Part shown: positions 1 to 64,000 of the stretch, piece by piece
Layout of the letters: every line of letters begins with the position of its first letter
Position numbering within the stretch: the first letter of the stretch is position 1
Notes under the pieces: model-generated
The model's input: the letters and a program-made list of their open reading frames with translations, nothing else
Database searches by the model: none
What the model was told of the DNA's origin: nothing
Origin: Phormidium ambiguum IAM M-71
Lineage (GTDB): Bacteria > Cyanobacteriota > Cyanobacteriia > Cyanobacteriales > Aerosakkonemataceae
Direction of reading: 5' to 3'
DNA length: 64,000 nt
Assembly (NCBI RefSeq): GCF_001904725.1
Contig: NZ_MRCE01000002.1
Location: 261,303-325,302, forward strand
Made by a program: the position numbers and the translations under genes

Positions 1-24
1 TTCTGCCTTCTGCTCCCCATGACT

Positions 25-63
25 CAAAAAACAAATTACCCCTGTCTGCTGACAGAGGTAATT
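25..63 (-). terminator. Intrinsic terminator, minus strand
   Basis: AATTACC (34-40) pairs with GGTAATT (57-63) and CTGTC (42-46) with GACAG (51-55), closing on a 4-nt loop. On the minus strand the stem is followed by a T-rich run (complement of 26-33). This is a textbook rho-independent terminator for a minus-strand transcript, and it supports the small RNA call just upstream. Confidence 0.75.
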
Positions 64-265
64 AATTCTTAAGGGTTTCCGCAACGCCGTCTTGCCTCAG
101 TTTTTGACCTGGACTAAATCCAGGTGGGTGCCTTTGGCTCTAGCTTAAAAGTTTCCGAGTAACTAAGCCCGGTCTACTGCCGCTAAGCTCTCTATAGACT
201 CCCTTATCGAACAAGCATAGATCACAAAACATTATTGGCAGTCACCAACGCCGCAGAGTAACCTG
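25..265 (-). ncRNA. Candidate structured small RNA, minus strand
   Basis: Both strands here are dense in stop codons, so this is not coding. Read on the minus strand, a -10-like TATAGAAT (272-279) is followed by a sequence rich in hairpins: a stem GGT..CTGCC with GGCAG..ACC, and a 7-bp hairpin ACCTGGA/TCCAGGT near 113-131. It ends in a strong stem-loop with a U-run at 25-63. This gives a transcript of roughly 240 nt. The layout (independent promoter, compact fold, terminator) fits a stable regulatory RNA. 6S RNA is one possibility by size, but I cannot confirm the family. Motifs of tmRNA, RNase P RNA and SRP RNA were not seen. Position and strand are inferred from the terminator polarity. Confidence 0.5.
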
Positions 266-391
266 TTACCTATTCTATACTCAATTTCCCAAATCGGTAT
301 AGGGGGGTCGGGGCAGAGTAAAGAGAACAGAAGACAAAGAGAAAGTTACAGGACTTACCGAATTTATGACAATATATACAACCACTTGTAA

Positions 392-414
392 GGGCAATCC
401 CCCTGTGGTTGCCC
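392..414. repeat. Short hairpin repeat
   Basis: GGGCAA (392-397) pairs with TTGCCC (409-414). An alternative pairing of AACCAC and GTGGTT overlaps it. It resembles the short dispersed palindromes common in cyanobacterial intergenic DNA. No second copy was identified in this window. Confidence 0.35.
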
Positions 415-500
415 CTAGTCCCCAACTCCCAACTTCCCCAGGACTAATTCATTGTCATTAAAAAAAATTGGGGAGCAGCAGAGAAGATTATAGTTAAATT

Positions 501-598
501 ATTTCTCCCCCTTTTCCCTTTCCCCATTTTCCCTTTTCCCCATTTTCCTTTTTTCCCCTTTCCCCATTTTCCCTTTTCCCCCTTTCCACTTCCCTTTG
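501..598 (+). repeat. Polypyrimidine tract of degenerate tandem repeats
   Basis: About 98 bases are almost entirely C and T on the plus strand, built from degenerate copies of a unit like CCCCATTTTCCCTTTT. The tract ends about 64 bases before the start of the first M16 peptidase gene. It may be simple slippage-prone DNA or affect the promoter. No coding frame was seen. Confidence 0.7.
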
Positions 599-661
599 CC
601 AAATTGTCAGGAAAATTGTAAAAATTGTTCCTTCTGTTCCTTCAGAAAGAGTTAGTATTAA

Positions 662-1972
662 GTGAAAACGAATGGAAGACCGGATTTGAGATTAAGCGCA
701 ACCTCTCAATTGCCGAAAGTGTCAGACTTTTCAGCTGATGTGTTCAGACTAAGTAATGGACTGACGGTGATTCATCAGTACATTCCGGCTACACCTGTAG
801 CTGTAGTAGACGTTTGGGTGCGTGCAGGTGCGACTAGGGAACCAGAACAATGGTCTGGAATGGCGCACTTTTTAGAGCACATGATTTTTAAAGGCACCGA
901 ACAAGTTCCGCCGGGGATGTTTGACCAAGTGGTGGAATACTGGGGCGGCATGACTAATGCTGCTACTAGTCATGATTATGCCCATTTCTACATCACTACG
1001 GCTGTTCCATATTTAGAAGACACTTTGCCTTATTTAGCAGAATTGTTAATCAATGCTTCTATCCCTGATGAGGAATTTTTTCGAGAAAGAGATGTCGTTT
1101 TAGAAGAAATTCTCCAATCTCAGGATAATCCTGATTACTTAGCTTTCCAGATGATGATGGAAACTGTCTACCAAAACCATCCTTACAGCCGTCCGGTTTT
1201 GGGTACAGAAGAATTATTATTACAGCATTCTCCAGAAACAATGCGTTGTTTCCATGCTTCCCATTATCAACCGGAAAATATGACGGTGGTAATTGTGGGT
1301 GGTGTGCCGCAGGGAATGGCGTTGGAGTTGGTGAATAATTCGTTTAATGGTTTTAAAGCACGGTCTAGTTGTCCGCCTTTATTGACAAATAAGTTGACAC
1401 CAATTCAAGAAGTGCGTCGCCAAGAATTGTTTTTAGAGAGAATAGAAGATTCACGTTTAATGATGGCATGGACAGGGCCAGGAGTAGAACAACTTCGTAC
1501 TGCTTATGGTTTAGATTTAATTTCGGTGCTTTTGGCAGAAGGGCGCTGTTCTCGATTGGTGAATAAGTTACGGGAAGAAGAACAGTTAGTGTATGGGATT
1601 GCTGGTAGTTTCTCGTTACAGCAGGATTCGAGTTTGTTTACAATTACTGCTCACTTGGAAGCGGAAAATATCGAAAAAGTGGAAGCGACGATCGGTAAAT
1701 ATTTGCTAGAGTTGCAAACAGAACCGATTTCGGAGATAGAATTGGCGCGGTGTAAGCGTTTGTTGTGTAATGATTATGCGTTTTCCACCGAATCTCCTGG
1801 TCAATTAGCAGGTTTGTATGGTTACTATAATACGATCGCTCAAGCAGAAATAGCTGTAACCTATCCTCAGCAAATTCAAGGAATTACCTCTGAAGATGTG
1901 CAACAAATAGCCAGTGAATTTCTCTCTCCTGACAATTATGTAGTCACAGAGTTAAAACCTTACCAGGAATAG
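662..1972 (+). CDS. M16 family zinc metallopeptidase, catalytically complete
   Basis: A 436-residue M16 (insulinase/processing-peptidase type) protease. The inverted zinc motif HFLEH is at residues 69-73 (ligands H69 and H73, catalytic E72), and the distal glutamate lies in the VVLEEI stretch near residue 149. The N-terminal M16 domain covers about 30-180 and the M16_C domain about 185-370. No signal peptide is evident. The start is GTG at 662 with a weak ribosome site; an in-frame GTG about 57 bases later is an alternative. The next gene, 72 bases downstream, is a paralogue lacking the zinc motif. The pair therefore resembles two-subunit bacterial M16 proteases in which one half is catalytic. 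Substrate unknown. Confidence 0.9.
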   Translation: MKTNGRPDLRLSATSQLPKVSDFSADVFRLSNGLTVIHQYIPATPVAVVDVWVRAGATREPEQWSGMAHFLEHMIFKGTEQVPPGMFDQVVEYWGGMTNAATSHDYAHFYITTAVPYLEDTLPYLAELLINASIPDEEFFRERDVVLEEILQSQDNPDYLAFQMMMETVYQNHPYSRPVLGTEELLLQHSPETMRCFHASHYQPENMTVVIVGGVPQGMALELVNNSFNGFKARSSCPPLLTNKLTPIQEVRRQELFLERIEDSRLMMAWTGPGVEQLRTAYGLDLISVLLAEGRCSRLVNKLREEEQLVYGIAGSFSLQQDSSLFTITAHLEAENIEKVEATIGKYLLELQTEPISEIELARCKRLLCNDYAFSTESPGQLAGLYGYYNTIAQAEIAVTYPQQIQGITSEDVQQIASEFLSPDNYVVTELKPYQE

Positions 1973-2044
1973 AGAAAACTGGTTTTGAATACAGGACAGC
2001 TTATACATTTAAAATTAACAAATTACCGATTTACTAATTAACTA

Positions 2045-3370
2045 ATGAATCCCGAAGTTAGAATGGACGAGTCTTTTAATCCAGGTGTCAGCAGTTCGTC
2101 ATTACCAGAACGCTCAATGCAGCGGATAGTTACTAATAATGGTATCGTGGTACTCGCCTTAGAGAATCCGGCGGCGGATATTATAGCGACACGCATTTTT
2201 GTCAAAGTTGGTAGTCGCTATGAACCTAGATATCAAGCAGGTTTGTCTCATTTATTATCATCAGTAATTACTAAGGGAACTGAACGCTTATCAGCAGCGG
2301 AAATCGCTGAACAAGTGGAATCTTTGGGCGCAAGTTTGGGCGCAGACACAACTACGGATTATTTTTTACTCAGCATGAAGACTGTTTCTGCTGATTTCCC
2401 GGAAATGTTGGCATTGGCGGGGGAATTATTGCGATCGCCTACTTTTCCTGAAGCTGAAGTAGAATTAGAACGACGCATGACATTGCAAGCAATTAAATCG
2501 CAACAAGAACAGCCTTTTACAGTCGCGTTTGAACAATTGCGACAAGCAATGTATCAAGACCATCCTTATGCTTTATCTAGTTTAGGAACGGTAGAAACTG
2601 TAGCGAATTTAGGTAGAGGTGAATTAGACAGATTTCATCATACTTATTTTCGTCCCGATAATACAATAATTTGTATTGTCGGTCGGATTACTCCCGAAGA
2701 AGTTGTCAACCAAATAGAAAAAATATTCGGTGATTGGGAAATACCAGATAAAGAAATTCCGAGTTTAGAATTACCAGAAATTATGCCTTTCCCTCACCCA
2801 AGAGTTACACCTATTCCCACCAAACAATCAATTGTCATGTTGGGTTATTTAACTCCATCGGTGAATAGTCCTGATTATGCAGCTTTGAAGTTAATTAATA
2901 CTTATTTAGGTAATGGTCTTTCTAGCCGTTTGTTTGTAGAATTACGCGAAAAACGGGGTTTAGCTTACGAAGTTTCGGCTTTTTATCCCACTCGGTTATA
3001 TGCGTCTCAGTTTTCAGTTTATATGGGAACTGCGCCCGAAAATACTGAAGTTGCTTTGTATAGTTTAAGGACAGAAGTAGAACGTTTGTGCAAAGTGGAG
3101 CTAAAACCTGATGAATTGCAAGCAGCAAAGAATAAACTTTTAGGGCAATATGCTTTGGGTAAACAAACTAATGCTCAAATTGCTCAAGTTTTTGGTTGGT
3201 ATGAAACTTTGGGTTTGGGTGTAGGATTCGATCGCATTTTTCCCAAGTCAGTTTCAGTGGTGACTACAGAAGAAATTCAGGAAGTGGCAAATCGATATTT
3301 TATTGAACCTTATATTTCTCTAGTAGGCCCGGAATCTGCGGTAGAAGGACTGATAGAATCTAGTTGGTGA
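2045..3370 (+). CDS. M16 family peptidase-like protein, zinc motif lost
   Basis: A 441-residue M16 homologue with the same two-domain layout. The site that should read HxxEH reads HLLSS (in GLSHLLSSVITKG), so the glutamate and second histidine are gone and the protein should not be catalytic alone. The C-terminal half keeps the usual RLFVELREKRGLAY segment typical of the non-catalytic subunit. The likely role is as structural and substrate-binding partner of the preceding gene, as in heterodimeric M16B proteases. ATG at 2045 is used; a second ATG at 2063 is possible. Partnership is inferred from adjacency and complementary motifs. Confidence 0.88.
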   Translation: MNPEVRMDESFNPGVSSSSLPERSMQRIVTNNGIVVLALENPAADIIATRIFVKVGSRYEPRYQAGLSHLLSSVITKGTERLSAAEIAEQVESLGASLGADTTTDYFLLSMKTVSADFPEMLALAGELLRSPTFPEAEVELERRMTLQAIKSQQEQPFTVAFEQLRQAMYQDHPYALSSLGTVETVANLGRGELDRFHHTYFRPDNTIICIVGRITPEEVVNQIEKIFGDWEIPDKEIPSLELPEIMPFPHPRVTPIPTKQSIVMLGYLTPSVNSPDYAALKLINTYLGNGLSSRLFVELREKRGLAYEVSAFYPTRLYASQFSVYMGTAPENTEVALYSLRTEVERLCKVELKPDELQAAKNKLLGQYALGKQTNAQIAQVFGWYETLGLGVGFDRIFPKSVSVVTTEEIQEVANRYFIEPYISLVGPESAVEGLIESSW

Positions 3371-3414
3371 AATTAATCCCAAAAATAGCTTTCATCAGCA
3401 TTGAGGAGTGAGAA

Positions 3415-4140
3415 TTGCAGATGTCAGTATTGACTCGGGTTTCGGTGTTTTTAATTCCTGTTTCTCTGGTAATGTGGTATCCTCATTCATCAGCGATCGC
3501 GGCAGAGTTGCGTAGCATTATCGCACAGGAAAAAGTAGAATCTATTCAGAAATTAGTTGCTCAAAGTTCAACTAGCGTTGTTGTCGATCGGCCAATTTTA
3601 AAAAAAGGTAGCAAAGGCAAAGAAGTTTCCGAATTACAAGCTGCTTTAAAACTTTTGGGATATTACAAAGGCGAAGTTGACGGGGTTTATAATGACAATA
3701 CTGCAAGCGCCGTTAGCCAATTTCAGCAAGCTGCTGGTTTAAATCCTGATGGAATTGTCGATCGAGAAACATGGCAAAAATTGTTTCCTCAAACTCCATC
3801 TTCAGCTAATAACTCTCAATTAGCTAATAGTCCAAAACCGGAAATTACACCAGCCACTTCCGAAAAGCAATCGACTACAGAAGAACCTACAACTGATAGT
3901 AATAACACCCAAACTTCGGAAACTCCCACTGTAAATTTACCAACCTTGAAATTGGGAATGCAAAGTCCTGAAGTGTTTTGGTTACAAAAAAGACTGCAAG
4001 CGATCGGATTTTTTCAAGGTTCTGTAGACGGAATTTTTGGCAAAGACACTCAAACTGCTGTAATAGCGGCGCAGAAAAAGTACGGACTAAAACCTGATGG
4101 AATTGTCGGTGCTGCTACTTGGCAAGCAATTTTACCTTAA
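3415..4140 (+). CDS. Secreted protein with two peptidoglycan-binding domains
   Basis: A 241-residue protein with a hydrophobic signal sequence ending in a likely AIA/A cleavage site near residue 30. Two PG_binding_1 domains follow, at about residues 60-110 and 178-240. Each carries the pattern seen in GVDGxxxxxTxxAVxxFQxxxGLxxDGIV followed by TW. A Ser/Thr/Pro-rich linker (about 112-175) separates them. There is no catalytic domain, so it probably anchors to or organises the cell wall. GAGGAG at 3403-3408 lies 6 bases before TTG 3415 and 12 before ATG 3421, so either could start translation; an in-frame stop sits just upstream. It follows the M16 pair by 44 bases and may be cotranscribed. Confidence 0.85.
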   Translation: MQMSVLTRVSVFLIPVSLVMWYPHSSAIAAELRSIIAQEKVESIQKLVAQSSTSVVVDRPILKKGSKGKEVSELQAALKLLGYYKGEVDGVYNDNTASAVSQFQQAAGLNPDGIVDRETWQKLFPQTPSSANNSQLANSPKPEITPATSEKQSTTEEPTTDSNNTQTSETPTVNLPTLKLGMQSPEVFWLQKRLQAIGFFQGSVDGIFGKDTQTAVIAAQKKYGLKPDGIVGAATWQAILP

Positions 4141-4220
4141 ATTTTCAGTGTTAGGGCTTACGCAAGCGTCACAACACTTTTCTAGTAAGTTATTGCGTTC
4201 GATCGCCTTTAACTCTTGTA

Positions 4221-4248
4221 GGGTAGGCATCCTGCCTGCCCTGTTTTT
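4221..4248 (+). terminator. Hairpin with T-run
   Basis: GGGTAGGCA (4221-4229) pairs with TGCCTGCCC (4233-4241) with one mismatch, followed by TTTTT at 4244-4248. It probably ends the M16/peptidoglycan-binding transcript 80 bases after its stop codon. The stem also resembles a dispersed cyanobacterial palindrome. Confidence 0.6.
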
Positions 4249-4290
4249 CCTTATTAATGACTAATTCCTTATCTCCACACTTAAATAAGA

Positions 4291-4330
4291 CTATCTTTTG
4301 ATAGAAAGACGATCCTCTCTTTTGATAGAG
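4291..4330 (+). promoter_or_regulatory. Two palindromic direct repeats, candidate operator
   Basis: The 12-mer TCTTTTGATAGA occurs at 4294-4305 and again at 4318-4329, a 24-base spacing. Each copy sits inside a small dyad (CTATC/GATAG and CTCT/AGAG). The pair lies about 100 bases upstream of the membrane protein gene at 4422. Such spacing could hold a dimeric regulator twice on one DNA face. No regulator family is assigned. Confidence 0.4.
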
Positions 4331-4421
4331 CCAGACGCATTAAATTACAGGTTATTCTCGACTTGAACAACTGAAAAAGGATTCAAAAGTTTAATCCTAA
4401 TTTATTTTTTGATGAGGTCTG

Positions 4422-5174
4422 GTGAAAACAATGTATAACAACGAAGATAAACACACATCTTATAATCGGGAAGTTAATCAAGTCCCTAACCAAAACAATT
4501 ACACTGAAGGATCGAGAAGAACTGAAACTGTTAATCATGTACGTCCAGAAGAGTACAGAGACGGTTATGTTCATGGTCGAATTGCAGAAAATCGCTACAA
4601 TGAAAATCGCCAATTAGCCCGCGATAATAATAATGCGGCTCGTGGATTAGTATTAGGAATTGTTCTGACTTCTTTAGTAGCAATTCCTGCTTTAGCTTAC
4701 TATTTATGGAATCGACAAAATCAAGAACCTGTGGTTGTACCCGATCCTACACCTGCACCTATAGTTGTACCTTCTCCACAGCCAGAAAGAACAATTATTC
4801 AAAGAGAAAGAGTAATTGAAAGAAGTCCAAATCCAGAAGTGCGGGTACTTCCTATTCCTCAAGGACAAACTCCTGCAAATCCAACACCAAATATTAATAT
4901 TGAACAGCCTGCACCTGCGCCGCAACCAACACCAAATGTAAATATTACCCAACCAACACCAAACGTTAATATTACTGTTCCTCCGGCAAGGGAACAACAG
5001 GAGTCTAGAGACACATCTGAGCCGTCTAATAATCAACAAACCGAAAATCAATTACCTTCCGCTCAAGATTCTTCTTCTCCAGAAGGTACTTCTAATTCTA
5101 ATACTGGAGATCAAAGCAATACCACAACACCTGGTAACGCAGGTACTAGTGATAGCAGTCCTGCTGAGCAATAA
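4422..5174 (+). CDS. Membrane-anchored protein with Pro/Gln/Asn-rich tail, function unknown
   Basis: A 250-residue protein of unrecognised family. The first 65 residues are hydrophilic and rich in Asn, Arg and Glu. One transmembrane segment (about 70-92, around GIVLTSLVAIPALAYY) is followed by a long low-complexity region rich in Pro, Gln, Asn, Thr and Ser. That region contains near-repeats of NPTPNINI/QPTPNVNI (about 150-185). The basic side lies before the membrane segment, so the low-complexity tail is probably outside the cytoplasm. GTG at 4422 sits four bases after GAGG; ATG at 4431 is an alternative. A strong terminator follows immediately, so it is likely monocistronic. Confidence 0.7.
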   Translation: MKTMYNNEDKHTSYNREVNQVPNQNNYTEGSRRTETVNHVRPEEYRDGYVHGRIAENRYNENRQLARDNNNAARGLVLGIVLTSLVAIPALAYYLWNRQNQEPVVVPDPTPAPIVVPSPQPERTIIQRERVIERSPNPEVRVLPIPQGQTPANPTPNINIEQPAPAPQPTPNVNITQPTPNVNITVPPAREQQESRDTSEPSNNQQTENQLPSAQDSSSPEGTSNSNTGDQSNTTTPGNAGTSDSSPAEQ

Positions 5175-5192
5175 AGGAAACTTTTGCTGTAT

Positions 5193-5217
5193 CCCCTCAA
5201 AATTTGAGGGGATTTTT
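5193..5217 (+). terminator. Intrinsic terminator
   Basis: CCCCTCAAA (5193-5201) and TTTGAGGGG (5203-5211) form a perfect 9-bp inverted repeat followed by ATTTTT. It lies 18 bases after the stop codon of the preceding plus-strand gene. Confidence 0.85.
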
Positions 5218-5376
5218 ACAGTAAATTTACCAAAAAAAAGTAAGACTGGCCTCTGAAATTAAAAAGCATGGGAAAGTGTTGCAAAAAATAAAACTCTTTA
5301 AAGTTTAGTAAAATTGTTGTTCGTTACTGAGAAACAAATGCTACTTTAATAAATAAGGCACAGGTCAAGTAGATCT

Positions 5377-5653
5377 TCATTCAATTTTCACATCTTGATT
5401 TGGTTTCGAGTTTGTGCCTTCCTGCTCGATACCTAGTGCAACAGAGCGCCGGAATGATGTTTCTTTGTTGAGAGTTATATTTGCGTTCAGCGTGGTAATA
5501 CTTGCTTGTTCTTGTAAGAACGCAAATCGATCGGTAAGTGTCTGAATTAATGGAGGTGATGCAAACCGAGAGTCCGGTCTGTTGCGAGTAAAGTCCTTAT
5601 TTTGGAGTTTAAGTTCTTTCTTTTTGGAAACTGTTCGTTATCAGTCGTTTCAT
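5377..5653 (-). pseudogene. Cryptic frameshifted small coding frame
   Basis: On the minus strand, a frame running from about 5628 to a TGA at 5377-5379 is open for more than 80 codons. It has protein-like composition (segments LTDRFAFLQEQASITTL and SFRRSVALGIEQEG) but no ATG, GTG or TTG near its 5' end. An ATG at 5653-5651 opens a second frame (MKRLITNSFQ) that would join it by one shift in the A-rich stretch CCAAAAAGAAAG. Joined, the product would be about 92 residues. It could be a decayed gene, a homopolymer sequencing error, or chance. The product is not recognised. It lies downstream of the metallophosphoesterase gene in the same orientation. Confidence 0.35.
5424..5588. other. Nested inverted repeats, possible structured RNA
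   Basis: Long-range complements nest here. GCAACAG (5438-5444) pairs with CTGTTGC (5579-5585), CCGGA (5449-5453) with TCCGG (5573-5577), TTTGCGTTC (5480-5488) with GAACGCAAA (5518-5526), and TCGGT (5531-5535) with ACCGA (5565-5569). A further 8-bp stem (5355-5362 with 5413-5420) lies beside it. The shape, a closing stem, an open centre and an apical hairpin, recalls 6S-type RNAs. The same bases also form an open frame on the minus strand, so the two readings compete. Confidence 0.3.
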
Positions 5654-5679
5654 TTAACCCGACTGTTTATAATCTCGAT

Positions 5680-5717
5680 AACCCGCCTGAAGCTACTATT
5701 CTTAGCAAGGCGGGTTT
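5680..5717 (-). terminator. Terminator-like hairpin
   Basis: AACCCGCC (5680-5687) pairs with GGCGGGTT (5709-5716) around a 21-base loop, just after the stop of the minus-strand metallophosphoesterase gene. No clear U-run follows, so function as a terminator is uncertain. Confidence 0.4.
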
Positions 5718-5734
5718 ACAATATATAAAATTAA

Positions 5735-6586
5735 TTATGTTGATACTAGCTTGATTACAGTAATTTCTGGACGACAAAACAATCGTCCAGGTGGATAAGT
5801 ACCTAAACCTCGATTCACATAAATTAAGTTTTTTCCTACTTGGTGTAAGCCCTGAGACCATTCCCAATGTTGAAATACTCTATATTTTTTCTTGCCATAA
5901 GGTAGCTTCTGGCGGATGGGTTGGGGGATGAAAGGATAGATTTTTGCCAATAATGCTGGGATCGGGCCAATTTTAGGGATAATGATTTGTCCGCCGTGAG
6001 TATGTCCAGATAACTGTAAATCGACGCGCCAAAATTGTAATTCTTCTGCGGTATCAGGATTATGAGATAAGACGAGGCGCGGAATCTGAGGATCTATTTG
6101 GGGCATGACTGCGCTGGGGTTAAATTGATAAGAACGAAGATCGGCAAATCCAACTATGGCTAATTTAGATCCGAAAGGATAAGCAATTTGATTCCAGAGG
6201 ACGTGAATACCAATACTAGTTAAGGCGCGAATGATAGTGGTTTTTGAATGGGAAAAATATAGATCGTGGTTGCCTAAAACGGCATAAATACCAAAGCGAC
6301 TTTTTAAATGTTTGAGTTGTAGTATTAGTTTATGAATGGGGGTTGGATCGGTGGTAACGTAGTCGCCTGTGAGTAGGATTAAATCGGGTTGAATTTGATT
6401 GGTTTTAGCGATCGCCTCTTCTAACAAAGTTTCTGACAAGCGGAGATTATCATAGTGAAAATCTGATAGTTGTACAATCTTAGTGCCGTTTAAAGATGGA
6501 GATAAATTTGCGATCGGCACGGTTAACTGTTCTAGTTTTAACCTTCCAGTAAGTAATTTGTGCATAAATTTTTTCTGTTTATACAC
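5735..6586 (-). CDS. Calcineurin-like metallophosphoesterase (YkuE/YaeI type)
   Basis: Up to 283 residues with the full dimetal phosphoesterase signature in order: DFHYD (D-x-H), LLTGDYV (GD), VLGNHD (GNHD), LSHNPD, and SGHTHGGQ near the C-terminal third. The family hydrolyses phosphodiester or pyrophosphate bonds; YkuE/YaeI relatives act at the envelope, some on lipid substrates. The exact substrate is unknown. The 5'-most start is GTG at 6586. The ATG at 6565 (MHKLLTG) starts seven codons later and may be the true start. No membrane segment is seen. It is divergent from the pentapeptide-repeat gene. Confidence 0.88.
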   Translation of the reverse strand: MYKQKKFMHKLLTGRLKLEQLTVPIANLSPSLNGTKIVQLSDFHYDNLRLSETLLEEAIAKTNQIQPDLILLTGDYVTTDPTPIHKLILQLKHLKSRFGIYAVLGNHDLYFSHSKTTIIRALTSIGIHVLWNQIAYPFGSKLAIVGFADLRSYQFNPSAVMPQIDPQIPRLVLSHNPDTAEELQFWRVDLQLSGHTHGGQIIIPKIGPIPALLAKIYPFIPQPIRQKLPYGKKKYRVFQHWEWSQGLHQVGKNLIYVNRGLGTYPPGRLFCRPEITVIKLVST

Positions 6587-6695
6587 TGGTGTAACATATT
6601 ACAACTTCGAGCGAATGGAGCTTGGCATCGGATTAAGTTAAATTTTGTTGGGGAAAAGACTTGTATTAAACGCCTTGATTGAGCAAAATTCTGTT

Positions 6696-7511
6696 ATGCA
6701 AAAAAGTTCCCTTAACATCGTTATCGATAAGCTTATGAAATTCACACCCATAGCTAGCGCCACCTTACTAACTACACTTAGTCTGACAAATACTGCTTTT
6801 GCGGCTAATCCTGAACAAACTAGACAGCTACTTGCCACCAAACAATGTTCTCGATGCGATTTAACTGATGCAGGATTAGTTATGGCTAATCTAGCAGGTG
6901 CCGATTTGACGGGTGCCGATCTAAGTCGGGCGAATCTGAGTCGTGCTAATTTGATGGGTGCAGATCTCAGAGGTGCTAACCTGATGGGTGCCAGTCTGCA
7001 TGGTGCTAATCTGACAGGTGCTAACTTGAGTGGAGCTAATCTGACTGCGGCTGATTTAAGAGGTGCTTATTTATCTCAAGCGAATTTAGTCGGAACAAAT
7101 TTAGTTAATGCTAATTTGCTCGGTGCGATCGGACTTCCGAACTATACAGGGAATGCGGAAGATTTTTATCGTTGGGGAATGGCAGAAGCCGAGAGAGATA
7201 ATCACCAAAGGGCGCTGGAACTGCTGAATCAAGCTTTAGTCATGAAACCTGATTATGCTAATGCTTATTTAGGGCGCGGGATGGTGCAATTTAATCAAGG
7301 CGATCGCATTGCCGCACTTGCTGATACCAAAAAAGCAGCTGAACTCTACAACTCTCAAGGCGATCAAAATGGTGTTAAAGTCGCTCAACAAGTAATTGAG
7401 GGCATCGAACAACTCAACAATCCTAAAAAAGACAAAGGGCCGAGTACTGGTGAAAATTTGCTCAATTTATTTCAAGGGTTAGCAAGTTTGGCACTTCAAT
7501 TGTGGCTTTAA
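6696..7511 (+). CDS. Exported pentapeptide-repeat and TPR protein
   Basis: About 271 residues from ATG 6696. A later ATG at 6735 (MKFTPIAS) would give a cleaner signal peptide, and a TTG at 6645 would extend it upstream. A hydrophobic segment ends at AFA/AN, predicting export. A CSRC pair precedes roughly 16 pentapeptide repeats of the A(D/N)LxG type, predicted to form a right-handed quadrilateral beta helix. Two TPR-like helices follow (around [23 protein letters not shown] and [19 protein letters not shown]), then a hydrophobic C-terminus. The family is abundant in cyanobacteria and usually of unknown function. No operon partner; a strong hairpin follows. Confidence 0.85.
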
Positions 7512-7543
7512 TTGATGAGGTTTCTTTGAAGAAATATTTCTGA

Positions 7544-7582
7544 GGGAACAAAAAACAGATGATTTTTCTGTTTTTTGTTCCC
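7544..7582. terminator. Perfect 16-bp inverted repeat, terminator-like
   Basis: GGGAACAAAAAACAGA (7544-7559) is perfectly complementary to TCTGTTTTTTGTTCCC (7567-7582), with a 7-base loop. It lies 33 bases after the pentapeptide-repeat gene. The A/T-rich stem supplies its own U-rich arm. Confidence 0.65.
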
Positions 7583-7746
7583 TATTCTCTAATTGACTAA
7601 ACTAGTGTGACCTCAATCACTTAATTAGGGGAAAATGGTCACAATTTTTTAGCGAGGTAAATCACTAAATTAAACAGAAAAAGAATTGATAGTAATAATA
7701 TCAATATTAGAGCGGTAATTTCACCACTCTTGGGGGGGAGTTAGCG

Positions 7747-7941
7747 ATGTTAGAAAAACTTTTATTAGCAGCCACAGTTACTTTAGTAATACATTTTCTG
7801 TTACCAGCAAAGTCATTAGAAACTACTCAAATGGGCTGGAAAAAATTTTCAGAAAGAAGAAATACAACCACAGAAGTGGCAAATTTAGTTGGTAAAAAAC
7901 CTTCTCTGAAAGCCGAAAAATTCACAGTTTTTCAGCCTTAA
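7747..7941 (+). CDS. Small hypothetical protein with N-terminal membrane segment
   Basis: A 64-residue protein of unknown function with a hydrophobic N-terminus (about 5-22, LLLAATVTLVIHFLLP) and a basic C-terminal half. A very G-rich ribosome site (GGGGGGGAG) lies 7-8 bases before the ATG, which favours real translation. It overlaps the end of the convergent adenylyl cyclase gene by four bases. The hydrophobic part could be a signal or an anchor. Confidence 0.5.
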   Translation: MLEKLLLAATVTLVIHFLLPAKSLETTQMGWKKFSERRNTTTEVANLVGKKPSLKAEKFTVFQP

Positions 7942-9962
7942 TTTTGATTTCTACCTGTGAGTAGATAAGTCACCATTTCTCCCTTACCTTTAATCGGAAT
8001 CGAACCACGTTTGGTAAATTGGTACTTAGTTTTTAATAATTTATAAGTAGCTGTACTAACTTGAATTGCACCTGGAATACCTTGAGATTCCATTCGGCTA
8101 GCGATATTAACCGTATCACCCCATAAATCATAACTAAACTTTTTAATTCCAATTACTCCAGCTACAACTGGGCCTGTATTCATGCCAATTCTCAGGCTAA
8201 AATTTGTATTGGTTTTAGTATTAAGTTCGGTAAGTTTGATGAGCATACCTAATGCCATTTCTGCTGCGGCTTCTGCATGATCGGGTCGAGAAGCTGGAAG
8301 TCCAGCTACTGCCATATAAGCGTCTCCAATCGTTTTAATTTTTTCTAATCCGTATTGTTCAGCTAGTATATCGAATTCAGAGAAAACTATGTTGAGATTT
8401 TCAACGAGTTGCTGCGGAGATGTGTTGGCTGATAGTTCTGTAAAACCTACTAAGTCCGCAAATAAAACTGTGACGCTTTCAAAACTATCTGCGATCGTAT
8501 TTTGTTCTAATTTTAATCTTTGAGCTATGGGTTCAGGAAGAATATTAAGTAATAGTTTTTCTGCTTGTTCTTGTTGGTAACGTAAAGCTTCTAAAGCAAC
8601 TTTTCGCACTGTAATATCAGAAACTATACCTTCATAATAAAGCAATTTTCCTGTAGAATCACGCACAGAGCGGGCGTTTTCACTAATCCAAATTACTTTA
8701 CCATCTTTGCGGCGAATTAAAGATTCAAATCCATAAACGGCATGATCTTTTTCCATTTTATTGACGAATTCTTGGCGGCGATTAACATCAACATAAAGTT
8801 GGTGAGAAATATTACTCAAAACGGCAATTAGTTCCTCTGGCGAGTCATAACCATAAATTTTGGCTAAAGCAGCATTAGCGCTAATGTAACGTCCAGATGG
8901 TGTGGTTTGAAAAATGCCATCCACTGCATTTTCAACAATGCTGTGATATCTTTGTTCGGCCAATCTTAAGGCTTCTTCGGCGCGTTTTCGTTGAATTAAT
9001 GAACCTAATTGTGTAGCAACGGCATTTACTAGTTCGAGTAGGTTAACTTCTTCTTTAGTTCTTCCTTTTTTGAAGAAAACCAAGATTGCTAACACTTCAT
9101 TGCTAAGTAGAATAGGAACCCCAAAGCAACAGTTTAATCCTACTGTAACGGCAATTTCTTGGCGGGAAAAATCCTGGGATAATTCAGAAGTAAGGTTTTC
9201 AATCCATTCTGTTTGTTGATGTACCCAAATTCTGCCAGGTAATCCGATGTTGGGGGGAAATGTAAATAGGAGGCTTTTTTGGCGAAATATTTCTAAATTG
9301 GGTTCGCTAGCATACCAACCGGGAGAACATTCTAGCACTTGTCGATCGTCATCGGGAATCCAAGCTTCACCAAAATCCCAGCCGATTGTTTTGCAAATTA
9401 AATGGAGAATTTCTTCAATGGCGGTGTCAAAATTATCGGCGTGATTAATGGCTTGAGTTGCTGCTAGTAAGAGGGAAATTTTTACTTCGGCTTGTTTGCG
9501 ATCGCTAATTTCTGCTTGTAACTGCTGATTTTTATATTCTAGTTGTTCTGATAATCTTTTTTGATTTAATTGATTGTTAATTCTTGCTAAAACTTCTTCT
9601 AGTTGAAATGGTTTAGTAATATAGTCAACTCCTCCTACTTCAAAGGCTTTAATTTTATCTATTACCTGATCCAAGGCACTAATAAAAATTACTGGGATTT
9701 TACAAGTTTGGGGATGAGATTTTAAAGCTTGACATACTTCGTAACCGTTCATCATCGGCATATTAATATCTAATAAAATTAAGTCTGGAGCAGACATTTG
9801 TGTAGCTTTTAAAGCCATTTGTCCATTAATTGCTTTTCGCACACAATAGCCTTGCCCAGAAAGCATAGTAGATAACAAACGTAAGTTATCTGGGGTATCA
9901 TCAACAATCAGAATGTTAGCTGTTTCTCGGAGATTGTTTTGTAGTTCTTGTTGCTGGTTCAT
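7938..9962 (-). CDS. Receiver-GAF-PAS-adenylyl cyclase
   Basis: A 674-residue response regulator with an enzymatic output. The receiver spans about 14-130 with D21/D22, phospho-acceptor D65 and K117. A GAF domain (about 170-330), PAS domain (about 338-460) and class III nucleotidyl cyclase domain (about 480-670) follow. The cyclase keeps both metal aspartates (D503 in FADLVGF, D546 in GDAY). It also keeps the adenine-selecting pair K542 and D611 (YDLWGD) and the transition-state residues N618 and R622. So it should make cAMP, probably under phosphorylation control. It is the last gene of the eight-gene signalling cluster, 83 bases after the diguanylate cyclase gene. Confidence 0.92.
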   Translation of the reverse strand: MNQQQELQNNLRETANILIVDDTPDNLRLLSTMLSGQGYCVRKAINGQMALKATQMSAPDLILLDINMPMMNGYEVCQALKSHPQTCKIPVIFISALDQVIDKIKAFEVGGVDYITKPFQLEEVLARINNQLNQKRLSEQLEYKNQQLQAEISDRKQAEVKISLLLAATQAINHADNFDTAIEEILHLICKTIGWDFGEAWIPDDDRQVLECSPGWYASEPNLEIFRQKSLLFTFPPNIGLPGRIWVHQQTEWIENLTSELSQDFSRQEIAVTVGLNCCFGVPILLSNEVLAILVFFKKGRTKEEVNLLELVNAVATQLGSLIQRKRAEEALRLAEQRYHSIVENAVDGIFQTTPSGRYISANAALAKIYGYDSPEELIAVLSNISHQLYVDVNRRQEFVNKMEKDHAVYGFESLIRRKDGKVIWISENARSVRDSTGKLLYYEGIVSDITVRKVALEALRYQQEQAEKLLLNILPEPIAQRLKLEQNTIADSFESVTVLFADLVGFTELSANTSPQQLVENLNIVFSEFDILAEQYGLEKIKTIGDAYMAVAGLPASRPDHAEAAAEMALGMLIKLTELNTKTNTNFSLRIGMNTGPVVAGVIGIKKFSYDLWGDTVNIASRMESQGIPGAIQVSTATYKLLKTKYQFTKRGSIPIKGKGEMVTYLLTGRNQN

Positions 9963-10045
9963 CAGAAGCGATCGATTATTCTTAAAATGGTAAACTGAGA
10001 GTTTTATTGATTCGCCTAAATATGCCCCTGACTCAAAGAATTACT

Positions 10046-11578
10046 CTAACTCTGTTCAACTAAGTTTTCGACAAAAATCCGATTTCTTCCTTGTTGCTTA
10101 GCTGCATAAAGCGCTTTATCAGTGATGGCAATTAAAATATCAGGATTAATTTCTGTATTAGGAATAACCGTTGTTACTCCTAAACTTAGAGTGACAAATT
10201 CGCTCACGCTAGATGTAGAATGTCTGATCTGAAGAGATTGCACTTTTTGTCTGATTGATTCTGCTACTTTAAGCGCTCCTTCAGTGTCAGTATTAGGCAA
10301 AATCACGGCAAATTCTTCACCTCCATATCTTGCTACTAAATCTGCTGGGCGTTTGACACAAGTATTAATTGTTGTTGCTACTTGTTGTAAACAAAAATCT
10401 CCCACAAGATGACCATAAGTATCGTTGTAAAGTTTGAAAAAATCCACATCACATAAAATTAACGACAATGGGGATTGCTCTCGAAACATTTGTAACCATT
10501 CTAATCCTAGATATTCATCAAATAAACGTCGATTAGCAATTCCCGTTAAACTATCTACGGTTGCCAGTCGTTCTAACTCCTGATTAGCTTTAACCAAAGC
10601 TGCTTCTGTCCTTTTTAACTGAATTAATGAAGCTAATTGGGTGGCTACAGTATGAACTAAATCGACTAATCTAGCTGTTAATGGCAGTAATCGTTTTTGA
10701 TAAAACACCAGAATAGTCAATACTTCTTGATTGGCTAAAATCGGAATGCCAAACGCTGTTTTTAAGCCGACTTCTAGAGCAATTTTTTGTCTTGTAAAGT
10801 TAGGATTCAATTCAATTGAAATATCTTCTACCCACTCAAATTTTTTGGAAGTCCAAATTCTTCCCGGTAATCCGTTACTGGGAGATAATGTCATGGATTT
10901 ACTCTGTTCAATAAAGTTTTTTAATCCGTCATCTTTAGTGTACCAACCACCACTATATTCTAATTTACTAGTTTTATTGTTGGGAATCCAAGCTTCTCCT
11001 AAATCCCAATCGATCGCTTGACAAACTTGTTTTAGTGTTACTTTTAGCGCATCATCAAAATCGATCGCTTGACTAATTAGTTGAGTTGTATCAAATAAAA
11101 ATCTAATTTCTTCTTCAACTTTTTGACGTTCAATAACTTCCAATTGTAATTTTATATTTTGTTGATAAAGTTGTTTTTGCAATTGATGTATTGTTAATTG
11201 GTTTTCAACTCTAGCTAGTACTTCCTCCACTTGAAAAGGTTTGGTAATATAATCTACTCCTCCGACTTGAAACGCTTTAATTTTATCTAAAGTTTCGTCT
11301 AAGGCGCTAATAAAAATCACTGGAATATGACGAGTAATTTGCCAAGATTTTAGATTTTGACAAACTTCATAGCCATTAATTTCTGGCATATTGATATCTA
11401 GTAATATCAAATCTGGCTGGCTGACTTGTACTCCTTTCAAAGCTAACTTACCATTAATTGCTTTTCTCACCTGATAACCTTGCGACATCAGCATATTAGA
11501 CAAAAGCCGTAGATTATCTGGTGTATCATCAACTATTAAAATATCAGCTTTATACTGTGGCGATTGTGGATTATTCAT
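10046..11578 (-). CDS. Receiver-GAF-GGDEF diguanylate cyclase
   Basis: 510 residues: receiver about 10-130 (phospho-acceptor D61 in LLDINMP), GAF about 165-330 and GGDEF about 345-505. The active site GGEEF is at 419-423. The inhibitory I-site RPAD is at 410-413, five residues upstream, so product feedback is expected. It should condense two GTP to c-di-GMP in response to receiver phosphorylation. Its GAF closely resembles that of the neighbouring cyclase gene (shared GEAWIP and GLPGRIW motifs). Its start overlaps the end of the 1608-residue hybrid kinase gene by eight bases, indicating cotranslation. Confidence 0.93.
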   Translation of the reverse strand: MNNPQSPQYKADILIVDDTPDNLRLLSNMLMSQGYQVRKAINGKLALKGVQVSQPDLILLDINMPEINGYEVCQNLKSWQITRHIPVIFISALDETLDKIKAFQVGGVDYITKPFQVEEVLARVENQLTIHQLQKQLYQQNIKLQLEVIERQKVEEEIRFLFDTTQLISQAIDFDDALKVTLKQVCQAIDWDLGEAWIPNNKTSKLEYSGGWYTKDDGLKNFIEQSKSMTLSPSNGLPGRIWTSKKFEWVEDISIELNPNFTRQKIALEVGLKTAFGIPILANQEVLTILVFYQKRLLPLTARLVDLVHTVATQLASLIQLKRTEAALVKANQELERLATVDSLTGIANRRLFDEYLGLEWLQMFREQSPLSLILCDVDFFKLYNDTYGHLVGDFCLQQVATTINTCVKRPADLVARYGGEEFAVILPNTDTEGALKVAESIRQKVQSLQIRHSTSSVSEFVTLSLGVTTVIPNTEINPDILIAITDKALYAAKQQGRNRIFVENLVEQS

Positions 11579-14500
11579 CAGGACATTCTCTAGTTAACTC
11601 AATTATTATATCCATCCGAAAGTTATCTACTAAGTCTAATAAATTATATTTTAATTCGCCGTGAGTTTCAGGTATTTCTTGAAGAAGTTGTGTTACTTCT
11701 CGATCGTTAATTGCGAGGGCTGCTCTATGTAGTTTCGTTAACCACTCTGGCGACATAATGCTTAACTCTTTTGGATTGATAATCTTTGCCTGTGGTGGAT
11801 GAATATCTGGGCTAGACAAAGAATCTTCTTGATAAAGATAACGCAATCCTAAATGTTTAGCCATTTTTTCAAATAGCATTTCTTCTCGAAAGGGTTTAGG
11901 TAAAAAGTCGTCACATCCTGCGGTTAAGATAGCTGACTGTTGTTCTTGAAAGGCGCTAGCCGTGAGCGCAATAATTACGGTATCCTGACCTTGGGGGTGA
12001 GATTTAATTTGTCTTGTGGCTTCATACCCATCCATGATTGGCATTTGCATATCCATCCAAATTAGATGGGGTTGCCAGTTTTCCCATAAAGTTATTGCTT
12101 GTTGACCATTTTCAGCTTCCCGGATTTCAAATCCAAAAGGTGCTAGTAATTTTACTACTAATTGTCGATTTTCTTTAAGGTCTTCAACTATGAGAATGCG
12201 GTAAGTAGGTTGATTGGGTTGTAAACCAATTACTCGCTTTGTTGACGAGATGGCATTTTGCTCGAAGTGAGAAACTGCATGAGCCAGAATATCAAAAGTA
12301 AAAGTAGTCCCTTGATTAAGTTGGCTATTAACAATAATATCTCCTCCCATTAATTTGATAAATTGTTGACTAATGGGTAAACCTAAACCTGTTCCTTGTC
12401 CAGTTTGGCGACCTGTTTGAGTTTGGGCGAAGGGTTGAAATAAAGCCGAAATTTCATTGGGGGCAATACCAGGGCCTGTATCTTGGACTTTAAAGATAAT
12501 TTTGATTTTTCGATGAGAAGTGATATCTGTTTCCCCTAAATCAACTTGCAATTTAACAATACCTGCATGAGTAAATTTAATGGCATTACCTAATAAATTG
12601 AGGATAACTTGACGTAATTTACTTTCATCTGTTTGGATATATGGTGGTACTTGAGGAGATATTTCAAATATTAATTGTAACCCTTTGGAATTGGCTTTTA
12701 GTTTGAGCAATTCTTCAATGGAATTGAGTAATTCATGCAGATTAAAAGGATTTTCGTTTAAGTTAACTTGTCCAGCTTCAATTTTTGCCATTGATAAAAT
12801 ATCATTAATTAAGTCGAGCAAATGTTCGCCGCTGCGATTAATAATTTCTGTGTATTCTTGTTGTTCTTGAGAAAGTGATTGAGACCGAGCCATAAGTTGA
12901 CTAAATCCCAAAATTGCGTTTAGAGGTGTACGCAATTCGTGGCTCATTTTAGCGAGAAATTGGCTTTTCGCATTGTTAGCAGCATCGGCGGCTTCTTTGG
13001 CTTTCATCAATTCAAATGATTGTCTTTGTGTTTGTTCTAGTAATTCTGCTTGCTGTAAGGCGACTGCTAGTTGTGTACCAATTTGGACTACTACATCAAT
13101 TTCGGCTTTGTGCCATTGTCTGGGGCTAGAATTTTGATAGTTGGCTAGTAATCCCCAAAGTTTATTGCCACAAAAAATTGGGACAGTAAGATAAGCTTTG
13201 ACTTGAAATTGTTCTAAGAGATTTATATAACATTGGGGAAAGTTTGCTTGATATATATCTGCTATTGCTAAATATTTAGTTCCATGTTTGTAAGCACCAC
13301 CTTGGGTGTTTTTTAAATATGTATCTTGCACGATATGGGGAACATTCCAAGATTTAACAACGCATTGTTCCGAGCCTAATGAATTGGTTATTAAGTCACT
13401 ATTTTCTTGCTGGGATTTTGTTAATGAAATCCAACCATTAGCTACAGATTCAGCAACAAATTCGCCACTCCAATCAGGGTTAAATCGGTAAATAGCAACT
13501 CGATCGCAGTTGAGGACTTGTCGTAATTCTGAGGTGGTGGCTTTAAATATGGTTTCTAGGTTTAAGGTTTGGCGGATTCTTTCAATGGCTTTGGCGATCG
13601 CTTTAAAGCGTTCGGCGCTTTCTCTTAATGCGGCTTCTGATTTTTGGCGTTCTGTGATGTCGATCGCCATTGCTGCACCACCAATAATTTGACTGCTATT
13701 ATCTACTAAAACTGTGTTGTACCATTGACAAATTATTCTTTTACCATCTTTAGTTACGTTTTCATTGATGTTAGTTTGTTCTCCGCCTTCTTGCATTAAT
13801 TTTTCTAAAAAATTAGTGATGCTTTCTAATTGTTCTGGTGGTACTAATAATTTTAAAGCATTAAGGTTTTTTATTTCATCAATTCGATAACCAAAGATTG
13901 TTTCAGCAGCGGGATTCCAAGCAACTATTTCAAAGTTTTTATTCCATTCAATGATGGCTACAGGAGTTTGCTGAACGAAAAATGATAATCTTTTTTGTGA
14001 TTCTCTAAGTTGAGCTTCAGAGAGTTTGCGATCGGTTATGTCAAACATTAAACCATGCCAAATAATTTCTCCATTTGGATGACATTCTGATTTACAAGCT
14101 GTTTGTATCCATTTAATTCCTGATTTGGTAATTATTCTCCCTTCCCAGCGCCAAGGTTGTAGTGTTTTCGTACATATTTGGATACTTTCATCGTAACTTT
14201 GGCGATCGTCAGGATGAATTTTGCTGCAAGCTAATTCTAAGTTTTCAATTATTTGTTCTGGTTCTAGTTCATAAATTTCTCGACAAGCGGAACTTATATA
14301 AGTTAAATTCAAATTTCCATCAGAGTTTTGAATAATTTCATAAATAACTCCTGGTACATTATCTGCTAATTTTTGAAATCTGGCTTCACTTTGTTTTAAG
14401 GCAGCTTCAGTTTTTTTGCGATCGCTAATATCCGTTGCCGCTCCCAAAATTTGTTCTGGCTTACCATTGGCATTTCTACTAAAAACAATCTCTCGGCTAA

Positions 14501-16397
14501 ATAACCAGCGCCATTCTCCATTTTTATGCCTAATTCTGTATTCTAAATCTATTGCTTCACCGTCTTTAATTGTCTCTAATTTGGTGAATTTTTCGCAGAT
14601 TCTTTGTCGATCGTCTGGGTGAAATAGATTAAACCAATCCGTGCTTTGCAAATAGTTTAATTCTTCTGGTGTATATCCAAGAATTTTAGTGACTTCTGCA
14701 TTTATATAAATATTTTTGAATTCGGTTAAACTATAAATATATAAAAGATTTGGATTGGCATCTGTAATTGCTTGCAGCCAACGTTGACTTTTTTGTAATT
14801 CTTCTTCTATTTCTTTGCGTTGAGAAATATCTTCACTTATACCAATAAAATATTGAGGATTTTTGGCTCGATCTCTAACTAATGAAACAGTAATATTTAC
14901 CCATTTAATTTGACCATCTTTACGAGTTAAACGTTTTTCTAGTGAAAAACTATCAATTTTACCCGTTAAAAGTTGATTTAAATAATTTACAGAAAATCCT
15001 ATTTCTTCTGGAAAACTCCACTGTTGCCACGTCATTTCTAATAATTCAGATTCAGCATATCCAGTAATTTCACAAAATTTTTTATTGACTCTGAGAAATT
15101 GACCGGAAAGTGATACTTGATTCATGCCTACCGCAGCTTGTTCAAAAATAGCACGGAAACGTTCTTCACTTTCTCTCAGTGCTTCTTGCGCTTGTTTACG
15201 CTCAGTAATGTCAGTACAAGAACCAACAAATTCTATGGAATTTCCTTCTTGATTCAGAACTAATTTAAAACTATCGTAAAAATAACGATAAGTGCCATCT
15301 TTATGTAAAAATCGATATTCCCAAGAATAGCGATCTTGTTGTAATATATTTGGCATTTCTGCCAGAATAAAATCCCTATCTTCAGGATGTAATTGATTTA
15401 TCCAAAAATTTTCTTTTTGCAAAAAATCTTTTGCTGGATAGCCCAAAATAGCTTGACAATTTTGGCTAATAAAAGTAGTACCATTAGAATTTGGTTGACA
15501 GCTGTAAATTACTGATGGGCTAGCAGAAAGTAAATATTCTAACCGCTCATTAGCAATAATTAGTGCATCTTGAGTCTGTTTTTCAGAAGTAATGTTGCGA
15601 AAAGTTATGGCTAACCCATCAGCTAATTTAACAGCTATTATGTGTAACCAGGCTTGAATATTTTCATAATTATAATAGATTTTTTTATTTAATGTTTCTC
15701 CCGTTTCTACCACTTTAACGTAATCATCAAATAAGCCGCTTTCTCTATGACCTGGCATTTCTTCTAAAAGATGTTTACCGATAATATCATTAGCGTTACT
15801 TTGAATAAATTTTGAAACACTATTGTTGATTAAAATCCATTTAAAATCTATAATTTTTCCTTGACAATTACGGACAGCAGTGAAGGCGTTTATGCCATCT
15901 AAAGAACTGTTTAATATACTAGTTAAAAGAGATTGAGTTGCTTGTAAATGTTGATTTTGAGTTTGCAGTTCTTTTTGGAGGTTAGTAATAGTTATTTGTT
16001 TTTCTATACGAGCTAGAACTTCCTCTACTTGAAATGGTTTAGTAATATAATCTGTACCGCCAACACGAAAAGCTAAAACTTTTTCATAAGCTTTATCTAA
16101 TACACTTAAAAAAATTACTGGTACATCTTTAGTTTGGGAATTCGCTTTCAGTCTCCGACAAACTTCGTAGCCATTCATTTCTGGCATCATGATATCTAAA
16201 AGTATTAAATCTGGCGGAGAGGCGATCGCATAATTTAAAGCTAATTCTCCTGAAATAGCTTTTTTAACATTGTATCCTTCTTGATTAAGAACATCGGATA
16301 GAAATCGTAGATTACTAGGTTGATCGTCAACTATCAAAATTTTGGTTTGACTCTTTTGAGTTTTTCTGTGATTATACTGACTTCCTGATGGCAACAT
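11571..16397 (-). CDS. Hybrid sensor kinase: REC, six PAS, bilin-type GAF, HisKA, HATPase, REC
   Basis: 1608 residues. An N-terminal receiver (D24/D25, phospho-acceptor D68) is followed by six PAS-like modules (about 150-930). Next come a cyanobacteriochrome-like GAF (about 950-1110), HisKA with H1153 in SHELRTP, and HATPase_c with GTGLGLP. A C-terminal receiver (phospho-acceptor D1449 in WMDMQMP) and a helical tail of about 60 residues end the protein. The GAF has GGAYKHG, ADIY and LLEQFQVKAYL segments typical of bilin GAFs. C1056 stands at the chromophore position but is followed by Y1057 rather than the usual His. Light sensing is therefore possible but unproven. It lies nine bases downstream of the preceding hybrid kinase gene. 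Confidence 0.92.
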   Translation of the reverse strand: MLPSGSQYNHRKTQKSQTKILIVDDQPSNLRFLSDVLNQEGYNVKKAISGELALNYAIASPPDLILLDIMMPEMNGYEVCRRLKANSQTKDVPVIFLSVLDKAYEKVLAFRVGGTDYITKPFQVEEVLARIEKQITITNLQKELQTQNQHLQATQSLLTSILNSSLDGINAFTAVRNCQGKIIDFKWILINNSVSKFIQSNANDIIGKHLLEEMPGHRESGLFDDYVKVVETGETLNKKIYYNYENIQAWLHIIAVKLADGLAITFRNITSEKQTQDALIIANERLEYLLSASPSVIYSCQPNSNGTTFISQNCQAILGYPAKDFLQKENFWINQLHPEDRDFILAEMPNILQQDRYSWEYRFLHKDGTYRYFYDSFKLVLNQEGNSIEFVGSCTDITERKQAQEALRESEERFRAIFEQAAVGMNQVSLSGQFLRVNKKFCEITGYAESELLEMTWQQWSFPEEIGFSVNYLNQLLTGKIDSFSLEKRLTRKDGQIKWVNITVSLVRDRAKNPQYFIGISEDISQRKEIEEELQKSQRWLQAITDANPNLLYIYSLTEFKNIYINAEVTKILGYTPEELNYLQSTDWFNLFHPDDRQRICEKFTKLETIKDGEAIDLEYRIRHKNGEWRWLFSREIVFSRNANGKPEQILGAATDISDRKKTEAALKQSEARFQKLADNVPGVIYEIIQNSDGNLNLTYISSACREIYELEPEQIIENLELACSKIHPDDRQSYDESIQICTKTLQPWRWEGRIITKSGIKWIQTACKSECHPNGEIIWHGLMFDITDRKLSEAQLRESQKRLSFFVQQTPVAIIEWNKNFEIVAWNPAAETIFGYRIDEIKNLNALKLLVPPEQLESITNFLEKLMQEGGEQTNINENVTKDGKRIICQWYNTVLVDNSSQIIGGAAMAIDITERQKSEAALRESAERFKAIAKAIERIRQTLNLETIFKATTSELRQVLNCDRVAIYRFNPDWSGEFVAESVANGWISLTKSQQENSDLITNSLGSEQCVVKSWNVPHIVQDTYLKNTQGGAYKHGTKYLAIADIYQANFPQCYINLLEQFQVKAYLTVPIFCGNKLWGLLANYQNSSPRQWHKAEIDVVVQIGTQLAVALQQAELLEQTQRQSFELMKAKEAADAANNAKSQFLAKMSHELRTPLNAILGFSQLMARSQSLSQEQQEYTEIINRSGEHLLDLINDILSMAKIEAGQVNLNENPFNLHELLNSIEELLKLKANSKGLQLIFEISPQVPPYIQTDESKLRQVILNLLGNAIKFTHAGIVKLQVDLGETDITSHRKIKIIFKVQDTGPGIAPNEISALFQPFAQTQTGRQTGQGTGLGLPISQQFIKLMGGDIIVNSQLNQGTTFTFDILAHAVSHFEQNAISSTKRVIGLQPNQPTYRILIVEDLKENRQLVVKLLAPFGFEIREAENGQQAITLWENWQPHLIWMDMQMPIMDGYEATRQIKSHPQGQDTVIIALTASAFQEQQSAILTAGCDDFLPKPFREEMLFEKMAKHLGLRYLYQEDSLSSPDIHPPQAKIINPKELSIMSPEWLTKLHRAALAINDREVTQLLQEIPETHGELKYNLLDLVDNFRMDIIIELTRECPDE

Positions 16398-16406
16398 ATC
16401 TTTAAA

Positions 16407-18383
16407 CTACTTTATCAATGAGCTTGTTATACGAACTATTATGTCAAGCCGGAAATCATTCAGCAAATCCCTTAAAGCATCAGCCAGTTCTCTAGACTCT
16501 GGAGGTAATTTATCAATCAACTGACAAATTAATTCTTCATTCAGTTCGTTAGCTGCTTGATGCAACTGCAATACCCAATTTTGAGATACTTTAGCCAGTA
16601 AAGGTAAAAAGAATGAATCTGGTTTGTGGTTAACAGAATAACGCTTGCGATAAAAAACGTTATTTATTGGTGGCAAATCTTCATAAATATATACTACTCC
16701 TAAGTATTCTGCTATTTTTTCAAAAATCACTTTTTCATAAAATGGTTTACGCACAAAATCATCACAACCAATTATCAAAAATTCTTCTTTTTTTTCTTCA
16801 AAAGCACTAGCAGTTAAAGCAATAATGATTGTACGTGGAACACAAAAAAAACTATCAGTTGTAGAAAATTGGCGATCGCTAATTTCAATAAAATTTCCGA
16901 CTTTTCTTCTTTGTTTTTCTAAATTTCTAATATATTTAGTAGCTTGCAATCCATCCATTACAGGCATTCGTGTATCCATCCAAATTAAGTGGGGTTGCCA
17001 ACTTTCCCACAATCTAATTGCTTGTTCGCCATTCTCAGCTTCTTGAACTTCAAACCCGATCGGTTGCAGCAATTTAACTAATAACAAACGGTTTTCTCTA
17101 TTATCATCTACTACTAAAATTCGAGTAGGTGTTTGTTGTGGTGCTAATCCAATTACTCTCTGCTGTAATTGCGAAGTAATTTCTGTAGCATTCGCCAGAG
17201 AAATTTTAATATCAAATTTAAATACTGTGCCTTTACCTAAAACACTATTAACCGTAATATTTCCTCCCAATAGTTGCACAAAGCGACGAGTAATTGTTAA
17301 TCCTAAACCAGTTCCTTCAGCAGTTTTTCTTCCCGATTCAGTTTGAATAAAAGCGTTAAATAAACTATCAATTTCTTCTGGTGAAATTCCCACACCAGTA
17401 TCTTCAATTTCAAATTTAAGCCTGCATGATTGAGCTACTAAACTAGAATCAGTTTTATCAAGTATATTGACACGAAGAGTAATACTTCCTGATTCCGTAA
17501 ACTTAATAGCATTACCAAGTAAATTAATTAAACAACTGCGTAGTTTTTTTTCATCTGTTTTAATATATTGAGGAATGTTGGGTGATACTATTATCCTCAT
17601 TTTTAATCTTTTTCTTTCTGCTTTGATTTGAAACATTTCTTCTAAGCTATCTAAAAACCTATAAAAATCAAAGCTATTTTCCTTGAGCGAAATTACACCA
17701 GATTCTATCTTTGACAATTCCAAAACATCATTAATTAATTCTAATAAATGTTCACCACTACGATTAATAATTCTCAGATTTTCTGTCTGATCGCTACTTA
17801 GTAAAGAATCGCGCATCATCACTTGTGTAAAACCCAAAATTGCATTTAGGGGAGTACGTAATTCATGACTCATATTAGCCAGAAATTCAGTTTTCGCTTG
17901 AGAAGCTGCCGCCGCAGCTTCTTCTGCTTTTTTGCGTTCAACAATTTCTTCTTGTAATTGCTGATTTTGGGCAATTAATTGTTTTTGTAATCTGCGAATA
18001 GTTAGCTGATGTTCAACTCTTGCTAAGACTTCTTCCACTTGAAATGGTTTGGTGACATAATCTACACCCCCAACATGAAAAGCTTTAACTTTGTCTAACA
18101 CTTCATCAGAAGCACTAATAAATATGACAGGTATTTCCAAAGTTGCGGAATCGCTTTTAAGCTGTTCGCAAACCTGATAGCCATTCATATCTGGCATTCT
18201 AATATCAAGCAAAATCAAATCTGGTTGGGCCGATCGCGCTGCTCTCAGCGCCATTTTTCCATTTATCACTCCCCGTACTTTATATCCAGATTCTGTTAAT
18301 GTTGCCGAAAGAACTTGCAAATTTTCCGGCGTATCATCAACAATCAAAATATTTCCTTTATGACCTATATTATCGTTACTCAT
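16407..18383 (-). CDS. Hybrid histidine kinase, REC-HisKA-HATPase-REC
   Basis: 658 residues. Receiver 1 is about 12-128 (phospho-acceptor D60). A short coiled coil (about 128-162) leads to HisKA with H173 in MSHELRTP, then HATPase_c with EDTGVGI and EGTGLGL. Receiver 2 (about 425-545, acceptor in WMDTRMP) carries a longer insertion after the acceptor than its paralogues. A C-terminal helical tail (about 595-658) ends the protein. There is no input domain apart from the N-terminal receiver, so it is probably a relay that takes phosphate from another kinase. Spacing is 31 bases to the gene upstream and nine to the gene downstream. Confidence 0.92.
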   Translation of the reverse strand: MSNDNIGHKGNILIVDDTPENLQVLSATLTESGYKVRGVINGKMALRAARSAQPDLILLDIRMPDMNGYQVCEQLKSDSATLEIPVIFISASDEVLDKVKAFHVGGVDYVTKPFQVEEVLARVEHQLTIRRLQKQLIAQNQQLQEEIVERKKAEEAAAAASQAKTEFLANMSHELRTPLNAILGFTQVMMRDSLLSSDQTENLRIINRSGEHLLELINDVLELSKIESGVISLKENSFDFYRFLDSLEEMFQIKAERKRLKMRIIVSPNIPQYIKTDEKKLRSCLINLLGNAIKFTESGSITLRVNILDKTDSSLVAQSCRLKFEIEDTGVGISPEEIDSLFNAFIQTESGRKTAEGTGLGLTITRRFVQLLGGNITVNSVLGKGTVFKFDIKISLANATEITSQLQQRVIGLAPQQTPTRILVVDDNRENRLLLVKLLQPIGFEVQEAENGEQAIRLWESWQPHLIWMDTRMPVMDGLQATKYIRNLEKQRRKVGNFIEISDRQFSTTDSFFCVPRTIIIALTASAFEEKKEEFLIIGCDDFVRKPFYEKVIFEKIAEYLGVVYIYEDLPPINNVFYRKRYSVNHKPDSFFLPLLAKVSQNWVLQLHQAANELNEELICQLIDKLPPESRELADALRDLLNDFRLDIIVRITSSLIK

Positions 18384-18414
18384 TATTTTAAAATCATTAT
18401 TTACTAAGCTAAAC

Positions 18415-20778
18415 TTAGTTTGCTAAATTTTTTTGTTTTTCGATTAAATCAATAATTTTATCGCACCGAAAATTGTGAGCTAAATCAGCAATCGATCGAC
18501 TAATATGGACGCATTCCGGGGGCATTTTTTCTAGCAAAGCAAAAATTTGTTCATTATCAACTGCATCCGCCGCTTGATATAATTCATCAATCCATTCTGA
18601 AGGCATTACTTGTAAACAGAATGGTTCGAGGTTATTAGATGAATCGATGTTGCCATTTGTTCTTTCTTCTCCCTTTAATGAAAATTTTGTAGATAATTTT
18701 TCTGCACTGGTTAATGATGAAATTGGATGCTCATAAATATAACGCACTCCTAAATATTCAGCCATTTTGTCTAAAATTACCTGTTCTCGGAATGGCTTAG
18801 CAACAAAATCATCACAACCTATTGATAGGATAACAGAACGTTCTTCATCAAAAGCACTTGCTGTTAAAGCAATAATAACTGTTTTCTGACCTTTTAATTG
18901 AGTTTTGATGTGTTTAGTAGCTTCATAACCATCCATTACTGGCATTCGCATATCCATCCAAATTAAATGAGGTTCCCAAGTTGACCAAATCTCTACTGCT
19001 TGCTGACCATTTTCTGCTTCCTGCACAGCAAAACCAATAGATGCTAATAATTTAACTAATAAAAGACGACTTTCTAAGCGATCGTCAACTACGAGAATTC
19101 GATATTCGGGTTGTTCAGGTTCTAAAGCAATTACTCGACGATTTTTTTCTGGAGCTTGAATCGGAGTTTGCTCAGCAATATTAATAGCAATATGAAATTT
19201 AAAAATAGTACCTTTACCAAGAGTACTACTAACAGTAATATCCCCCCCCATAAGTTGAATAAATTGGCGACTAATGGGTAAACCTAAACCTGTTCCTTCT
19301 TGCGATCGCCGACCTGCTTCAGTTTGAATAAATGGTTTAAACAAATTATCAACTTCTTCAGAAGAAATTCCGGCTCCTGTATCTTCAATTTCAAAAAATA
19401 AATAATTGTGGGAATACTCTGCATCTTGATTCCCCATATCTTCCGCCATTTTTATTCGTAAAGTTACGCCACCTTCTGTGGTAAATTTAATTGCATTTCC
19501 TAACAAATTAATTAATACTTGACGCAATTTGCTTTCATCTGTTTCTATATATTGTGGCAAGTTTGGAGCGCAATCAACAATTAATTGTAATCCTTTTTTG
19601 TTTGCCTGTAACTGTAACATTTCATCTAAGCTGTTTAACAAGCGATATAAATCAAATATATTTCGATCTACGGTTACTCTTCCTACTTCAATTTTAGACA
19701 TTTGTAAAATATTATTGATTAATTGCAGTAAATGTTCCCCACTGCGATTAATAATTCCTAATTGTTCTTGTTGCTCTGGTTTTAAAGCCAAATCACGTAA
19801 TAATAACTGAGTAAAACCTAAAATAGCATTAAGCGGAGTGCGTAATTCATGACTCATATTAGAAAGAAATTCACTTTTGGCACGATTAGCTTTATCAGCC
19901 GCTTCTTTTGCTTGTTGTAATGCTAATTCTGCTTGTTTTCGTTCAGTAATATCTTGACTAACAGAAATGACACAAGTTTCTCCACTAACTTCTATAATTT
20001 CTGCTGCTAGTAGTGCAGTTTTTATATCTCCTTCTTTAGTGCAAAAATCAAATTCAAAATTCCGAATTCTGCTGTTTTCTGAGAGTAATTGAAATAAACA
20101 GGCCCGATCGGATAAATTTACCCACAAACCCAATTCGATCGCTGTTTTTCCAATAATCTCTTTGCTGTTATAACCAACCATTTGGCAAAAAGCATCGTTA
20201 ACTTCAATATGGCAACCATCACTGAGCCTGGTAATAGTAATTGGATTTGGAGATGAGCGAAAAGCTTTGGCAAATTTTTCTTCAGAAAGACGTAATGCTG
20301 TAGTGCGTTCCTCAACGATACTTTCTAATTTTTGATTCATTCGTTGAAGTTGAGCATTTTGCTCAGCCAGCTGTTGCTCCAAAAAATAACTATGTACCGC
20401 TTCTTTTACAGTTAATTTTAAATCTTCTGATTGCCAAGGTTTGGCAATATAACGATATAATCTAGCATATTTGATCGCATTTCCCACTGCTTCTAAATCT
20501 GCTTGACCAGTGAGCATAATTTTGAAGGTTTTGGGAATTAATTCATGAATTAATTTTAATAATTCATCACCTTTTAATTCAGGCATAATATAATCGCAAA
20601 TAACTAAGGGTATTTGGTAATTATCTGCTATTAATTCTTCAATTAACTCCAAAGCATCAGCACCATTTTCGGCAGTTTCAATTAAATAATCATTGCCTAA
20701 TATTGCTTTGAGTTCTATTTTTAAACTATCTAAAATTGTTGCTTCGTCATCAACACAAAGTATAATCGGCTTTTTCAT
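18415..20778 (-). CDS. Hybrid histidine kinase, REC-PAS-HisKA-HATPase-REC
   Basis: 787 residues. The N-terminal receiver (about 4-125, acceptor D62 in VICDYIMP) is of the subtype with LTGQAD and AKPW motifs, unlike the other N-terminal receivers but like the single-domain receiver gene just upstream. A coiled coil and PAS domain (about 168-285) lead to HisKA (H310), HATPase_c (EDTGAGI, EGTGLGLP) and a second receiver (WMDMRMP). The shared C-terminal tail (about 715-787) follows. The first receiver and PAS probably form the input. It begins 71 bases after the single receiver gene. Confidence 0.92.
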   Translation of the reverse strand: MKKPIILCVDDEATILDSLKIELKAILGNDYLIETAENGADALELIEELIADNYQIPLVICDYIMPELKGDELLKLIHELIPKTFKIMLTGQADLEAVGNAIKYARLYRYIAKPWQSEDLKLTVKEAVHSYFLEQQLAEQNAQLQRMNQKLESIVEERTTALRLSEEKFAKAFRSSPNPITITRLSDGCHIEVNDAFCQMVGYNSKEIIGKTAIELGLWVNLSDRACLFQLLSENSRIRNFEFDFCTKEGDIKTALLAAEIIEVSGETCVISVSQDITERKQAELALQQAKEAADKANRAKSEFLSNMSHELRTPLNAILGFTQLLLRDLALKPEQQEQLGIINRSGEHLLQLINNILQMSKIEVGRVTVDRNIFDLYRLLNSLDEMLQLQANKKGLQLIVDCAPNLPQYIETDESKLRQVLINLLGNAIKFTTEGGVTLRIKMAEDMGNQDAEYSHNYLFFEIEDTGAGISSEEVDNLFKPFIQTEAGRRSQEGTGLGLPISRQFIQLMGGDITVSSTLGKGTIFKFHIAINIAEQTPIQAPEKNRRVIALEPEQPEYRILVVDDRLESRLLLVKLLASIGFAVQEAENGQQAVEIWSTWEPHLIWMDMRMPVMDGYEATKHIKTQLKGQKTVIIALTASAFDEERSVILSIGCDDFVAKPFREQVILDKMAEYLGVRYIYEHPISSLTSAEKLSTKFSLKGEERTNGNIDSSNNLEPFCLQVMPSEWIDELYQAADAVDNEQIFALLEKMPPECVHISRSIADLAHNFRCDKIIDLIEKQKNLAN

Positions 20779-20849
20779 AGTTTTCCTTAGCTTTAAAGTA
20801 GTCTTTCTCCTTGCTTTAAATTAATTAGAACATCTTGCCTTAATGCAAT

Positions 20850-21245
20850 CTATATCTTTTCCAATCCAGACTTGATAGTTTCAATTAATTCTTGACTACT
20901 CCAAGGCTTATACAAACAATTGTGTAATGCTGCTTTTTCCTTAGCACGTTGAATAGCAGTTTCATCAGCTTGTCCAGTCAACATTACTTTAATAATTTTT
21001 GGATATTTTTGATGTACTCTAATTAAAAATTCATCACCTTTAATCCCTGGCATTAACCAATCAGAAACAATTACTAAAATATCAGTTTCTTCTGCTTGTA
21101 ATTCTTCAATAATCTCTAACGCTTCGTCAGCACTTTCGGCTACTTCATAAATATAGGCATCGCCGAATTCTTTTTTCAGTTGAATTTTTAAACTGTTTAG
21201 TACAACTGCTTCATCGTCAACACACAAGATTGCTGGTTTAGACAT
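20850..21245 (-). CDS. Single-domain response regulator
   Basis: 131 residues, only a receiver: D10/D11, phospho-acceptor D62 in IVSDWLMP, and K in YKPW near the C-terminus. With no output domain it may act as a phosphate shuttle or bind a partner kinase, as CheY-type and Spo0F-type receivers do. It is closest within the window to the N-terminal receiver of the next gene (shared LCVDDEA start and LTGQAD motif), which suggests local duplication. Confidence 0.93.
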   Translation of the reverse strand: MSKPAILCVDDEAVVLNSLKIQLKKEFGDAYIYEVAESADEALEIIEELQAEETDILVIVSDWLMPGIKGDEFLIRVHQKYPKIIKVMLTGQADETAIQRAKEKAALHNCLYKPWSSQELIETIKSGLEKI

Positions 21246-21293
21246 TGTATTTACTCCTTAATCAAATTACATTTAGCTAATCCAAGTAACTTA

Positions 21294-22730
21294 CTAACTG
21301 TTAGTAGCAAATGGTAAAGTTACAGTAAAAGTAGTTTGTCCCGGAATACTTTCTACAGAAATGTTTCCTTCGTGTTTTTGAACTATTTTTTTGACAATAT
21401 CCAATCCTAAACCGCTACCTTCTCCTGCTGGTTTAGTCGTAAAAAAAGGTTCAAAGATTCTTGGCATAATTTCCGCAGGAATCCCCTTACCACTATCAGT
21501 TATACTAATCAATAAATTATCGCTTTCCTGACTCACATTAATAATCAAATGTCCTTTATACTCCATTGCTTGAATTGCATTATGGATCAAATTTGTCCAC
21601 ACTTGGTTTAATTCATCAGGGTAACATAAAAAAGGTGGTAAATTAGATTCATAATTTCTGGTGACTTCAATGCCATGTTTTAGTTGATTATTATAGAGAG
21701 TTAAAACTGTTTCTATGCCTTCTACGATTTGCGATCGCACTTTTTCGCCTGAGTGATCGTAACGGGCATAATTTTTTAACGCAAACACAACCTTTGCCGC
21801 TTTTTCAGTTGCAGTTCTAATCGTATCGGTGCTTTTTTGAATACTTGCTACTTGATAAGCTTTATCTAATATTTGCAAGCCATTTTCATCTTGCAACAAA
21901 GGTATTAAGTTAGAAACGCGATCGTAAATTCCTAAATCCACTAAAGTATCAGCAATAGTATCACTATTACTAATTTTTTCCGTTTCTAATTCTTGAATTA
22001 AGAATTTCTTTAACTGACGCTTTTCTTTACTAGATAAACTAGTCTTTTGGTCGTTGGATCTTTGTAATATCTCCAAAAAATATTTTTGATATTCTGATGT
22101 CAAAGAATAGTAAAAATCTGGAAACTCTAATAAGTTATCTTTTAAAAAATCGGCAATATTTTCAACAGACGAACGAATAGCACCCAAAGGAGTATTAATT
22201 TCATGGGCGATTCCTGCCACCAGTTGACCTAACGCAGCCATTTTTTCTGATTGAATTAACTGTTCTTGTGTATTCTTTAGTTGTTTAACAATTAATTCTA
22301 ACTCCTGATTTTTATTAATGAGGCTTTTTTGTAACTGACGAATTGCTAAATGGGTTTCCACTCGCATCAAAACTTCTTCTACTTGAAAAGGTTTAGTAAC
22401 ATAATCTACCCCACCGATTTCAAAAGCTTGCACTTTATCCAACACATCATCTAGCGCACTAATAAAAATTACCGGAATTTCTCGCGTTATTTCATTTTCT
22501 TTTAATTTTTTACATACCTCAAAACCACTCATTTTCGGCATATTAATATCTAGTAAAATCAAGTCAGGTGGTATAGCACTCGCGCCTGATAATGCTAGTT
22601 CCCCATCCATAACAGGACGAACTTTATATCCTTTTTCAGTTAACATTCCTACTAAAAGGCGCAGATTAGCTGGAGTATCATCAACAACCAAAATATTAGC
22701 CTTATAATTTTTATTGTAATCAGAATTCAT
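21294..22730 (-). CDS. Receiver-histidine kinase
   Basis: 478 residues. The receiver is about 10-130 (acceptor D61), followed by a coiled coil and a HisKA domain of a different subtype from the neighbouring hybrids: H176 in GIAHEINTPL, with a long helical insert (about 195-290). HATPase_c has N-box NLIHNAIQA, G1 DSGKGIP and G2 GEGSGLGLD, so it should be active. There is no C-terminal receiver, so its phosphate must go to its own receiver or one in trans. It lies 16 bases downstream of the membrane sensor kinase and 48 upstream of the single receiver. Confidence 0.92.
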   Translation of the reverse strand: MNSDYNKNYKANILVVDDTPANLRLLVGMLTEKGYKVRPVMDGELALSGASAIPPDLILLDINMPKMSGFEVCKKLKENEITREIPVIFISALDDVLDKVQAFEIGGVDYVTKPFQVEEVLMRVETHLAIRQLQKSLINKNQELELIVKQLKNTQEQLIQSEKMAALGQLVAGIAHEINTPLGAIRSSVENIADFLKDNLLEFPDFYYSLTSEYQKYFLEILQRSNDQKTSLSSKEKRQLKKFLIQELETEKISNSDTIADTLVDLGIYDRVSNLIPLLQDENGLQILDKAYQVASIQKSTDTIRTATEKAAKVVFALKNYARYDHSGEKVRSQIVEGIETVLTLYNNQLKHGIEVTRNYESNLPPFLCYPDELNQVWTNLIHNAIQAMEYKGHLIINVSQESDNLLISITDSGKGIPAEIMPRIFEPFFTTKPAGEGSGLGLDIVKKIVQKHEGNISVESIPGQTTFTVTLPFATNS

Positions 22731-22746
22731 AACGGTTTTTTCCTCC

Positions 22747-25521
22747 TTAACTTGCTGAAATTAAATCCAAGATTTTTTCATAATCAAAATTCTCCAGATA
22801 ATGTTTAATTGATTTAGCGACACTAGGATTATCCCGAGCAATTTCTGCAACTATTAGATTAGCCGAATCTAAATCTATATTAATTATTGATTGTTTTAGG
22901 TTCATGAGTAATGGTACAGGAATATGCTGTAAGTCAGTTGGCTTCAATACATAGTTATTAACCTCAGAAAATGAAGATGAATCATCTGTTTGATTCTGAT
23001 AAATATAGCGTACTCCAATATGGCGATTCATAATTTCAAAAATCTCGGCTTCCCGGAATGGCTTACGTAAAAAGTCATCACAACCTGCTGATAAAACTAC
23101 TGTTCTTTCCTCTTCAAAAACACTGGCGGTAACGGCAATAATGACGGTAGATTTACCTTTAGGAGTTGCTTTAATAAGTTTAGTAGCAGTATAGCCATCC
23201 ATAACTGGCATTCGCATATCCATCCAAATTAAATGCGGTTCCCATGTTTCCCAAATAGCGATCGCTTCTTTACCATTACTTGCTTCTTGCAACGCAAAAC
23301 CTAAAGGATTTAGTAATTTCATTAAAAGTTGGCGATTTAACTCTTTATCATCAACAATTAAAATTCGGTATTGCGGTTGATTTGGCTCTAAAGCTATAAC
23401 TTGGAAAGTACGATTAGTAGCGGTAATTTCTACACTATCAACAACTTTAGCTTGAATATAAAAATTAAATACTGTTCCTTTACCTACTTGAGAATTAACG
23501 CTGATTTCTCCACCCATTAATTGTACAAATTGTTGGCTAATAACTAAACCTAATCCAGTACCTTCCTGCGAATCTTTGCCTGTTTTAGTCTGGACGAAAG
23601 CTGTAAATAAATGTTTTAATTCGTCTGATTCAATACCTGAACCCGTATCTTCAACTTCAAAATAAATCTTGATTTTTTCATTTACGGTTTCTTTTTCTGG
23701 CTCAATTGATTGCCAGTTCAAATTTTCTAATGATACTCTGACTGATACACCACCCTCTTGAGTAAATTTGATCGCATTATTTAATAGATTAATTAAAATT
23801 TGGCGTAACTTCACTTGATCTGTAGAAATGTACTGGGGTACTGTTGGATGAATGTCAAATACTAATTGTAACTTTTTATCATCAGCTTTTAAATTAAACA
23901 TATCTTCTACATCATTGAGCAACCGATAAAGATCGAAATTATTTTCGCTTAAATGTACTCGTCCTGCTTCAATTTTAGACAAATCTAAGATATTATTAAT
24001 TAGTGTCAATAAGTATTCCCCGCTTCGCAGAATAATTCCTATATTTTCTCTTTGTTCTGAGTTGAGATTGGTTTGGCGGCTGAGAATTTGCGAAAATCCT
24101 AAAATAGCATTTAAAGGCGTTCTCAATTCATGACTCATATTAGCCAAAAATGTGCTTTTGGCTTGGTTTGCTACTTCAGCTGCTTCTTTAGCTTTAATTA
24201 GTTGCGATGTACGTTCTGTCACTCTTTGTTCTAAAGTAGTGAAGGAATCTCTCAACTGATTAGCCATCGAATTGAAAGATTTCGCTAGTTCACCTAGTTC
24301 GTCAGAACGTTCTATTTCTATAGTTTTTTCCCAATCTCCTTTGGCAATATCTTTAGCGGCTGTATTTAAGCGCAAAATTGGTTTAGTTACCCAGCGAGTT
24401 GTCAAAATACCAGTAATTATAGCTAATCCTAAAGCTCCAACAGATAACAGTATTGTGATGCGGTTATTTGCATCAATTTGTTCCATAAAATCTGCTTGGG
24501 GAACGACAACTACAATTAACCAATCTAAGCCTTTACCATCTTGAAATGGTAAAATTTTGACAAATTTTTGATTACCATTCAGATTAAAGTTTACTTGTTG
24601 AGGTGACTTAATTTGGTTCAATAGTTGAAAGTTATCTAACAAATGTTTAGCTGTTGATTTAGTTAATAAATTGTTGCTGTTTTCGGCTCGGATTAATTCT
24701 CTACTTTGGTTTGGTTTAATAATGAAAGGTTGTTCTTTGGTAGAAGTTGCTAACAAAATACCATTTCTTTCAATAATAAATGCTTGTCCAGTTTTGCCAA
24801 TTTTTAAACTATTGAGAAAATCTCCAATATGATCTAACCGTAAAGCAGTAGTTAATACACCTTCTAATTGATTTCCTTGGGGATTAAAAACTGGTTCTGC
24901 TGCACTAATTAATAAGGTAGGTTCTAAAATAGAAATAAAAACATCACTCCAGGTTGTTTTTCCTGTTTTTGCTGCATTTTGGTACCACGACCAATTACGA
25001 GGATCGAAATCCCCAACAGTTTTTGCGGCAACCGAAGTCCGATCGCCATTTTTATTAGTATTATAAGAAATAAAATTATTATTAACCGCCGTTCCCGCAA
25101 TATTAACCATTAAATTACCATTAGACATTCTTTCCCCAGAACGATACTCTCCGGCGCTATTAGCTAAACCAGTAAAATTAATGTACGGATATAACTGGAC
25201 TTGATGCCAAAGAAACTTTTCCCAAGCATCCAAATTTTTCATATTTAAATAACCCAATCTAATCATATCAAGCTTATTTTCATTGATTAAATGAGGCGTT
25301 CTTACATATACTTCGAGGTTCTGCTTGACTCGATCGCCTACTTCATTCATCAATTGACTAGCTAAGTCATTAACTGCTTCTTGACCATTTCTAAACGAAA
25401 GGTATCCCACTATTCCCACAGCACCAAGAATTTGCAGAACAAAAGGAACTATTAACACAGTCCTTAAAGGAACATTTCTCCCAACTTTATTCACCCAGCG
25501 ATCGATAGATTTAATTAACAT
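22747..25521 (-). CDS. Membrane hybrid kinase, Cache-HAMP-HisKA-HATPase-REC
   Basis: 924 residues and the first gene of the cluster. Transmembrane segment 1 is about 21-43. An extracytoplasmic double-Cache-type sensor (about 50-345, with the WYQNAAKTGKTTWSDVF segment) is followed by transmembrane segment 2 (about 353-376) and HAMP (from 378). Then come HisKA (H464), HATPase_c (EDTGSGI, EGTGLGL), a receiver (acceptor D768 in WMDMRMP) and a C-terminal helical tail (about 850-924). It is the only cluster member that can sense the outside directly, probably a small ligand in the periplasm. It is a plausible head of the phosphorelay. Confidence 0.93.
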   Translation of the reverse strand: MLIKSIDRWVNKVGRNVPLRTVLIVPFVLQILGAVGIVGYLSFRNGQEAVNDLASQLMNEVGDRVKQNLEVYVRTPHLINENKLDMIRLGYLNMKNLDAWEKFLWHQVQLYPYINFTGLANSAGEYRSGERMSNGNLMVNIAGTAVNNNFISYNTNKNGDRTSVAAKTVGDFDPRNWSWYQNAAKTGKTTWSDVFISILEPTLLISAAEPVFNPQGNQLEGVLTTALRLDHIGDFLNSLKIGKTGQAFIIERNGILLATSTKEQPFIIKPNQSRELIRAENSNNLLTKSTAKHLLDNFQLLNQIKSPQQVNFNLNGNQKFVKILPFQDGKGLDWLIVVVVPQADFMEQIDANNRITILLSVGALGLAIITGILTTRWVTKPILRLNTAAKDIAKGDWEKTIEIERSDELGELAKSFNSMANQLRDSFTTLEQRVTERTSQLIKAKEAAEVANQAKSTFLANMSHELRTPLNAILGFSQILSRQTNLNSEQRENIGIILRSGEYLLTLINNILDLSKIEAGRVHLSENNFDLYRLLNDVEDMFNLKADDKKLQLVFDIHPTVPQYISTDQVKLRQILINLLNNAIKFTQEGGVSVRVSLENLNWQSIEPEKETVNEKIKIYFEVEDTGSGIESDELKHLFTAFVQTKTGKDSQEGTGLGLVISQQFVQLMGGEISVNSQVGKGTVFNFYIQAKVVDSVEITATNRTFQVIALEPNQPQYRILIVDDKELNRQLLMKLLNPLGFALQEASNGKEAIAIWETWEPHLIWMDMRMPVMDGYTATKLIKATPKGKSTVIIAVTASVFEEERTVVLSAGCDDFLRKPFREAEIFEIMNRHIGVRYIYQNQTDDSSSFSEVNNYVLKPTDLQHIPVPLLMNLKQSIINIDLDSANLIVAEIARDNPSVAKSIKHYLENFDYEKILDLISAS

Positions 25522-25632
25522 AATTTATTCACTGCAATTCACTTAATTAAATAGCTAATCTCTGAGACGCTTATCCCAAAGGATATTAGTCTCTTTTAAA
25601 ATTTTAAAGGTAAAACTTCCTAAAGATAAAAG

Positions 25633-25664
25633 ATTATAATAAAAATTTTTTCTCTGACCCATAG
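25633..25664 (-). promoter_or_regulatory. Possible promoter of the signalling cluster
   Basis: A perfect TATAAT lies on the minus strand at 25638-25633, about 110 bases upstream of the first cluster gene. No good -35 was found at the proper distance. The rest of this 156-base gap is AT-rich with no other feature. Confidence 0.3.
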
Positions 25665-25677
25665 CTTGCCACAATAC

Positions 25678-26334
25678 TTAATCATTAATTGCTAAACTGC
25701 GCCACAAGTAGCGACAAGCAAGACTACGGTAAGGTTGCCATTTTTGGGCTACTTTTTCAATGGTTTTGGGATCTGGTAACGTATTTAAGTTGTATAGTTT
25801 GGCGATCGCACTACGGATTCCTAGATCGTTAACAGGTAAAATATCAGGTCGATGTAAATGGAAAATTAAAAACATTTGTGCTGTCCATTTCCCAATCCCT
25901 TTAACTTGCGTTAAACTTTCAATCACCGCCACATCTTCCATTAACGCCAATTCTGGCAATGTTGGTAATCCTTGCTCAATTTTTAATGCTAAATCTTTTA
26001 AATAAATTATTTTAGGACGAGAAATCCCGACACTGCGGAGTACTTCATCTGGAGTTTCCAAAATAGCTCGAGCAGTTAATTGCCGATCGGACTGTTGATA
26101 CAATAAAATGAACCTTTGAAAAATCTTTGTCGCTACTTTAGTAGAAATTTGTTGAAAAATAATCGCTTGACAAAGTGCAGTTAATAAATCTAACTCTTCT
26201 TGATAGTAAGTCAACTCCAAATTATCATAACTAATTCGCTCAATTACTGTCGCCAATATAGGATCGCTTTGCTTTAAAAAAATCACACCGGGGACAATTT
26301 CCATACTTGCTTTTAAATAGTTGTACTTAGTCAT
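25678..26334 (-). CDS. DNA-3-methyladenine glycosylase, AlkA-like HhH-GPD protein
   Basis: 218 residues of the HhH-GPD base-excision superfamily. The helix-hairpin-helix is VKGIGKWTAQ (about 144-153), and the catalytic aspartate is D170 in LPVNDLGIR. The N-terminal AlkA domain is absent, as in short MAG/YfjP-type enzymes. No iron-sulfur cysteine cluster follows, which argues against MutY/Nth. It should remove alkylated purines from DNA. The start is ATG 26334; M11 is an alternative. It is separated from the signalling cluster by 156 bases and reads in the same direction, with no functional link evident. Confidence 0.88.
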   Translation of the reverse strand: MTKYNYLKASMEIVPGVIFLKQSDPILATVIERISYDNLELTYYQEELDLLTALCQAIIFQQISTKVATKIFQRFILLYQQSDRQLTARAILETPDEVLRSVGISRPKIIYLKDLALKIEQGLPTLPELALMEDVAVIESLTQVKGIGKWTAQMFLIFHLHRPDILPVNDLGIRSAIAKLYNLNTLPDPKTIEKVAQKWQPYRSLACRYLWRSLAIND

Positions 26335-26410
26335 AACATAAATAAACAGCGCCTTTCCAACAAAATCAGAACAGCGCTGTTATATTTTAAATAATTTCTG
26401 AAAGCATAAT

Positions 26411-26764
26411 TTACTGCTTTCTTTCGATCGCAACCGTTAAATTAGCAACAGTTGCTGCTACAGCTACTACCGCCGCAGCGAAAGGAAAGACAACTGTACC
26501 CACCACTAAGCTAGGAACACCGACTAACAGAGGAACTTCTGTCAAAACTCGACCTTGTTTATTTTTAATGACCACGTAACGATCCTCTGTTTTGCCAACC
26601 ACATTTTTGTAGAAATTCTTTACGGTGTCGCGGTTAAATTTCACTTCTTCCACCCGCACTTTTTCTGCTGTATTCTCAGTAACGGTTTCACCTGTTTCCA
26701 CAGTGGTTGTTTCAACTATTACAGTTGGTGCTTGGTCTTCAATTTTATCGAATTGTGCGTTCAT
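26411..26764 (-). CDS. DUF4342-like small membrane protein
   Basis: 117 residues. An acidic, Thr/Val/Glu-rich N-terminus (about 1-40) is followed by a conserved-looking block EVKFNRDTVKNFYKNVVGK, then VVIKNKQGRVLTEVPLLVGV and a hydrophobic stretch (about 82-108). This order matches the DUF4342 layout as I recall it. Function unknown. The start at 26764 lacks a clear ribosome site. A large hairpin lies 73 bases upstream in the 5' region. Confidence 0.7.
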   Translation of the reverse strand: MNAQFDKIEDQAPTVIVETTTVETGETVTENTAEKVRVEEVKFNRDTVKNFYKNVVGKTEDRYVVIKNKQGRVLTEVPLLVGVPSLVVGTVVFPFAAAVVAVAATVANLTVAIERKQ

Positions 26765-26836
26765 TTTTGGCGTGTAGGTTTAACCCACTCAAGAATTCAA
26801 TTAATTCAATCATGCCTGTTTCTAGAATGAAAATCA

Positions 26837-26874
26837 GTGGGAAAACCACACTCTTGAGAGTGGTGTTTTCCCAC
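26837..26874. repeat. Long near-perfect hairpin
   Basis: A 17-base arm at 26837-26853 pairs with 26858-26874 apart from two adjacent central mismatches, leaving a 4-base loop. It lies upstream of the DUF4342-like gene and could sit in its leader. Alternatively it is a dispersed palindromic repeat. There is no U-run on either side. Confidence 0.6.
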
Positions 26875-27347
26875 CCAAGAAAAATTTATTTATTGAGTTT
26901 GCAGGAATCAGGAGAGGGATTAAATTAAAAAACTAAATTAAATTTGGTTATTCACTATTTTTGTAATATTTATTACTCAGTATTAAGAGTTGCAAAAAAT
27001 TACGAAAACATTAAAGATTATCGGGGCGGTTTTTACAATCGGATTATCTGTAAAATACTTAATTTATCGGCAAAACTCTCTCCTACCCTCTAATTGACTG
27101 CGTAAGTTCTAAATATAAAAAGATACAAACTAAAAATTTTAAACTTTATTTAATCTTTAAGTACGATCGCCACCGGAATGAAAACCTCATCAAATCCTCA
27201 AACCCTTGTGGTATTGGAAGTATAGGCTTTGGAAAATTCCTGGGAAACCAGTAATAAATTCAAGGTTTGCAGTGACCTATAAAAGGTGATTGTGTGAAGT
27301 AAAATTAACAGCGATCGATTGAACGATCGAGTTTTAATAAGTTAATG

Positions 27348-27377
27348 TTGACAAAATACTCTTAGTCAAAAGATATT
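27348..27377 (+). promoter_or_regulatory. Putative promoter of the PBP/DUF4912 gene
   Basis: TTGACA (27348-27353) is followed after 17-18 bases by AGATAT/GATATT (27371-27377). The predicted transcript start is near 27384, about 68 bases before the preferred GTG. Confidence 0.4.
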
Positions 27378-27451
27378 AACTTACAGGTTATCGCCATTTT
27401 TTATTTTGGTTGTTCCCTGTCAAGTTTTTTAGTATACAAAGGGTTAGAAAA

Positions 27452-30400
27452 GTGGCTGGCAAACAACAAAAACCGTTAACAACACTAGCGATCGCGCTAG
27501 CTTTGGCTTCTACCTCCACTCCGATAGTGGCCAATTCCATAGCCCGTCCAGTGCTGGCACAATCATCTACTGAAACATCTTTTCCGATTCCCAAGGAACT
27601 GCCCAGCGGTCAATCATTACAAATTGATGGTTCCACAAGCATGAGCGCCATCAATGAAGCCTTAGAGAAAAATTTTGAAACCAAATACCCTGGTACAGAT
27701 GTCAAAATTTCTTATCAAGGAACCGATGCCGCACTCCAAGCGTTACGAGAAGGGAAAATAGATTTAGCTGCAATTGGTCGCCCCTTGACCCCAGAGGAAC
27801 AAGCACAAGGATTAGTTGCTGTTCCCGTAACTCGTCATAAAATCGCTATTATCGTCGGAAAAGAAAACCCATTTAACAAAAGCATTTTAGCCAAACAATT
27901 TGCCCAAATTTATCGGGGTGAAATTTCCGATTGGTCGGAAATTGGTGGAGAAGCAGGTAAAATTCGCGTAGTCGATCGCCCAGACAGCAGCGATACTCGT
28001 CAATCTTTCCCTAAATATGCCGTTTTTAATGAAGAAGGTGGTTTTTCCTTAGGTTCAAATAGCCAAAAAATTTCTGACGATAGCACCCAAGCAGTAATTG
28101 ATAACTTGGGGAAAGATGGAATTGGTTATGCGATCGCAGATCAAGTAGTCAACAACCCAAATGCGCGAATTGTCGTCATGCACAACGTTTTACCCGACAG
28201 TCCGCGCTATCCTTTTTCGCAACCTTTAATCTACGTCTATAACAAATCCAGATCCACCCCGGCAATGTTGGCATTTTTGGGTACGGCTACAACCGCCCAA
28301 AATCAACAGTTAATCGAACAAGCTAGAGTTGCTGGAGCAATAGGGGCGATCGCAGGTAGCGCCATTACCAGCACTACTACTACGCCTCTCGCCACTCTTC
28401 AGCCTCACAGCGTATCTACACCAACAACACCACCGGAAACAACCGCACAACTGGGAACAACAACACAACCAGAAGCAACCGCACAACCAGAAGCAACGGC
28501 GGGTGCAGTCGCGGCGGAAGAATCAAAAGATGGTGGCATTTCCCCTTGGTGGTGGTTATTGCTGTTACCTTTGTTGGGCGGGTTGCTTTGGTGGTTACTC
28601 AAAGGTAGAAGTGGCGGAGGTGCGGCTGTAATTCCTCCGGTAATTCCCACCGCAACCGATCGGACTCGAATTGTTCTCACACCGCGTAATTGTCGTGATG
28701 CTTATGCTTATTGGGAAGTACCCGATCAAGTTAAGCAAGAAATGCGGCGACAAGGTGGACAAAAAATGCAGCTGCGTTTATATGATGTCACTGATTTGGA
28801 TCTCGATCGCCAAACACCACACAGCGTTAAAGAGTTTGACTGTAGCGAACAACAGCAAGATTTACATTTACCGATCGCACGAGACGATCGTGATTATATT
28901 GCCGAACTTGGTTATCTTACCAGCGACAATCGCTGGCTGAGCGTAATTCGTTCCACTCATGTCCGAGTTCCCGCTTGCGCCCCAACAACCAGCCCCATCC
29001 CCGAAACAGCAACAGTCGATGCAGATGCCCCAACAACCAGCCCCATCCCCGAAACAACCGCAGTCGATGCAGGTGTCCCAACAACCAGCCCCATCCCCGA
29101 AACAGCAACAGTCGATGTAGGTGCAGCTGCACCAAGCGAAGTCCCAGAGAGCAAAATTCCCGATCTTGCTACAGGTGGATTAGGAACAGCTGCTGCTGCC
29201 GCTGCGATCGCAGCTGGAGCCGGATTAGCTGGTACAGTGATTCAACAACAAAATTCTGTCACTCCCGTCAACCAAGAAAATCGATTAATTCTAGTACCGA
29301 GAAATGCTCAAGATGCTTATGCTTACTGGGAAATTAGCCCGGAAAAACAAACAGAAGTATCAGAACTAGGCGATGGAAAATTACTTTTGCGGCTTTATGA
29401 CACTACTGGTGACATTGATTTAGATAAACAACAAGCGCATTGTGTCCGGGAATATGAATGCGATAACCAAAATCCAGATTTACATATCGCAGTTCCTCAA
29501 AGCGACAGAGATTACACCGCAGAATTAGGTTATGTTGCTAAAGATGGCAAATGGATCAAAATTGCCCGTTCTTTACCAGTACAAATCAATAGCGAAGTTT
29601 CTGCTCCTACAGATGCTAGCGGAACTGAGTTAGCCGAGCCAACTATTCAACCAGAGTTTATCACTCCGGTTACTTTGGACGATCGACTAATTCTAGTCTC
29701 CGAAGACTCGCAAAATGCAGAAGCCGCCTGGGAAATTTCTCCCGAAAAACACCGAGAAATCCAACAACTTGGCGGTCAAAAATTGTTACTGCGCCTTTAT
29801 GACATCACTGAAGGTATTGATGATTTAAATCCACAACAATTGGATTACGTACAAGAATACGAGTGCGACGATCGACAATCCAATTTACAAATCGCCATTC
29901 CCCAAACAGATCGTGATTACATAGCCGAAATCGGCTACCTAACAGACTATGGACAATGGTTAAAAATTGCCCGTTCTGCACCAGTAGAAATCAACAGCCA
30001 AGTCACAGAAAATAAAATTTCTCCCGCTGCTGCTACAGGTGCATTAGGAGTTGTAGCCGCCGCTGCGGGAGTGGGATTAGCTGATGCGCTAAAAACTTCT
30101 GAAGTTGAAGAAAATCGCTTAACTTTAGTGTCTAAAGACTCGCAAAACGCAGAAGCTACTTGGGAAATTTCTCCCGAAAAACACACAGAAATACAACAAC
30201 TCGGCGGTCAAAAATTAGTGTTGTACCTTTACGATATTACGGGAGACCTTGATTTAGATTTACAACCAGCTAATAGCGAGCAACAATACGATTGTGATGA
30301 ACACCAATCAAGTTTACAAATTGCGATTCCTGAGAGCAATCGAGATTACATCGCTGAAATAGGCTATCTGACAGACTATGGACAATGGCTCCAAATTGCC

Positions 30401-31372
30401 CGTTCTTTACCAGTAAGAATCAACAGTCAAGTTGCAGAAAGTGAAGTTTCTGTTCCAGCAGAAGTTGGATTAGCTGATGCGATCGATCAAAACAATCATG
30501 AGTTAACCCCGACTACTCCACAAGGTCAAGTAACTTTAACAGTTCGTGATTCTAAAAATGCAGAAGCTCATTGGGAAATGCCCGAAACACAGCAAGCAAA
30601 GTTAAAAGAAGCTGGGAAAAAACTTTTGCTGCGCGTTGACGATATTACAGAGAATGACTTGGATTTAGAAGCAGCAAATTGTGTCCAAGAGTACGAGTGC
30701 GATCCTAATTCTACAAATGTCAAAATTGTGATTCCTCAGAGCGATCGAGATTACATCGCCAAGATAGGTTACATTGATGACGGAAAATGGGTGACAATTG
30801 CTCGTTCTGCATCCCTGCGTGTTATCGGCTTACCAACAGAAAGCGATAAAACAACATCTGGATCGATCGGTAATGTTGGCAACGTTACTACCAATTTAGC
30901 TGAAGATTTAGCAAAGGCGATCGGTGCAACAGTTAGCAGCGGTGCAGCTAATGTCGCTGAACTGGGAACAACCGCAACAACAGCTTTACAAACTTCTCCA
31001 GAAAATCCTGCGCCTACAATCACTCCTGAAATGAAGCGCGACTGTAGGATTATCCTTGTGCCTTATAACGCTCAAGATGCTTACGCTTTTTGGGAAGTTT
31101 CCGAAGATTACAAGGAAGCTCTCCGCCAGCAAGGTGGCAAAAAGTTTATGTTGCGCGTTCATGATGCCACAGGTTTAGATATTGACTATCAGCCACCACA
31201 CAATACCCAAGAGTACCTGTGCGAAGAAACACAACAGGATAAGCACGTTTCCGTTCCGGTGAGCGATCGAGACTACATTGCAGAAGTCGGATACTATACC
31301 GAAGATGGACGCTGGCTGCGTTTAATACGCTCTTTTCATGTTCGTGTACCTCTAGAAGGTAAATCAAAATAA
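27452..31372 (+). CDS. PstS-like binding protein fused through a membrane segment to six DUF4912 domains
   Basis: About 1306 residues from GTG 27452, which has AAAGGG about 8 bases upstream; a TTG at 27410 would add 14 residues. After a signal sequence (cleavage near VLAQ), a phosphate-binding-type domain (about 45-290, IDGSTSM start) is followed by a Pro/Thr linker. A transmembrane segment rich in Trp and Leu (about 366-385) ends in KGRS. Six DUF4912 domains follow at about 406-505, 611-712, 745-845, 889-990, 1026-1125 and 1199-1297, each with the A(Y/E)AxWE signature and a DYIAE-type motif. The positive charge after the membrane segment predicts a cytoplasmic C-terminal part. A receptor-like role is inferred. 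DUF4912 function is unknown. Confidence 0.85.
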   Translation: MAGKQQKPLTTLAIALALASTSTPIVANSIARPVLAQSSTETSFPIPKELPSGQSLQIDGSTSMSAINEALEKNFETKYPGTDVKISYQGTDAALQALREGKIDLAAIGRPLTPEEQAQGLVAVPVTRHKIAIIVGKENPFNKSILAKQFAQIYRGEISDWSEIGGEAGKIRVVDRPDSSDTRQSFPKYAVFNEEGGFSLGSNSQKISDDSTQAVIDNLGKDGIGYAIADQVVNNPNARIVVMHNVLPDSPRYPFSQPLIYVYNKSRSTPAMLAFLGTATTAQNQQLIEQARVAGAIGAIAGSAITSTTTTPLATLQPHSVSTPTTPPETTAQLGTTTQPEATAQPEATAGAVAAEESKDGGISPWWWLLLLPLLGGLLWWLLKGRSGGGAAVIPPVIPTATDRTRIVLTPRNCRDAYAYWEVPDQVKQEMRRQGGQKMQLRLYDVTDLDLDRQTPHSVKEFDCSEQQQDLHLPIARDDRDYIAELGYLTSDNRWLSVIRSTHVRVPACAPTTSPIPETATVDADAPTTSPIPETTAVDAGVPTTSPIPETATVDVGAAAPSEVPESKIPDLATGGLGTAAAAAAIAAGAGLAGTVIQQQNSVTPVNQENRLILVPRNAQDAYAYWEISPEKQTEVSELGDGKLLLRLYDTTGDIDLDKQQAHCVREYECDNQNPDLHIAVPQSDRDYTAELGYVAKDGKWIKIARSLPVQINSEVSAPTDASGTELAEPTIQPEFITPVTLDDRLILVSEDSQNAEAAWEISPEKHREIQQLGGQKLLLRLYDITEGIDDLNPQQLDYVQEYECDDRQSNLQIAIPQTDRDYIAEIGYLTDYGQWLKIARSAPVEINSQVTENKISPAAATGALGVVAAAAGVGLADALKTSEVEENRLTLVSKDSQNAEATWEISPEKHTEIQQLGGQKLVLYLYDITGDLDLDLQPANSEQQYDCDEHQSSLQIAIPESNRDYIAEIGYLTDYGQWLQIARSLPVRINSQVAESEVSVPAEVGLADAIDQNNHELTPTTPQGQVTLTVRDSKNAEAHWEMPETQQAKLKEAGKKLLLRVDDITENDLDLEAANCVQEYECDPNSTNVKIVIPQSDRDYIAKIGYIDDGKWVTIARSASLRVIGLPTESDKTTSGSIGNVGNVTTNLAEDLAKAIGATVSSGAANVAELGTTATTALQTSPENPAPTITPEMKRDCRIILVPYNAQDAYAFWEVSEDYKEALRQQGGKKFMLRVHDATGLDIDYQPPHNTQEYLCEETQQDKHVSVPVSDRDYIAEVGYYTEDGRWLRLIRSFHVRVPLEGKSK
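28981..29124 (+). repeat. Three 48-bp in-frame tandem repeats
   Basis: Three copies with a 48-base period encode PTTSPIPETATVDA-type units in the linker between DUF4912 domains 1 and 2. Copies differ at a few bases. Expansion keeps the frame, so linker length could vary between strains. Confidence 0.85.
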
Positions 31373-31386
31373 ATTTTTTTGTTTCT

Positions 31387-31417
31387 GAGTTGCCTAAGAA
31401 TTATTTTTAGGCAACTC
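31387..31417 (+). terminator. Terminator-like hairpin
   Basis: GAGTTGCCTAA (31387-31397) is perfectly complementary to TTAGGCAACTC (31407-31417), 15 bases after the DUF4912 gene. There is no U-run after the stem, so it may instead stabilise a 3' end or attenuate read-through into the next gene. Confidence 0.5.
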
Positions 31418-31458
31418 CCCAAAATTTCATCACAATATTTAAGTGAGGAAACAATCCA

Positions 31459-31992
31459 ATGGGACTCTTTTTTGACATTCTTAGCTCAATCAATAATCCT
31501 AACCAACAAGGAAATGTAGCTCAGTTAGAATCAATCATGAATACTGTAAATCAGTTATCAGCAACTTACGGAATAGATGCTTCACAAATTCAAACTGTAA
31601 TGTCAAGTGTTGGTAATTTAATTCGTCCAGTATTACAACAAAATACTTCCCTCACAGGTGGTGGCGGAGACAACTTGTTAGGTCAATTTATGGGCGCTGG
31701 CGGTAGCGCGATAGCACTGCAATCTTTACTCACACCAGAAATACAACAACAAATGGTGCAAGTAATTAATCAAACCACAGGATTGAGCCCCAATCAAATT
31801 CAAGCTGCTTTACCCACACTAATTTCTACTGTAATGAGTTTACTAAATATGGGAGCAAGTAAACCCGGAATTCAAGGTGGGGGAAATCCACTTTTAAATG
31901 CCTTTTTAGATGCAGATAAAGATGGTGATGCAGACCTTGGTGATGTCATGAAATATGCTGGTCGGTTTTTAAATCCGCCTCAAGCAGCGTAG
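31459..31992 (+). CDS. DUF937-like protein
   Basis: 177 residues with no signal sequence and rich in Gln, Asn, Gly and Leu. Residues 1-130 resemble the DUF937/YidB-like helical repeat family (FFDILSSI start, TGLSPNQIQAALPTLISTV). Near the C-terminus DADKDGDADLGDV (about 151-163) looks like a short calcium-loop motif, seen in several relatives. Function unknown. GTGAGG lies about 12 bases before the ATG. It follows the DUF4912 gene and is convergent with cytochrome c6. Confidence 0.75.
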   Translation: MGLFFDILSSINNPNQQGNVAQLESIMNTVNQLSATYGIDASQIQTVMSSVGNLIRPVLQQNTSLTGGGGDNLLGQFMGAGGSAIALQSLLTPEIQQQMVQVINQTTGLSPNQIQAALPTLISTVMSLLNMGASKPGIQGGGNPLLNAFLDADKDGDADLGDVMKYAGRFLNPPQAA

Positions 31993-31993
31993 G

Positions 31994-32068
31994 AAAGGCA
32001 GGGGTGCAGGGGCAAAGAGTGAAGATTTACTTTGTTACTTTGTTTCCTTATTCCTGCACTCTGCCTTT
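31994..32068. terminator. Imperfect inverted repeat between convergent genes
   Basis: The arm at 31994-32010 (AAAGGCAGGGGTGCAGG) is nearly complementary to 32053-32068 around a 42-base loop. It fills the gap between two convergent genes and may act as a bidirectional terminator. The large loop lowers confidence. Confidence 0.45.
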
Positions 32069-32427
32069 TACTTCCAGCCTTTTTCAGCTTGTGCTAATAC
32101 ATAAGCTGCGACATCTTCGATTTGTTCTGGGGTTAAACGGTCTTTGTAGGCTGACATATTTGCTTTACCGTTGCTGACTAGAGATGCGATCGCGTCTACA
32201 TCACCATAACCATTTTTCTGCAAAGTTTTTAACTTCAAGTTTTTTCCCCGACGAATTATGTTACCACCATTCACATGACAGCCGACGCAATTAACTTGAA
32301 ATACTTTTTCCCCTTTTTCCAAATCAGCCGCCCAAGCGTCAATTACAAAACTGAGAACGAAGACAATAACTATTATTAAAAACAATCCCGTTCTCTTAAA
32401 CCAGCACAACAATTTTTGAATTTTCAT
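32068..32427 (-). CDS. petJ: Cytochrome c6
   Basis: 119 residues. A signal peptide ends near AWA/A (residue 33), giving a mature heme protein of about 86 residues for the thylakoid lumen. The heme site is C47-V-G-C50-H51. The axial Met is M91 in KANMSAY, and the C-terminus ends AEKGWK, as in cytochrome c6. It carries electrons from cytochrome b6f to photosystem I or terminal oxidase, as an alternative to plastocyanin. Other c6-like paralogues exist in cyanobacteria, so the copy type is not certain. Confidence 0.88.
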   Translation of the reverse strand: MKIQKLLCWFKRTGLFLIIVIVFVLSFVIDAWAADLEKGEKVFQVNCVGCHVNGGNIIRRGKNLKLKTLQKNGYGDVDAIASLVSNGKANMSAYKDRLTPEQIEDVAAYVLAQAEKGWK

Positions 32428-32443
32428 TTTTTTTATTTATTCT

Positions 32444-33079
32444 TCAACCTTCTTTAACCCAAATAGCTAAACCGCCGCCTCTACCCCGCGCTGCAATGTA
32501 ATTTTCACCAATAGCAAAGAACGCAAAAAAGGGTAAATCTCTGATATGTTTTTGTGCAAATTCTTGGTTTTTCTTTTGCCCACCGCGAAAAGCACCACTA
32601 TAAATTGTCTGCCCTAAAAACCCTACTTGAATTTGCGTAAAGTCAAAAGCCAAAAGGTTTTTTTTACCTAAAAATTTAGCAGGGCTGTTAAACTTAAATG
32701 AAATCAAGCCTACTTGTAATTGATTGCCAATTTTTAATTGGTGAGGATTAAGATTTTGATTGGCATCGGCGGGATAAAAGGAAATATTAGCTTTCACAAA
32801 TCTAGGTACATAAAAGCCATTTCCCATTTTAATTCCTGAACGCTGCCGGGATTTTTTAGGAGACACGACAAAATGAAGCCGCCAGGAACCAATTAAAGAT
32901 TCTAAAGGATAATTTATGTGTTGCTGTTTGGTGAATTTTTCGCTTTTTAATAAAGCTGTAACTACGTTAGCGGCGGGAGGGCGATCGCTTTTTTGTCCCA
33001 AAACCGTAGCTTTGGCTAAAGTTACTAAAAAATCTGGTGTCGTCGAAGATACGAGATTAGTTGTCATCAGGAAAACCAA
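32444..33079 (-). CDS. Fibrillin/PAP-like lipocalin-fold protein
   Basis: 211 residues, or 206 if the ATG at 33064 (MTTNLVSS) is the start. The central LIGSWRLHFVV has the G-x-W lipocalin-type opening, and the C-terminus reads AARGRGGGLAIWVK, both reminiscent of plastid-lipid-associated (fibrillin) proteins in photosynthetic organisms. These bind lipids or quinones around thylakoids. No signal peptide is evident. It lies 16 bases upstream of cytochrome c6 and is likely cotranscribed with it. The family call is by motif memory only. Confidence 0.6.
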   Translation of the reverse strand: MVFLMTTNLVSSTTPDFLVTLAKATVLGQKSDRPPAANVVTALLKSEKFTKQQHINYPLESLIGSWRLHFVVSPKKSRQRSGIKMGNGFYVPRFVKANISFYPADANQNLNPHQLKIGNQLQVGLISFKFNSPAKFLGKKNLLAFDFTQIQVGFLGQTIYSGAFRGGQKKNQEFAQKHIRDLPFFAFFAIGENYIAARGRGGGLAIWVKEG

Positions 33080-33394
33080 TTAACCTTAAATTAAATATAA
33101 CGAAAAACTGTCACTTGAAGTTAAAATGTGTAAAATTTAATCAACTTTTTTTAATAAATGAAATAACTTTAAGGATCGATCGGTGGAGAAGAAGTAATAG
33201 TGAAAGGTACTAACTAATAATTGCCGTGCTAGCAAAAGTAAAATAAATATTAATCTATCCTTAGCACGATCGACTATCTCACTAGAAATGCTTAAATGGA
33301 TTGTAGGTGTATTTAAAAAAGTTAAACAGCTTTTTTCTTTCCTTCTGTGCCTAGCCTTCTGACTTGTTAAAGTAACCTCAGCCAGGAAAGTACT
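33080..33394. other. Intergenic region upstream of sucrose synthase
   Basis: 315 bases between divergent genes, AT-rich with several CGATCG cores. A 91-codon minus-strand frame covers much of it but runs into the sucrose synthase start and has no protein-like character. No clear promoter elements stand out. Confidence 0.5.
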
Positions 33395-35806
33395 ATGTAT
33401 GAAATGATTCAAGCTGTCTTAAACAGCGACCAAAAAACTGACTTACAACATTTACTGAATGTTTTAAGTACTTCCGGGAAAAATTATTTTCTGAGAAACG
33501 AGATTTTACACATTTTTGTCGATTATTGCCAGCAATCAGAAAAACCAGCTTATTTTTACCATTCTTCTTCGTTAGGGCAGTTAATTAACTACACTCATGA
33601 AATAATTTTAGAAGATGATAATATTTGGTTTTTAGTTAGACCGAGAATTGCTAGCCAAGAAGTTTGGCGAATCACAGCTGATTTAAGCAGCTGGGAACAA
33701 GAAGATCAAAAAGTTTTATTAGATGTGCGCGATCGCTTAGTCAACCGTTATCAACCACGCATTTTAGAACTTGACTTTGCTCCCTTTTACGAAAATTCTC
33801 CCACAATTAGCGATCCCAGAAATATTGGTCAAGGATTAGCAGTTTTGCATCGACATTTGCATAGTCAGCTAACAACTAATCCTAGCTATTGGATAGAAGT
33901 TTTATGGGAAATTCTCCAAAGACATCAGTACGATCGCATTCCTTTATTAATCAACGACCAAATTCGATCGGGAACCGAATTATTAGAACAAGTCAAACAA
34001 GCTTTAAAGCTAATTGAAAACAAACCCGCAGACGAACCGTATGAAAAATTTCATTTAGAATTACAAGAACTTGGATTTGAACCAGGTTGGGGAAATACGG
34101 CATCGCGGGTACGGGAAACTTTTGCCCTGTTACAAAGATTAATTGACACTCCAGATCCAGCTATTTTAGAAGCATTTGTTAGCAGAATTCCTGCGGTTTT
34201 TCGTGTAGTATTAATTTCGATTCATGGTTGGGTAGGACAAGAAGAAGTCTTAGGCAGGCCAGAAACCGCAGGTCAAGTTGTTTATGTCCTCAACCAAGCC
34301 AGAAGTTTAGAAAATAGATTAGCAGAAGAGATTAAACAAGCAGGTTTGGAATGTTTAGGAATTAAACCACAAGTTATTATTTTGACTAGGTTAATTCCTA
34401 ATTGTGAAGGAACTAAGTGTAACCTCCGTCTGGAAAAAATTAACGGCACTGAAAATGCTTGGATATTGCGCGTTCCTTTCCGAGAATTTAACCCCAAGGT
34501 GACACAAAATTGGATTAGAAAATTTGAAATTTGGCCTTATTTAGAAACTTTTGCTTTGGATGCCGAACAAGAGTTACTTAAAGAAATGGGAGGAAAACCC
34601 AATTTAGTTATTGGGAATTATAGTGATGGTAATTTAGTTGCTTTTTTGTTAGCTAGTCGGCTCAATATTACCCAATGCAATATTGCCCATTCTCTAGAAA
34701 AACCTAAATATTTGTTTAGTAACTTGTATTGGCAAGATTTAGAAGAAGAGTACCATTTTTCAGCACAATTTACGGCTGATTTAATTAGTATGAATGCTGC
34801 TGATTTCATTGTTACGTCTTCTTTCCAAGAAATTGTAGGAACCCCAGATACGATCGGACAGTACGAGTCTTACAATTGCTTTACGATGCCCCATTTATAT
34901 CATGTGGTAAATGGAGCTAATTTGTTTACTCCGAAGTTTAATGTAGTAGTCCCTGGTGTAGATGAAAATTTCTTTTTCCCCTACAATGAATTAGAACATC
35001 GCTCAAACGAACTAACCCAAAAGCTTCAAGAATTACTCTTTACTCGTGAAGATTCGCAAATTTTGGGACATTTAGAAAATCTCGATAAACGACCGATTTT
35101 TGCTTTGGCACCGATTAATTCTATTAAGAATTTAGCGGGGTTAGCCGAGTGTTTTGGGATGAGTAAAGAATTGCAAGAAAAGTGTAACTTAATCTTAGTT
35201 ACCAGTAAACTACACAGCCATGAAGCTACCAACCCAGAAGAAGCCAGGGAAATTGAAAGATTACACGAAATTATTCATCATTATCAGCTTCATGGTTGTA
35301 TTCGTTGGCTAGGAATACGTTTACCAAATGCGGAGTTGGGGGAAGCTTATAGAGCGATCGCAGATGCTCAAGGTATCTTTGTCCATTTCGCTCGATTTGA
35401 AGCTTTTGGAATGACAATTTTAGAAGCGATGATTTCAGGATTACCAACTTTTGCCACCCAGTTTGGCGGTGCATTAGAAATTATTCAAGATGGTGAAAGT
35501 GGATTTTTAATTAATCCTACAGATTTACCTGGAACAGCAGAAAAAATTGTTAATTTTATCGATCGCTGTACGGAAAATCCCCTGTACTGGCAGGAAGTGT
35601 CTGAAAAAGCTATTCAAAGGGTGCGTCATGAATTTAACTGGCATTTGCATACTACTAAACTTTTGTCGATCGCCAAAATTTCCCAATTTTGGAACTACAT
35701 TTCCCGTAATAGTAAAGGGACTCTACTGCGCTATTTAGATGCGCTATTTCACCTGATTTACAAACCCAGAGCAGAAATTATCCTGGAACAGCATCAGAAA
35801 AGGTGA
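33395..35806 (+). CDS. susA: Sucrose synthase
   Basis: 803 residues, matching the usual length of about 800. The N-terminal regulatory region (about 1-260) precedes a GT-B glucosyltransferase pair (about 270-755) with retaining GT4 E-x7-E residues E669 and E677 in the FEAFGMTILEA motif. The enzyme reversibly converts sucrose and NDP to fructose and NDP-glucose, in the cytoplasm. In cyanobacteria it feeds sucrose into glycogen and polysaccharide synthesis. AGGAAA precedes the ATG. It lies 213 bases before a disaccharide phosphorylase fusion gene. Confidence 0.93.
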   Translation: MYEMIQAVLNSDQKTDLQHLLNVLSTSGKNYFLRNEILHIFVDYCQQSEKPAYFYHSSSLGQLINYTHEIILEDDNIWFLVRPRIASQEVWRITADLSSWEQEDQKVLLDVRDRLVNRYQPRILELDFAPFYENSPTISDPRNIGQGLAVLHRHLHSQLTTNPSYWIEVLWEILQRHQYDRIPLLINDQIRSGTELLEQVKQALKLIENKPADEPYEKFHLELQELGFEPGWGNTASRVRETFALLQRLIDTPDPAILEAFVSRIPAVFRVVLISIHGWVGQEEVLGRPETAGQVVYVLNQARSLENRLAEEIKQAGLECLGIKPQVIILTRLIPNCEGTKCNLRLEKINGTENAWILRVPFREFNPKVTQNWIRKFEIWPYLETFALDAEQELLKEMGGKPNLVIGNYSDGNLVAFLLASRLNITQCNIAHSLEKPKYLFSNLYWQDLEEEYHFSAQFTADLISMNAADFIVTSSFQEIVGTPDTIGQYESYNCFTMPHLYHVVNGANLFTPKFNVVVPGVDENFFFPYNELEHRSNELTQKLQELLFTREDSQILGHLENLDKRPIFALAPINSIKNLAGLAECFGMSKELQEKCNLILVTSKLHSHEATNPEEAREIERLHEIIHHYQLHGCIRWLGIRLPNAELGEAYRAIADAQGIFVHFARFEAFGMTILEAMISGLPTFATQFGGALEIIQDGESGFLINPTDLPGTAEKIVNFIDRCTENPLYWQEVSEKAIQRVRHEFNWHLHTTKLLSIAKISQFWNYISRNSKGTLLRYLDALFHLIYKPRAEIILEQHQKR

Positions 35807-36019
35807 TCTATGAACATAAGACCAGTAATCTCTGCCTAAAAATCCTGTAATTAGCGGATGTTAGTGCTGATTTTAGATTTGGGATAATACTTCGGTATGA
35901 GATTATTTATTAATCAAAATTTAAAATCAGCATAATTAACAAACTTATTGCGGTGTCAATTTCTAATTGCTTCATCTAAAATCAAAAATTAATAGTTCTA
36001 TAAACTAACACTAGCACTG

Positions 36020-38911
36020 ATGGATAGAGCCAGACCAACTCAATCATTAATTTACACAGACTGGACTTTAACTGAAAACCAATTTGACCCGGAACAGTTA
36101 CATTCCAGAGAAACGGTTTTCACTATTGGCAACGGTTATTTAGGTACGAGAGGTAGTTTAGAAGAAGGTTATCCTCGTTCTTCACCATCAACATTAATTC
36201 ATGGTGTTTATGATGAGGTACCGATCGTCTATACTGAGCTTGCGAATTGTCCAGATTGGTTGCCATTTCTAGTCATTATAGATGGCGATCGTTTTCGTCT
36301 TGACCAAGGGGAAATACTCAGTTATCAACGACAATTAGATCTGCGTCGTGGTACTTTATATCGGCGAGTGCGTTGGCGCAGTCCTAGCAACAAAACAGTT
36401 GACTTTTCTTGGGAACGTTTTGCTAGTTTAGCAGATCAAAATGTCGTAGCTTTACGCTTTGAAATTACCCCGATCAATTCCGAAGTAACAGTAGAAATTC
36501 AAGCTAGTATTAATGGCTATCCAGAAAATCAAGGCTACAATCACTGGGAATTACTAAATCAAGGAAAGATCGATCGAGGAACTTGGTTACACACTCGGAC
36601 TAGAGCTTCCCGAATTGAATTAGCAATAGCATTTAAATTATTAATTTCGGGAATAGATGCGGCATTACAAATCACTAACGCTCCCGGATATCCCACAGTT
36701 AGTTCAACTTTTCTTGCCACTCCCGGTACTAATGTCATAGTAGAAAAACTAATTACCATTTTTACTTCCAGGGAAACAGAAACACCTGTAGAATCGGCCC
36801 AAAATAGACTAACTCAACTATCCAATTACACAACATTATTAAATGAAAATGAAGACGCTTGGCGAGAAGTTTGGCATCAAAGTGATATTGTAATTGAAGG
36901 CGATACTAGAGCGCAATTAGCTGTACGTTACAATCTATTTCAATTACTAATTAGTGCGCCTCGCCATGATGATAAAGTAAGTATTCCAGCCAAAACTCTT
37001 TCCGGTTTTGGCTATCGGGGTCATGTTTTTTGGGACACAGAAATATTTATTTTGCCTTTCTTTACTTTTACTCAACCAAAGATTGCGCGTAACTTATTAA
37101 CTTATCGTTATTACACTTTAAATGGAGCCAGACGTAAAGCCGCACATTATGGATATAAAGGCGCAATGTATGCTTGGGAAAGTGCTGATACAGGAGATGA
37201 AGTAACACCACGTTGGGCACTTCCTAATCAACCTTACGGTGAAGAAATTAGAATTTGGTGCCGCGATCGAGAAATTCACATTAGTGCTGATGTTGCTTAC
37301 GCAGTATGGTATTACTGGAAAGCCACAAATGATGATGAATGGATGCGCGATTATGGAGCCGAAATTATTCTTGATACCGCCATTTTTTGGATGAGTCGAG
37401 TTGAGTGGAATACCAAACAAGAGCGTTATGAAATTAGAGAAGTAATCGGCGCTGATGAATATCACGAGCACGTCAGCAACAATGTTTTTACTAATCGCAT
37501 GGCACAATGGCATTTAGAAAAAGCATTGATAGTTTATGATTGGCTGAATAACAATTTTCCCGATCGATTTACCGAATTAAAGAATAAACTAAAATTAACT
37601 GCGGAAAGACGATCGCGCTGGCAAGATATTGCAACTAATCTCTGGATTCTTTATGACGAATCTAGCGCATTAATTGAACAGTTTGAAGGCTTTTTTGACT
37701 TAGAAGATATTAATTTAGAAGATTACGAACCGCGAACTAAATCAATTCAAGCAATTCTGGGTATTGAAGCGGGAAACAAGCGACAAGTTCTCAAACAACC
37801 AGATGTTTTAATGCTGCTTTATTTAATGCGCCAATCAAAAGAAATTCCCTACAATCAAGAGACATTACGGCAAAACTGGGATTACTACGCACCCCGCACA
37901 GATATCACTTACGGTTCATCTTTAGGGCCAGCAATTCACGCCATTTTAGCTTCTGATTTAGGGAAAAATGAAGAAGCTTATGAGCGCTTTATGCAAGCAG
38001 CTTTAGTAGATTTAGAAGATGTTCGAGGTAATGCTAATGATGGCATTCACGGCGCTAGTGCTGGTGGCATTTGGCAAGCTGTAGTTTTAGGTTTTGGAGG
38101 TGTTCAATTTGCAGAAAATGGCCCGGTCGCCCAACCGCAATTACCCCCTGGTTGGAACCGCTTAAAATTTAAGATCCATTGGCAAGATAATTGGCACGAA
38201 TTCGATCTAGTTTCTCCAAAAAGTTCCTCAGTTACTATGAATCAATCCCCTAATATTCAAGGTGTAATTTTCGATTTAGATGGAGTTCTCACGGATACCG
38301 CAGAATTTCATTATCGAGCTTGGCAAAGATTAGCAGATGAAGAAGGATTACCTTTTAATCGAGAAGCAAATGAAGAATTGAGAGGTATATCTCGACGAGA
38401 ATCCCTGTTATTAATCGCGGGAGATCAACCGTTTTCGGAAGATAAATTACAGGAAATGATGGAACGGAAAAACAGTTATTATGTAGAGTCAATTGAAAAT
38501 ATTTCCCCGGCTGATTTGTTACCTGGCGCTTTAAATTTATTAGATGAATTGCAGCAAGCGGGGATTAAAATAGCTATTGGTTCCGCTAGTAAAAATGCCC
38601 GTCCAGTTGTGGAAAAATTAGGAATTGCTAATCGCATAGATGCGATCGCAGATGGCTACAGTGTCCAAGCTCCTAAACCTGCACCCGACTTATTTCTACA
38701 CGCTGCCACACTGATAAGAATTTCCCCCCAAAATTGCTTAGTTGTTGAAGATGCCGCCGCAGGTGTTGAAGCAGCTTTGGCTGCTGGAATGTACGCAGTA
38801 GGACTAGGCCCTAATGAAAGAGTCAAAGATGCTCATGTCGTACTTCCTAACTTAGCCGGAGTGAGTTGGGTAGACTTGCAAACTAAACTTAATATTGCAA
38901 CTTCTGCGTAA
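36020..38911 (+). CDS. GH65 disaccharide phosphorylase fused to beta-phosphoglucomutase
   Basis: 963 residues in two enzymes. Residues 1-735 form a GH65 phosphorylase (N-terminal beta domain, alpha/alpha barrel, small C domain), with the general acid E480 in GADEYHEHV. Residues 745-960 form a HAD-type beta-phosphoglucomutase with nucleophile D752 and acid/base D754 in FDLDGVLTD, plus GSASKN and VVEDAAAGVEAA motifs. The first half would split an alpha-linked disaccharide (maltose, trehalose, kojibiose or nigerose type) with phosphate to give beta-glucose 1-phosphate. The second would turn that into glucose 6-phosphate. Substrate choice cannot be read from the sequence. Confidence 0.92.
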   Translation: MDRARPTQSLIYTDWTLTENQFDPEQLHSRETVFTIGNGYLGTRGSLEEGYPRSSPSTLIHGVYDEVPIVYTELANCPDWLPFLVIIDGDRFRLDQGEILSYQRQLDLRRGTLYRRVRWRSPSNKTVDFSWERFASLADQNVVALRFEITPINSEVTVEIQASINGYPENQGYNHWELLNQGKIDRGTWLHTRTRASRIELAIAFKLLISGIDAALQITNAPGYPTVSSTFLATPGTNVIVEKLITIFTSRETETPVESAQNRLTQLSNYTTLLNENEDAWREVWHQSDIVIEGDTRAQLAVRYNLFQLLISAPRHDDKVSIPAKTLSGFGYRGHVFWDTEIFILPFFTFTQPKIARNLLTYRYYTLNGARRKAAHYGYKGAMYAWESADTGDEVTPRWALPNQPYGEEIRIWCRDREIHISADVAYAVWYYWKATNDDEWMRDYGAEIILDTAIFWMSRVEWNTKQERYEIREVIGADEYHEHVSNNVFTNRMAQWHLEKALIVYDWLNNNFPDRFTELKNKLKLTAERRSRWQDIATNLWILYDESSALIEQFEGFFDLEDINLEDYEPRTKSIQAILGIEAGNKRQVLKQPDVLMLLYLMRQSKEIPYNQETLRQNWDYYAPRTDITYGSSLGPAIHAILASDLGKNEEAYERFMQAALVDLEDVRGNANDGIHGASAGGIWQAVVLGFGGVQFAENGPVAQPQLPPGWNRLKFKIHWQDNWHEFDLVSPKSSSVTMNQSPNIQGVIFDLDGVLTDTAEFHYRAWQRLADEEGLPFNREANEELRGISRRESLLLIAGDQPFSEDKLQEMMERKNSYYVESIENISPADLLPGALNLLDELQQAGIKIAIGSASKNARPVVEKLGIANRIDAIADGYSVQAPKPAPDLFLHAATLIRISPQNCLVVEDAAAGVEAALAAGMYAVGLGPNERVKDAHVVLPNLAGVSWVDLQTKLNIATSA

Positions 38912-38974
38912 CTAGAGGCCAGAAGTTGCCAGATTGGAAAATAAACCTTTAACCTTCACGGCACAAAATTTAAT

Positions 38975-39040
38975 AACCGAGTTTCTTGCAAATGGCTAAA
39001 GCTGAAAGCCTAGATTATTTGTCCAGAAACTCGGTTTTTT
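38975..39040 (+). terminator. Intrinsic terminator after the GH65 fusion gene
   Basis: AACCGAGTTTCT (38975-38986) is perfectly complementary to AGAAACTCGGTT (39025-39036) and is followed by TTTT. The loop contains a smaller GGCT/AGCC stem. The rest of this 337-base gap (38912-39248) is AT-rich and holds only the promoter candidate downstream. Confidence 0.75.
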
Positions 39041-39092
39041 ACGCCTTGTTGAAAATCGTAATAAAATTTTTTGTAAATTTGGTAACAAAAAC

Positions 39093-39120
39093 TTGACAAA
39101 TAAAAAAACATAAGTAAAGA
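39093..39120 (+). promoter_or_regulatory. Possible promoter of the glycosyltransferase cluster
   Basis: TTGACA at 39093-39098 is followed after 16 bases by TAAAGA (39115-39120), a weak -10. TAAAAT six bases later is a better hexamer at a worse distance (22). Located about 130 bases upstream of the GT4 gene. Confidence 0.3.
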
Positions 39121-39248
39121 TAAAATGAATTTCGTTTTGTAAAGTATTTTATGAGTGTAATGATTTTAGTGCAATAATTTTTACTTTAGGAGTTGTACAA
39201 AAAAGCTTATAAATTAGGTTTTAAAATTCACGCACAACCAATAAAAAA

Positions 39249-40385
39249 ATGCCTACACCAATAATTTTTTTAACAGGGTTAGTATTACCCCCGTCTGAGA
39301 CATTTATTAAAATGCAGGGGGAATCACTCAAGCAGTTTACGCCTTACTATTTCGGGTCTCGTTATGTTAAAGGATTGTCGTTACCTAGCGATCGCACCTT
39401 TGTAATTAACCAAGGAAATACTCTAGGAAAAATCAAGGAAGCTGCATTCAAGCTCACCGGATTTGCCCCAGAACTCGATCGAAAAATCAAACAAATAAAT
39501 CCGCCCTTAATTCATGCTCATTTTGGGGTTAACGGTGTACTGGCAACACCAGTTGCCAAGCGACTGGGATTACCACTAATCACCACTTTTTACGGATTAG
39601 ATTCAACCTTGAATAAATCTAATTTTCAAAAGACATCCTTAACCCAACAAGCTTATTTTCGTGGTCTATCTGCTTTGAAAAGTGAAGCAAAACTCTTTAT
39701 TGCAGTTTCAGGGTTTATCAAACAGAAACTTATAGAACAGGGTTTTCCACCAGATAAAATTGTTGCTCATTACATTGGAGTTGATACCCAAGCTCTACAA
39801 CTAAAACCAGAAATTACTCGTGAGCCAGTGGTTCTATTTATCGGACGTTTAGTAGAGAAGAAAGGGTGTGAATACTTAATTCGGGCAATGGCTCAAGTGC
39901 AGTCAGCAGACCCTAATATAGAACTGATTATGATTGGTGATGGCCCATTAAGAAGTTCTCTAGAAGCTTTAGCTTCTGGATTATTAAAGAAATATCAATT
40001 TTTAGGAACTCAAACTCCTGATGCTTGTAAAGATTGGATTAGTCGCGCCAAAGTACTCGTCGTTCCCAGCGTTACCGCAGCAACTGGTGATTCTGAGGGT
40101 TTGCCTACGGTGATGTTGGAAGCACAAGCAATGGGTTTGCCAGTGGTAGCATCAATCCATGCCGGAATTCCCGAAGCAGTGATTCATGGTGAAACTGGCT
40201 TTTTAGCCCCTGAACGCGATTCGGAACAGCTGGCTCAATTTATTTCCAAACTACTAGCCGATCGGGAACTGTGGCAACGTTTTAGTATTAATGGGCAAGA
40301 GCGTATTAGGCAACATTTTGACTTGCACAATCAATGTCGAGGTTTAGAAAACCTTTATCAAACTGTAATTTCATCGTCTTCATAA
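39249..40385 (+). CDS. GT4 family glycosyltransferase
   Basis: 378 residues, GT-B fold. The C-terminal half has the nucleotide-sugar binding pattern of GT4: VVLFIGRLVEKKGCEYLI, IGDGPLR, and the E-x7-E motif in SEGLPTVMLEA. An HAHFG motif in the N-terminal half resembles capsule and exopolysaccharide transferases of the WcaL/EpsF type. It should add a sugar from a nucleotide donor to a growing glycan; donor and acceptor are unknown. No signal peptide. It heads a run of four plus-strand genes that look like a glycan or sugar-modification set. Confidence 0.85.
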   Translation: MPTPIIFLTGLVLPPSETFIKMQGESLKQFTPYYFGSRYVKGLSLPSDRTFVINQGNTLGKIKEAAFKLTGFAPELDRKIKQINPPLIHAHFGVNGVLATPVAKRLGLPLITTFYGLDSTLNKSNFQKTSLTQQAYFRGLSALKSEAKLFIAVSGFIKQKLIEQGFPPDKIVAHYIGVDTQALQLKPEITREPVVLFIGRLVEKKGCEYLIRAMAQVQSADPNIELIMIGDGPLRSSLEALASGLLKKYQFLGTQTPDACKDWISRAKVLVVPSVTAATGDSEGLPTVMLEAQAMGLPVVASIHAGIPEAVIHGETGFLAPERDSEQLAQFISKLLADRELWQRFSINGQERIRQHFDLHNQCRGLENLYQTVISSSS

Positions 40386-40579
40386 AATCTTTACTTATGT
40401 AGGATAAGTACAACTCTCTACTTATTTGTGAAAATAATTTGTTTGTTCCCAGATAATTTATGAAGAGTTTGCAAAGTCGGGACTAAAAAGTGATGAATTA
40501 CAGTAGTTTCCTTTAATATCAAAATCATGAAATATTTTCTCTGTGGAATTACAAATTTTTCGGCTTCTAAATCGAGGTT

Positions 40580-41386
40580 ATGATGGTTGAACAAGATTTA
40601 AAAACAGAATTTGACAAAAATGGTTTTGTGATTCTGAGGGGCTTTTTTTCAGAGCAAGAAGCACGGAATGTATTAGAAACCATTAAGTCTTCCAAACATC
40701 CTAATAATAAGGATCGCCTGACTAAAGGGGCGATGACTTTTTACAGTAATATTTTTCGGTACAGTCAAGAGATACAATCTTTTGCTGCTCAACAAAAGAT
40801 TGTCGATGTACTCAAAGGGCTGATCGGGCCAGATATTTGGATGCGCCACGACCAAGCGGTTGCTAAAGGGCCCGGTGCAGATACCTTCCCCTGGCACCAA
40901 GATAACGGATATAACAAATTAAAAGACGGTCATTTTCAATTTTGGATTGCTCTGACTGAGATGAATCAAGATAATGGTGGTCTTTGGTTACAACCTGGAA
41001 GCCATAAGCAGATTTTGCCGCATAAGAAAGTGGGCAACGAACAGGTTTATGATGGCATTCCAGAGAACCCTGTAGCGATCGAAGCCAAGCCCGGAGATGT
41101 AATTATCTTTTCATCTTTCTGTTTGCACAGTACTACCCCAAATATTACCCAAAAAGATCGTTGGGCTTATGTTTTAGAATATATGTCCTTCGACTACTAC
41201 GATCCCTTTCTCGAGCCGCCTTACTTCATAATTGCTAGAGATGGAAAATCTTGTCCAGGGTTTGTCGAATCTTATCGCGGCTCAAATAACTTAGTAAATC
41301 GCCTGAAATACAATTTAAGAATGGATGGACAAATTAAACGGTGGCTTCGCAAAATCATCAAAAAACCATCTGGTGTCAGTTCCTAA
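40580..41386 (+). CDS. PhyH family Fe(II)/2-oxoglutarate dioxygenase
   Basis: 268 residues of the phytanoyl-CoA dioxygenase family. The iron-binding facial triad is H106-x-D108 in PWHQDNG and H183 in CLHSTTPN, with R194 in a position suited to bind 2-oxoglutarate. The family hydroxylates small molecules, lipids or sugars. Here the neighbours (glycosyltransferase, aldo/keto reductase, aminotransferase) suggest a sugar or secondary-metabolite substrate. Two consecutive ATG codons begin the frame (40580 and 40583) just after GAGG. It lies 30 bases before the aldo/keto reductase gene and is likely cotranscribed with it. Confidence 0.88.
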   Translation: MMVEQDLKTEFDKNGFVILRGFFSEQEARNVLETIKSSKHPNNKDRLTKGAMTFYSNIFRYSQEIQSFAAQQKIVDVLKGLIGPDIWMRHDQAVAKGPGADTFPWHQDNGYNKLKDGHFQFWIALTEMNQDNGGLWLQPGSHKQILPHKKVGNEQVYDGIPENPVAIEAKPGDVIIFSSFCLHSTTPNITQKDRWAYVLEYMSFDYYDPFLEPPYFIIARDGKSCPGFVESYRGSNNLVNRLKYNLRMDGQIKRWLRKIIKKPSGVSS

Positions 41387-41415
41387 ACCATTGAAAATTA
41401 ACAAATATTACTGAA

Positions 41416-42423
41416 ATGGAATATCGCGTTTTAGGGCGAACTAATCTCAAGGTTTCTGCTATTGGGATTGGAGTTTGGCAACTAAGTGGGCCTGTGACCT
41501 TGGATGGAAAGCATGATGGATTTCCCGATATCGGACTGGATCGAGCTATTGATATAATTCATGCTTGCCAAGATTTAGGGATCAATCTGATTGATTCAGC
41601 GGAAATCTATGGAGCGGGGGAAGGTGAACTTCGTGTAGGAAAAGCCCTTAAAGGTAGAAGGGATAAATGGATCTTGAGTGCTAAGTTTGGGATCAGAAAA
41701 GGATCGCAGGGTCAACGTATTGTTGACGTAAGCCCTAAAACGATTCAAACAAGTATTGAGGGTACTTTAAAGCGGTTGCAAACCGATTATGTAGATGTCT
41801 ATCTTTACCATGCTTCACCTGATAAAAATTCGATCGGTGAAGGTAGGGAAGTTCTGGAATCTTTGAAGCGTCAGGGTAAGCTACGGTTTTACGGTATTTC
41901 AACCAATGATGCAGATACTTTAAAACAAATGGCTGAAAGTGATTCTGCTTCTGTAGCCATGATTTCACAATCTCTGGTGACTCAAGCACCGGAACTACTT
42001 AGCATTGTGAAGCAGCATAATCTGGGATGTTTCATTCGTGGCGCACTTCAGAATGGTTTGTTATCTGGTAAGTATTTCCATGCTAGACCTGCCTTGACTG
42101 AAGAAGATATTCGTCACACTTGGATGAATAAGCTAAAAACTGAACAATACGCTGCTTTTGAGAAATATATCCCAGAAGGTTCATCAATGGTGGCGATCGC
42201 TTTACGCTATTTACTGGATTTTGATACAACTCACTCCATCCTTTTAGGAGGAAAGAGTGTAGCAGATTATCAGAATGCGGTGCGAGCTTTTGATTTGCCT
42301 CCCTTTGATTCTGAAACAAAAGCTTCTTTAGAAGCATTAGGAAAACAACTTCAAGCTTTTTACTGGCGTTCCCAACTCAAGGACAAAGTTATTAACAAAT
42401 TAAAGAAATTTTTGGTTCGATAG
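41416..42423 (+). CDS. Aldo/keto reductase
   Basis: 335 residues, (beta/alpha)8 NAD(P)H-dependent oxidoreductase. The catalytic tetrad is complete: D60, Y65, K90 and H132 (in LIDSAEIYG, SAKFG and YLYHASP). The C-terminal half has the ILLGGKSVADYQNAVRAF nucleotide-binding segment. The family reduces sugar or keto intermediates, and in sugar clusters it often works with a PLP aminotransferase like the next gene. Substrate unknown. It begins 30 bases after the PhyH gene and ends 87 bases before the aminotransferase. Confidence 0.9.
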   Translation: MEYRVLGRTNLKVSAIGIGVWQLSGPVTLDGKHDGFPDIGLDRAIDIIHACQDLGINLIDSAEIYGAGEGELRVGKALKGRRDKWILSAKFGIRKGSQGQRIVDVSPKTIQTSIEGTLKRLQTDYVDVYLYHASPDKNSIGEGREVLESLKRQGKLRFYGISTNDADTLKQMAESDSASVAMISQSLVTQAPELLSIVKQHNLGCFIRGALQNGLLSGKYFHARPALTEEDIRHTWMNKLKTEQYAAFEKYIPEGSSMVAIALRYLLDFDTTHSILLGGKSVADYQNAVRAFDLPPFDSETKASLEALGKQLQAFYWRSQLKDKVINKLKKFLVR

Positions 42424-42509
42424 TTCAAGAGTTGTCGGAATTCACCAGAATTACCTTAGTTTTTGCTTCGTTTTTAAACACTTTGAATCCTTTAGCAATT
42501 TAAATTAAT

Positions 42510-43721
42510 ATGGTACAGTCTGTTTCGCAATCTCAAGCCATGAGATCGCACGCTCCCGTGCGTTCCAAAGATCGGTTCTTAGTTTTTGGTGCTCCTGCTA
42601 TTGAGGACGCAGAAATTGCCGAAGTTGTTTCCACCATGAATAGTGGCTGGTTAGGTACGGGGCCAAAAGTTGCTCGCTTTGAGCAAGAGTTTGCTGCTTA
42701 TAAAAATGCTAAAAGTGCGATCGCAGTTAATTCTTGCACCGCTGCCCTTCATCTGAGTTATTTAGCAGCAGGTATCAAACCTGGAGATGAAGTAATTACA
42801 ACACCCCTGACCTTTTGCGCGACAGTAAATGCCATAATTCACGCCAAAGGCACGCCAGTCTTGGTGGATGTTGACCCAGTAACTAAAAATATCGACCCCA
42901 AGGAGATTGTTAAGCGAATTACTCCTCAGACAAAAGCGATCGCAGTAGTTCACATGGCTGGGCATCCTTGTGATATGGATGCAATTATGCAAATTGCCCA
43001 AGAACATAATTTGCAAGTAATTGAAGATTGTGCTCATGCGATCGAAACAGAATATAAAGGTCAAAAAGCTGGCACTATCGGTGATTTTGGCTGTTTTAGT
43101 TTCTATGTCACCAAAAACATCGTGACTGGCGAAGGAGGAATGATTATCACCCGCGCCGAAGAAAGTTTGTCTCGACTCAAAGTTCTGGCGCTACATGGCA
43201 TGAGCAAAGATGCTTGGAAGCGATTTGGAGATGAAGGCTACAAGCATTATCAAGTAGTTGAATGTGGCTTCAAATACAACATGATGGATTTACAAGCAGC
43301 CATTGGAATTCATCAGCTAAACCGGATTGAAACTTACTGGTACAGAAGAGAAGAAATCTGGAATCAATACAATAGCGCATTTGCAGATTTGCCTATTACA
43401 TTACCAGCTTCTCCAGAACCAAATACTCGTCATGGTTATCACCTTTACACAATTTTGATTGATGAGGAACGCGCAGGAATTAGTCGAGATAAATTCCTTG
43501 ATGCTATGACTGCCCATAATATTGGTGTTGGAGTGCATTATTTAAGCATTCCAGAACACCCCTATTATCAAGAGACTTTCGGCTGGCAACCAGAAGATTA
43601 CCCCAATGCAATGGCTATTGGTCGTCAAACAGTCAGTTTACCTTTGTCTGCTCGTTTAACAGATGACGACGTTCAAGATGTCATCTTGGCTGTAAGACAA
43701 ATTTTGACAGGTTCCAGGTAA
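42510..43721 (+). CDS. DegT/DnrJ/EryC1 sugar aminotransferase
   Basis: 403 residues, PLP-dependent fold type I. The Schiff-base lysine is K202 in FYVTKNIVTGEGG, and D173 (VIEDCAH) contacts the pyridine nitrogen. Family members transaminate nucleotide-linked keto-sugars at C3, C4 or C5, as in amino-sugar synthesis. Preceded by the aldo/keto reductase and PhyH genes, it suggests an amino-sugar made or attached by this locus. ATG 42510 lies after a spacer with no strong ribosome site; an in-frame ATG lies ten codons later. A perfect hairpin follows the stop. Confidence 0.92.
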   Translation: MVQSVSQSQAMRSHAPVRSKDRFLVFGAPAIEDAEIAEVVSTMNSGWLGTGPKVARFEQEFAAYKNAKSAIAVNSCTAALHLSYLAAGIKPGDEVITTPLTFCATVNAIIHAKGTPVLVDVDPVTKNIDPKEIVKRITPQTKAIAVVHMAGHPCDMDAIMQIAQEHNLQVIEDCAHAIETEYKGQKAGTIGDFGCFSFYVTKNIVTGEGGMIITRAEESLSRLKVLALHGMSKDAWKRFGDEGYKHYQVVECGFKYNMMDLQAAIGIHQLNRIETYWYRREEIWNQYNSAFADLPITLPASPEPNTRHGYHLYTILIDEERAGISRDKFLDAMTAHNIGVGVHYLSIPEHPYYQETFGWQPEDYPNAMAIGRQTVSLPLSARLTDDDVQDVILAVRQILTGSR

Positions 43722-43726
43722 AAACC

Positions 43727-43758
43727 TTGTAGAGACGTTGCAAGCAACGTCTCTACAA
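43727..43758. repeat. Perfect 15-bp palindrome, dispersed repeat copy 1
   Basis: TTGTAGAGACGTTGC (43727-43741) and its exact complement (43744-43758) flank two bases. It sits between convergent genes and could end transcription from both sides. A second, imperfect copy of the same sequence occurs at 57977-58008. Confidence 0.8.
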
Positions 43759-43768
43759 CACAATTCAA

Positions 43769-44530
43769 TTAGTTGGGATTATGCAAAAGTTGTAACAAAT
43801 CCAAGTTTACATAATTAGTTTTTACTTCAGGAATATTTCCTCCTAAAAATTTGCAGGGTAAATCCAATTCACCTAAATGATTTACTACTAAGTAAGCTGC
43901 CTTAAAATCATGATTTTTAGTATATTCATTAATAGTAACAATAGTTTTTAATCCGGCTCCAACTGCGGCTTGTAGACCATGAAAAGAATCTTCAAAAACT
44001 AAACATTCATTAGCATTTAAACCCATTTTATCTAAGACAAAATTATAGATATCGGGGGCTGGTTTTTTTGCGGGAACGATATCACCAGCCGCAATTACTT
44101 CAAAGCATTCAGGATCGAGAGTTTGTTCTAACAAAGCCGTTACATTTGGTAAAGCACTAGTAGTGGCAATAGCTAAACGTAAACCTTGTGCTTTTGCTTC
44201 TTTGATTAACCGTTTTACTCCAGGTCTTAGGGGAATTGCCGCAGATTCTAGTAATTGTCGGTAATGTTTGGTTTTCAGTTGATGTAAATTGGCTAAAAAT
44301 TCTGACCATTCAGATGGAGGCTGAAAATTGGGATGATGTTGATTGAGATAGTATTGAATTCTTTCTTTTCCACCTGCAATAGTTAACAATTCGCCATATA
44401 AACTTTCTGACCAATGCCAATCTAATCCTTGTTCTGCAAAGGCTTTATTAAATGCAATTCGATGACCGTCTCTTTCTGTATCAGCTAGAGTGCCATCTAC
44501 ATCAAAAATTAAAGCTTGTAATTTGGTCAT
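43769..44530 (-). CDS. HAD hydrolase, CbbY-like
   Basis: 253 residues, HAD subfamily IA. Nucleophile D10 and acid/base D12 are in FDVDGTLADTERDGHR, a segment characteristic of CbbY-type phosphatases. Motif II TTSA, the lysine in AKKPAPDIY and motif IV ECLVFEDSFHGLQAA follow. CbbY dephosphorylates xylulose 1,5-bisphosphate, an inhibitory by-product of Rubisco. That specific role is inferred from the signature only. It is convergent with the aminotransferase and 86 bases from the QueD gene on the same strand. Confidence 0.8.
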   Translation of the reverse strand: MTKLQALIFDVDGTLADTERDGHRIAFNKAFAEQGLDWHWSESLYGELLTIAGGKERIQYYLNQHHPNFQPPSEWSEFLANLHQLKTKHYRQLLESAAIPLRPGVKRLIKEAKAQGLRLAIATTSALPNVTALLEQTLDPECFEVIAAGDIVPAKKPAPDIYNFVLDKMGLNANECLVFEDSFHGLQAAVGAGLKTIVTINEYTKNHDFKAAYLVVNHLGELDLPCKFLGGNIPEVKTNYVNLDLLQLLHNPN

Positions 44531-44616
44531 GTTTAGTTTTGACTAAGTTTTGCGATCGCTCTGACACTTAAAAATTTACAAGGTTATGGTCATCAATAGC
44601 AAGTCTGCAAAACTTT

Positions 44617-45030
44617 TTAATCATCTTCGTATTCAACCCAAGAATTAAGAGTTTCGGATACAGCTACTTTTAATTGCACATCTTCTGGCAATTTTTCCTT
44701 AGTTTGGTCATAAATAAATTTAGCAATCATTTCTGCTGTAGTTTCGTATTCCTCTGGCATTACTTCATTTAAAATTCCATGATCTAACCCTCCTTTAGTA
44801 ATATCTTGCTTTGCCCAACGTAGAGTCCGAAAATCAGCTACCATTACTGGATGAGGACAAAATTCTGATGAGTGGAGTGTGGATGATGTGGCTTCAACTC
44901 GCACTTTATAGGTGTGTCCGTGCATTCGACCGCAAGGGCCATTATAATCTTTGATGTAATGGGCGCTATCAAAGGTAAATTCAGTAATAAGTTTCCATTT
45001 TGGCACTTTGTTCTCCTGGTTTATAGCCAA
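44617..45030 (-). CDS. queD: 6-carboxy-5,6,7,8-tetrahydropterin synthase (QueD) or PTPS homologue
   Basis: 137 residues of the PTPS/QueD family. Zinc ligands H24, H37 and H39 and catalytic C33 are visible in DSAHY and GPCGRMHGHTY, and GLDHGILNEV holds the conserved Asp-His pair. QueD converts dihydroneopterin triphosphate to carboxy-tetrahydropterin for queuosine and 7-deazaguanine synthesis. No other queuosine genes are in the window. The pterin branch (PTPS) cannot be excluded. Confidence 0.82.
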   Translation of the reverse strand: MAINQENKVPKWKLITEFTFDSAHYIKDYNGPCGRMHGHTYKVRVEATSSTLHSSEFCPHPVMVADFRTLRWAKQDITKGGLDHGILNEVMPEEYETTAEMIAKFIYDQTKEKLPEDVQLKVAVSETLNSWVEYEDD

Positions 45031-45139
45031 AGTTACACTAAAATTTTAAAGTGAAAAATTGCGATCGTGTATAAAAATATTAAAATCATTATCATCGCTT
45101 ATTTTCTTGCTTTTTTCCCTTTACAGTTTATTAAAAAAT

Positions 45140-45774
45140 ATGACTCTTTCTCAAGAATTATGGCAAGCGAATCAAGATTTAGCGCAATCTTGTTTAGCCC
45201 ATCCATTCGTTCAGGGAATTGCCGCTGGGACATTACCTAAAGTTCAATTTGCTTATTATGTGGGACAAGAGCTTTTTTCTTAGAAGCTTTTGCTAGAGCT
45301 TATTGTATCGCCGCAGTGCGATCGCCAAATTGGGAAAGTTTTCAAGTTTTTCACAGTTTAGCTGGGGGAGTTTTAGAAGAACTAAAATTACATCAGAATT
45401 ATGCAACTAAATGGGGAGTAGATTTAGAAGCAATTGTTCCTTCTCCCGCTACCCGTCGTTACACAGATTTTCTATTAGCTACAGCTTGGAATAATGCAGC
45501 AGGATTAACAGCTGTAGCAATGGTTCCTTGTATGCGATTGTACGCCTTTTTAGGACAAGAATTAGCGAAAAACGGTATTCCTGAACATCAATATAGCGAC
45601 TGGATTCGCACTTATAGTTCCCCAGAATTTGTACCGCTAGTAACGGAACTGGAATCTTTAGTCGATCGCTATGTGGAATCGAAAGAAACAGCAGAACCTA
45701 TTTATCATTATGCAATGTTATGCGAATATGAATTTTTTCAGTCAGCCTGGGAATTTTCGGAAATTAATTATTAA
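45140..45774 (+). pseudogene. tenA: TenA family thiaminase II-like gene with one-base frameshift
   Basis: The 5' part from ATG 45140 encodes MTLSQELW to GQELF and stops at 45281-45283. The rest, FLEAFARAYCIAA to the end at 45774, continues one frame over. A single missing T in the T6 run at 45273-45278 explains the break. With one T restored, the product is about 211 residues, the normal TenA length, with an uninterrupted GQELFFLEAFARAY. Family features include the likely catalytic Cys in VPCMRLY and the C-terminal Glu-rich CEYEFF. TenA salvages thiamin pyrimidines. Sequencing error, a phase-variable tract or true decay are all possible. Confidence 0.8.
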
Positions 45775-48700
45775 CTTATATTTTTGGTGATAATGCGATC
45801 GCGTCCTTGGGATTTAGCTTCATAAAGTCCTACATCGGCCATTTTAATTAATTCTTGATACGAAGAATCTACTTTAGGTATAGTTACTGCGACACCCAAG
45901 CTTAAAGTGACATATTGACTAGCTTGAGATTGTTCGTGAATCATTTTTAATGATATTACATAAGTACGAATTTCTGTGGCGACAGTTAATGCACCTTCTT
46001 GATTAGTATTTGGCAGAATTACCGCAAATTCTTCACCACCGTAACGTGCTACTAAATCTGCTGGACGTTTAACTGCTCGCTGAATCGCGTCAGCAACTTT
46101 TTGTAAGCATAAATCTCCGGCTAAATGCCCATAAGTATCATTATAAGCTTTGAAATAATCAATATCACATAAAATTAACGCGATCGGGCTTTTTTCCCGA
46201 ATCATGCGTCGCCATTCTTTTTCTAATGATTCATTAAAATGACGGCGATTTGCTACTTGAGTTAAACCATCTAAACAAGCTAATCTTTGTAATTCAGCAT
46301 TCGCCGCTTCCATTTGTTCTACTAATAAAGCTTGTTGAATTGCAATACCTAATTGAGTACCTAATTGCTGTAATAAACTAATTTCTGAAGGTTGCCAATG
46401 ACGCACTTCTCTACAGTGATGAGCAATTAATAATCCCCAAAGTTGCTCTCCTGCCATTAATGGTACGACTAATTTGGCTTTAACTGCTAATTCTCGCAAA
46501 AATTCGACTAAACAAGGTGCTATTTTGGCGGAGTTGCGATCGCTTATTGCACAAATTCTACCTTGGGAATAAAGTTGATGATATTCTTTAGGAAAAACTT
46601 CTACAGGAAAAGTTCTCCCTAAGATTGCTTCACAATCTGGAACTACAGCTTCTGTAACTACACAACCTGTTCCATCGGACCAAATCCGATAAATTAAAAC
46701 GCGATCGCTATTTAGCAATCCCCTAACTTCTCTTACTGCATTATTTAAAATTTCGTTTAAATTTAAAGATTGATGAATTCTTTCGGTAATAGTTACTAAT
46801 AATTTTTCTCTTTCTATTTGTTGGTGTAAAGCCAATTCAGTTTGCACGCGAGCGCTAATTTCTTGCGCCAAACAAGTCACGCCTATATAGTTACCATCTT
46901 CAGAAATTAAAGGAGTATTGTACCATTCACAAATAATGATTCGACCATCTTTAGTTATATTTTCATTAGTGCTGCGATTTCCGCCAATTTGATTCAGTAA
47001 TTTCTCCCAAACTTCTCTGACTAAAGCTCGATCGCTTTCCGGTACAAGTGTAAAACCAGAATTTCCGACAATTTCATTTTTACTATATCCAAAAATTTTC
47101 TCAGCAGCCAGATTCCATTCCACCACTTCAAAATTTAAATTGTATTCAATCACAGCTATAGGAGTATTTTGCACATGAAGAGATAGTTTTTGTTGCGATC
47201 GTTTTAAAGCTATTTCAGTTTGTTTTTGTTCTGTGATGTCACGAGTTAAGCTTAATATAGTTTCTACTTCTTTTGTGTCGGAAAATTCTGGGACAATTCG
47301 AGTGTGATAGTATCTCAATCCGGTAGGCGTATTATATTCAAATTCTATTTCGGATTCTTCACCAGTAACAAATACATTCTCCATAGATTTTTCCCAAAAA
47401 TCTACTAATTTTTTGGGTATATCTAATTCCTGATTCCTCTTGCCCCAAAAAACTTCAGGAGAAATTCCCGTTACTTTTTCTACCGCACTATTAATATAAA
47501 TATACCGTAATTGGCGATCTAGTCTGGCAATAATATCTGGAGCATTTTCGATTAATTCTTTCAATTCTTGTTGATGTTGTCGTAGGGAAATTTCGGCTTG
47601 TTTTGCTTCAGTAACATCTCGAACAATTCCGATTACTTCATCTTTTCCACTGACAACCATTCTACATTCACGAAACCGCAATTTACCATCGATCGCAATC
47701 TGGTATTCCCAAGTTTGCATTTCTTTTGTAGCCAGAGTTTTTGCTATGTTAATTCTAAAACTTTCCCTTAATTCAGGGGGTAACATTGTATAAATATTAC
47801 CGCCAATTTCTAAGTTGGGTAATAATGGCATTAAACTATTTTTACCTGTTTGATATTCTAGAAGTAAGCCATCTTTGTTTAAACAAACCACTAAATCGGG
47901 AATAGCGTTTAATAAAGCTCTAATTTTCGCTTCTCGTTGTCTCAATTCTGATTCACATTGCTTATTTTCACTAATATCCGTTAAAGTTGCTACGTAACCT
48001 AAAATTTTACCTTCACTATCTTTTTCTCCCACAATTTGCCCTAATACCCAAATAATTTTGCTGCTGCTAGGTTGTAAGCGAAATTCCAATTTACAAAATG
48101 TACTGTTGGATTTAGCAAGATTAAATCCTTGTAAGACTTTTTCTCGATCGTTACAATATACAACTGATAACCAGTCTTTTTGTAATGCTTCTTCTAAACT
48201 AATTCCTACTATTTCGCTCCATCTTTCATTAGCGTATACGCAGTTTCCTTCGCTATCAAGTCGAAATATTCCTACTGGCGACGTTTTTGTTAAAGTATAA
48301 TAGCGATATTCGCTTTCTTGTAGTGCTAATTCTGCAATTTTACGATCGGTAATATCAAAAATTACTCCGTCTAGATATTCAATTTCTCCTAAATTTGAAA
48401 TAATTGCTTGTCCTTTTTCGTAAACCCATTTAATATTACCATCTGCATGAATAATTCGATATTCTAAAATATAAGGTTTTTTATATTTCACACTCTCATG
48501 AATACTATTTTCTATCATCTCCCGATCTGCTGCATAAATTATGCTAGCAAAAGTTTTATTTTGATTATTAATCAAATCAAATGCAGCATACCCAGAAATT
48601 TCTGCGATCGCATCGCTAATAAATTTTATTGTCCAATCTCGATCGGCACAACGTCTGTATATCGCTCCCGGTATATTATTAATTAAACTGCTTACTGATA

Positions 48701-48782
48701 ATTCGCTCTCTTTGAGTACCAATTCTGCTTTTTTTTGCTCATTTATTCTATGTATAAAGGTCATCTTTTTAACCTCAAACAA
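45771..48782 (-). CDS. Five-PAS, GAF, GGDEF diguanylate cyclase
   Basis: 1003 residues. Five PAS modules (about 20-660) are followed by a bilin-type GAF (about 675-835) and a GGDEF domain (about 845-1000). GGEEF is at 915-919, with an RPAD I-site five residues before it. The GAF keeps the lineage marks (RICAISD, VKAKLVVPL, LWGLLIAHHC), and a Cys is present in IAPCLVEFL, but Leu replaces the His usually beside it. Chromophore binding is doubtful. It should make c-di-GMP in response to unknown cytoplasmic cues. There is no membrane segment. It overlaps the end of the TenA gene by four bases. Confidence 0.92.
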   Translation of the reverse strand: MFEVKKMTFIHRINEQKKAELVLKESELSVSSLINNIPGAIYRRCADRDWTIKFISDAIAEISGYAAFDLINNQNKTFASIIYAADREMIENSIHESVKYKKPYILEYRIIHADGNIKWVYEKGQAIISNLGEIEYLDGVIFDITDRKIAELALQESEYRYYTLTKTSPVGIFRLDSEGNCVYANERWSEIVGISLEEALQKDWLSVVYCNDREKVLQGFNLAKSNSTFCKLEFRLQPSSSKIIWVLGQIVGEKDSEGKILGYVATLTDISENKQCESELRQREAKIRALLNAIPDLVVCLNKDGLLLEYQTGKNSLMPLLPNLEIGGNIYTMLPPELRESFRINIAKTLATKEMQTWEYQIAIDGKLRFRECRMVVSGKDEVIGIVRDVTEAKQAEISLRQHQQELKELIENAPDIIARLDRQLRYIYINSAVEKVTGISPEVFWGKRNQELDIPKKLVDFWEKSMENVFVTGEESEIEFEYNTPTGLRYYHTRIVPEFSDTKEVETILSLTRDITEQKQTEIALKRSQQKLSLHVQNTPIAVIEYNLNFEVVEWNLAAEKIFGYSKNEIVGNSGFTLVPESDRALVREVWEKLLNQIGGNRSTNENITKDGRIIICEWYNTPLISEDGNYIGVTCLAQEISARVQTELALHQQIEREKLLVTITERIHQSLNLNEILNNAVREVRGLLNSDRVLIYRIWSDGTGCVVTEAVVPDCEAILGRTFPVEVFPKEYHQLYSQGRICAISDRNSAKIAPCLVEFLRELAVKAKLVVPLMAGEQLWGLLIAHHCREVRHWQPSEISLLQQLGTQLGIAIQQALLVEQMEAANAELQRLACLDGLTQVANRRHFNESLEKEWRRMIREKSPIALILCDIDYFKAYNDTYGHLAGDLCLQKVADAIQRAVKRPADLVARYGGEEFAVILPNTNQEGALTVATEIRTYVISLKMIHEQSQASQYVTLSLGVAVTIPKVDSSYQELIKMADVGLYEAKSQGRDRIITKNIS

Positions 48783-49035
48783 ATCACCTCAAAAGAGCTA
48801 ACAAGTACTTATTATTTTCAAATAATATCGAGCAAGTCCATCAGATCAAGTTAATTTGTTTTACTTTTTATTTTTTAACTTATCATTAATTATAAAACAT
48901 TTTTTCCAGTAAGCTTAATATTTAATGATTTTTAATAAACAGTGTTTTGATATATTTGTTTATTAGCCCTAAACTATTTTTTATTAGTATCTCTGTAAAT
49001 TATCTTTTTAAGAAAATAGACTCAAATTGATAAAT

Positions 49036-50436
49036 TTATACTAGCGGTAAGAGGATTTCAAACTCTGTACCCATATTAGAAATAAGTTCGCTGCTTAAAT
49101 TATTAGCACTTTCTGCGGAACGAATCAGCAATTTTCCCCCATGTTTAGCTGTAATAATTCGATAACTAACCGCTAAGCTAGTTTCCTTTTCAGCACGTTT
49201 CTCCACAGAAAAAGAATCCAAAATTTGTTTCAGAGCGCTAGCTGATAAACACGGGCCATTATCTGAAATAATAATCGAAACCCAGCGAGATGATAAAGAT
49301 TCAGAATTAGACGCAGATTCGGGAGAATAAACTTTAGTTTGAATCACAATACAGGGTTTATCAAACATACCTCTTTGTCTATCATTCCGAAATTCTGTGG
49401 TAAATTCTTGGTAAGCTGCTTGATTTAATAAATTATTTACTGCATTACTCAAAATATTCATAAATACTTGATTTAGTTGTCCAGCAAAACAGCTTATTGG
49501 AGGTAAATCACCGTAAATTTTAACTATTTCAATTTCACTTTTTAAACGACTTTTTAATAATAAAACTATACTATCCAACATAGCGTGTAAATCAGCAGGT
49601 TTGGGATAAACTTCGTCAATATAACAAAAGTTTTGTAAGCTACTAACGAGTTTTTTTAGTCGTTCTGCACCACTTTTGACACTTTTAATAGCTCTTGGTA
49701 AATCTTGTTTTAAAAAATCAAATTCGATATCTTCTTTTAATTCATCTATTTCTTCTGTTTCTTTGGGCAGCATTTTTTCATAAGCGGAAATTAATTCTAA
49801 TAAATTTTCTGTATAATTTGAAATATGGCTTAAATTACCCCAAATAAACCCTACAGGGTCTAAAATCTCATGGGCGACTCCATCCACTAAGCGTCCTAAA
49901 TTAGCCATTTTTTCGCTTTGAATTAATTGCACTTGCGTCCGTTCATAGCGAACTTGAGTTTCAATACCTCGAATTTGCCAATGAGCAATGTTCAATTCAT
50001 GAACATCTAATAGTTGATAAGTTTTTGTTTTTGATTGTACGACTATTGGTTCTCCTAACAGTTCCGACGATCGCCGCAACGCCATTTGTGCAGCAGCTAA
50101 AATTGGTGTAGTCTCAGAAAGAATTAAAACTTCAGTACGAGCGTAATTGTAAAGAAATTGTAGGGGTTTTTGCAGAAATAAATCTTGTTGATTCGATAAA
50201 ACTAAAGTTTCTAGCAAACGCAGCCGTGAAATCATGCCAGCAAATTTACCTTGATCTAATAAAATAACTCCAGGTAAATTGCTATGCTTTTCCAAAATTT
50301 CCACAACCTCAGCAGAAAGGCAATTGACATCTGTGGCAAATGAATACAGAGGTAGTGTTGCCAAAGTTGAATCAATAGAGAGATCCTGATGATCTCCCTC
50401 AGATAAATAAGTATAGGAGATAAATTTTTTTGACAC
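49036..50436 (-). CDS. CBS-like sensor histidine kinase with decayed ATP site
   Basis: 466 residues. The N-terminal CBS-pair-like region (about 17-150) is homologous to the next two genes but has lost their SRPYG motif. H189 is present in GVAHEILDPV and N331 in the N-box. However, G1 reads DNGPCLS instead of DNGPGI, and the G2 loop reads AEKETSLAV instead of GKGTGLGL, so ATP binding should be weak or absent. It is probably a pseudokinase, perhaps an allosteric partner of its intact paralogue 135 bases upstream. It reads in the same direction as the other two paralogues. Confidence 0.85.
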   Translation of the reverse strand: MSKKFISYTYLSEGDHQDLSIDSTLATLPLYSFATDVNCLSAEVVEILEKHSNLPGVILLDQGKFAGMISRLRLLETLVLSNQQDLFLQKPLQFLYNYARTEVLILSETTPILAAAQMALRRSSELLGEPIVVQSKTKTYQLLDVHELNIAHWQIRGIETQVRYERTQVQLIQSEKMANLGRLVDGVAHEILDPVGFIWGNLSHISNYTENLLELISAYEKMLPKETEEIDELKEDIEFDFLKQDLPRAIKSVKSGAERLKKLVSSLQNFCYIDEVYPKPADLHAMLDSIVLLLKSRLKSEIEIVKIYGDLPPISCFAGQLNQVFMNILSNAVNNLLNQAAYQEFTTEFRNDRQRGMFDKPCIVIQTKVYSPESASNSESLSSRWVSIIISDNGPCLSASALKQILDSFSVEKRAEKETSLAVSYRIITAKHGGKLLIRSAESANNLSSELISNMGTEFEILLPLV

Positions 50437-50571
50437 AATCCCTAATGAAAGTTAAATAACTCTAATGATAAACGATAGTTAGTTCATCAGATAGCCTACC
50501 ACTTTCGCTGATTTTAGCTACCGATAAATTACAGAGTTTTAATACATTAATTTTGCTTGTTCTCGCCTGCT

Positions 50572-51921
50572 TTACTTTGTTAATGGCAGCATAATCTCGA
50601 ATTCTGTACTGATACTAGGAGAAAAATCTTCTAATTTGTCGCTTTGCGATCGCACATTTAACTTACCCCGGTGATTCTCTGTAATAATTTGATGACTAAT
50701 TGCCAATCCTAACCCAGTTCCTTTACCTACTGGCTTAGTAGTAAAAAAAGTTTCAAAAATTCGTCCCTGAATTTCCCAAGGAATACCTGGGCCATTATCA
50801 GCAATGCGAACTACAGCCCATAATTTACCGTCAGCTTCGACAATTTCGGTACTAATAATAATTTGTGCTTGCCATGTCTTAGGTGCAATCGATATTTTTT
50901 CTGTTAAAGCGTCAACAGCGTTACCAATAATATTGACAAAAACCTGACTTAGCTGGCCGGAATAGCAATTAACAGATGGTAGTTTACCATAATTTTTTAC
51001 TAGTTCAATGCTGTACTTAATGCGGTTATGTAAAATTAATAACGTACTTTCTAGGCATTCATGGAGATTGATCGCTTTTTGCTCTCCATCTCCGATGTGA
51101 GAAAAATTACGCAAACTGTTCACTATTTTTACTAATCTTTCTGTACCCAGTCGCATACTATTAACAATTTGCTGTATATCATCTTTTAAAAAGTCAATTT
51201 CTATTTCTTCTCGTAAATTATTCACGTTCTCAGGAATTTGATTAACTTCTGTTTCATACGCAGTAATTAAATCAACTAAATCTTGACTGTAGTTAGCTAA
51301 ATATTCTAAATTTCCCGCAATAAAATTAACTGGATTTAAAATTTCATGGGCGACTCCAGCCACCATTTGTCCCAAACTGGCCATTTTTTCAGTTTGCAAC
51401 ATTTGTGACTTAGTTTGTCGATCAATCAAATTAGTTGCTAATTCATGAATTTGTGACTGAGCTACAAGTAACTGATGAATATCCAACAAACGGTAAACTT
51501 GTGGTTCAATTTCTACAACAACTGGTTCATCAACTAACTCTGGAGAACGCTGCAAACACCTTTTGGCTGACTCGACAATTAAGGTATTACTAGGAAAAAC
51601 TAAAGTATTTGTAGGCACTAATAAATATAAACATTTAATTGGTCTTTTCATAAATAATTCAGGCCCGTAAGGTCGGCTCATACATTCTAAAAATTTGCGT
51701 CGGGAAATCATTCCCAAAAGCTGACCCTTTTCTAAAACAATAAATCCTGGTAATAAAGGATTTGCTTCTAAAGCTTGTGCTACTTCTTTTCCGGGTTGGC
51801 TACTTTCGATACTCAAATCATATAATGATAATTCTTGGAGAGTAGAATCCAAACATAAATTATTCATTCCTGTTGATGATAAATGTGGGATGCCGTCAGA
51901 TAACTGCTCTAATGTAAACAT
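50572..51921 (-). CDS. CBS-like sensor histidine kinase, intact
   Basis: 449 residues. The CBS-pair-like region (about 24-160, with LLGMISRRKFLE and SRPYG motifs) is followed by a coiled coil. HisKA has H192 in GVAHEILNPV. A full HATPase_c has N-box FVNIIGNAVDAL, G1 ADNGPGIP and G2 GKGTGLGLAI. It is soluble, with no receiver in the same protein. The CBS-like region may bind an adenine nucleotide, as CBS pairs often do, but this is inference. Its paralogues lie on both sides. Confidence 0.88.
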   Translation of the reverse strand: MFTLEQLSDGIPHLSSTGMNNLCLDSTLQELSLYDLSIESSQPGKEVAQALEANPLLPGFIVLEKGQLLGMISRRKFLECMSRPYGPELFMKRPIKCLYLLVPTNTLVFPSNTLIVESAKRCLQRSPELVDEPVVVEIEPQVYRLLDIHQLLVAQSQIHELATNLIDRQTKSQMLQTEKMASLGQMVAGVAHEILNPVNFIAGNLEYLANYSQDLVDLITAYETEVNQIPENVNNLREEIEIDFLKDDIQQIVNSMRLGTERLVKIVNSLRNFSHIGDGEQKAINLHECLESTLLILHNRIKYSIELVKNYGKLPSVNCYSGQLSQVFVNIIGNAVDALTEKISIAPKTWQAQIIISTEIVEADGKLWAVVRIADNGPGIPWEIQGRIFETFFTTKPVGKGTGLGLAISHQIITENHRGKLNVRSQSDKLEDFSPSISTEFEIMLPLTK

Positions 51922-52135
51922 AAGAAGCTTTGTGAATTGGGTTACAGAGAAAATTTGCTGCCAATTGTATCCAATTTAGCACTTTAATCTTGTAAATTTA
52001 AAAGAGAATTAGTAAATTTTTATATAAGTTTTAATTTAAATAAAAGACAATCTTTTCTTAACCAAAAATTAACTTTAAAATATATGATTTAACTACAAAA
52101 GTAACCGTGTAATTTCTTTTAAAAAATTTTTATTA

Positions 52136-53167
52136 TTACAGGTTTAATTTTTGTTCTGTAATCTGTAATGAAGAATGTAAAATATAGCGATCGCGCCCAG
52201 AAAGCTTTGCTGCATAAAGTGCTACATCCGCTGAAGCAATTAAGCTAGCTGGATTAGTATCTAAATTAGGGATAATACTAACTACACCTAAACTAATAGT
52301 TACATAAGGTGAAATTACGGATTTTTGATGAGTAATTTGCAATTTTCTGACATTATTAATCATTTGTTTTGCTAAATTAATTGCTCCCTCGACACCAGTT
52401 GTCGGTAAAATCACGGCAAATTCTTCTCCTCCATATCTAGCAACTAAATCCGTAGCACGCTGTACGCTGTTTTTAATTGCTTTAGCCACCTCTTTTAAAC
52501 AATAATCACCTGCCAAATGCCCATAAGTATCATTGTAAAGTTTGAAATAATCCACATCTATAAAAATTAGTGATAACCACTCAATTTGCCGTCGCATTTG
52601 TTGCCATTGTTGCTCCAAATATTCATCAAATTGTCTACGATTAGCTAAATTAGTCAAACTATCAACTGTTGCTAACTTCTGTAATTCTTGATTGGCAGTT
52701 GCTAGTTTTTTGTATAAGTCGCTAATTAATAAATTAGCCAATTCATGAATATCTGATTGAGCGACTAGTAATTGATACGCATCTAATAATCGATATTCTT
52801 TTGGGTTTAATTTTACTATAACTGGTTCATAAACTAATTCTGGCGATCGCCATAAAGACTGCTTCGCTGCTGTCATAATTAAAGTATCGCTAGGTAAAAT
52901 TAAAGGCTCTTGCTTAAATAATTTACATAAACTACTAATCGGACGACGAGAAAATAATTCTAAACCATAAGGACGGCTCATTCGTTCCAAAAACTCTCGC
53001 CGAGAAATCATCCCCAAAAATTGATTTTGATGTGTGATTATCACTCCGGGTAATAAATTATTATCAGCAAAAGCTTCAGCGACTTTACTACTTAAAGTGT
53101 GACTTTCTATAGTAAAATCATATAAACTTAAATCAGCCAAAGTTGACTCTAAAGTTAAAGGTTGCAT
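52136..53167 (-). CDS. CBS-like sensor diguanylate cyclase
   Basis: 343 residues. The same CBS-like region as the two kinases (about 4-148: LGMISRREFLERMSRPYGLE, then SPELVYEPVIV) is joined to a GGDEF domain (about 165-335). GGEEF is at 246-250 and an I-site RATD at 237-240. It should make c-di-GMP under the same cue that the paired kinases sense. It lies 214 bases from the intact kinase gene, so it probably has its own promoter. Confidence 0.9.
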   Translation of the reverse strand: MQPLTLESTLADLSLYDFTIESHTLSSKVAEAFADNNLLPGVIITHQNQFLGMISRREFLERMSRPYGLELFSRRPISSLCKLFKQEPLILPSDTLIMTAAKQSLWRSPELVYEPVIVKLNPKEYRLLDAYQLLVAQSDIHELANLLISDLYKKLATANQELQKLATVDSLTNLANRRQFDEYLEQQWQQMRRQIEWLSLIFIDVDYFKLYNDTYGHLAGDYCLKEVAKAIKNSVQRATDLVARYGGEEFAVILPTTGVEGAINLAKQMINNVRKLQITHQKSVISPYVTISLGVVSIIPNLDTNPASLIASADVALYAAKLSGRDRYILHSSLQITEQKLNL

Positions 53168-53342
53168 CTCAGATTAGGGAAACTAATTGGTTGATAAATT
53201 AAATTACTAGTTTTATCGTTACCTTACCATTAGTTCTGAGAGTGCCAAAGATAAATTTTCTTGAGAAATCGTTACCTAATATAATAATTAAATAACAAAA
53301 ATAATTAATGTAGAAGCACCCATGCAATCAACTGACCTCCGT

Positions 53343-53819
53343 TTAAGCCATCCCCAGAAAACAAAAATCTGATAAAGTAAACGGAGTACAGGAATGTAAC
53401 TCTACCCTAGCAATGCCTCGTTTTTTTGATTGTAACCAAGTAGAGTTAAGTTTAGTTTGTGTGGTAGATGACACATTTAACAGTAAATTAGCTAATTTAC
53501 TGGTGCGATCTAGTAAATTGCCATTAACGTCGTAAGTAGTTAAAACAATTGAACCACTGCCACAAACCAGAGCGCGAACTGAAGCAACGGGACGTTTAAA
53601 ACTGGTTGTAATCAGCATTTTATTTCCCTGGGGCATCAGTACTAAACCATCTGACTTAGAAAGAAATTCAGGATTAGAAGGTTTTAGAGCGATCGCACCT
53701 TGAAATTCTACCCCCAAGTCATGATATTGTCCCATTACAGGCTCGAATAGATTTAATCGATCGAAACTGAGTTCAACCAGCCTGGAAGACTTGCGATTCA
53801 GTTTAGCTAATTGCGACAT
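53343..53819 (-). CDS. Hypothetical protein, beta-rich
   Basis: 158 residues, not recognised. No signal peptide or membrane segment is seen. The middle (about 30-110) alternates hydrophobic and polar residues and contains VCGSGSIVLTTYDVNGN, suggesting a beta sandwich, and there are several Cys late in the chain. Start ATG 53819. It is divergent from the permease operon across 363 bases, so a link is uncertain. Confidence 0.65.
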   Translation of the reverse strand: MSQLAKLNRKSSRLVELSFDRLNLFEPVMGQYHDLGVEFQGAIALKPSNPEFLSKSDGLVLMPQGNKMLITTSFKRPVASVRALVCGSGSIVLTTYDVNGNLLDRTSKLANLLLNVSSTTQTKLNSTWLQSKKRGIARVELHSCTPFTLSDFCFLGMA

Positions 53820-54182
53820 AATTATCCTAGATGTAAAAATTTTTTCAGATAACTACACAAACTAAGGTAATAATTTCCAGTGATTACCGTCAATACCTTT
53901 TTGTGACAATAATCACGCACAAAAATACTATCTATCTTATGGCAGAAAAACAAATAGCTCTTAAGGGTGAAAATTAACACTAATGGCGAAAGACAACTAA
54001 AAATTAATCATGTCCATATTTAGCGTTGAAACGTCTATAATTAGCCATCTCCCCTTGTAGCAACCCCTATTTTCCCACTATATTACCGTTGTTAGCAGAT
54101 ATACCGTTTTGACAACAAGGCTCGATTAGTTAAAATAACTTGACAATCTCACTGGTAAACAAGGCTCTCCACCAGGAACCCA
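53820..54182. other. Divergent intergenic region
   Basis: 363 AT-rich bases between the beta-rich hypothetical gene and the permease operon. A promoter candidate lies at 54109-54136. No coding frame, no strong palindrome and no clear metal-regulator box could be recognised. Confidence 0.5.
54109..54136 (+). promoter_or_regulatory. Putative promoter of the permease operon
   Basis: TTGACA (54109-54114), a 16-base spacer and TAAAAT (54131-54136) place a transcript start about 40 bases before the permease ATG. Confidence 0.45.
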
Positions 54183-55223
54183 ATGAATCAATTGCACAAT
54201 GGTTTTACCCTATTTCTCAGCTTACTAGTAGAAGCTTTACCATTTCTACTGCTAGGAGTGTTGTTTTCTGGCTTGCTGCTATTGTTTGTTGATGAACGCA
54301 AACTGGCAAATAGTTTACCTCGTAACGCTCTATTAGGTGCTTTTGTCGGTAGTTTAATCGGTTTCCTGTTTCCAGTTTGTGAGTGTGGTAACGTACCTGT
54401 AGCTAGAAGGTTAATTACTCAAGGAGTACCGACACCAGTAGCGATCGGCTTTTTACTAGCAGCACCTACTGTTAACCCCATCGTAATTTGGGCAACTTGG
54501 ACAGCTTTCCGCGATCAACCAGAAATTGTCGTTTTGCGGGTGATTTTGTCTTTATCGATCGCCACCATTATCGGTTGGGTATTTAGCGCCCAAGCAGACT
54601 TGCGACCGCTGCTACAATCATCCGTCGCCAACGCCATGCCTACCTCAGACCAAAAACGTCGCAGTTCTTGGTCTGATAAATACCAAGAAGAATCAATCCC
54701 AACTTTATTGCAGTCAGGAACCTTTCTTCTTTCCGGGTCGGGTCAAACTATTCGTATGGATGCCGCCACCCTCCCCATGACAGTTGCTGTGGGTGCGCCC
54801 AAATCTTTTAAATCCCTGAAGTATCGACTAAGTTTGTTTTTAGATAATAGCGTGCAAGAATTGCGCGAACTGGGGGCAGTTTTAATTGTCGGGAGTGCGA
54901 TCGCCGCTGCCATTCAAGTCACAGCGCCCCGCGAACTCATCCTCAGTTTAGGACAAGGGCCGATTACTTCGATCGTTGCCATGATGGTCTTAGCGGCAGT
55001 CGTTTCGATCTGTTCTACAGTAGACTCATTTTTTGCCCTCTCCTTCGCCACCGCATTTACCCCCGCCTCCTTACTGGCATTTTTAGTTTTTGGCCCGATG
55101 ATTGACCTCAAAGCCATTGGTTTAATGTTCTCCATCTTTAAATCAAGAGCCGTAATTTATATCTTCGCTTTAGCTGCACAATTGACTTTTCTGTTCACCT
55201 TGATATATCAAATGATTTACTAA
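54183..55223 (+). CDS. UPF0718/DUF318 permease
   Basis: 346 residues with about eight transmembrane segments in two halves split by a cytoplasmic loop (about 150-225). The first half has the family signature FPVCECGNVPVARRLI with C66 and C68, then AAPTVNPIV. A second inverted copy near the C-terminus has ICSTVDSFFALSFAT. Relatives (YcgR, SO_0444, ArsP) move metals or organoarsenicals. The next gene is the TIGR03943 partner that usually accompanies it. AGGAAC precedes the ATG. The transported species is unknown. Confidence 0.88.
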   Translation: MNQLHNGFTLFLSLLVEALPFLLLGVLFSGLLLLFVDERKLANSLPRNALLGAFVGSLIGFLFPVCECGNVPVARRLITQGVPTPVAIGFLLAAPTVNPIVIWATWTAFRDQPEIVVLRVILSLSIATIIGWVFSAQADLRPLLQSSVANAMPTSDQKRRSSWSDKYQEESIPTLLQSGTFLLSGSGQTIRMDAATLPMTVAVGAPKSFKSLKYRLSLFLDNSVQELRELGAVLIVGSAIAAAIQVTAPRELILSLGQGPITSIVAMMVLAAVVSICSTVDSFFALSFATAFTPASLLAFLVFGPMIDLKAIGLMFSIFKSRAVIYIFALAAQLTFLFTLIYQMIY

Positions 55224-55299
55224 AAACTCATAATTATATAGAAGGAGCATTAATCCCCCGTTCGCAAATATCGTCCATTCATAATTCAGCTGTTCCCCG

Positions 55300-56100
55300 A
55301 TGACTCTCACACTCAAGAAAAAACTGAAAATCAATCAATCTCTTGTCCCCTGGTTAGATGTAATCGCCATTATTGCTTGGGGCATCTTACTATTAAGATA
55401 TTGGTTGACAGACAAACTCGCCTTATTGATTCACCCCGATTATTTTTGGTTAGTAATTTTTGGCGGTTTTGGGCTATTAGCGATCGGTGGTTGGAAAGCA
55501 TGGCTAATGCTCAAACCATATCTACAAAAAAGACCGAACTCTCGCAGAAATGTAATTTCTTCACAATCAGAACAGCATATTACTTTATTGCCTCCTGGTT
55601 TAAGTAGTCTCATCTTAATCACAGCAGCTATTTTAGGTTTTTTAATTTCGCCCCGAATTTTTACTAGCCAAGTTGCTCTCCAACGCGGAGTTACCGATAC
55701 TTTATTAATGACTCGCGCTCAACCCAGAGAATTTAAAATTGCCAAACGTCCCGAACAACGCAGTTTAATTGATTGGGTGAGAACTTTAAATGTTTATCCT
55801 GAACCAGACGCTTATACTGGACAAAAAGTAAATGTAGATGGATTTGTCATTCATTCCTCACAACTACCCGATAATTATCTGTTAATATCTCGATTTATAA
55901 TTACCTGCTGTGCCGCAGATGTCTATCCTGTAGGATTACCAGTTAAACTTACCTCATCTCGTAGCACCTTTGCTGCCGATACTTGGCTAAATGTACAAGG
56001 AGAAATGATCACAGAAACTCTATCAGGTAAACGTCAGTTAGTCATCAATGCTAGCGCCCTCACTCCGATTCCCGAACCAAAAAATCCTTACGATTATTAG
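55300..56100 (+). CDS. TIGR03943 family (YcgQ-like) membrane protein
   Basis: 266 residues. Two transmembrane segments at about 18-36 and 45-70, plus one at about 103-122, precede a soluble C-terminal domain (about 140-260). That domain has ITCCAADVYPVGLPV and a WLNVQGEM segment, as in TIGR03943/DUF1980 proteins. The paired Cys may bind metal. This family is almost always next to the UPF0718 permease, and the two are thought to act together in the envelope. It starts 76 bases after the permease. Mechanism unknown. Confidence 0.85.
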   Translation: MTLTLKKKLKINQSLVPWLDVIAIIAWGILLLRYWLTDKLALLIHPDYFWLVIFGGFGLLAIGGWKAWLMLKPYLQKRPNSRRNVISSQSEQHITLLPPGLSSLILITAAILGFLISPRIFTSQVALQRGVTDTLLMTRAQPREFKIAKRPEQRSLIDWVRTLNVYPEPDAYTGQKVNVDGFVIHSSQLPDNYLLISRFIITCCAADVYPVGLPVKLTSSRSTFAADTWLNVQGEMITETLSGKRQLVINASALTPIPEPKNPYDY

Positions 56101-56162
56101 TAATCAGTAATTTATCCCAAATTAACCAGCTAAGCCGAATTGTTCTCCATCACTAATTACCA

Positions 56163-57674
56163 ATGATCAATCGAACGATCAATCGCAAATCTATTCAATC
56201 CCTCGATCGCATTGCCATTACACTTATTGCCGGATTGACTGTAGTAATTGCAATTCTTCTATTTCAAGGCGATCATTCTGTCCCTCGCGTGCGAAGTTTC
56301 ACCTGGCAAGATAAACAAATTGGTGTAGAACATGACCGTTTTGCAATTACTTTTACTCGTCCAATGGATCGGGTTAGTGTAGAAACAAATTTGCAAATTA
56401 ATCCACCATTACCAGGCAAATTTAGTTGGGCAGGACGCAGATTAGTTTATACTTTAATTTCTCCAGCACCTTACGGGACTAATTATCAACTGAGTTTACA
56501 AAAGGCAACTGATAAATATAGTAACTCAGGAAAATCAGGTGCTATTCTTCAGCCATTTAATGCCCAGTTTCGCACGCGCGATCGCGCTTTCGCTTATATA
56601 GGTGTAGAAGGACAAAATTCAGGGCAATTAATGTTAGTTAATCTCAGCGCCCCTGAGCCAAAACCGATTGTTTTAACTCCACCAGATTTAGTAGTTTCAG
56701 ACTTTAAAGCTTATCCCCAAGGCGATCGCATTTTGTTTCTCGCTAACGATCGCAACTCCCAACGCCAAGGAGTCCTCCAACAAAAACTTTATGAAGTAAC
56801 AACTGGTATTCATACTAATCCTCCCGAACAACAATCTGTTTCTCAAGAACCAGCTGGTAAATTAAAATTAGTTTTAGATAATAAAGATTATCAAATATTG
56901 AAATTTGATTTATCCTCTGATGGCAAAACTATCGTTACCCAAAGAGTAAGTCGGAGTAATCCAGGTGATTTTGGCATCTGGACTTTACAACCTAATTCTT
57001 CCCCAAAACCTCTACAAGGACAGCCTGGAGGCGACTTTTTAATTACTCCAGACAGCCAAGCTTTAGCCATTACTCAAGGAGAAGGATTAGCGATCGTTCC
57101 CATAGCAGGTTCCCAAGATCAGCCATTAGATTTTTTGCCTAAGTATGGCACAATTTTGGCTTTTTCTAGAGATGGCTTAGCTGCGGCTACAGTAAAATTT
57201 AATCAAGACTTTACGCGATCGCTATTTCTCGTTAACACCCAAGGAACAGAAAAAGAAATAGCCCGCATTAATGGTTCAATTGTTGATGCTGAATTTGACC
57301 CCATAGGCGAAACACTCTATTGTTTATTTACCAAACTTGTCGCTGGAGAACAATATCAAGAACAGCCATATATTGTCGCCATCAACCTCAAAACTGGAGA
57401 AACCAAAAAACTCTTAGAATTCTCTCCTAATCAACGACAAGTACAAATGAATTTATCACCTGATGGTATTGGCTTATTGTTCGATCAACCATTAATCACA
57501 CCTCAACCCGCAGCCGGAATTTCTGATGCAGTACGCACAGATGATAATGCAGCCATTGTTACTAGTCGCTTGTGGTTATTACCAATTTCTTCAATTAGTA
57601 CCACCGACGAATCAAATGTTCCCAAACCGGAAGAACTCCCTATTACAGGAGTTCGCCCTGTCTGGCTACCGTAA
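56163..57674 (+). CDS. Membrane-anchored Ig-like and beta-propeller protein
   Basis: 503 residues. One N-terminal membrane segment (about 18-36) anchors an extracytoplasmic part. That part has an Ig-like domain of the SbsA/Big_5 type (about 45-135, HDRFAITFTRPMD and GRRLVYTLISPAPYGTNY) and a WD40/TolB-like beta-propeller (about 150-500, repeated DG and P/S-Pro-DG turns). No catalytic motif is seen. It lies 62 bases after the TIGR03943 gene and probably belongs to the same transcript. A role in the envelope with the permease pair is inferred. Confidence 0.75.
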   Translation: MINRTINRKSIQSLDRIAITLIAGLTVVIAILLFQGDHSVPRVRSFTWQDKQIGVEHDRFAITFTRPMDRVSVETNLQINPPLPGKFSWAGRRLVYTLISPAPYGTNYQLSLQKATDKYSNSGKSGAILQPFNAQFRTRDRAFAYIGVEGQNSGQLMLVNLSAPEPKPIVLTPPDLVVSDFKAYPQGDRILFLANDRNSQRQGVLQQKLYEVTTGIHTNPPEQQSVSQEPAGKLKLVLDNKDYQILKFDLSSDGKTIVTQRVSRSNPGDFGIWTLQPNSSPKPLQGQPGGDFLITPDSQALAITQGEGLAIVPIAGSQDQPLDFLPKYGTILAFSRDGLAAATVKFNQDFTRSLFLVNTQGTEKEIARINGSIVDAEFDPIGETLYCLFTKLVAGEQYQEQPYIVAINLKTGETKKLLEFSPNQRQVQMNLSPDGIGLLFDQPLITPQPAAGISDAVRTDDNAAIVTSRLWLLPISSISTTDESNVPKPEELPITGVRPVWLP

Positions 57675-57722
57675 GGAATTTATATACATTGTTGCGCTGT
57701 CTTTCCTAAATGCAACAATGTA

Positions 57723-57862
57723 ATACCAATTCTCTATGAAGATGCTCTTTATTACACCCCCCTCTAGTCCCCCCTTGCTATAGGCTAACGCCTTCCCGCA
57801 GGGTAGGGGGGACGGCGTTAGCCGGGGGGTAAATATATTGCAGTTTCATACAGAGATGGTAT
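57723..57862. mobile_element. MITE-like nonautonomous element
   Basis: A 140-base segment bounded by imperfect inverted termini (ATACCAATTCTCTATGAA at the left; the complement of the right end reads ATACCATCTCTGTATGAA). Inside is a perfect GGCTAACGCC/GGCGTTAGCC stem (57783-57792 and 57814-57823) flanked by C-runs and G-runs. It has no coding capacity. The shape fits a miniature inverted-repeat element or a folded dispersed repeat. No clear target-site duplication longer than 2 bases was seen. Confidence 0.5.
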
Positions 57863-57976
57863 AAGGTTTGAACGCATTATAATTACATAAATCTTGATAT
57901 TTTTTATATTTAAGAAGCCTTATCTTAAATATCTATTAGACCTCTCTAGCAATTAAAGTTGCCTTGTCTGAAACCT

Positions 57977-58008
57977 TTGTAGAGACGTTGTATTCAACAT
58001 CTCTACAA
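57977..58008. repeat. Dispersed palindrome copy 2
   Basis: TTGTAGAGACGTTG (57977-57990) and CAACATCTCTACAA (57995-58008), with one mismatched pair and a 4-base loop. It matches the copy at 43727-43758, so this is a repeat family scattered in the genome. Confidence 0.75.
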
Positions 58009-58184
58009 TATTTTTTGGAGATATCTATCCCACGTATACAAAATTTGTTTGATAAATAATTTTAACTTTGATTATTACATTAATAATGTTTCACCAAATT
58101 ACCTTTCTATACCTATTAATATGGATATATAAAGATCGGACAGAAAATTAGCCATCCGCTTAGAGAATAAATATAACAAAGAAA

Positions 58185-61100
58185 ATGAGTACTATGCTCG
58201 CCAATTACAATTTACTAGAAATCCTTTATGAAGGCGCAACCACCTGTGTTTACCGAGCTAAAACATCTAAAAAAGATTTAGGAGAAACTTCTGTCATTAT
58301 TAAAACACTGAAAGTTGAGTACCCTACAATTGACCAGCTTAATCGCTTAAAACATGAATATCAAATTCTGCAAAGCTTAGAAATTAAAGAAATTTTTAAG
58401 CCAATAGCTCTAGAAAAATATCGTAATGGATTAGCCTTAATTTTACCTGATTTTGATGGCCAACCATTAGTTAAAGCGATCGCCAACCAACCATTAAATT
58501 TAAACAATTTTTTACAAATTGCCATTCATTTAGCGGAAATTTTAGCACAGCTGCATCAACAAAATATTATTCACAAAGATATTAAATCTCACAACATTCT
58601 AGTTAATGAAAAAACAGGTGAAGTTAGGTTAATTGATTTTGGTATTTCTAGCCGTTTATCAAGAGAAAAGTCTCCAATTAGTTCCATTAATCTTCTTGAA
58701 GGAACTCTTTCTTATATATCTCCAGAACAAACGGGAAGAATGAATCGATCGATCGATTACCGCACCGATTTTTATTCTTTAGGAGTGACTTTCTATGAAA
58801 TGTTAACTGGACAATTACCGTTTCCCGCAACCGACACTTTAGAAATCATTCATTGTCACATTGCTAAAACACCAATCCCACCTCATATTGTCGATTCCAA
58901 TATTCCCGAAGTAGTCTCGGATATTGTCATGAAATTAATGGCTAAAACCGCAGAAAATCGTTATCAAAGTGCGTTAGGACTGAAAGCAGACTTAGAAATT
59001 TGTCTCCAGATGTGGCAAAGTTTTGGTCAAATTTCTCCGTTCAAAATAGGAGAATTCGATTTATTTAGCCAATTTTCGATTCCAGAAAAGTTGTATGGAC
59101 GCGATCGAGAAGTTGATTTGTTAATGAATACTTTCGATCGCGTCAGTACAGGCAACACTGAAGTTATGATGGTTAAAGGCTACTCTGGTATTGGAAAATC
59201 ATCATTAGTTAATGAAATTCGTAAACCGATAGTTGGTGCGCGAGGATACTTTATTTCTGGTAAATTCGATCAATTTCAACGCAATATTCCTTACTCGGCA
59301 ATTGTTACAGCTTTTCAATCATTAATTAGACAACTCCTAACAGAAAATGAAACCCAACTAACGCAATGGCGAAACAAACTTTTAGCAGTTTTGGGCAACA
59401 ATGCTCAAGTTATTATCGATGTGATTCCAGATGTCGAATTAATTATTGGTAAGCAACCTGCTGCACCGGAATTAGCGCCTACAGAAGCACAAAATCGATT
59501 TAACTTTGTCTTTCAAAACTTTATCCGTGTTTTCTGTTCACCAGATCATCCTTTAGTACTGTTTCTTGATGATTTACAATGGGCTGATTCTGCTACGTTG
59601 AAGTTATTAGAAGTAATCTTAACCGATCCAGAAACGGGCTACTTACTTTTAATTGGCGCGTATCGAGATAATGAAGTTAGTACTAGTCATCCTTTAACAA
59701 TTACAATTGATTCCCTACGTTATAAAAATATTGAAATTCATGAAATTACTTTAGCAAATTTAGCTTTAGCCGATCTTAGAAATCTGATTGCTGATACGCT
59801 GCATAGTGATATAAATTCTGTCCAATCATTAGCCGATTTGATTCTTCGTAAAACATCAGGAAATCCGTTTTTTACTAATCTATTTTTAAAGACTTTATAT
59901 CAGGATAAATTGTTAAGTTTTGATATATCACACCACAGTAAAGCTTGTTGGCAATGGGATATTAACCAAATAGAAGCGATCGATATTACAGATAATGTTG
60001 TCGAATTAACGATCCAAAAGTTGCGAAAATTACCCGAATCTACGCAACAAGTCTTGCAGTTAGCAGCTTGTGTAGGTAACTCTTTTGATTTGCAAACTCT
60101 GGCAACTATTTATAAGCGATCGCTATTAGATACTTACGATCTTCTGTTACCTGCAATTGAAGAAAACTTAGTGTTACCAAACTCTGAATTAAAGTTTTTT
60201 ACAGAAGATCGGATTGATATCTATTTACTCAGCTTAAAATCTAAGTTTCTCCATGACCGAGTACAACAAGCGGCTTATGCGTTGATTGATGATAATGCTA
60301 AACAAATTACTCATCTACAAATAGGTCGGTTACTCCGGCAAAATATATCATTACAAACATCGCCAGAAAAGATATTTGAAATCGTCGATCATCTTAATAT
60401 CGGAATTACCTTAGTTAAAGAAGAATCCGAGAGAATTAAAATTGCTCAATTGAATTTAATTGCCGGACAAAAAGCTAAAGCAGCCGCAGCGTATGTAGCA
60501 GCGATCGCATATTTGCAAGTAGGTTTAAGCTTATTAACAGAAAATAGCTGGAACAATCAATACGAATTAACATTAGCATTACACACCGAAGCAGCAGAAG
60601 CAGCATTTCTCAATGGTGACTTTGAAGAAATGCAGAGATTAGTTGAAATAGTACAAAACTGTGCAAAAAGGCTATTGGACATCGTAAAAGTTTACCAAGT
60701 CCAGATTCAAGCTTATATGGGGCAAAACAAACTGCTGGAAGCATTGAACACGGGGTTGCAAGTGTTAAAGCAGTTGGGAATAGAGTTCCCCGACTCGCCA
60801 AACCCATCTGATATTGGGCAGGCTTTAGGAGAAACAGCGGCAATTTTAAGCGGAACGCGAAATGAGGAATTAATCGATCTCCCAAAAATGAGCGATCCTC
60901 ATCAATTAGCAACGATCGGGATTCTATCAAGTATATTTTCTGCTTGCTATTCAGCAATGCCCTCACTGGTACCCTTAATCGTGTGCAAACAGGTTAATTT
61001 ATCCGTTCAATATGGCAATGCTTCTGTATCTCCCGTTGCATACGGCGTATACAGTATTCTGATTTGTGGCATCTTGGGAGATATCGATCGGGGTTATGAA

Positions 61101-64000
61101 TTCGGTCAATTAGCGTTACGTCTAGTGGCAAAGTTGAATGCCAAAGAAATCGAAGCCAGGACGTGCCATTTGGTGTATGCTGCCGTTAAACATTGGAAAG
61201 AACACGCTAAGAATTCTTTAGAAGCTTTTCGATCTGCTTTCTCCAGTGGCGTGGAAACCGGAGATTTAGAATATGCTGGCTACGCCATCATGGTGTGGAG
61301 TCATTACTCGTTTTTTGTTGGCAAGGAACTAATCCAACTCGAACGCGAGATAGCGACTTACACAGATGCCGTTCATCAAATTAGCCACGAAACAGCCCTC
61401 AATAACACAAAAATTTGTTGGCAAGCCGTCTTAAATATGCTGGGAAGAAGCCAAAATCGATGCCAGTTGAAGGGGGAAGTTTACGACGAAGAGAAAATGC
61501 TGCCGCTTCATCAGCAAACTAACAACCAACTAGCAATTCATTACTTGCATTTACAAAAACTGGCACTGTGTTATGTGTTTGAAAATTACCCCGAAGCTTT
61601 GAAAACTATCCCTATAATTGAAAGTTCTTTCGGCGCATCTACAGGACAGCTAACGGTCGTCATCTTTTATTTTTATGATTCTTTAGTACGGTTAGGTCTA
61701 TATTCCGCCGCTTCACAATCTGAACAACAAGATATTCTTGACAAAGTACAAACTAATCAAGAAAAAATGCAGAAATGGGCGCATTATGCACCAATGAATC
61801 ATCTGCATAAATTCTATTTGGTAGAGGCAGAAAGAAATCGAGTTTTAGGGGAAAAGATAGAAGCGATCGAGAATTACGACAAAGCGATCGCTCTCGCCAA
61901 AGAAAACGAGTATATCAATGAAGAAGCTTTGGCAAGTGAACTCGCTGCCAAATTCTATTTATCATGGGGAAAAGAAGCGATCGCGCAACTTTATTTCCAA
62001 AAAGCTCACTACGCTTACCAAGTTTGGGGCGCTCAAGCTAAAGTTGAGCATTTAGAAACCAAATATCCTCAATTTTTAGTAACTTCCGTTAAGAGTGGCA
62101 CAAATATAAAAAATCCCCAAATCACAACGCATCATTCAGAACATGATAAAAACTTAGATTTAGCCACAGTTATGAAAGCAGCGCAAGCTCTTTCCGGTGA
62201 AATTATTTTAAACAACTTGCTGACAAGTTTGATGCAGATTTTACTGGAAAATGCTGGAGCAGAAACAGGAGTATTAATTCTGGAAAAAAATGAGCAATTA
62301 TTCATTGAAGCAACGGGTAATGTTAATCAAAATATTATCACTGTTCAACAATCAATTCCTGTGGCAACAAATCAATTTTTACCATTGTCTATAATTAATT
62401 ACGTTAGACAAACACAGGAAAATATAGTTCTTAGTGATGCCACACGCGAGGGAATTTTTACAACCGACAATTATATTGTTAATCAACAACCGAAATCTGT
62501 TTTATGTACGCCGATCGTTCATCAAGGTAAATTAATTGGTATTCTTTATTTGGAAAACAATTTAACGACAGGTGCTTTTAACACAGAGCGAGTAGAAGTT
62601 TTACAACTTCTATCTTCTCAGGCGGCAATCTCAATTGAAAATGCCCGTCTTTATCAAGATTTAGCAACTGCTAATACTGACTTGAAACAATCTCACGAAC
62701 AGTTAGAAGATTATAGTAAAACGCTAGAATTAAAAGTAGAAGAACGAACCTTACAGCTTAAACAAGAAGTACGCGATCGCCAACGCGCCGAAGAAATAGC
62801 TCAATCTGCTAACCGCGCTAAAAGCGAATTTTTGGCAAATATGAGTCATGAACTGCGGACACCACTAAACGGCATTTTGGGATATACCCAGATTTGTCGT
62901 AAAGACCGAGAATTATCCGAGCAACAAAAAAATCGTATTGGAGTCATTCATCAATGTGGAGAACATTTATTAACGCTCATCAATGATATTTTAGATTTGT
63001 CTAAAATAGAAGCTCGTAAAATGGAACTGTATCCCAGAGAGTTTCATTTTGATGAATTTTTACAAAGTATTGTCGAGATTTGCAAAATTAAAGCTGAACA
63101 AAAAGGAATTTCCTTAATTTATGAGACATTATCTCCTTTACCCAAAGTCGTGCAAGCGGATGACAAAAGATTGCGCCAAGTGGTGTTGAATCTGTTGGGA
63201 AATGCGATTAAATTTACTGAAACGGGAGCGATCGCCTTTAAAGTAGGTTATCAAGACCAAAAAATTCGCTTTCAAGTCGAAGATTCAGGCGTGGGTATCG
63301 CCACCGATCAATTAAATGAAATTTTTCAACCATTTCAACAAGTAGGTGAAAATAGCCGTAAAACGGAAGGAACAGGATTAGGATTAGCCATCAGCGGTCA
63401 ACTGGTGGAAATGATGGGTGGAAAGCTTCAAGTAAAGAGTACTTTGGGTATAGGTAGCACTTTCTGGTTTGATTTAGACTTGCCAGAAACAACTTCCATA
63501 AAAAATACTCTGAATACTTTAACGCGCACAATTATTGGAGTTAAAGGCAAAAAGCCAAAAATTTTAGTGGTAGATGATAAACCAACTAATCGTGCTATCT
63601 TGGTCAATTTTTTAGAACCAATTGGATTTGATGTGCTAGATGCTATAGATGGTCAAGATGGGCTAAATAAAGCACAAGAGTTTCAACCTGATGCGATCTT
63701 GCTTGATTTAGTAATGCCGAATTTAGACGGTTTTGAAGCAACTCGTCGGCTGAGATTAATTCCTGCTTTAAAAGATGTTATTGTGATTGCTATTTCAGCT
63801 AGCGTTTTTGAATTCGATCAACAACAAAGTATTCAGGTTGGCTGCAATGATTTTCTCCCTAAACCAATTCGAGAGGAAGATCTTTTGCAAAAATTGCAAC
63901 AATATTTAAAGCTGGAATGGATTTATGAAAATAATAACGAAATAAGGGAATTATTAAAAGAGAAGGTAAACTCAGAAAATTCTGCCGTAAGTTCGGTTAA
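58185..64000 (+). CDS. Giant Ser/Thr kinase-ATPase-GAF-histidine kinase-receiver, 3' end outside window
   Basis: At least 1938 codons, open to the window edge. A Ser/Thr kinase (about 8-270; HKDIKSHN loop, DFG in LIDFGIS) is followed by an AAA-type ATPase with P-loop GYSGIGKSS (about 305-560). A long helical region (about 590-1310) and a GAF domain (about 1340-1490) come next. The HisKA domain has H1555 (MSHELRTP), with HATPase_c (EDSGVGI, EGTGLGLA) and a receiver with acceptor D1841 (LLDLVMP). This is the known cyanobacterial trifunctional kinase layout. The ATG at 58185 is used; M4 at 58194 is an alternative. The last residues before the edge are past the receiver, so little is probably missing. 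Confidence 0.93.
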   Translation, partial: MSTMLANYNLLEILYEGATTCVYRAKTSKKDLGETSVIIKTLKVEYPTIDQLNRLKHEYQILQSLEIKEIFKPIALEKYRNGLALILPDFDGQPLVKAIANQPLNLNNFLQIAIHLAEILAQLHQQNIIHKDIKSHNILVNEKTGEVRLIDFGISSRLSREKSPISSINLLEGTLSYISPEQTGRMNRSIDYRTDFYSLGVTFYEMLTGQLPFPATDTLEIIHCHIAKTPIPPHIVDSNIPEVVSDIVMKLMAKTAENRYQSALGLKADLEICLQMWQSFGQISPFKIGEFDLFSQFSIPEKLYGRDREVDLLMNTFDRVSTGNTEVMMVKGYSGIGKSSLVNEIRKPIVGARGYFISGKFDQFQRNIPYSAIVTAFQSLIRQLLTENETQLTQWRNKLLAVLGNNAQVIIDVIPDVELIIGKQPAAPELAPTEAQNRFNFVFQNFIRVFCSPDHPLVLFLDDLQWADSATLKLLEVILTDPETGYLLLIGAYRDNEVSTSHPLTITIDSLRYKNIEIHEITLANLALADLRNLIADTLHSDINSVQSLADLILRKTSGNPFFTNLFLKTLYQDKLLSFDISHHSKACWQWDINQIEAIDITDNVVELTIQKLRKLPESTQQVLQLAACVGNSFDLQTLATIYKRSLLDTYDLLLPAIEENLVLPNSELKFFTEDRIDIYLLSLKSKFLHDRVQQAAYALIDDNAKQITHLQIGRLLRQNISLQTSPEKIFEIVDHLNIGITLVKEESERIKIAQLNLIAGQKAKAAAAYVAAIAYLQVGLSLLTENSWNNQYELTLALHTEAAEAAFLNGDFEEMQRLVEIVQNCAKRLLDIVKVYQVQIQAYMGQNKLLEALNTGLQVLKQLGIEFPDSPNPSDIGQALGETAAILSGTRNEELIDLPKMSDPHQLATIGILSSIFSACYSAMPSLVPLIVCKQVNLSVQYGNASVSPVAYGVYSILICGILGDIDRGYEFGQLALRLVAKLNAKEIEARTCHLVYAAVKHWKEHAKNSLEAFRSAFSSGVETGDLEYAGYAIMVWSHYSFFVGKELIQLEREIATYTDAVHQISHETALNNTKICWQAVLNMLGRSQNRCQLKGEVYDEEKMLPLHQQTNNQLAIHYLHLQKLALCYVFENYPEALKTIPIIESSFGASTGQLTVVIFYFYDSLVRLGLYSAASQSEQQDILDKVQTNQEKMQKWAHYAPMNHLHKFYLVEAERNRVLGEKIEAIENYDKAIALAKENEYINEEALASELAAKFYLSWGKEAIAQLYFQKAHYAYQVWGAQAKVEHLETKYPQFLVTSVKSGTNIKNPQITTHHSEHDKNLDLATVMKAAQALSGEIILNNLLTSLMQILLENAGAETGVLILEKNEQLFIEATGNVNQNIITVQQSIPVATNQFLPLSIINYVRQTQENIVLSDATREGIFTTDNYIVNQQPKSVLCTPIVHQGKLIGILYLENNLTTGAFNTERVEVLQLLSSQAAISIENARLYQDLATANTDLKQSHEQLEDYSKTLELKVEERTLQLKQEVRDRQRAEEIAQSANRAKSEFLANMSHELRTPLNGILGYTQICRKDRELSEQQKNRIGVIHQCGEHLLTLINDILDLSKIEARKMELYPREFHFDEFLQSIVEICKIKAEQKGISLIYETLSPLPKVVQADDKRLRQVVLNLLGNAIKFTETGAIAFKVGYQDQKIRFQVEDSGVGIATDQLNEIFQPFQQVGENSRKTEGTGLGLAISGQLVEMMGGKLQVKSTLGIGSTFWFDLDLPETTSIKNTLNTLTRTIIGVKGKKPKILVVDDKPTNRAILVNFLEPIGFDVLDAIDGQDGLNKAQEFQPDAILLDLVMPNLDGFEATRRLRLIPALKDVIVIAISASVFEFDQQQSIQVGCNDFLPKPIREEDLLQKLQQYLKLEWIYENNNEIRELLKEKVNSENSAVSSV

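Follow-up and report, generated by a model that had tools for sequence, protein, structure and literature searches.

A cyanobacterial protein family joining a PstS-like periplasmic binding domain to DUF4912 arrays, and a conserved DUF937-like neighbour, described from Phormidium ambiguum

The window analysed here is a stretch of 64,000 nucleotides of Phormidium ambiguum IAM M-71 (contig NZ_MRCE01000002.1). The gene under study, called the window gene below, encodes an outer periplasmic binding (PBP) domain, a membrane helix and six DUF4912 domains in one chain, and a second gene lies directly 3' of it on the same strand. The features, in window positions, are these:

27452..31372, + strand: protein with PBP_like_2, membrane helix and six DUF4912 domains, 1306 aa, GTG start (ORF list, Pfam)
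27452..27559, + strand: predicted signal peptide, cleavage between ...RPVLA and Q (by direct reading)
27584..28351, + strand: PstS/SphX-like periplasmic binding domain (PBP_like_2), Pfam E 2.6e-31
27974..28009, + strand: former phosphate loop DRPDSSDTRQSF, by alignment, with an Asp codon (27992-27994) at the phosphate-contacting Gly of PstS
28544..28600, + strand: single membrane helix PWWWLLLLPLLGGLLWWLL, followed by KGR (hydrophobicity scan)
28646..28996, + strand: DUF4912 copy 1 (DAYAYWE), FN3-like fold (Pfam, structure model)
29261..29614, + strand: DUF4912 copy 2 (DAYAYWE) (Pfam, alignment)
29663..30019, + strand: DUF4912 copy 3 (NAEAAWE) (Pfam, alignment)
30095..30448, + strand: DUF4912 copy 4 (NAEATWE) (Pfam, alignment)
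30506..30850, + strand: DUF4912 copy 5 (NAEAHWE) (Pfam, alignment)
31025..31369, + strand: DUF4912 copy 6 (DAYAFWE) (Pfam, alignment)
31459..31992, + strand: conserved partner gene, DUF937-like helical protein of 177 aa with a C-terminal Asp-rich loop DADKDGDADLGD, leaderless by reading

The mechanical ORF of the window gene opens upstream, at TTG 27410; we preferred GTG 27452 because AGGG lies just 5' of it and because the peptide then begins as a signal peptide. The Pfam matches to DUF4912 (PF16258; six stretches, E 6.4e-159, 520.4 bits against a gathering score of 29.4) and to PBP_like_2 (PF12849; 109.8 bits against a cut-off of 27) are far above chance. The one other family above its Pfam cut-off, LysR_substrate, exceeds it by 0.3 bits over the same PBP region, and no enzymatic output domain was found in the protein by Pfam. 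The coordinates and parts given in a preliminary description of this DNA are confirmed by the ORF list, Pfam and direct reading, as is its observation that copies 1, 2 and 6 carry DAYA(Y/F)WE and copies 3, 4 and 5 NAEAxWE.

Of the 291 genomes of the order, at least 67 by hand count carry fused ORFs of this PBP-DUF4912 family. The preliminary description had interpreted the protein as a plausible new system built on a phosphate-binding-type domain and acting as an anion sensor; its topology and parts are supported by our results, but the two ligand claims are weakened, and "new system" overstates the case for a single member of a widespread cyanobacterial family. Family comparisons were made over 42 fused loci, and residue counts over 53 fused PBP domains and 17 rows labelled standalone. 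The number of DUF4912 domains per fused locus ranges from 0 to 7, and since five of the 42 loci have no recognisable copy, the architecture can do without the array; the tails examined have long acidic or Ala-rich linkers. Between the window gene and its nearest relative, dN and dS are 0.19 and 0.84 for the PBP part, 0.17 and 0.98 for the first DUF4912 and 0.07 and 0.68 for the last, values that for the PBP domain indicate purifying selection.

The closest solved chain to the outer domain is Sll0540 (9l8j, E 7.8e-56), and the domain shares its family (PBP_like_2) with PstS, SphX and Sll0540; its score with the NCBIfam PstS family TIGR02136 is 103.2 bits, under the 206.6-bit cut-off. Aligned with Escherichia coli PstS, whose G140 is among the phosphate contacts listed in PMC10846223, the window protein has Asp at the G140 position; an acidic residue, Asp or Glu, fills that position in 49 of the 53 fused domains, whereas 14 of the 17 standalone relatives have Gly there. 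The loop Gly is retained in three fused domains and the phosphate loop is altered in 50. All 53 retain the Arg behind the loop and that of AIGR; the loop Arg, Ser and Thr are kept in 43, 46 and 47, and the Ser of AISR has become Gly in 46. In 10 of the 53 the Arg at the R135 position is missing, which may leave some outer domains without any ligand. An exported binding-protein domain stands; its description as phosphate-binding-type is weakened. A quick tree puts all 53 fused PBP rows on a single branch (SH-aLRT 100), together with two short rows, L021 and L052; in the same tree, keeping the 53 apart from all 17 standalone-labelled rows was not rejected (p-AU 0.115). L021 and L052, which may be truncated copies, account for two of the three standalone-labelled rows without the loop Gly. 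The altered loop appears to track the fused branch, which argues for caution in annotating these proteins as phosphate-binding.

We also searched upstream regions with a Pho-box matrix built from 20 published three-box sites, which themselves score 7.7 to 23.0 with it. The best site 5' of the window gene scores 8.4, at the low end of that range, and we rejected membership of the window gene in the Pho regulon because about 10% of random stretches equal this score. Upstream of the 42 fused genes the mean is 7.3, against 4.3 in random stretches rather than matched intergenic ones, and we put the higher mean down to AT-rich intergenic sequence; the highest score, 14.8 at L084, leaves room for Pho control of some family members. 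The fused proteins differ from PstS, SphX and Sll0540 in being joined to a membrane helix and a tail, and also in their surroundings: no pst gene cluster appears among the neighbour clusters common to at least four of the 42 loci.

One membrane helix was detected in 40 of the 42 loci and none in two. The window helix is Trp/Leu-rich with basic residues behind it, as the preliminary description had noted, and by hand count Lys and Arg are more numerous after the helix than before it in 37 of the 40 loci, with three ties and no reversal. On the crude scale used, Ala/Gly-rich stretches at residues 579 and 859 of the window protein have hydrophobicities of 2.3 and 2.4, against 1.9 for the named helix; were they to cross the membrane, DUF4912 copies 2 and 3 would be external. 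Neither stretch is present in the nearest relative. A related DUF4912 occurs in a protein that is leaderless by reading and has Rho_N at its N-terminus, one DUF4912 and, again by reading, no PBP domain or membrane helix. The own-genome copy of this protein is as follows:

contig C6, L012 8838-11390: Rho_N-DUF4912 protein, leaderless by reading

A fused paralogue in the same genome, on contig C18, has a last DUF4912 with 70% identity to the one in the Rho_N protein, and the two proteins also share, by reading, a C-terminal domain; a plasmid search with residues 1-241 of the Rho_N protein gave no match. The basic residues behind the helix and the DUF4912 of the leaderless protein make a cytoplasmic tail, as first proposed, the most likely arrangement, and one that is fairly well supported.

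The structure model of the DUF4912 domain is a confident one (pLDDT 94.3) and shows a fibronectin-III-like sandwich. The best Foldseek match of the model is an FN3 domain (E 1.9e-4), and nearly all of the 50 matches listed are FN3 or FN3-derived; VIA gave a best Z of 9.9 (rmsd 2.9 over 89 residues, with 5-15% identity in rows). The likeness lies in the predicted fold, whereas by sequence profile DUF4912 has no FN3 family match in Pfam at E up to 0.1, and its profile has no match to PDB sequences at E up to 10. The first copies of the window protein and its nearest relative are 74% identical and the last copies 90%. Inner copies make up local series: copies 2 and 3 of the relative are 81% identical to each other, and window copies 3 and 4 share 69%. 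The claim that the array is diverging internally can therefore be refined: its ends are conserved and its middle has been amplified and turned over. Of 117 genomes sampled from the whole phylum, 62 contain DUF4912, and one paper in the literature searched mentions it, in an expression table (PMC7713314); the fused family offers a way into this widespread domain with its scant literature. Searches of that literature, from which PMC7713314, PMC3610870, PMC10846223, PMC8786288 and PMC1906773 were consulted, brought up nothing on the PBP-helix-DUF4912 architecture.

New here is the conserved DUF937-like gene directly 3' of fused genes; of 13 close relatives with a PBP ORF, 11 have it there in the same orientation. 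It is not universal in the family, being 3' in six of all 42 loci; these six are among the 10 loci whose first DUF4912 starts before residue 420, the others being L071, L074 and L077, where it is absent, and L105, which lies at a contig edge. Its protein resembles DUF937/YidB-like proteins in weak matches to Pfam DUF937 (24.5 bits, under the cut-off of 25.4) and to PRK10519, and differs from them in falling under that cut-off and in its Asp-rich loop. The structure model is all helical (pLDDT 76.9) and gave no Foldseek match at E 0.001. This gene aside, no neighbour at a fixed position was found among clusters common to at least four loci; response-regulator-like genes lie near 11 of the 42, at scattered distances and on either strand. 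Fused gene and DUF937-like gene form a two-gene module, a directly testable pair. The preliminary description made no mention of the DUF937-like gene.

The reading that we tentatively favour is that the window protein is a single-pass trans-envelope adaptor, with an outer domain lacking standard phosphate binding and an inner array that would dock cytoplasmic partners. One plasma-membrane helix would anchor a PstS/SphX-like domain preceded by a signal peptide, with the tail of DUF4912 domains probably in the cytoplasm, a placement that is fairly well supported. That the outer domain would respond to something besides free phosphate bound in the manner of PstS is also fairly well supported, by the loop Asp or Glu in place of Gly beside arginines that are kept. 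It is moderately supported that the array may act as a multivalent platform on which cytoplasmic partners dock, the DUF937-like protein being the best candidate. Venus-flytrap sensor kinases such as BvgS likewise connect a periplasmic binding-protein fold, by way of a membrane helix, with a cytoplasmic part; the window protein differs in that Pfam shows in it neither a kinase nor any other enzymatic output domain.

The altered loop and the lost R135-position Arg would suit an outer domain that binds no ligand and acts as a folded anchor or protein-binding head, tethering the envelope to cytoplasmic material, and the variable, spacer-like number of DUF4912 domains and the long linkers fit such a tether; the two invariant pocket-region arginines speak against it, and the purifying selection on the PBP domain seems to go beyond what a mere head would need, so that we regard it as possible but on balance rather doubtful. 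A true sensor that binds phosphate or another tetrahedral anion outside and signals inside, as the preliminary description proposed, could draw on the family matches and on Sll0540, on the largely kept loop Arg, Ser and Thr, on the raised mean Pho-box score and a window score within the published range, and on L078, where a standalone PBP relative lies about 2 kb from the fused gene. We consider it unlikely, given the acidic residue at the contacting Gly, the AISR Ser replaced by Gly, the window score that random stretches also reach and the lack of a pst cluster among the neighbour clusters common to four or more loci. FN3-like folds are common in extracellular proteins, and FN3 domains often occur in secreted ones. 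Most of the Foldseek matches listed are of this extracellular type, the hydrophobic stretch scores moderately on the crude scale, and two loci have none detected; the whole protein might then be exported, the Trp-rich stretch being no stop-transfer helix and DUF4912 lying in the periplasm or outside. With Lys and Arg enriched behind the stretch and related Rho_N proteins leaderless, this seems very improbable.

For the adaptor that we favour, a target may be sought in carbon storage. Elsewhere, DUF4912 genes of another class lie next to a GH57 alpha-glucan branching enzyme gene at 12 of 15 loci, and those of one family next to a phosphoglucomutase gene at 14 of 30, neighbourhoods that link the DUF4912 domain family by context to alpha-glucan metabolism, a connection that is new here and that provides a testable guess at the role of DUF4912. 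The same neighbourhoods weakly support a last step in which a signal or tether would reach carbon-storage (alpha-glucan) proteins. A fuller version, in which the PstS-like domain with its acidic side chain at the phosphate site would report an outside condition through the helix, DUF4912 modules would dock alpha-glucan enzymes or granules and the DUF937-like protein would be a co-factor with a calcium-type loop, strikes us as quite unlikely. No GH57, phosphoglucomutase or pgi gene recurs next to the fused genes, and the link rests on DUF4912 genes elsewhere. This context could not have been known to the preliminary description. A gene reading as glucose-6-phosphate isomerase lies 173 bp 5' of the fused paralogue on contig C18, with no match beside the other fused loci searched. 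Only the nearest relative shares the sucrose synthase-like, GH65-like and DUF4342 genes found in the window; the exceptions are a weak GH65 match in L073 and another within the window.

The window gene, termed fused here because it joins a PstS-like periplasmic binding domain (PBP), a membrane helix and a tail of DUF4912 domains in one ORF, lies among the following features:

18415-25521, reverse strand: run of two-component genes (hybrid sensor kinases and response regulators, by reading), upstream of the fused gene
27410-31372, forward strand: uninterrupted ORF of the fused gene (ORF calling on the window)
31459-31992, forward strand: DUF937-like gene, 177 aa, 87 bp downstream of the fused gene
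33395-38911, forward strand: sucrose synthase-like gene (803 aa), then a gene whose product is GH65-like and carries a HAD-type C-terminal region (by reading)

The likelier true start of the fused gene is GTG 27452 rather than 27410, because direct reading from it gives a signal peptide ending in VLA, followed by Q, with AGGG upstream. A Pfam search of the product returned PBP_like_2 and six DUF4912 copies. The preliminary description of the sequence is borne out, including its two DUF4912 motif classes (DAYA(Y/F)WE and NAEAxWE). Among solved structures, the one closest to the first part is that of Sll0540 (9l8j; 7.8e-56). The window protein is a member of a family and not an isolated oddity: searching with its first 483 residues and counting by hand open frames of at least 450 aa, we found fused ORFs in at least 67 of 291 genomes from the order. 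Relatives of the window protein that carry a name include Phormidium sp. LEGE 05292, Calothrix, Fischerella, Nostoc and Leptolyngbyaceae. Across the phylum, the first 416 residues (E 1e-60) matched 33 of 194 sampled genomes, all within the window's class. In a quick tree, the PBP domains of fused proteins formed a single branch (SH-aLRT 100; 53 fused and 2 short rows), and comparison of the window gene with its nearest relative indicated purifying selection. At one locus (L173, 4982-12737), two long PBP-containing family ORFs run in the same direction, separated by a small ORF.

The same description had proposed a transmembrane anion sensor, with the PstS-type domain outside and a DUF4912 scaffold inside. 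The receptor-like architecture is well supported; phosphate or anion sensing is not well supported, owing to an altered pocket region. Eight residues contact phosphate in E. coli PstS (PMC10846223). Whereas PstS has Gly at position G140, an alignment of 53 non-redundant fused domains has 41 Asp, 8 Glu, 3 Gly and 1 Leu there; Gly is found in 14 of 17 standalone relatives. Similarly, the Ser of the AISR motif is retained in 14/17 standalone proteins and is replaced by Gly in 46/53 fused domains. Fused domains nevertheless retain Arg at the R135 position (43/53), Ser139 (46/53), Thr141 (47/53) and two further arginines (53/53). The pocket region therefore appears changed rather than decayed, and the fused PBP may either bind a ligand other than free phosphate or have its site occupied by the acidic side chain.

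Topology was judged in 42 loci, comprising 40 with wide flanks, the window and an own-genome paralogue on contig C18, using a crude hydrophobicity scale. Behind the PBP, 40/42 loci have a hydrophobic stretch; of its two flanks, the C-terminal one has the more K/R in 37 of the 40, and the other three are ties. In addition, the last DUF4912 of the C18 paralogue shares 70% identity with the one in a Rho_N-DUF4912 protein that is encoded on contig C6 and by reading is leaderless. Together, these observations favour a cytoplasmic tail. Against this, two Ala/Gly-rich stretches of the window protein score about like the helix on the crude scale; the nearest relative lacks both. Tails at L078, L079, L080 and L088 carry recurring Ala/Gly-rich helices (e.g. 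GGAALAGGAA) and acidic or repetitive linkers, and the C6 protein (L012, 8838-11390) has long SSYAVSSY-like repeats between DUF4912 and its C-terminal domain.

By profile search, the tail holds one to seven DUF4912 copies in 37/42 loci, with no match in five (L073, L078, L080, L083 and L102). Relative to Phormidium sp. LEGE 05292, the first and last copies of the window protein are conserved (74% and 90%) and the middle ones have turned over. The modelled DUF4912 domain (pLDDT 94.3) is similar in structure to FN3 domains: the best Foldseek E is 1.9e-4, and the alignment to 5dft_A has a Z of 9.9 with an rmsd of 2.9 across 89 residues. Such a fold in itself reveals no function.

A similarity search with the window protein gave 14 loci, all but one of them with a PBP ORF. 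In 11 of these 13 the DUF937-like gene is next and co-directional; it is convergent in L141 and missing in L137. In the 42-locus set it lies behind the fused gene in six, 13 to 431 bp on, and in all six DUF4912 follows close behind the helix. Ten loci are arranged in this way, with a first copy that begins before residue 420; of the other four, three have no such gene (L071, L074 and L077) and one is cut off at a contig edge (L105). Since relatives of the DUF937-like protein occur in 198/291 genomes, the adjoining gene has the look of a paralogue recruited to this position. Modelling of its product gave an all-helical structure (pLDDT 76.9), for which Foldseek returned nothing at E 0.001. Five Asp in the C-terminal loop of this protein, at least 90% conserved over 20 rows, suggest metal binding. 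The window protein is most likely an adaptor in the membrane whose outer domain has been re-tooled and whose DUF4912 array would serve as the docking part; the DUF937-like protein would act together with it.

DUF4912 matched 62/117 sampled phylum genomes, 48 in the window's class and 14 in others. A GH57 alpha-glucan branching enzyme (Pfam GH57 and BE_C) adjoins the DUF4912 gene at 12/15 loci in the class of genome G300, which is not the window's (exceptions L213, L218 and L219, the last cut short by its contig), and, in a class other than the window's, at 9/10 loci (L155-L161, L163 and L164; not L162). In the family of genome G367, whose small genomes read as picocyanobacteria-like, phosphoglucomutase lies within 1.5 kb in 14 of the 30 loci examined out of 43 matches. 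Neither gene was found near DUF4912 at five further loci of the window's class (L167-L171). One such DUF4912 protein has a C-terminal domain weakly like Glucodextran_B, below cut-off. By context only, the domain family is thus tied to alpha-glucan metabolism; among the neighbours of fused genes, none for GH57, phosphoglucomutase or isomerase is recurrent. The C18 paralogue (L011, 6270-12441) lies directly downstream of a glucose-6-phosphate isomerase-like gene (by reading); the neighbourhoods of the other loci searched gave no match to that gene. Genes of the two-component similarity cluster occur near 11/42 family loci at scattered positions, and the sucrose synthase-like/GH65-like pair is common to the window and the nearest relative.
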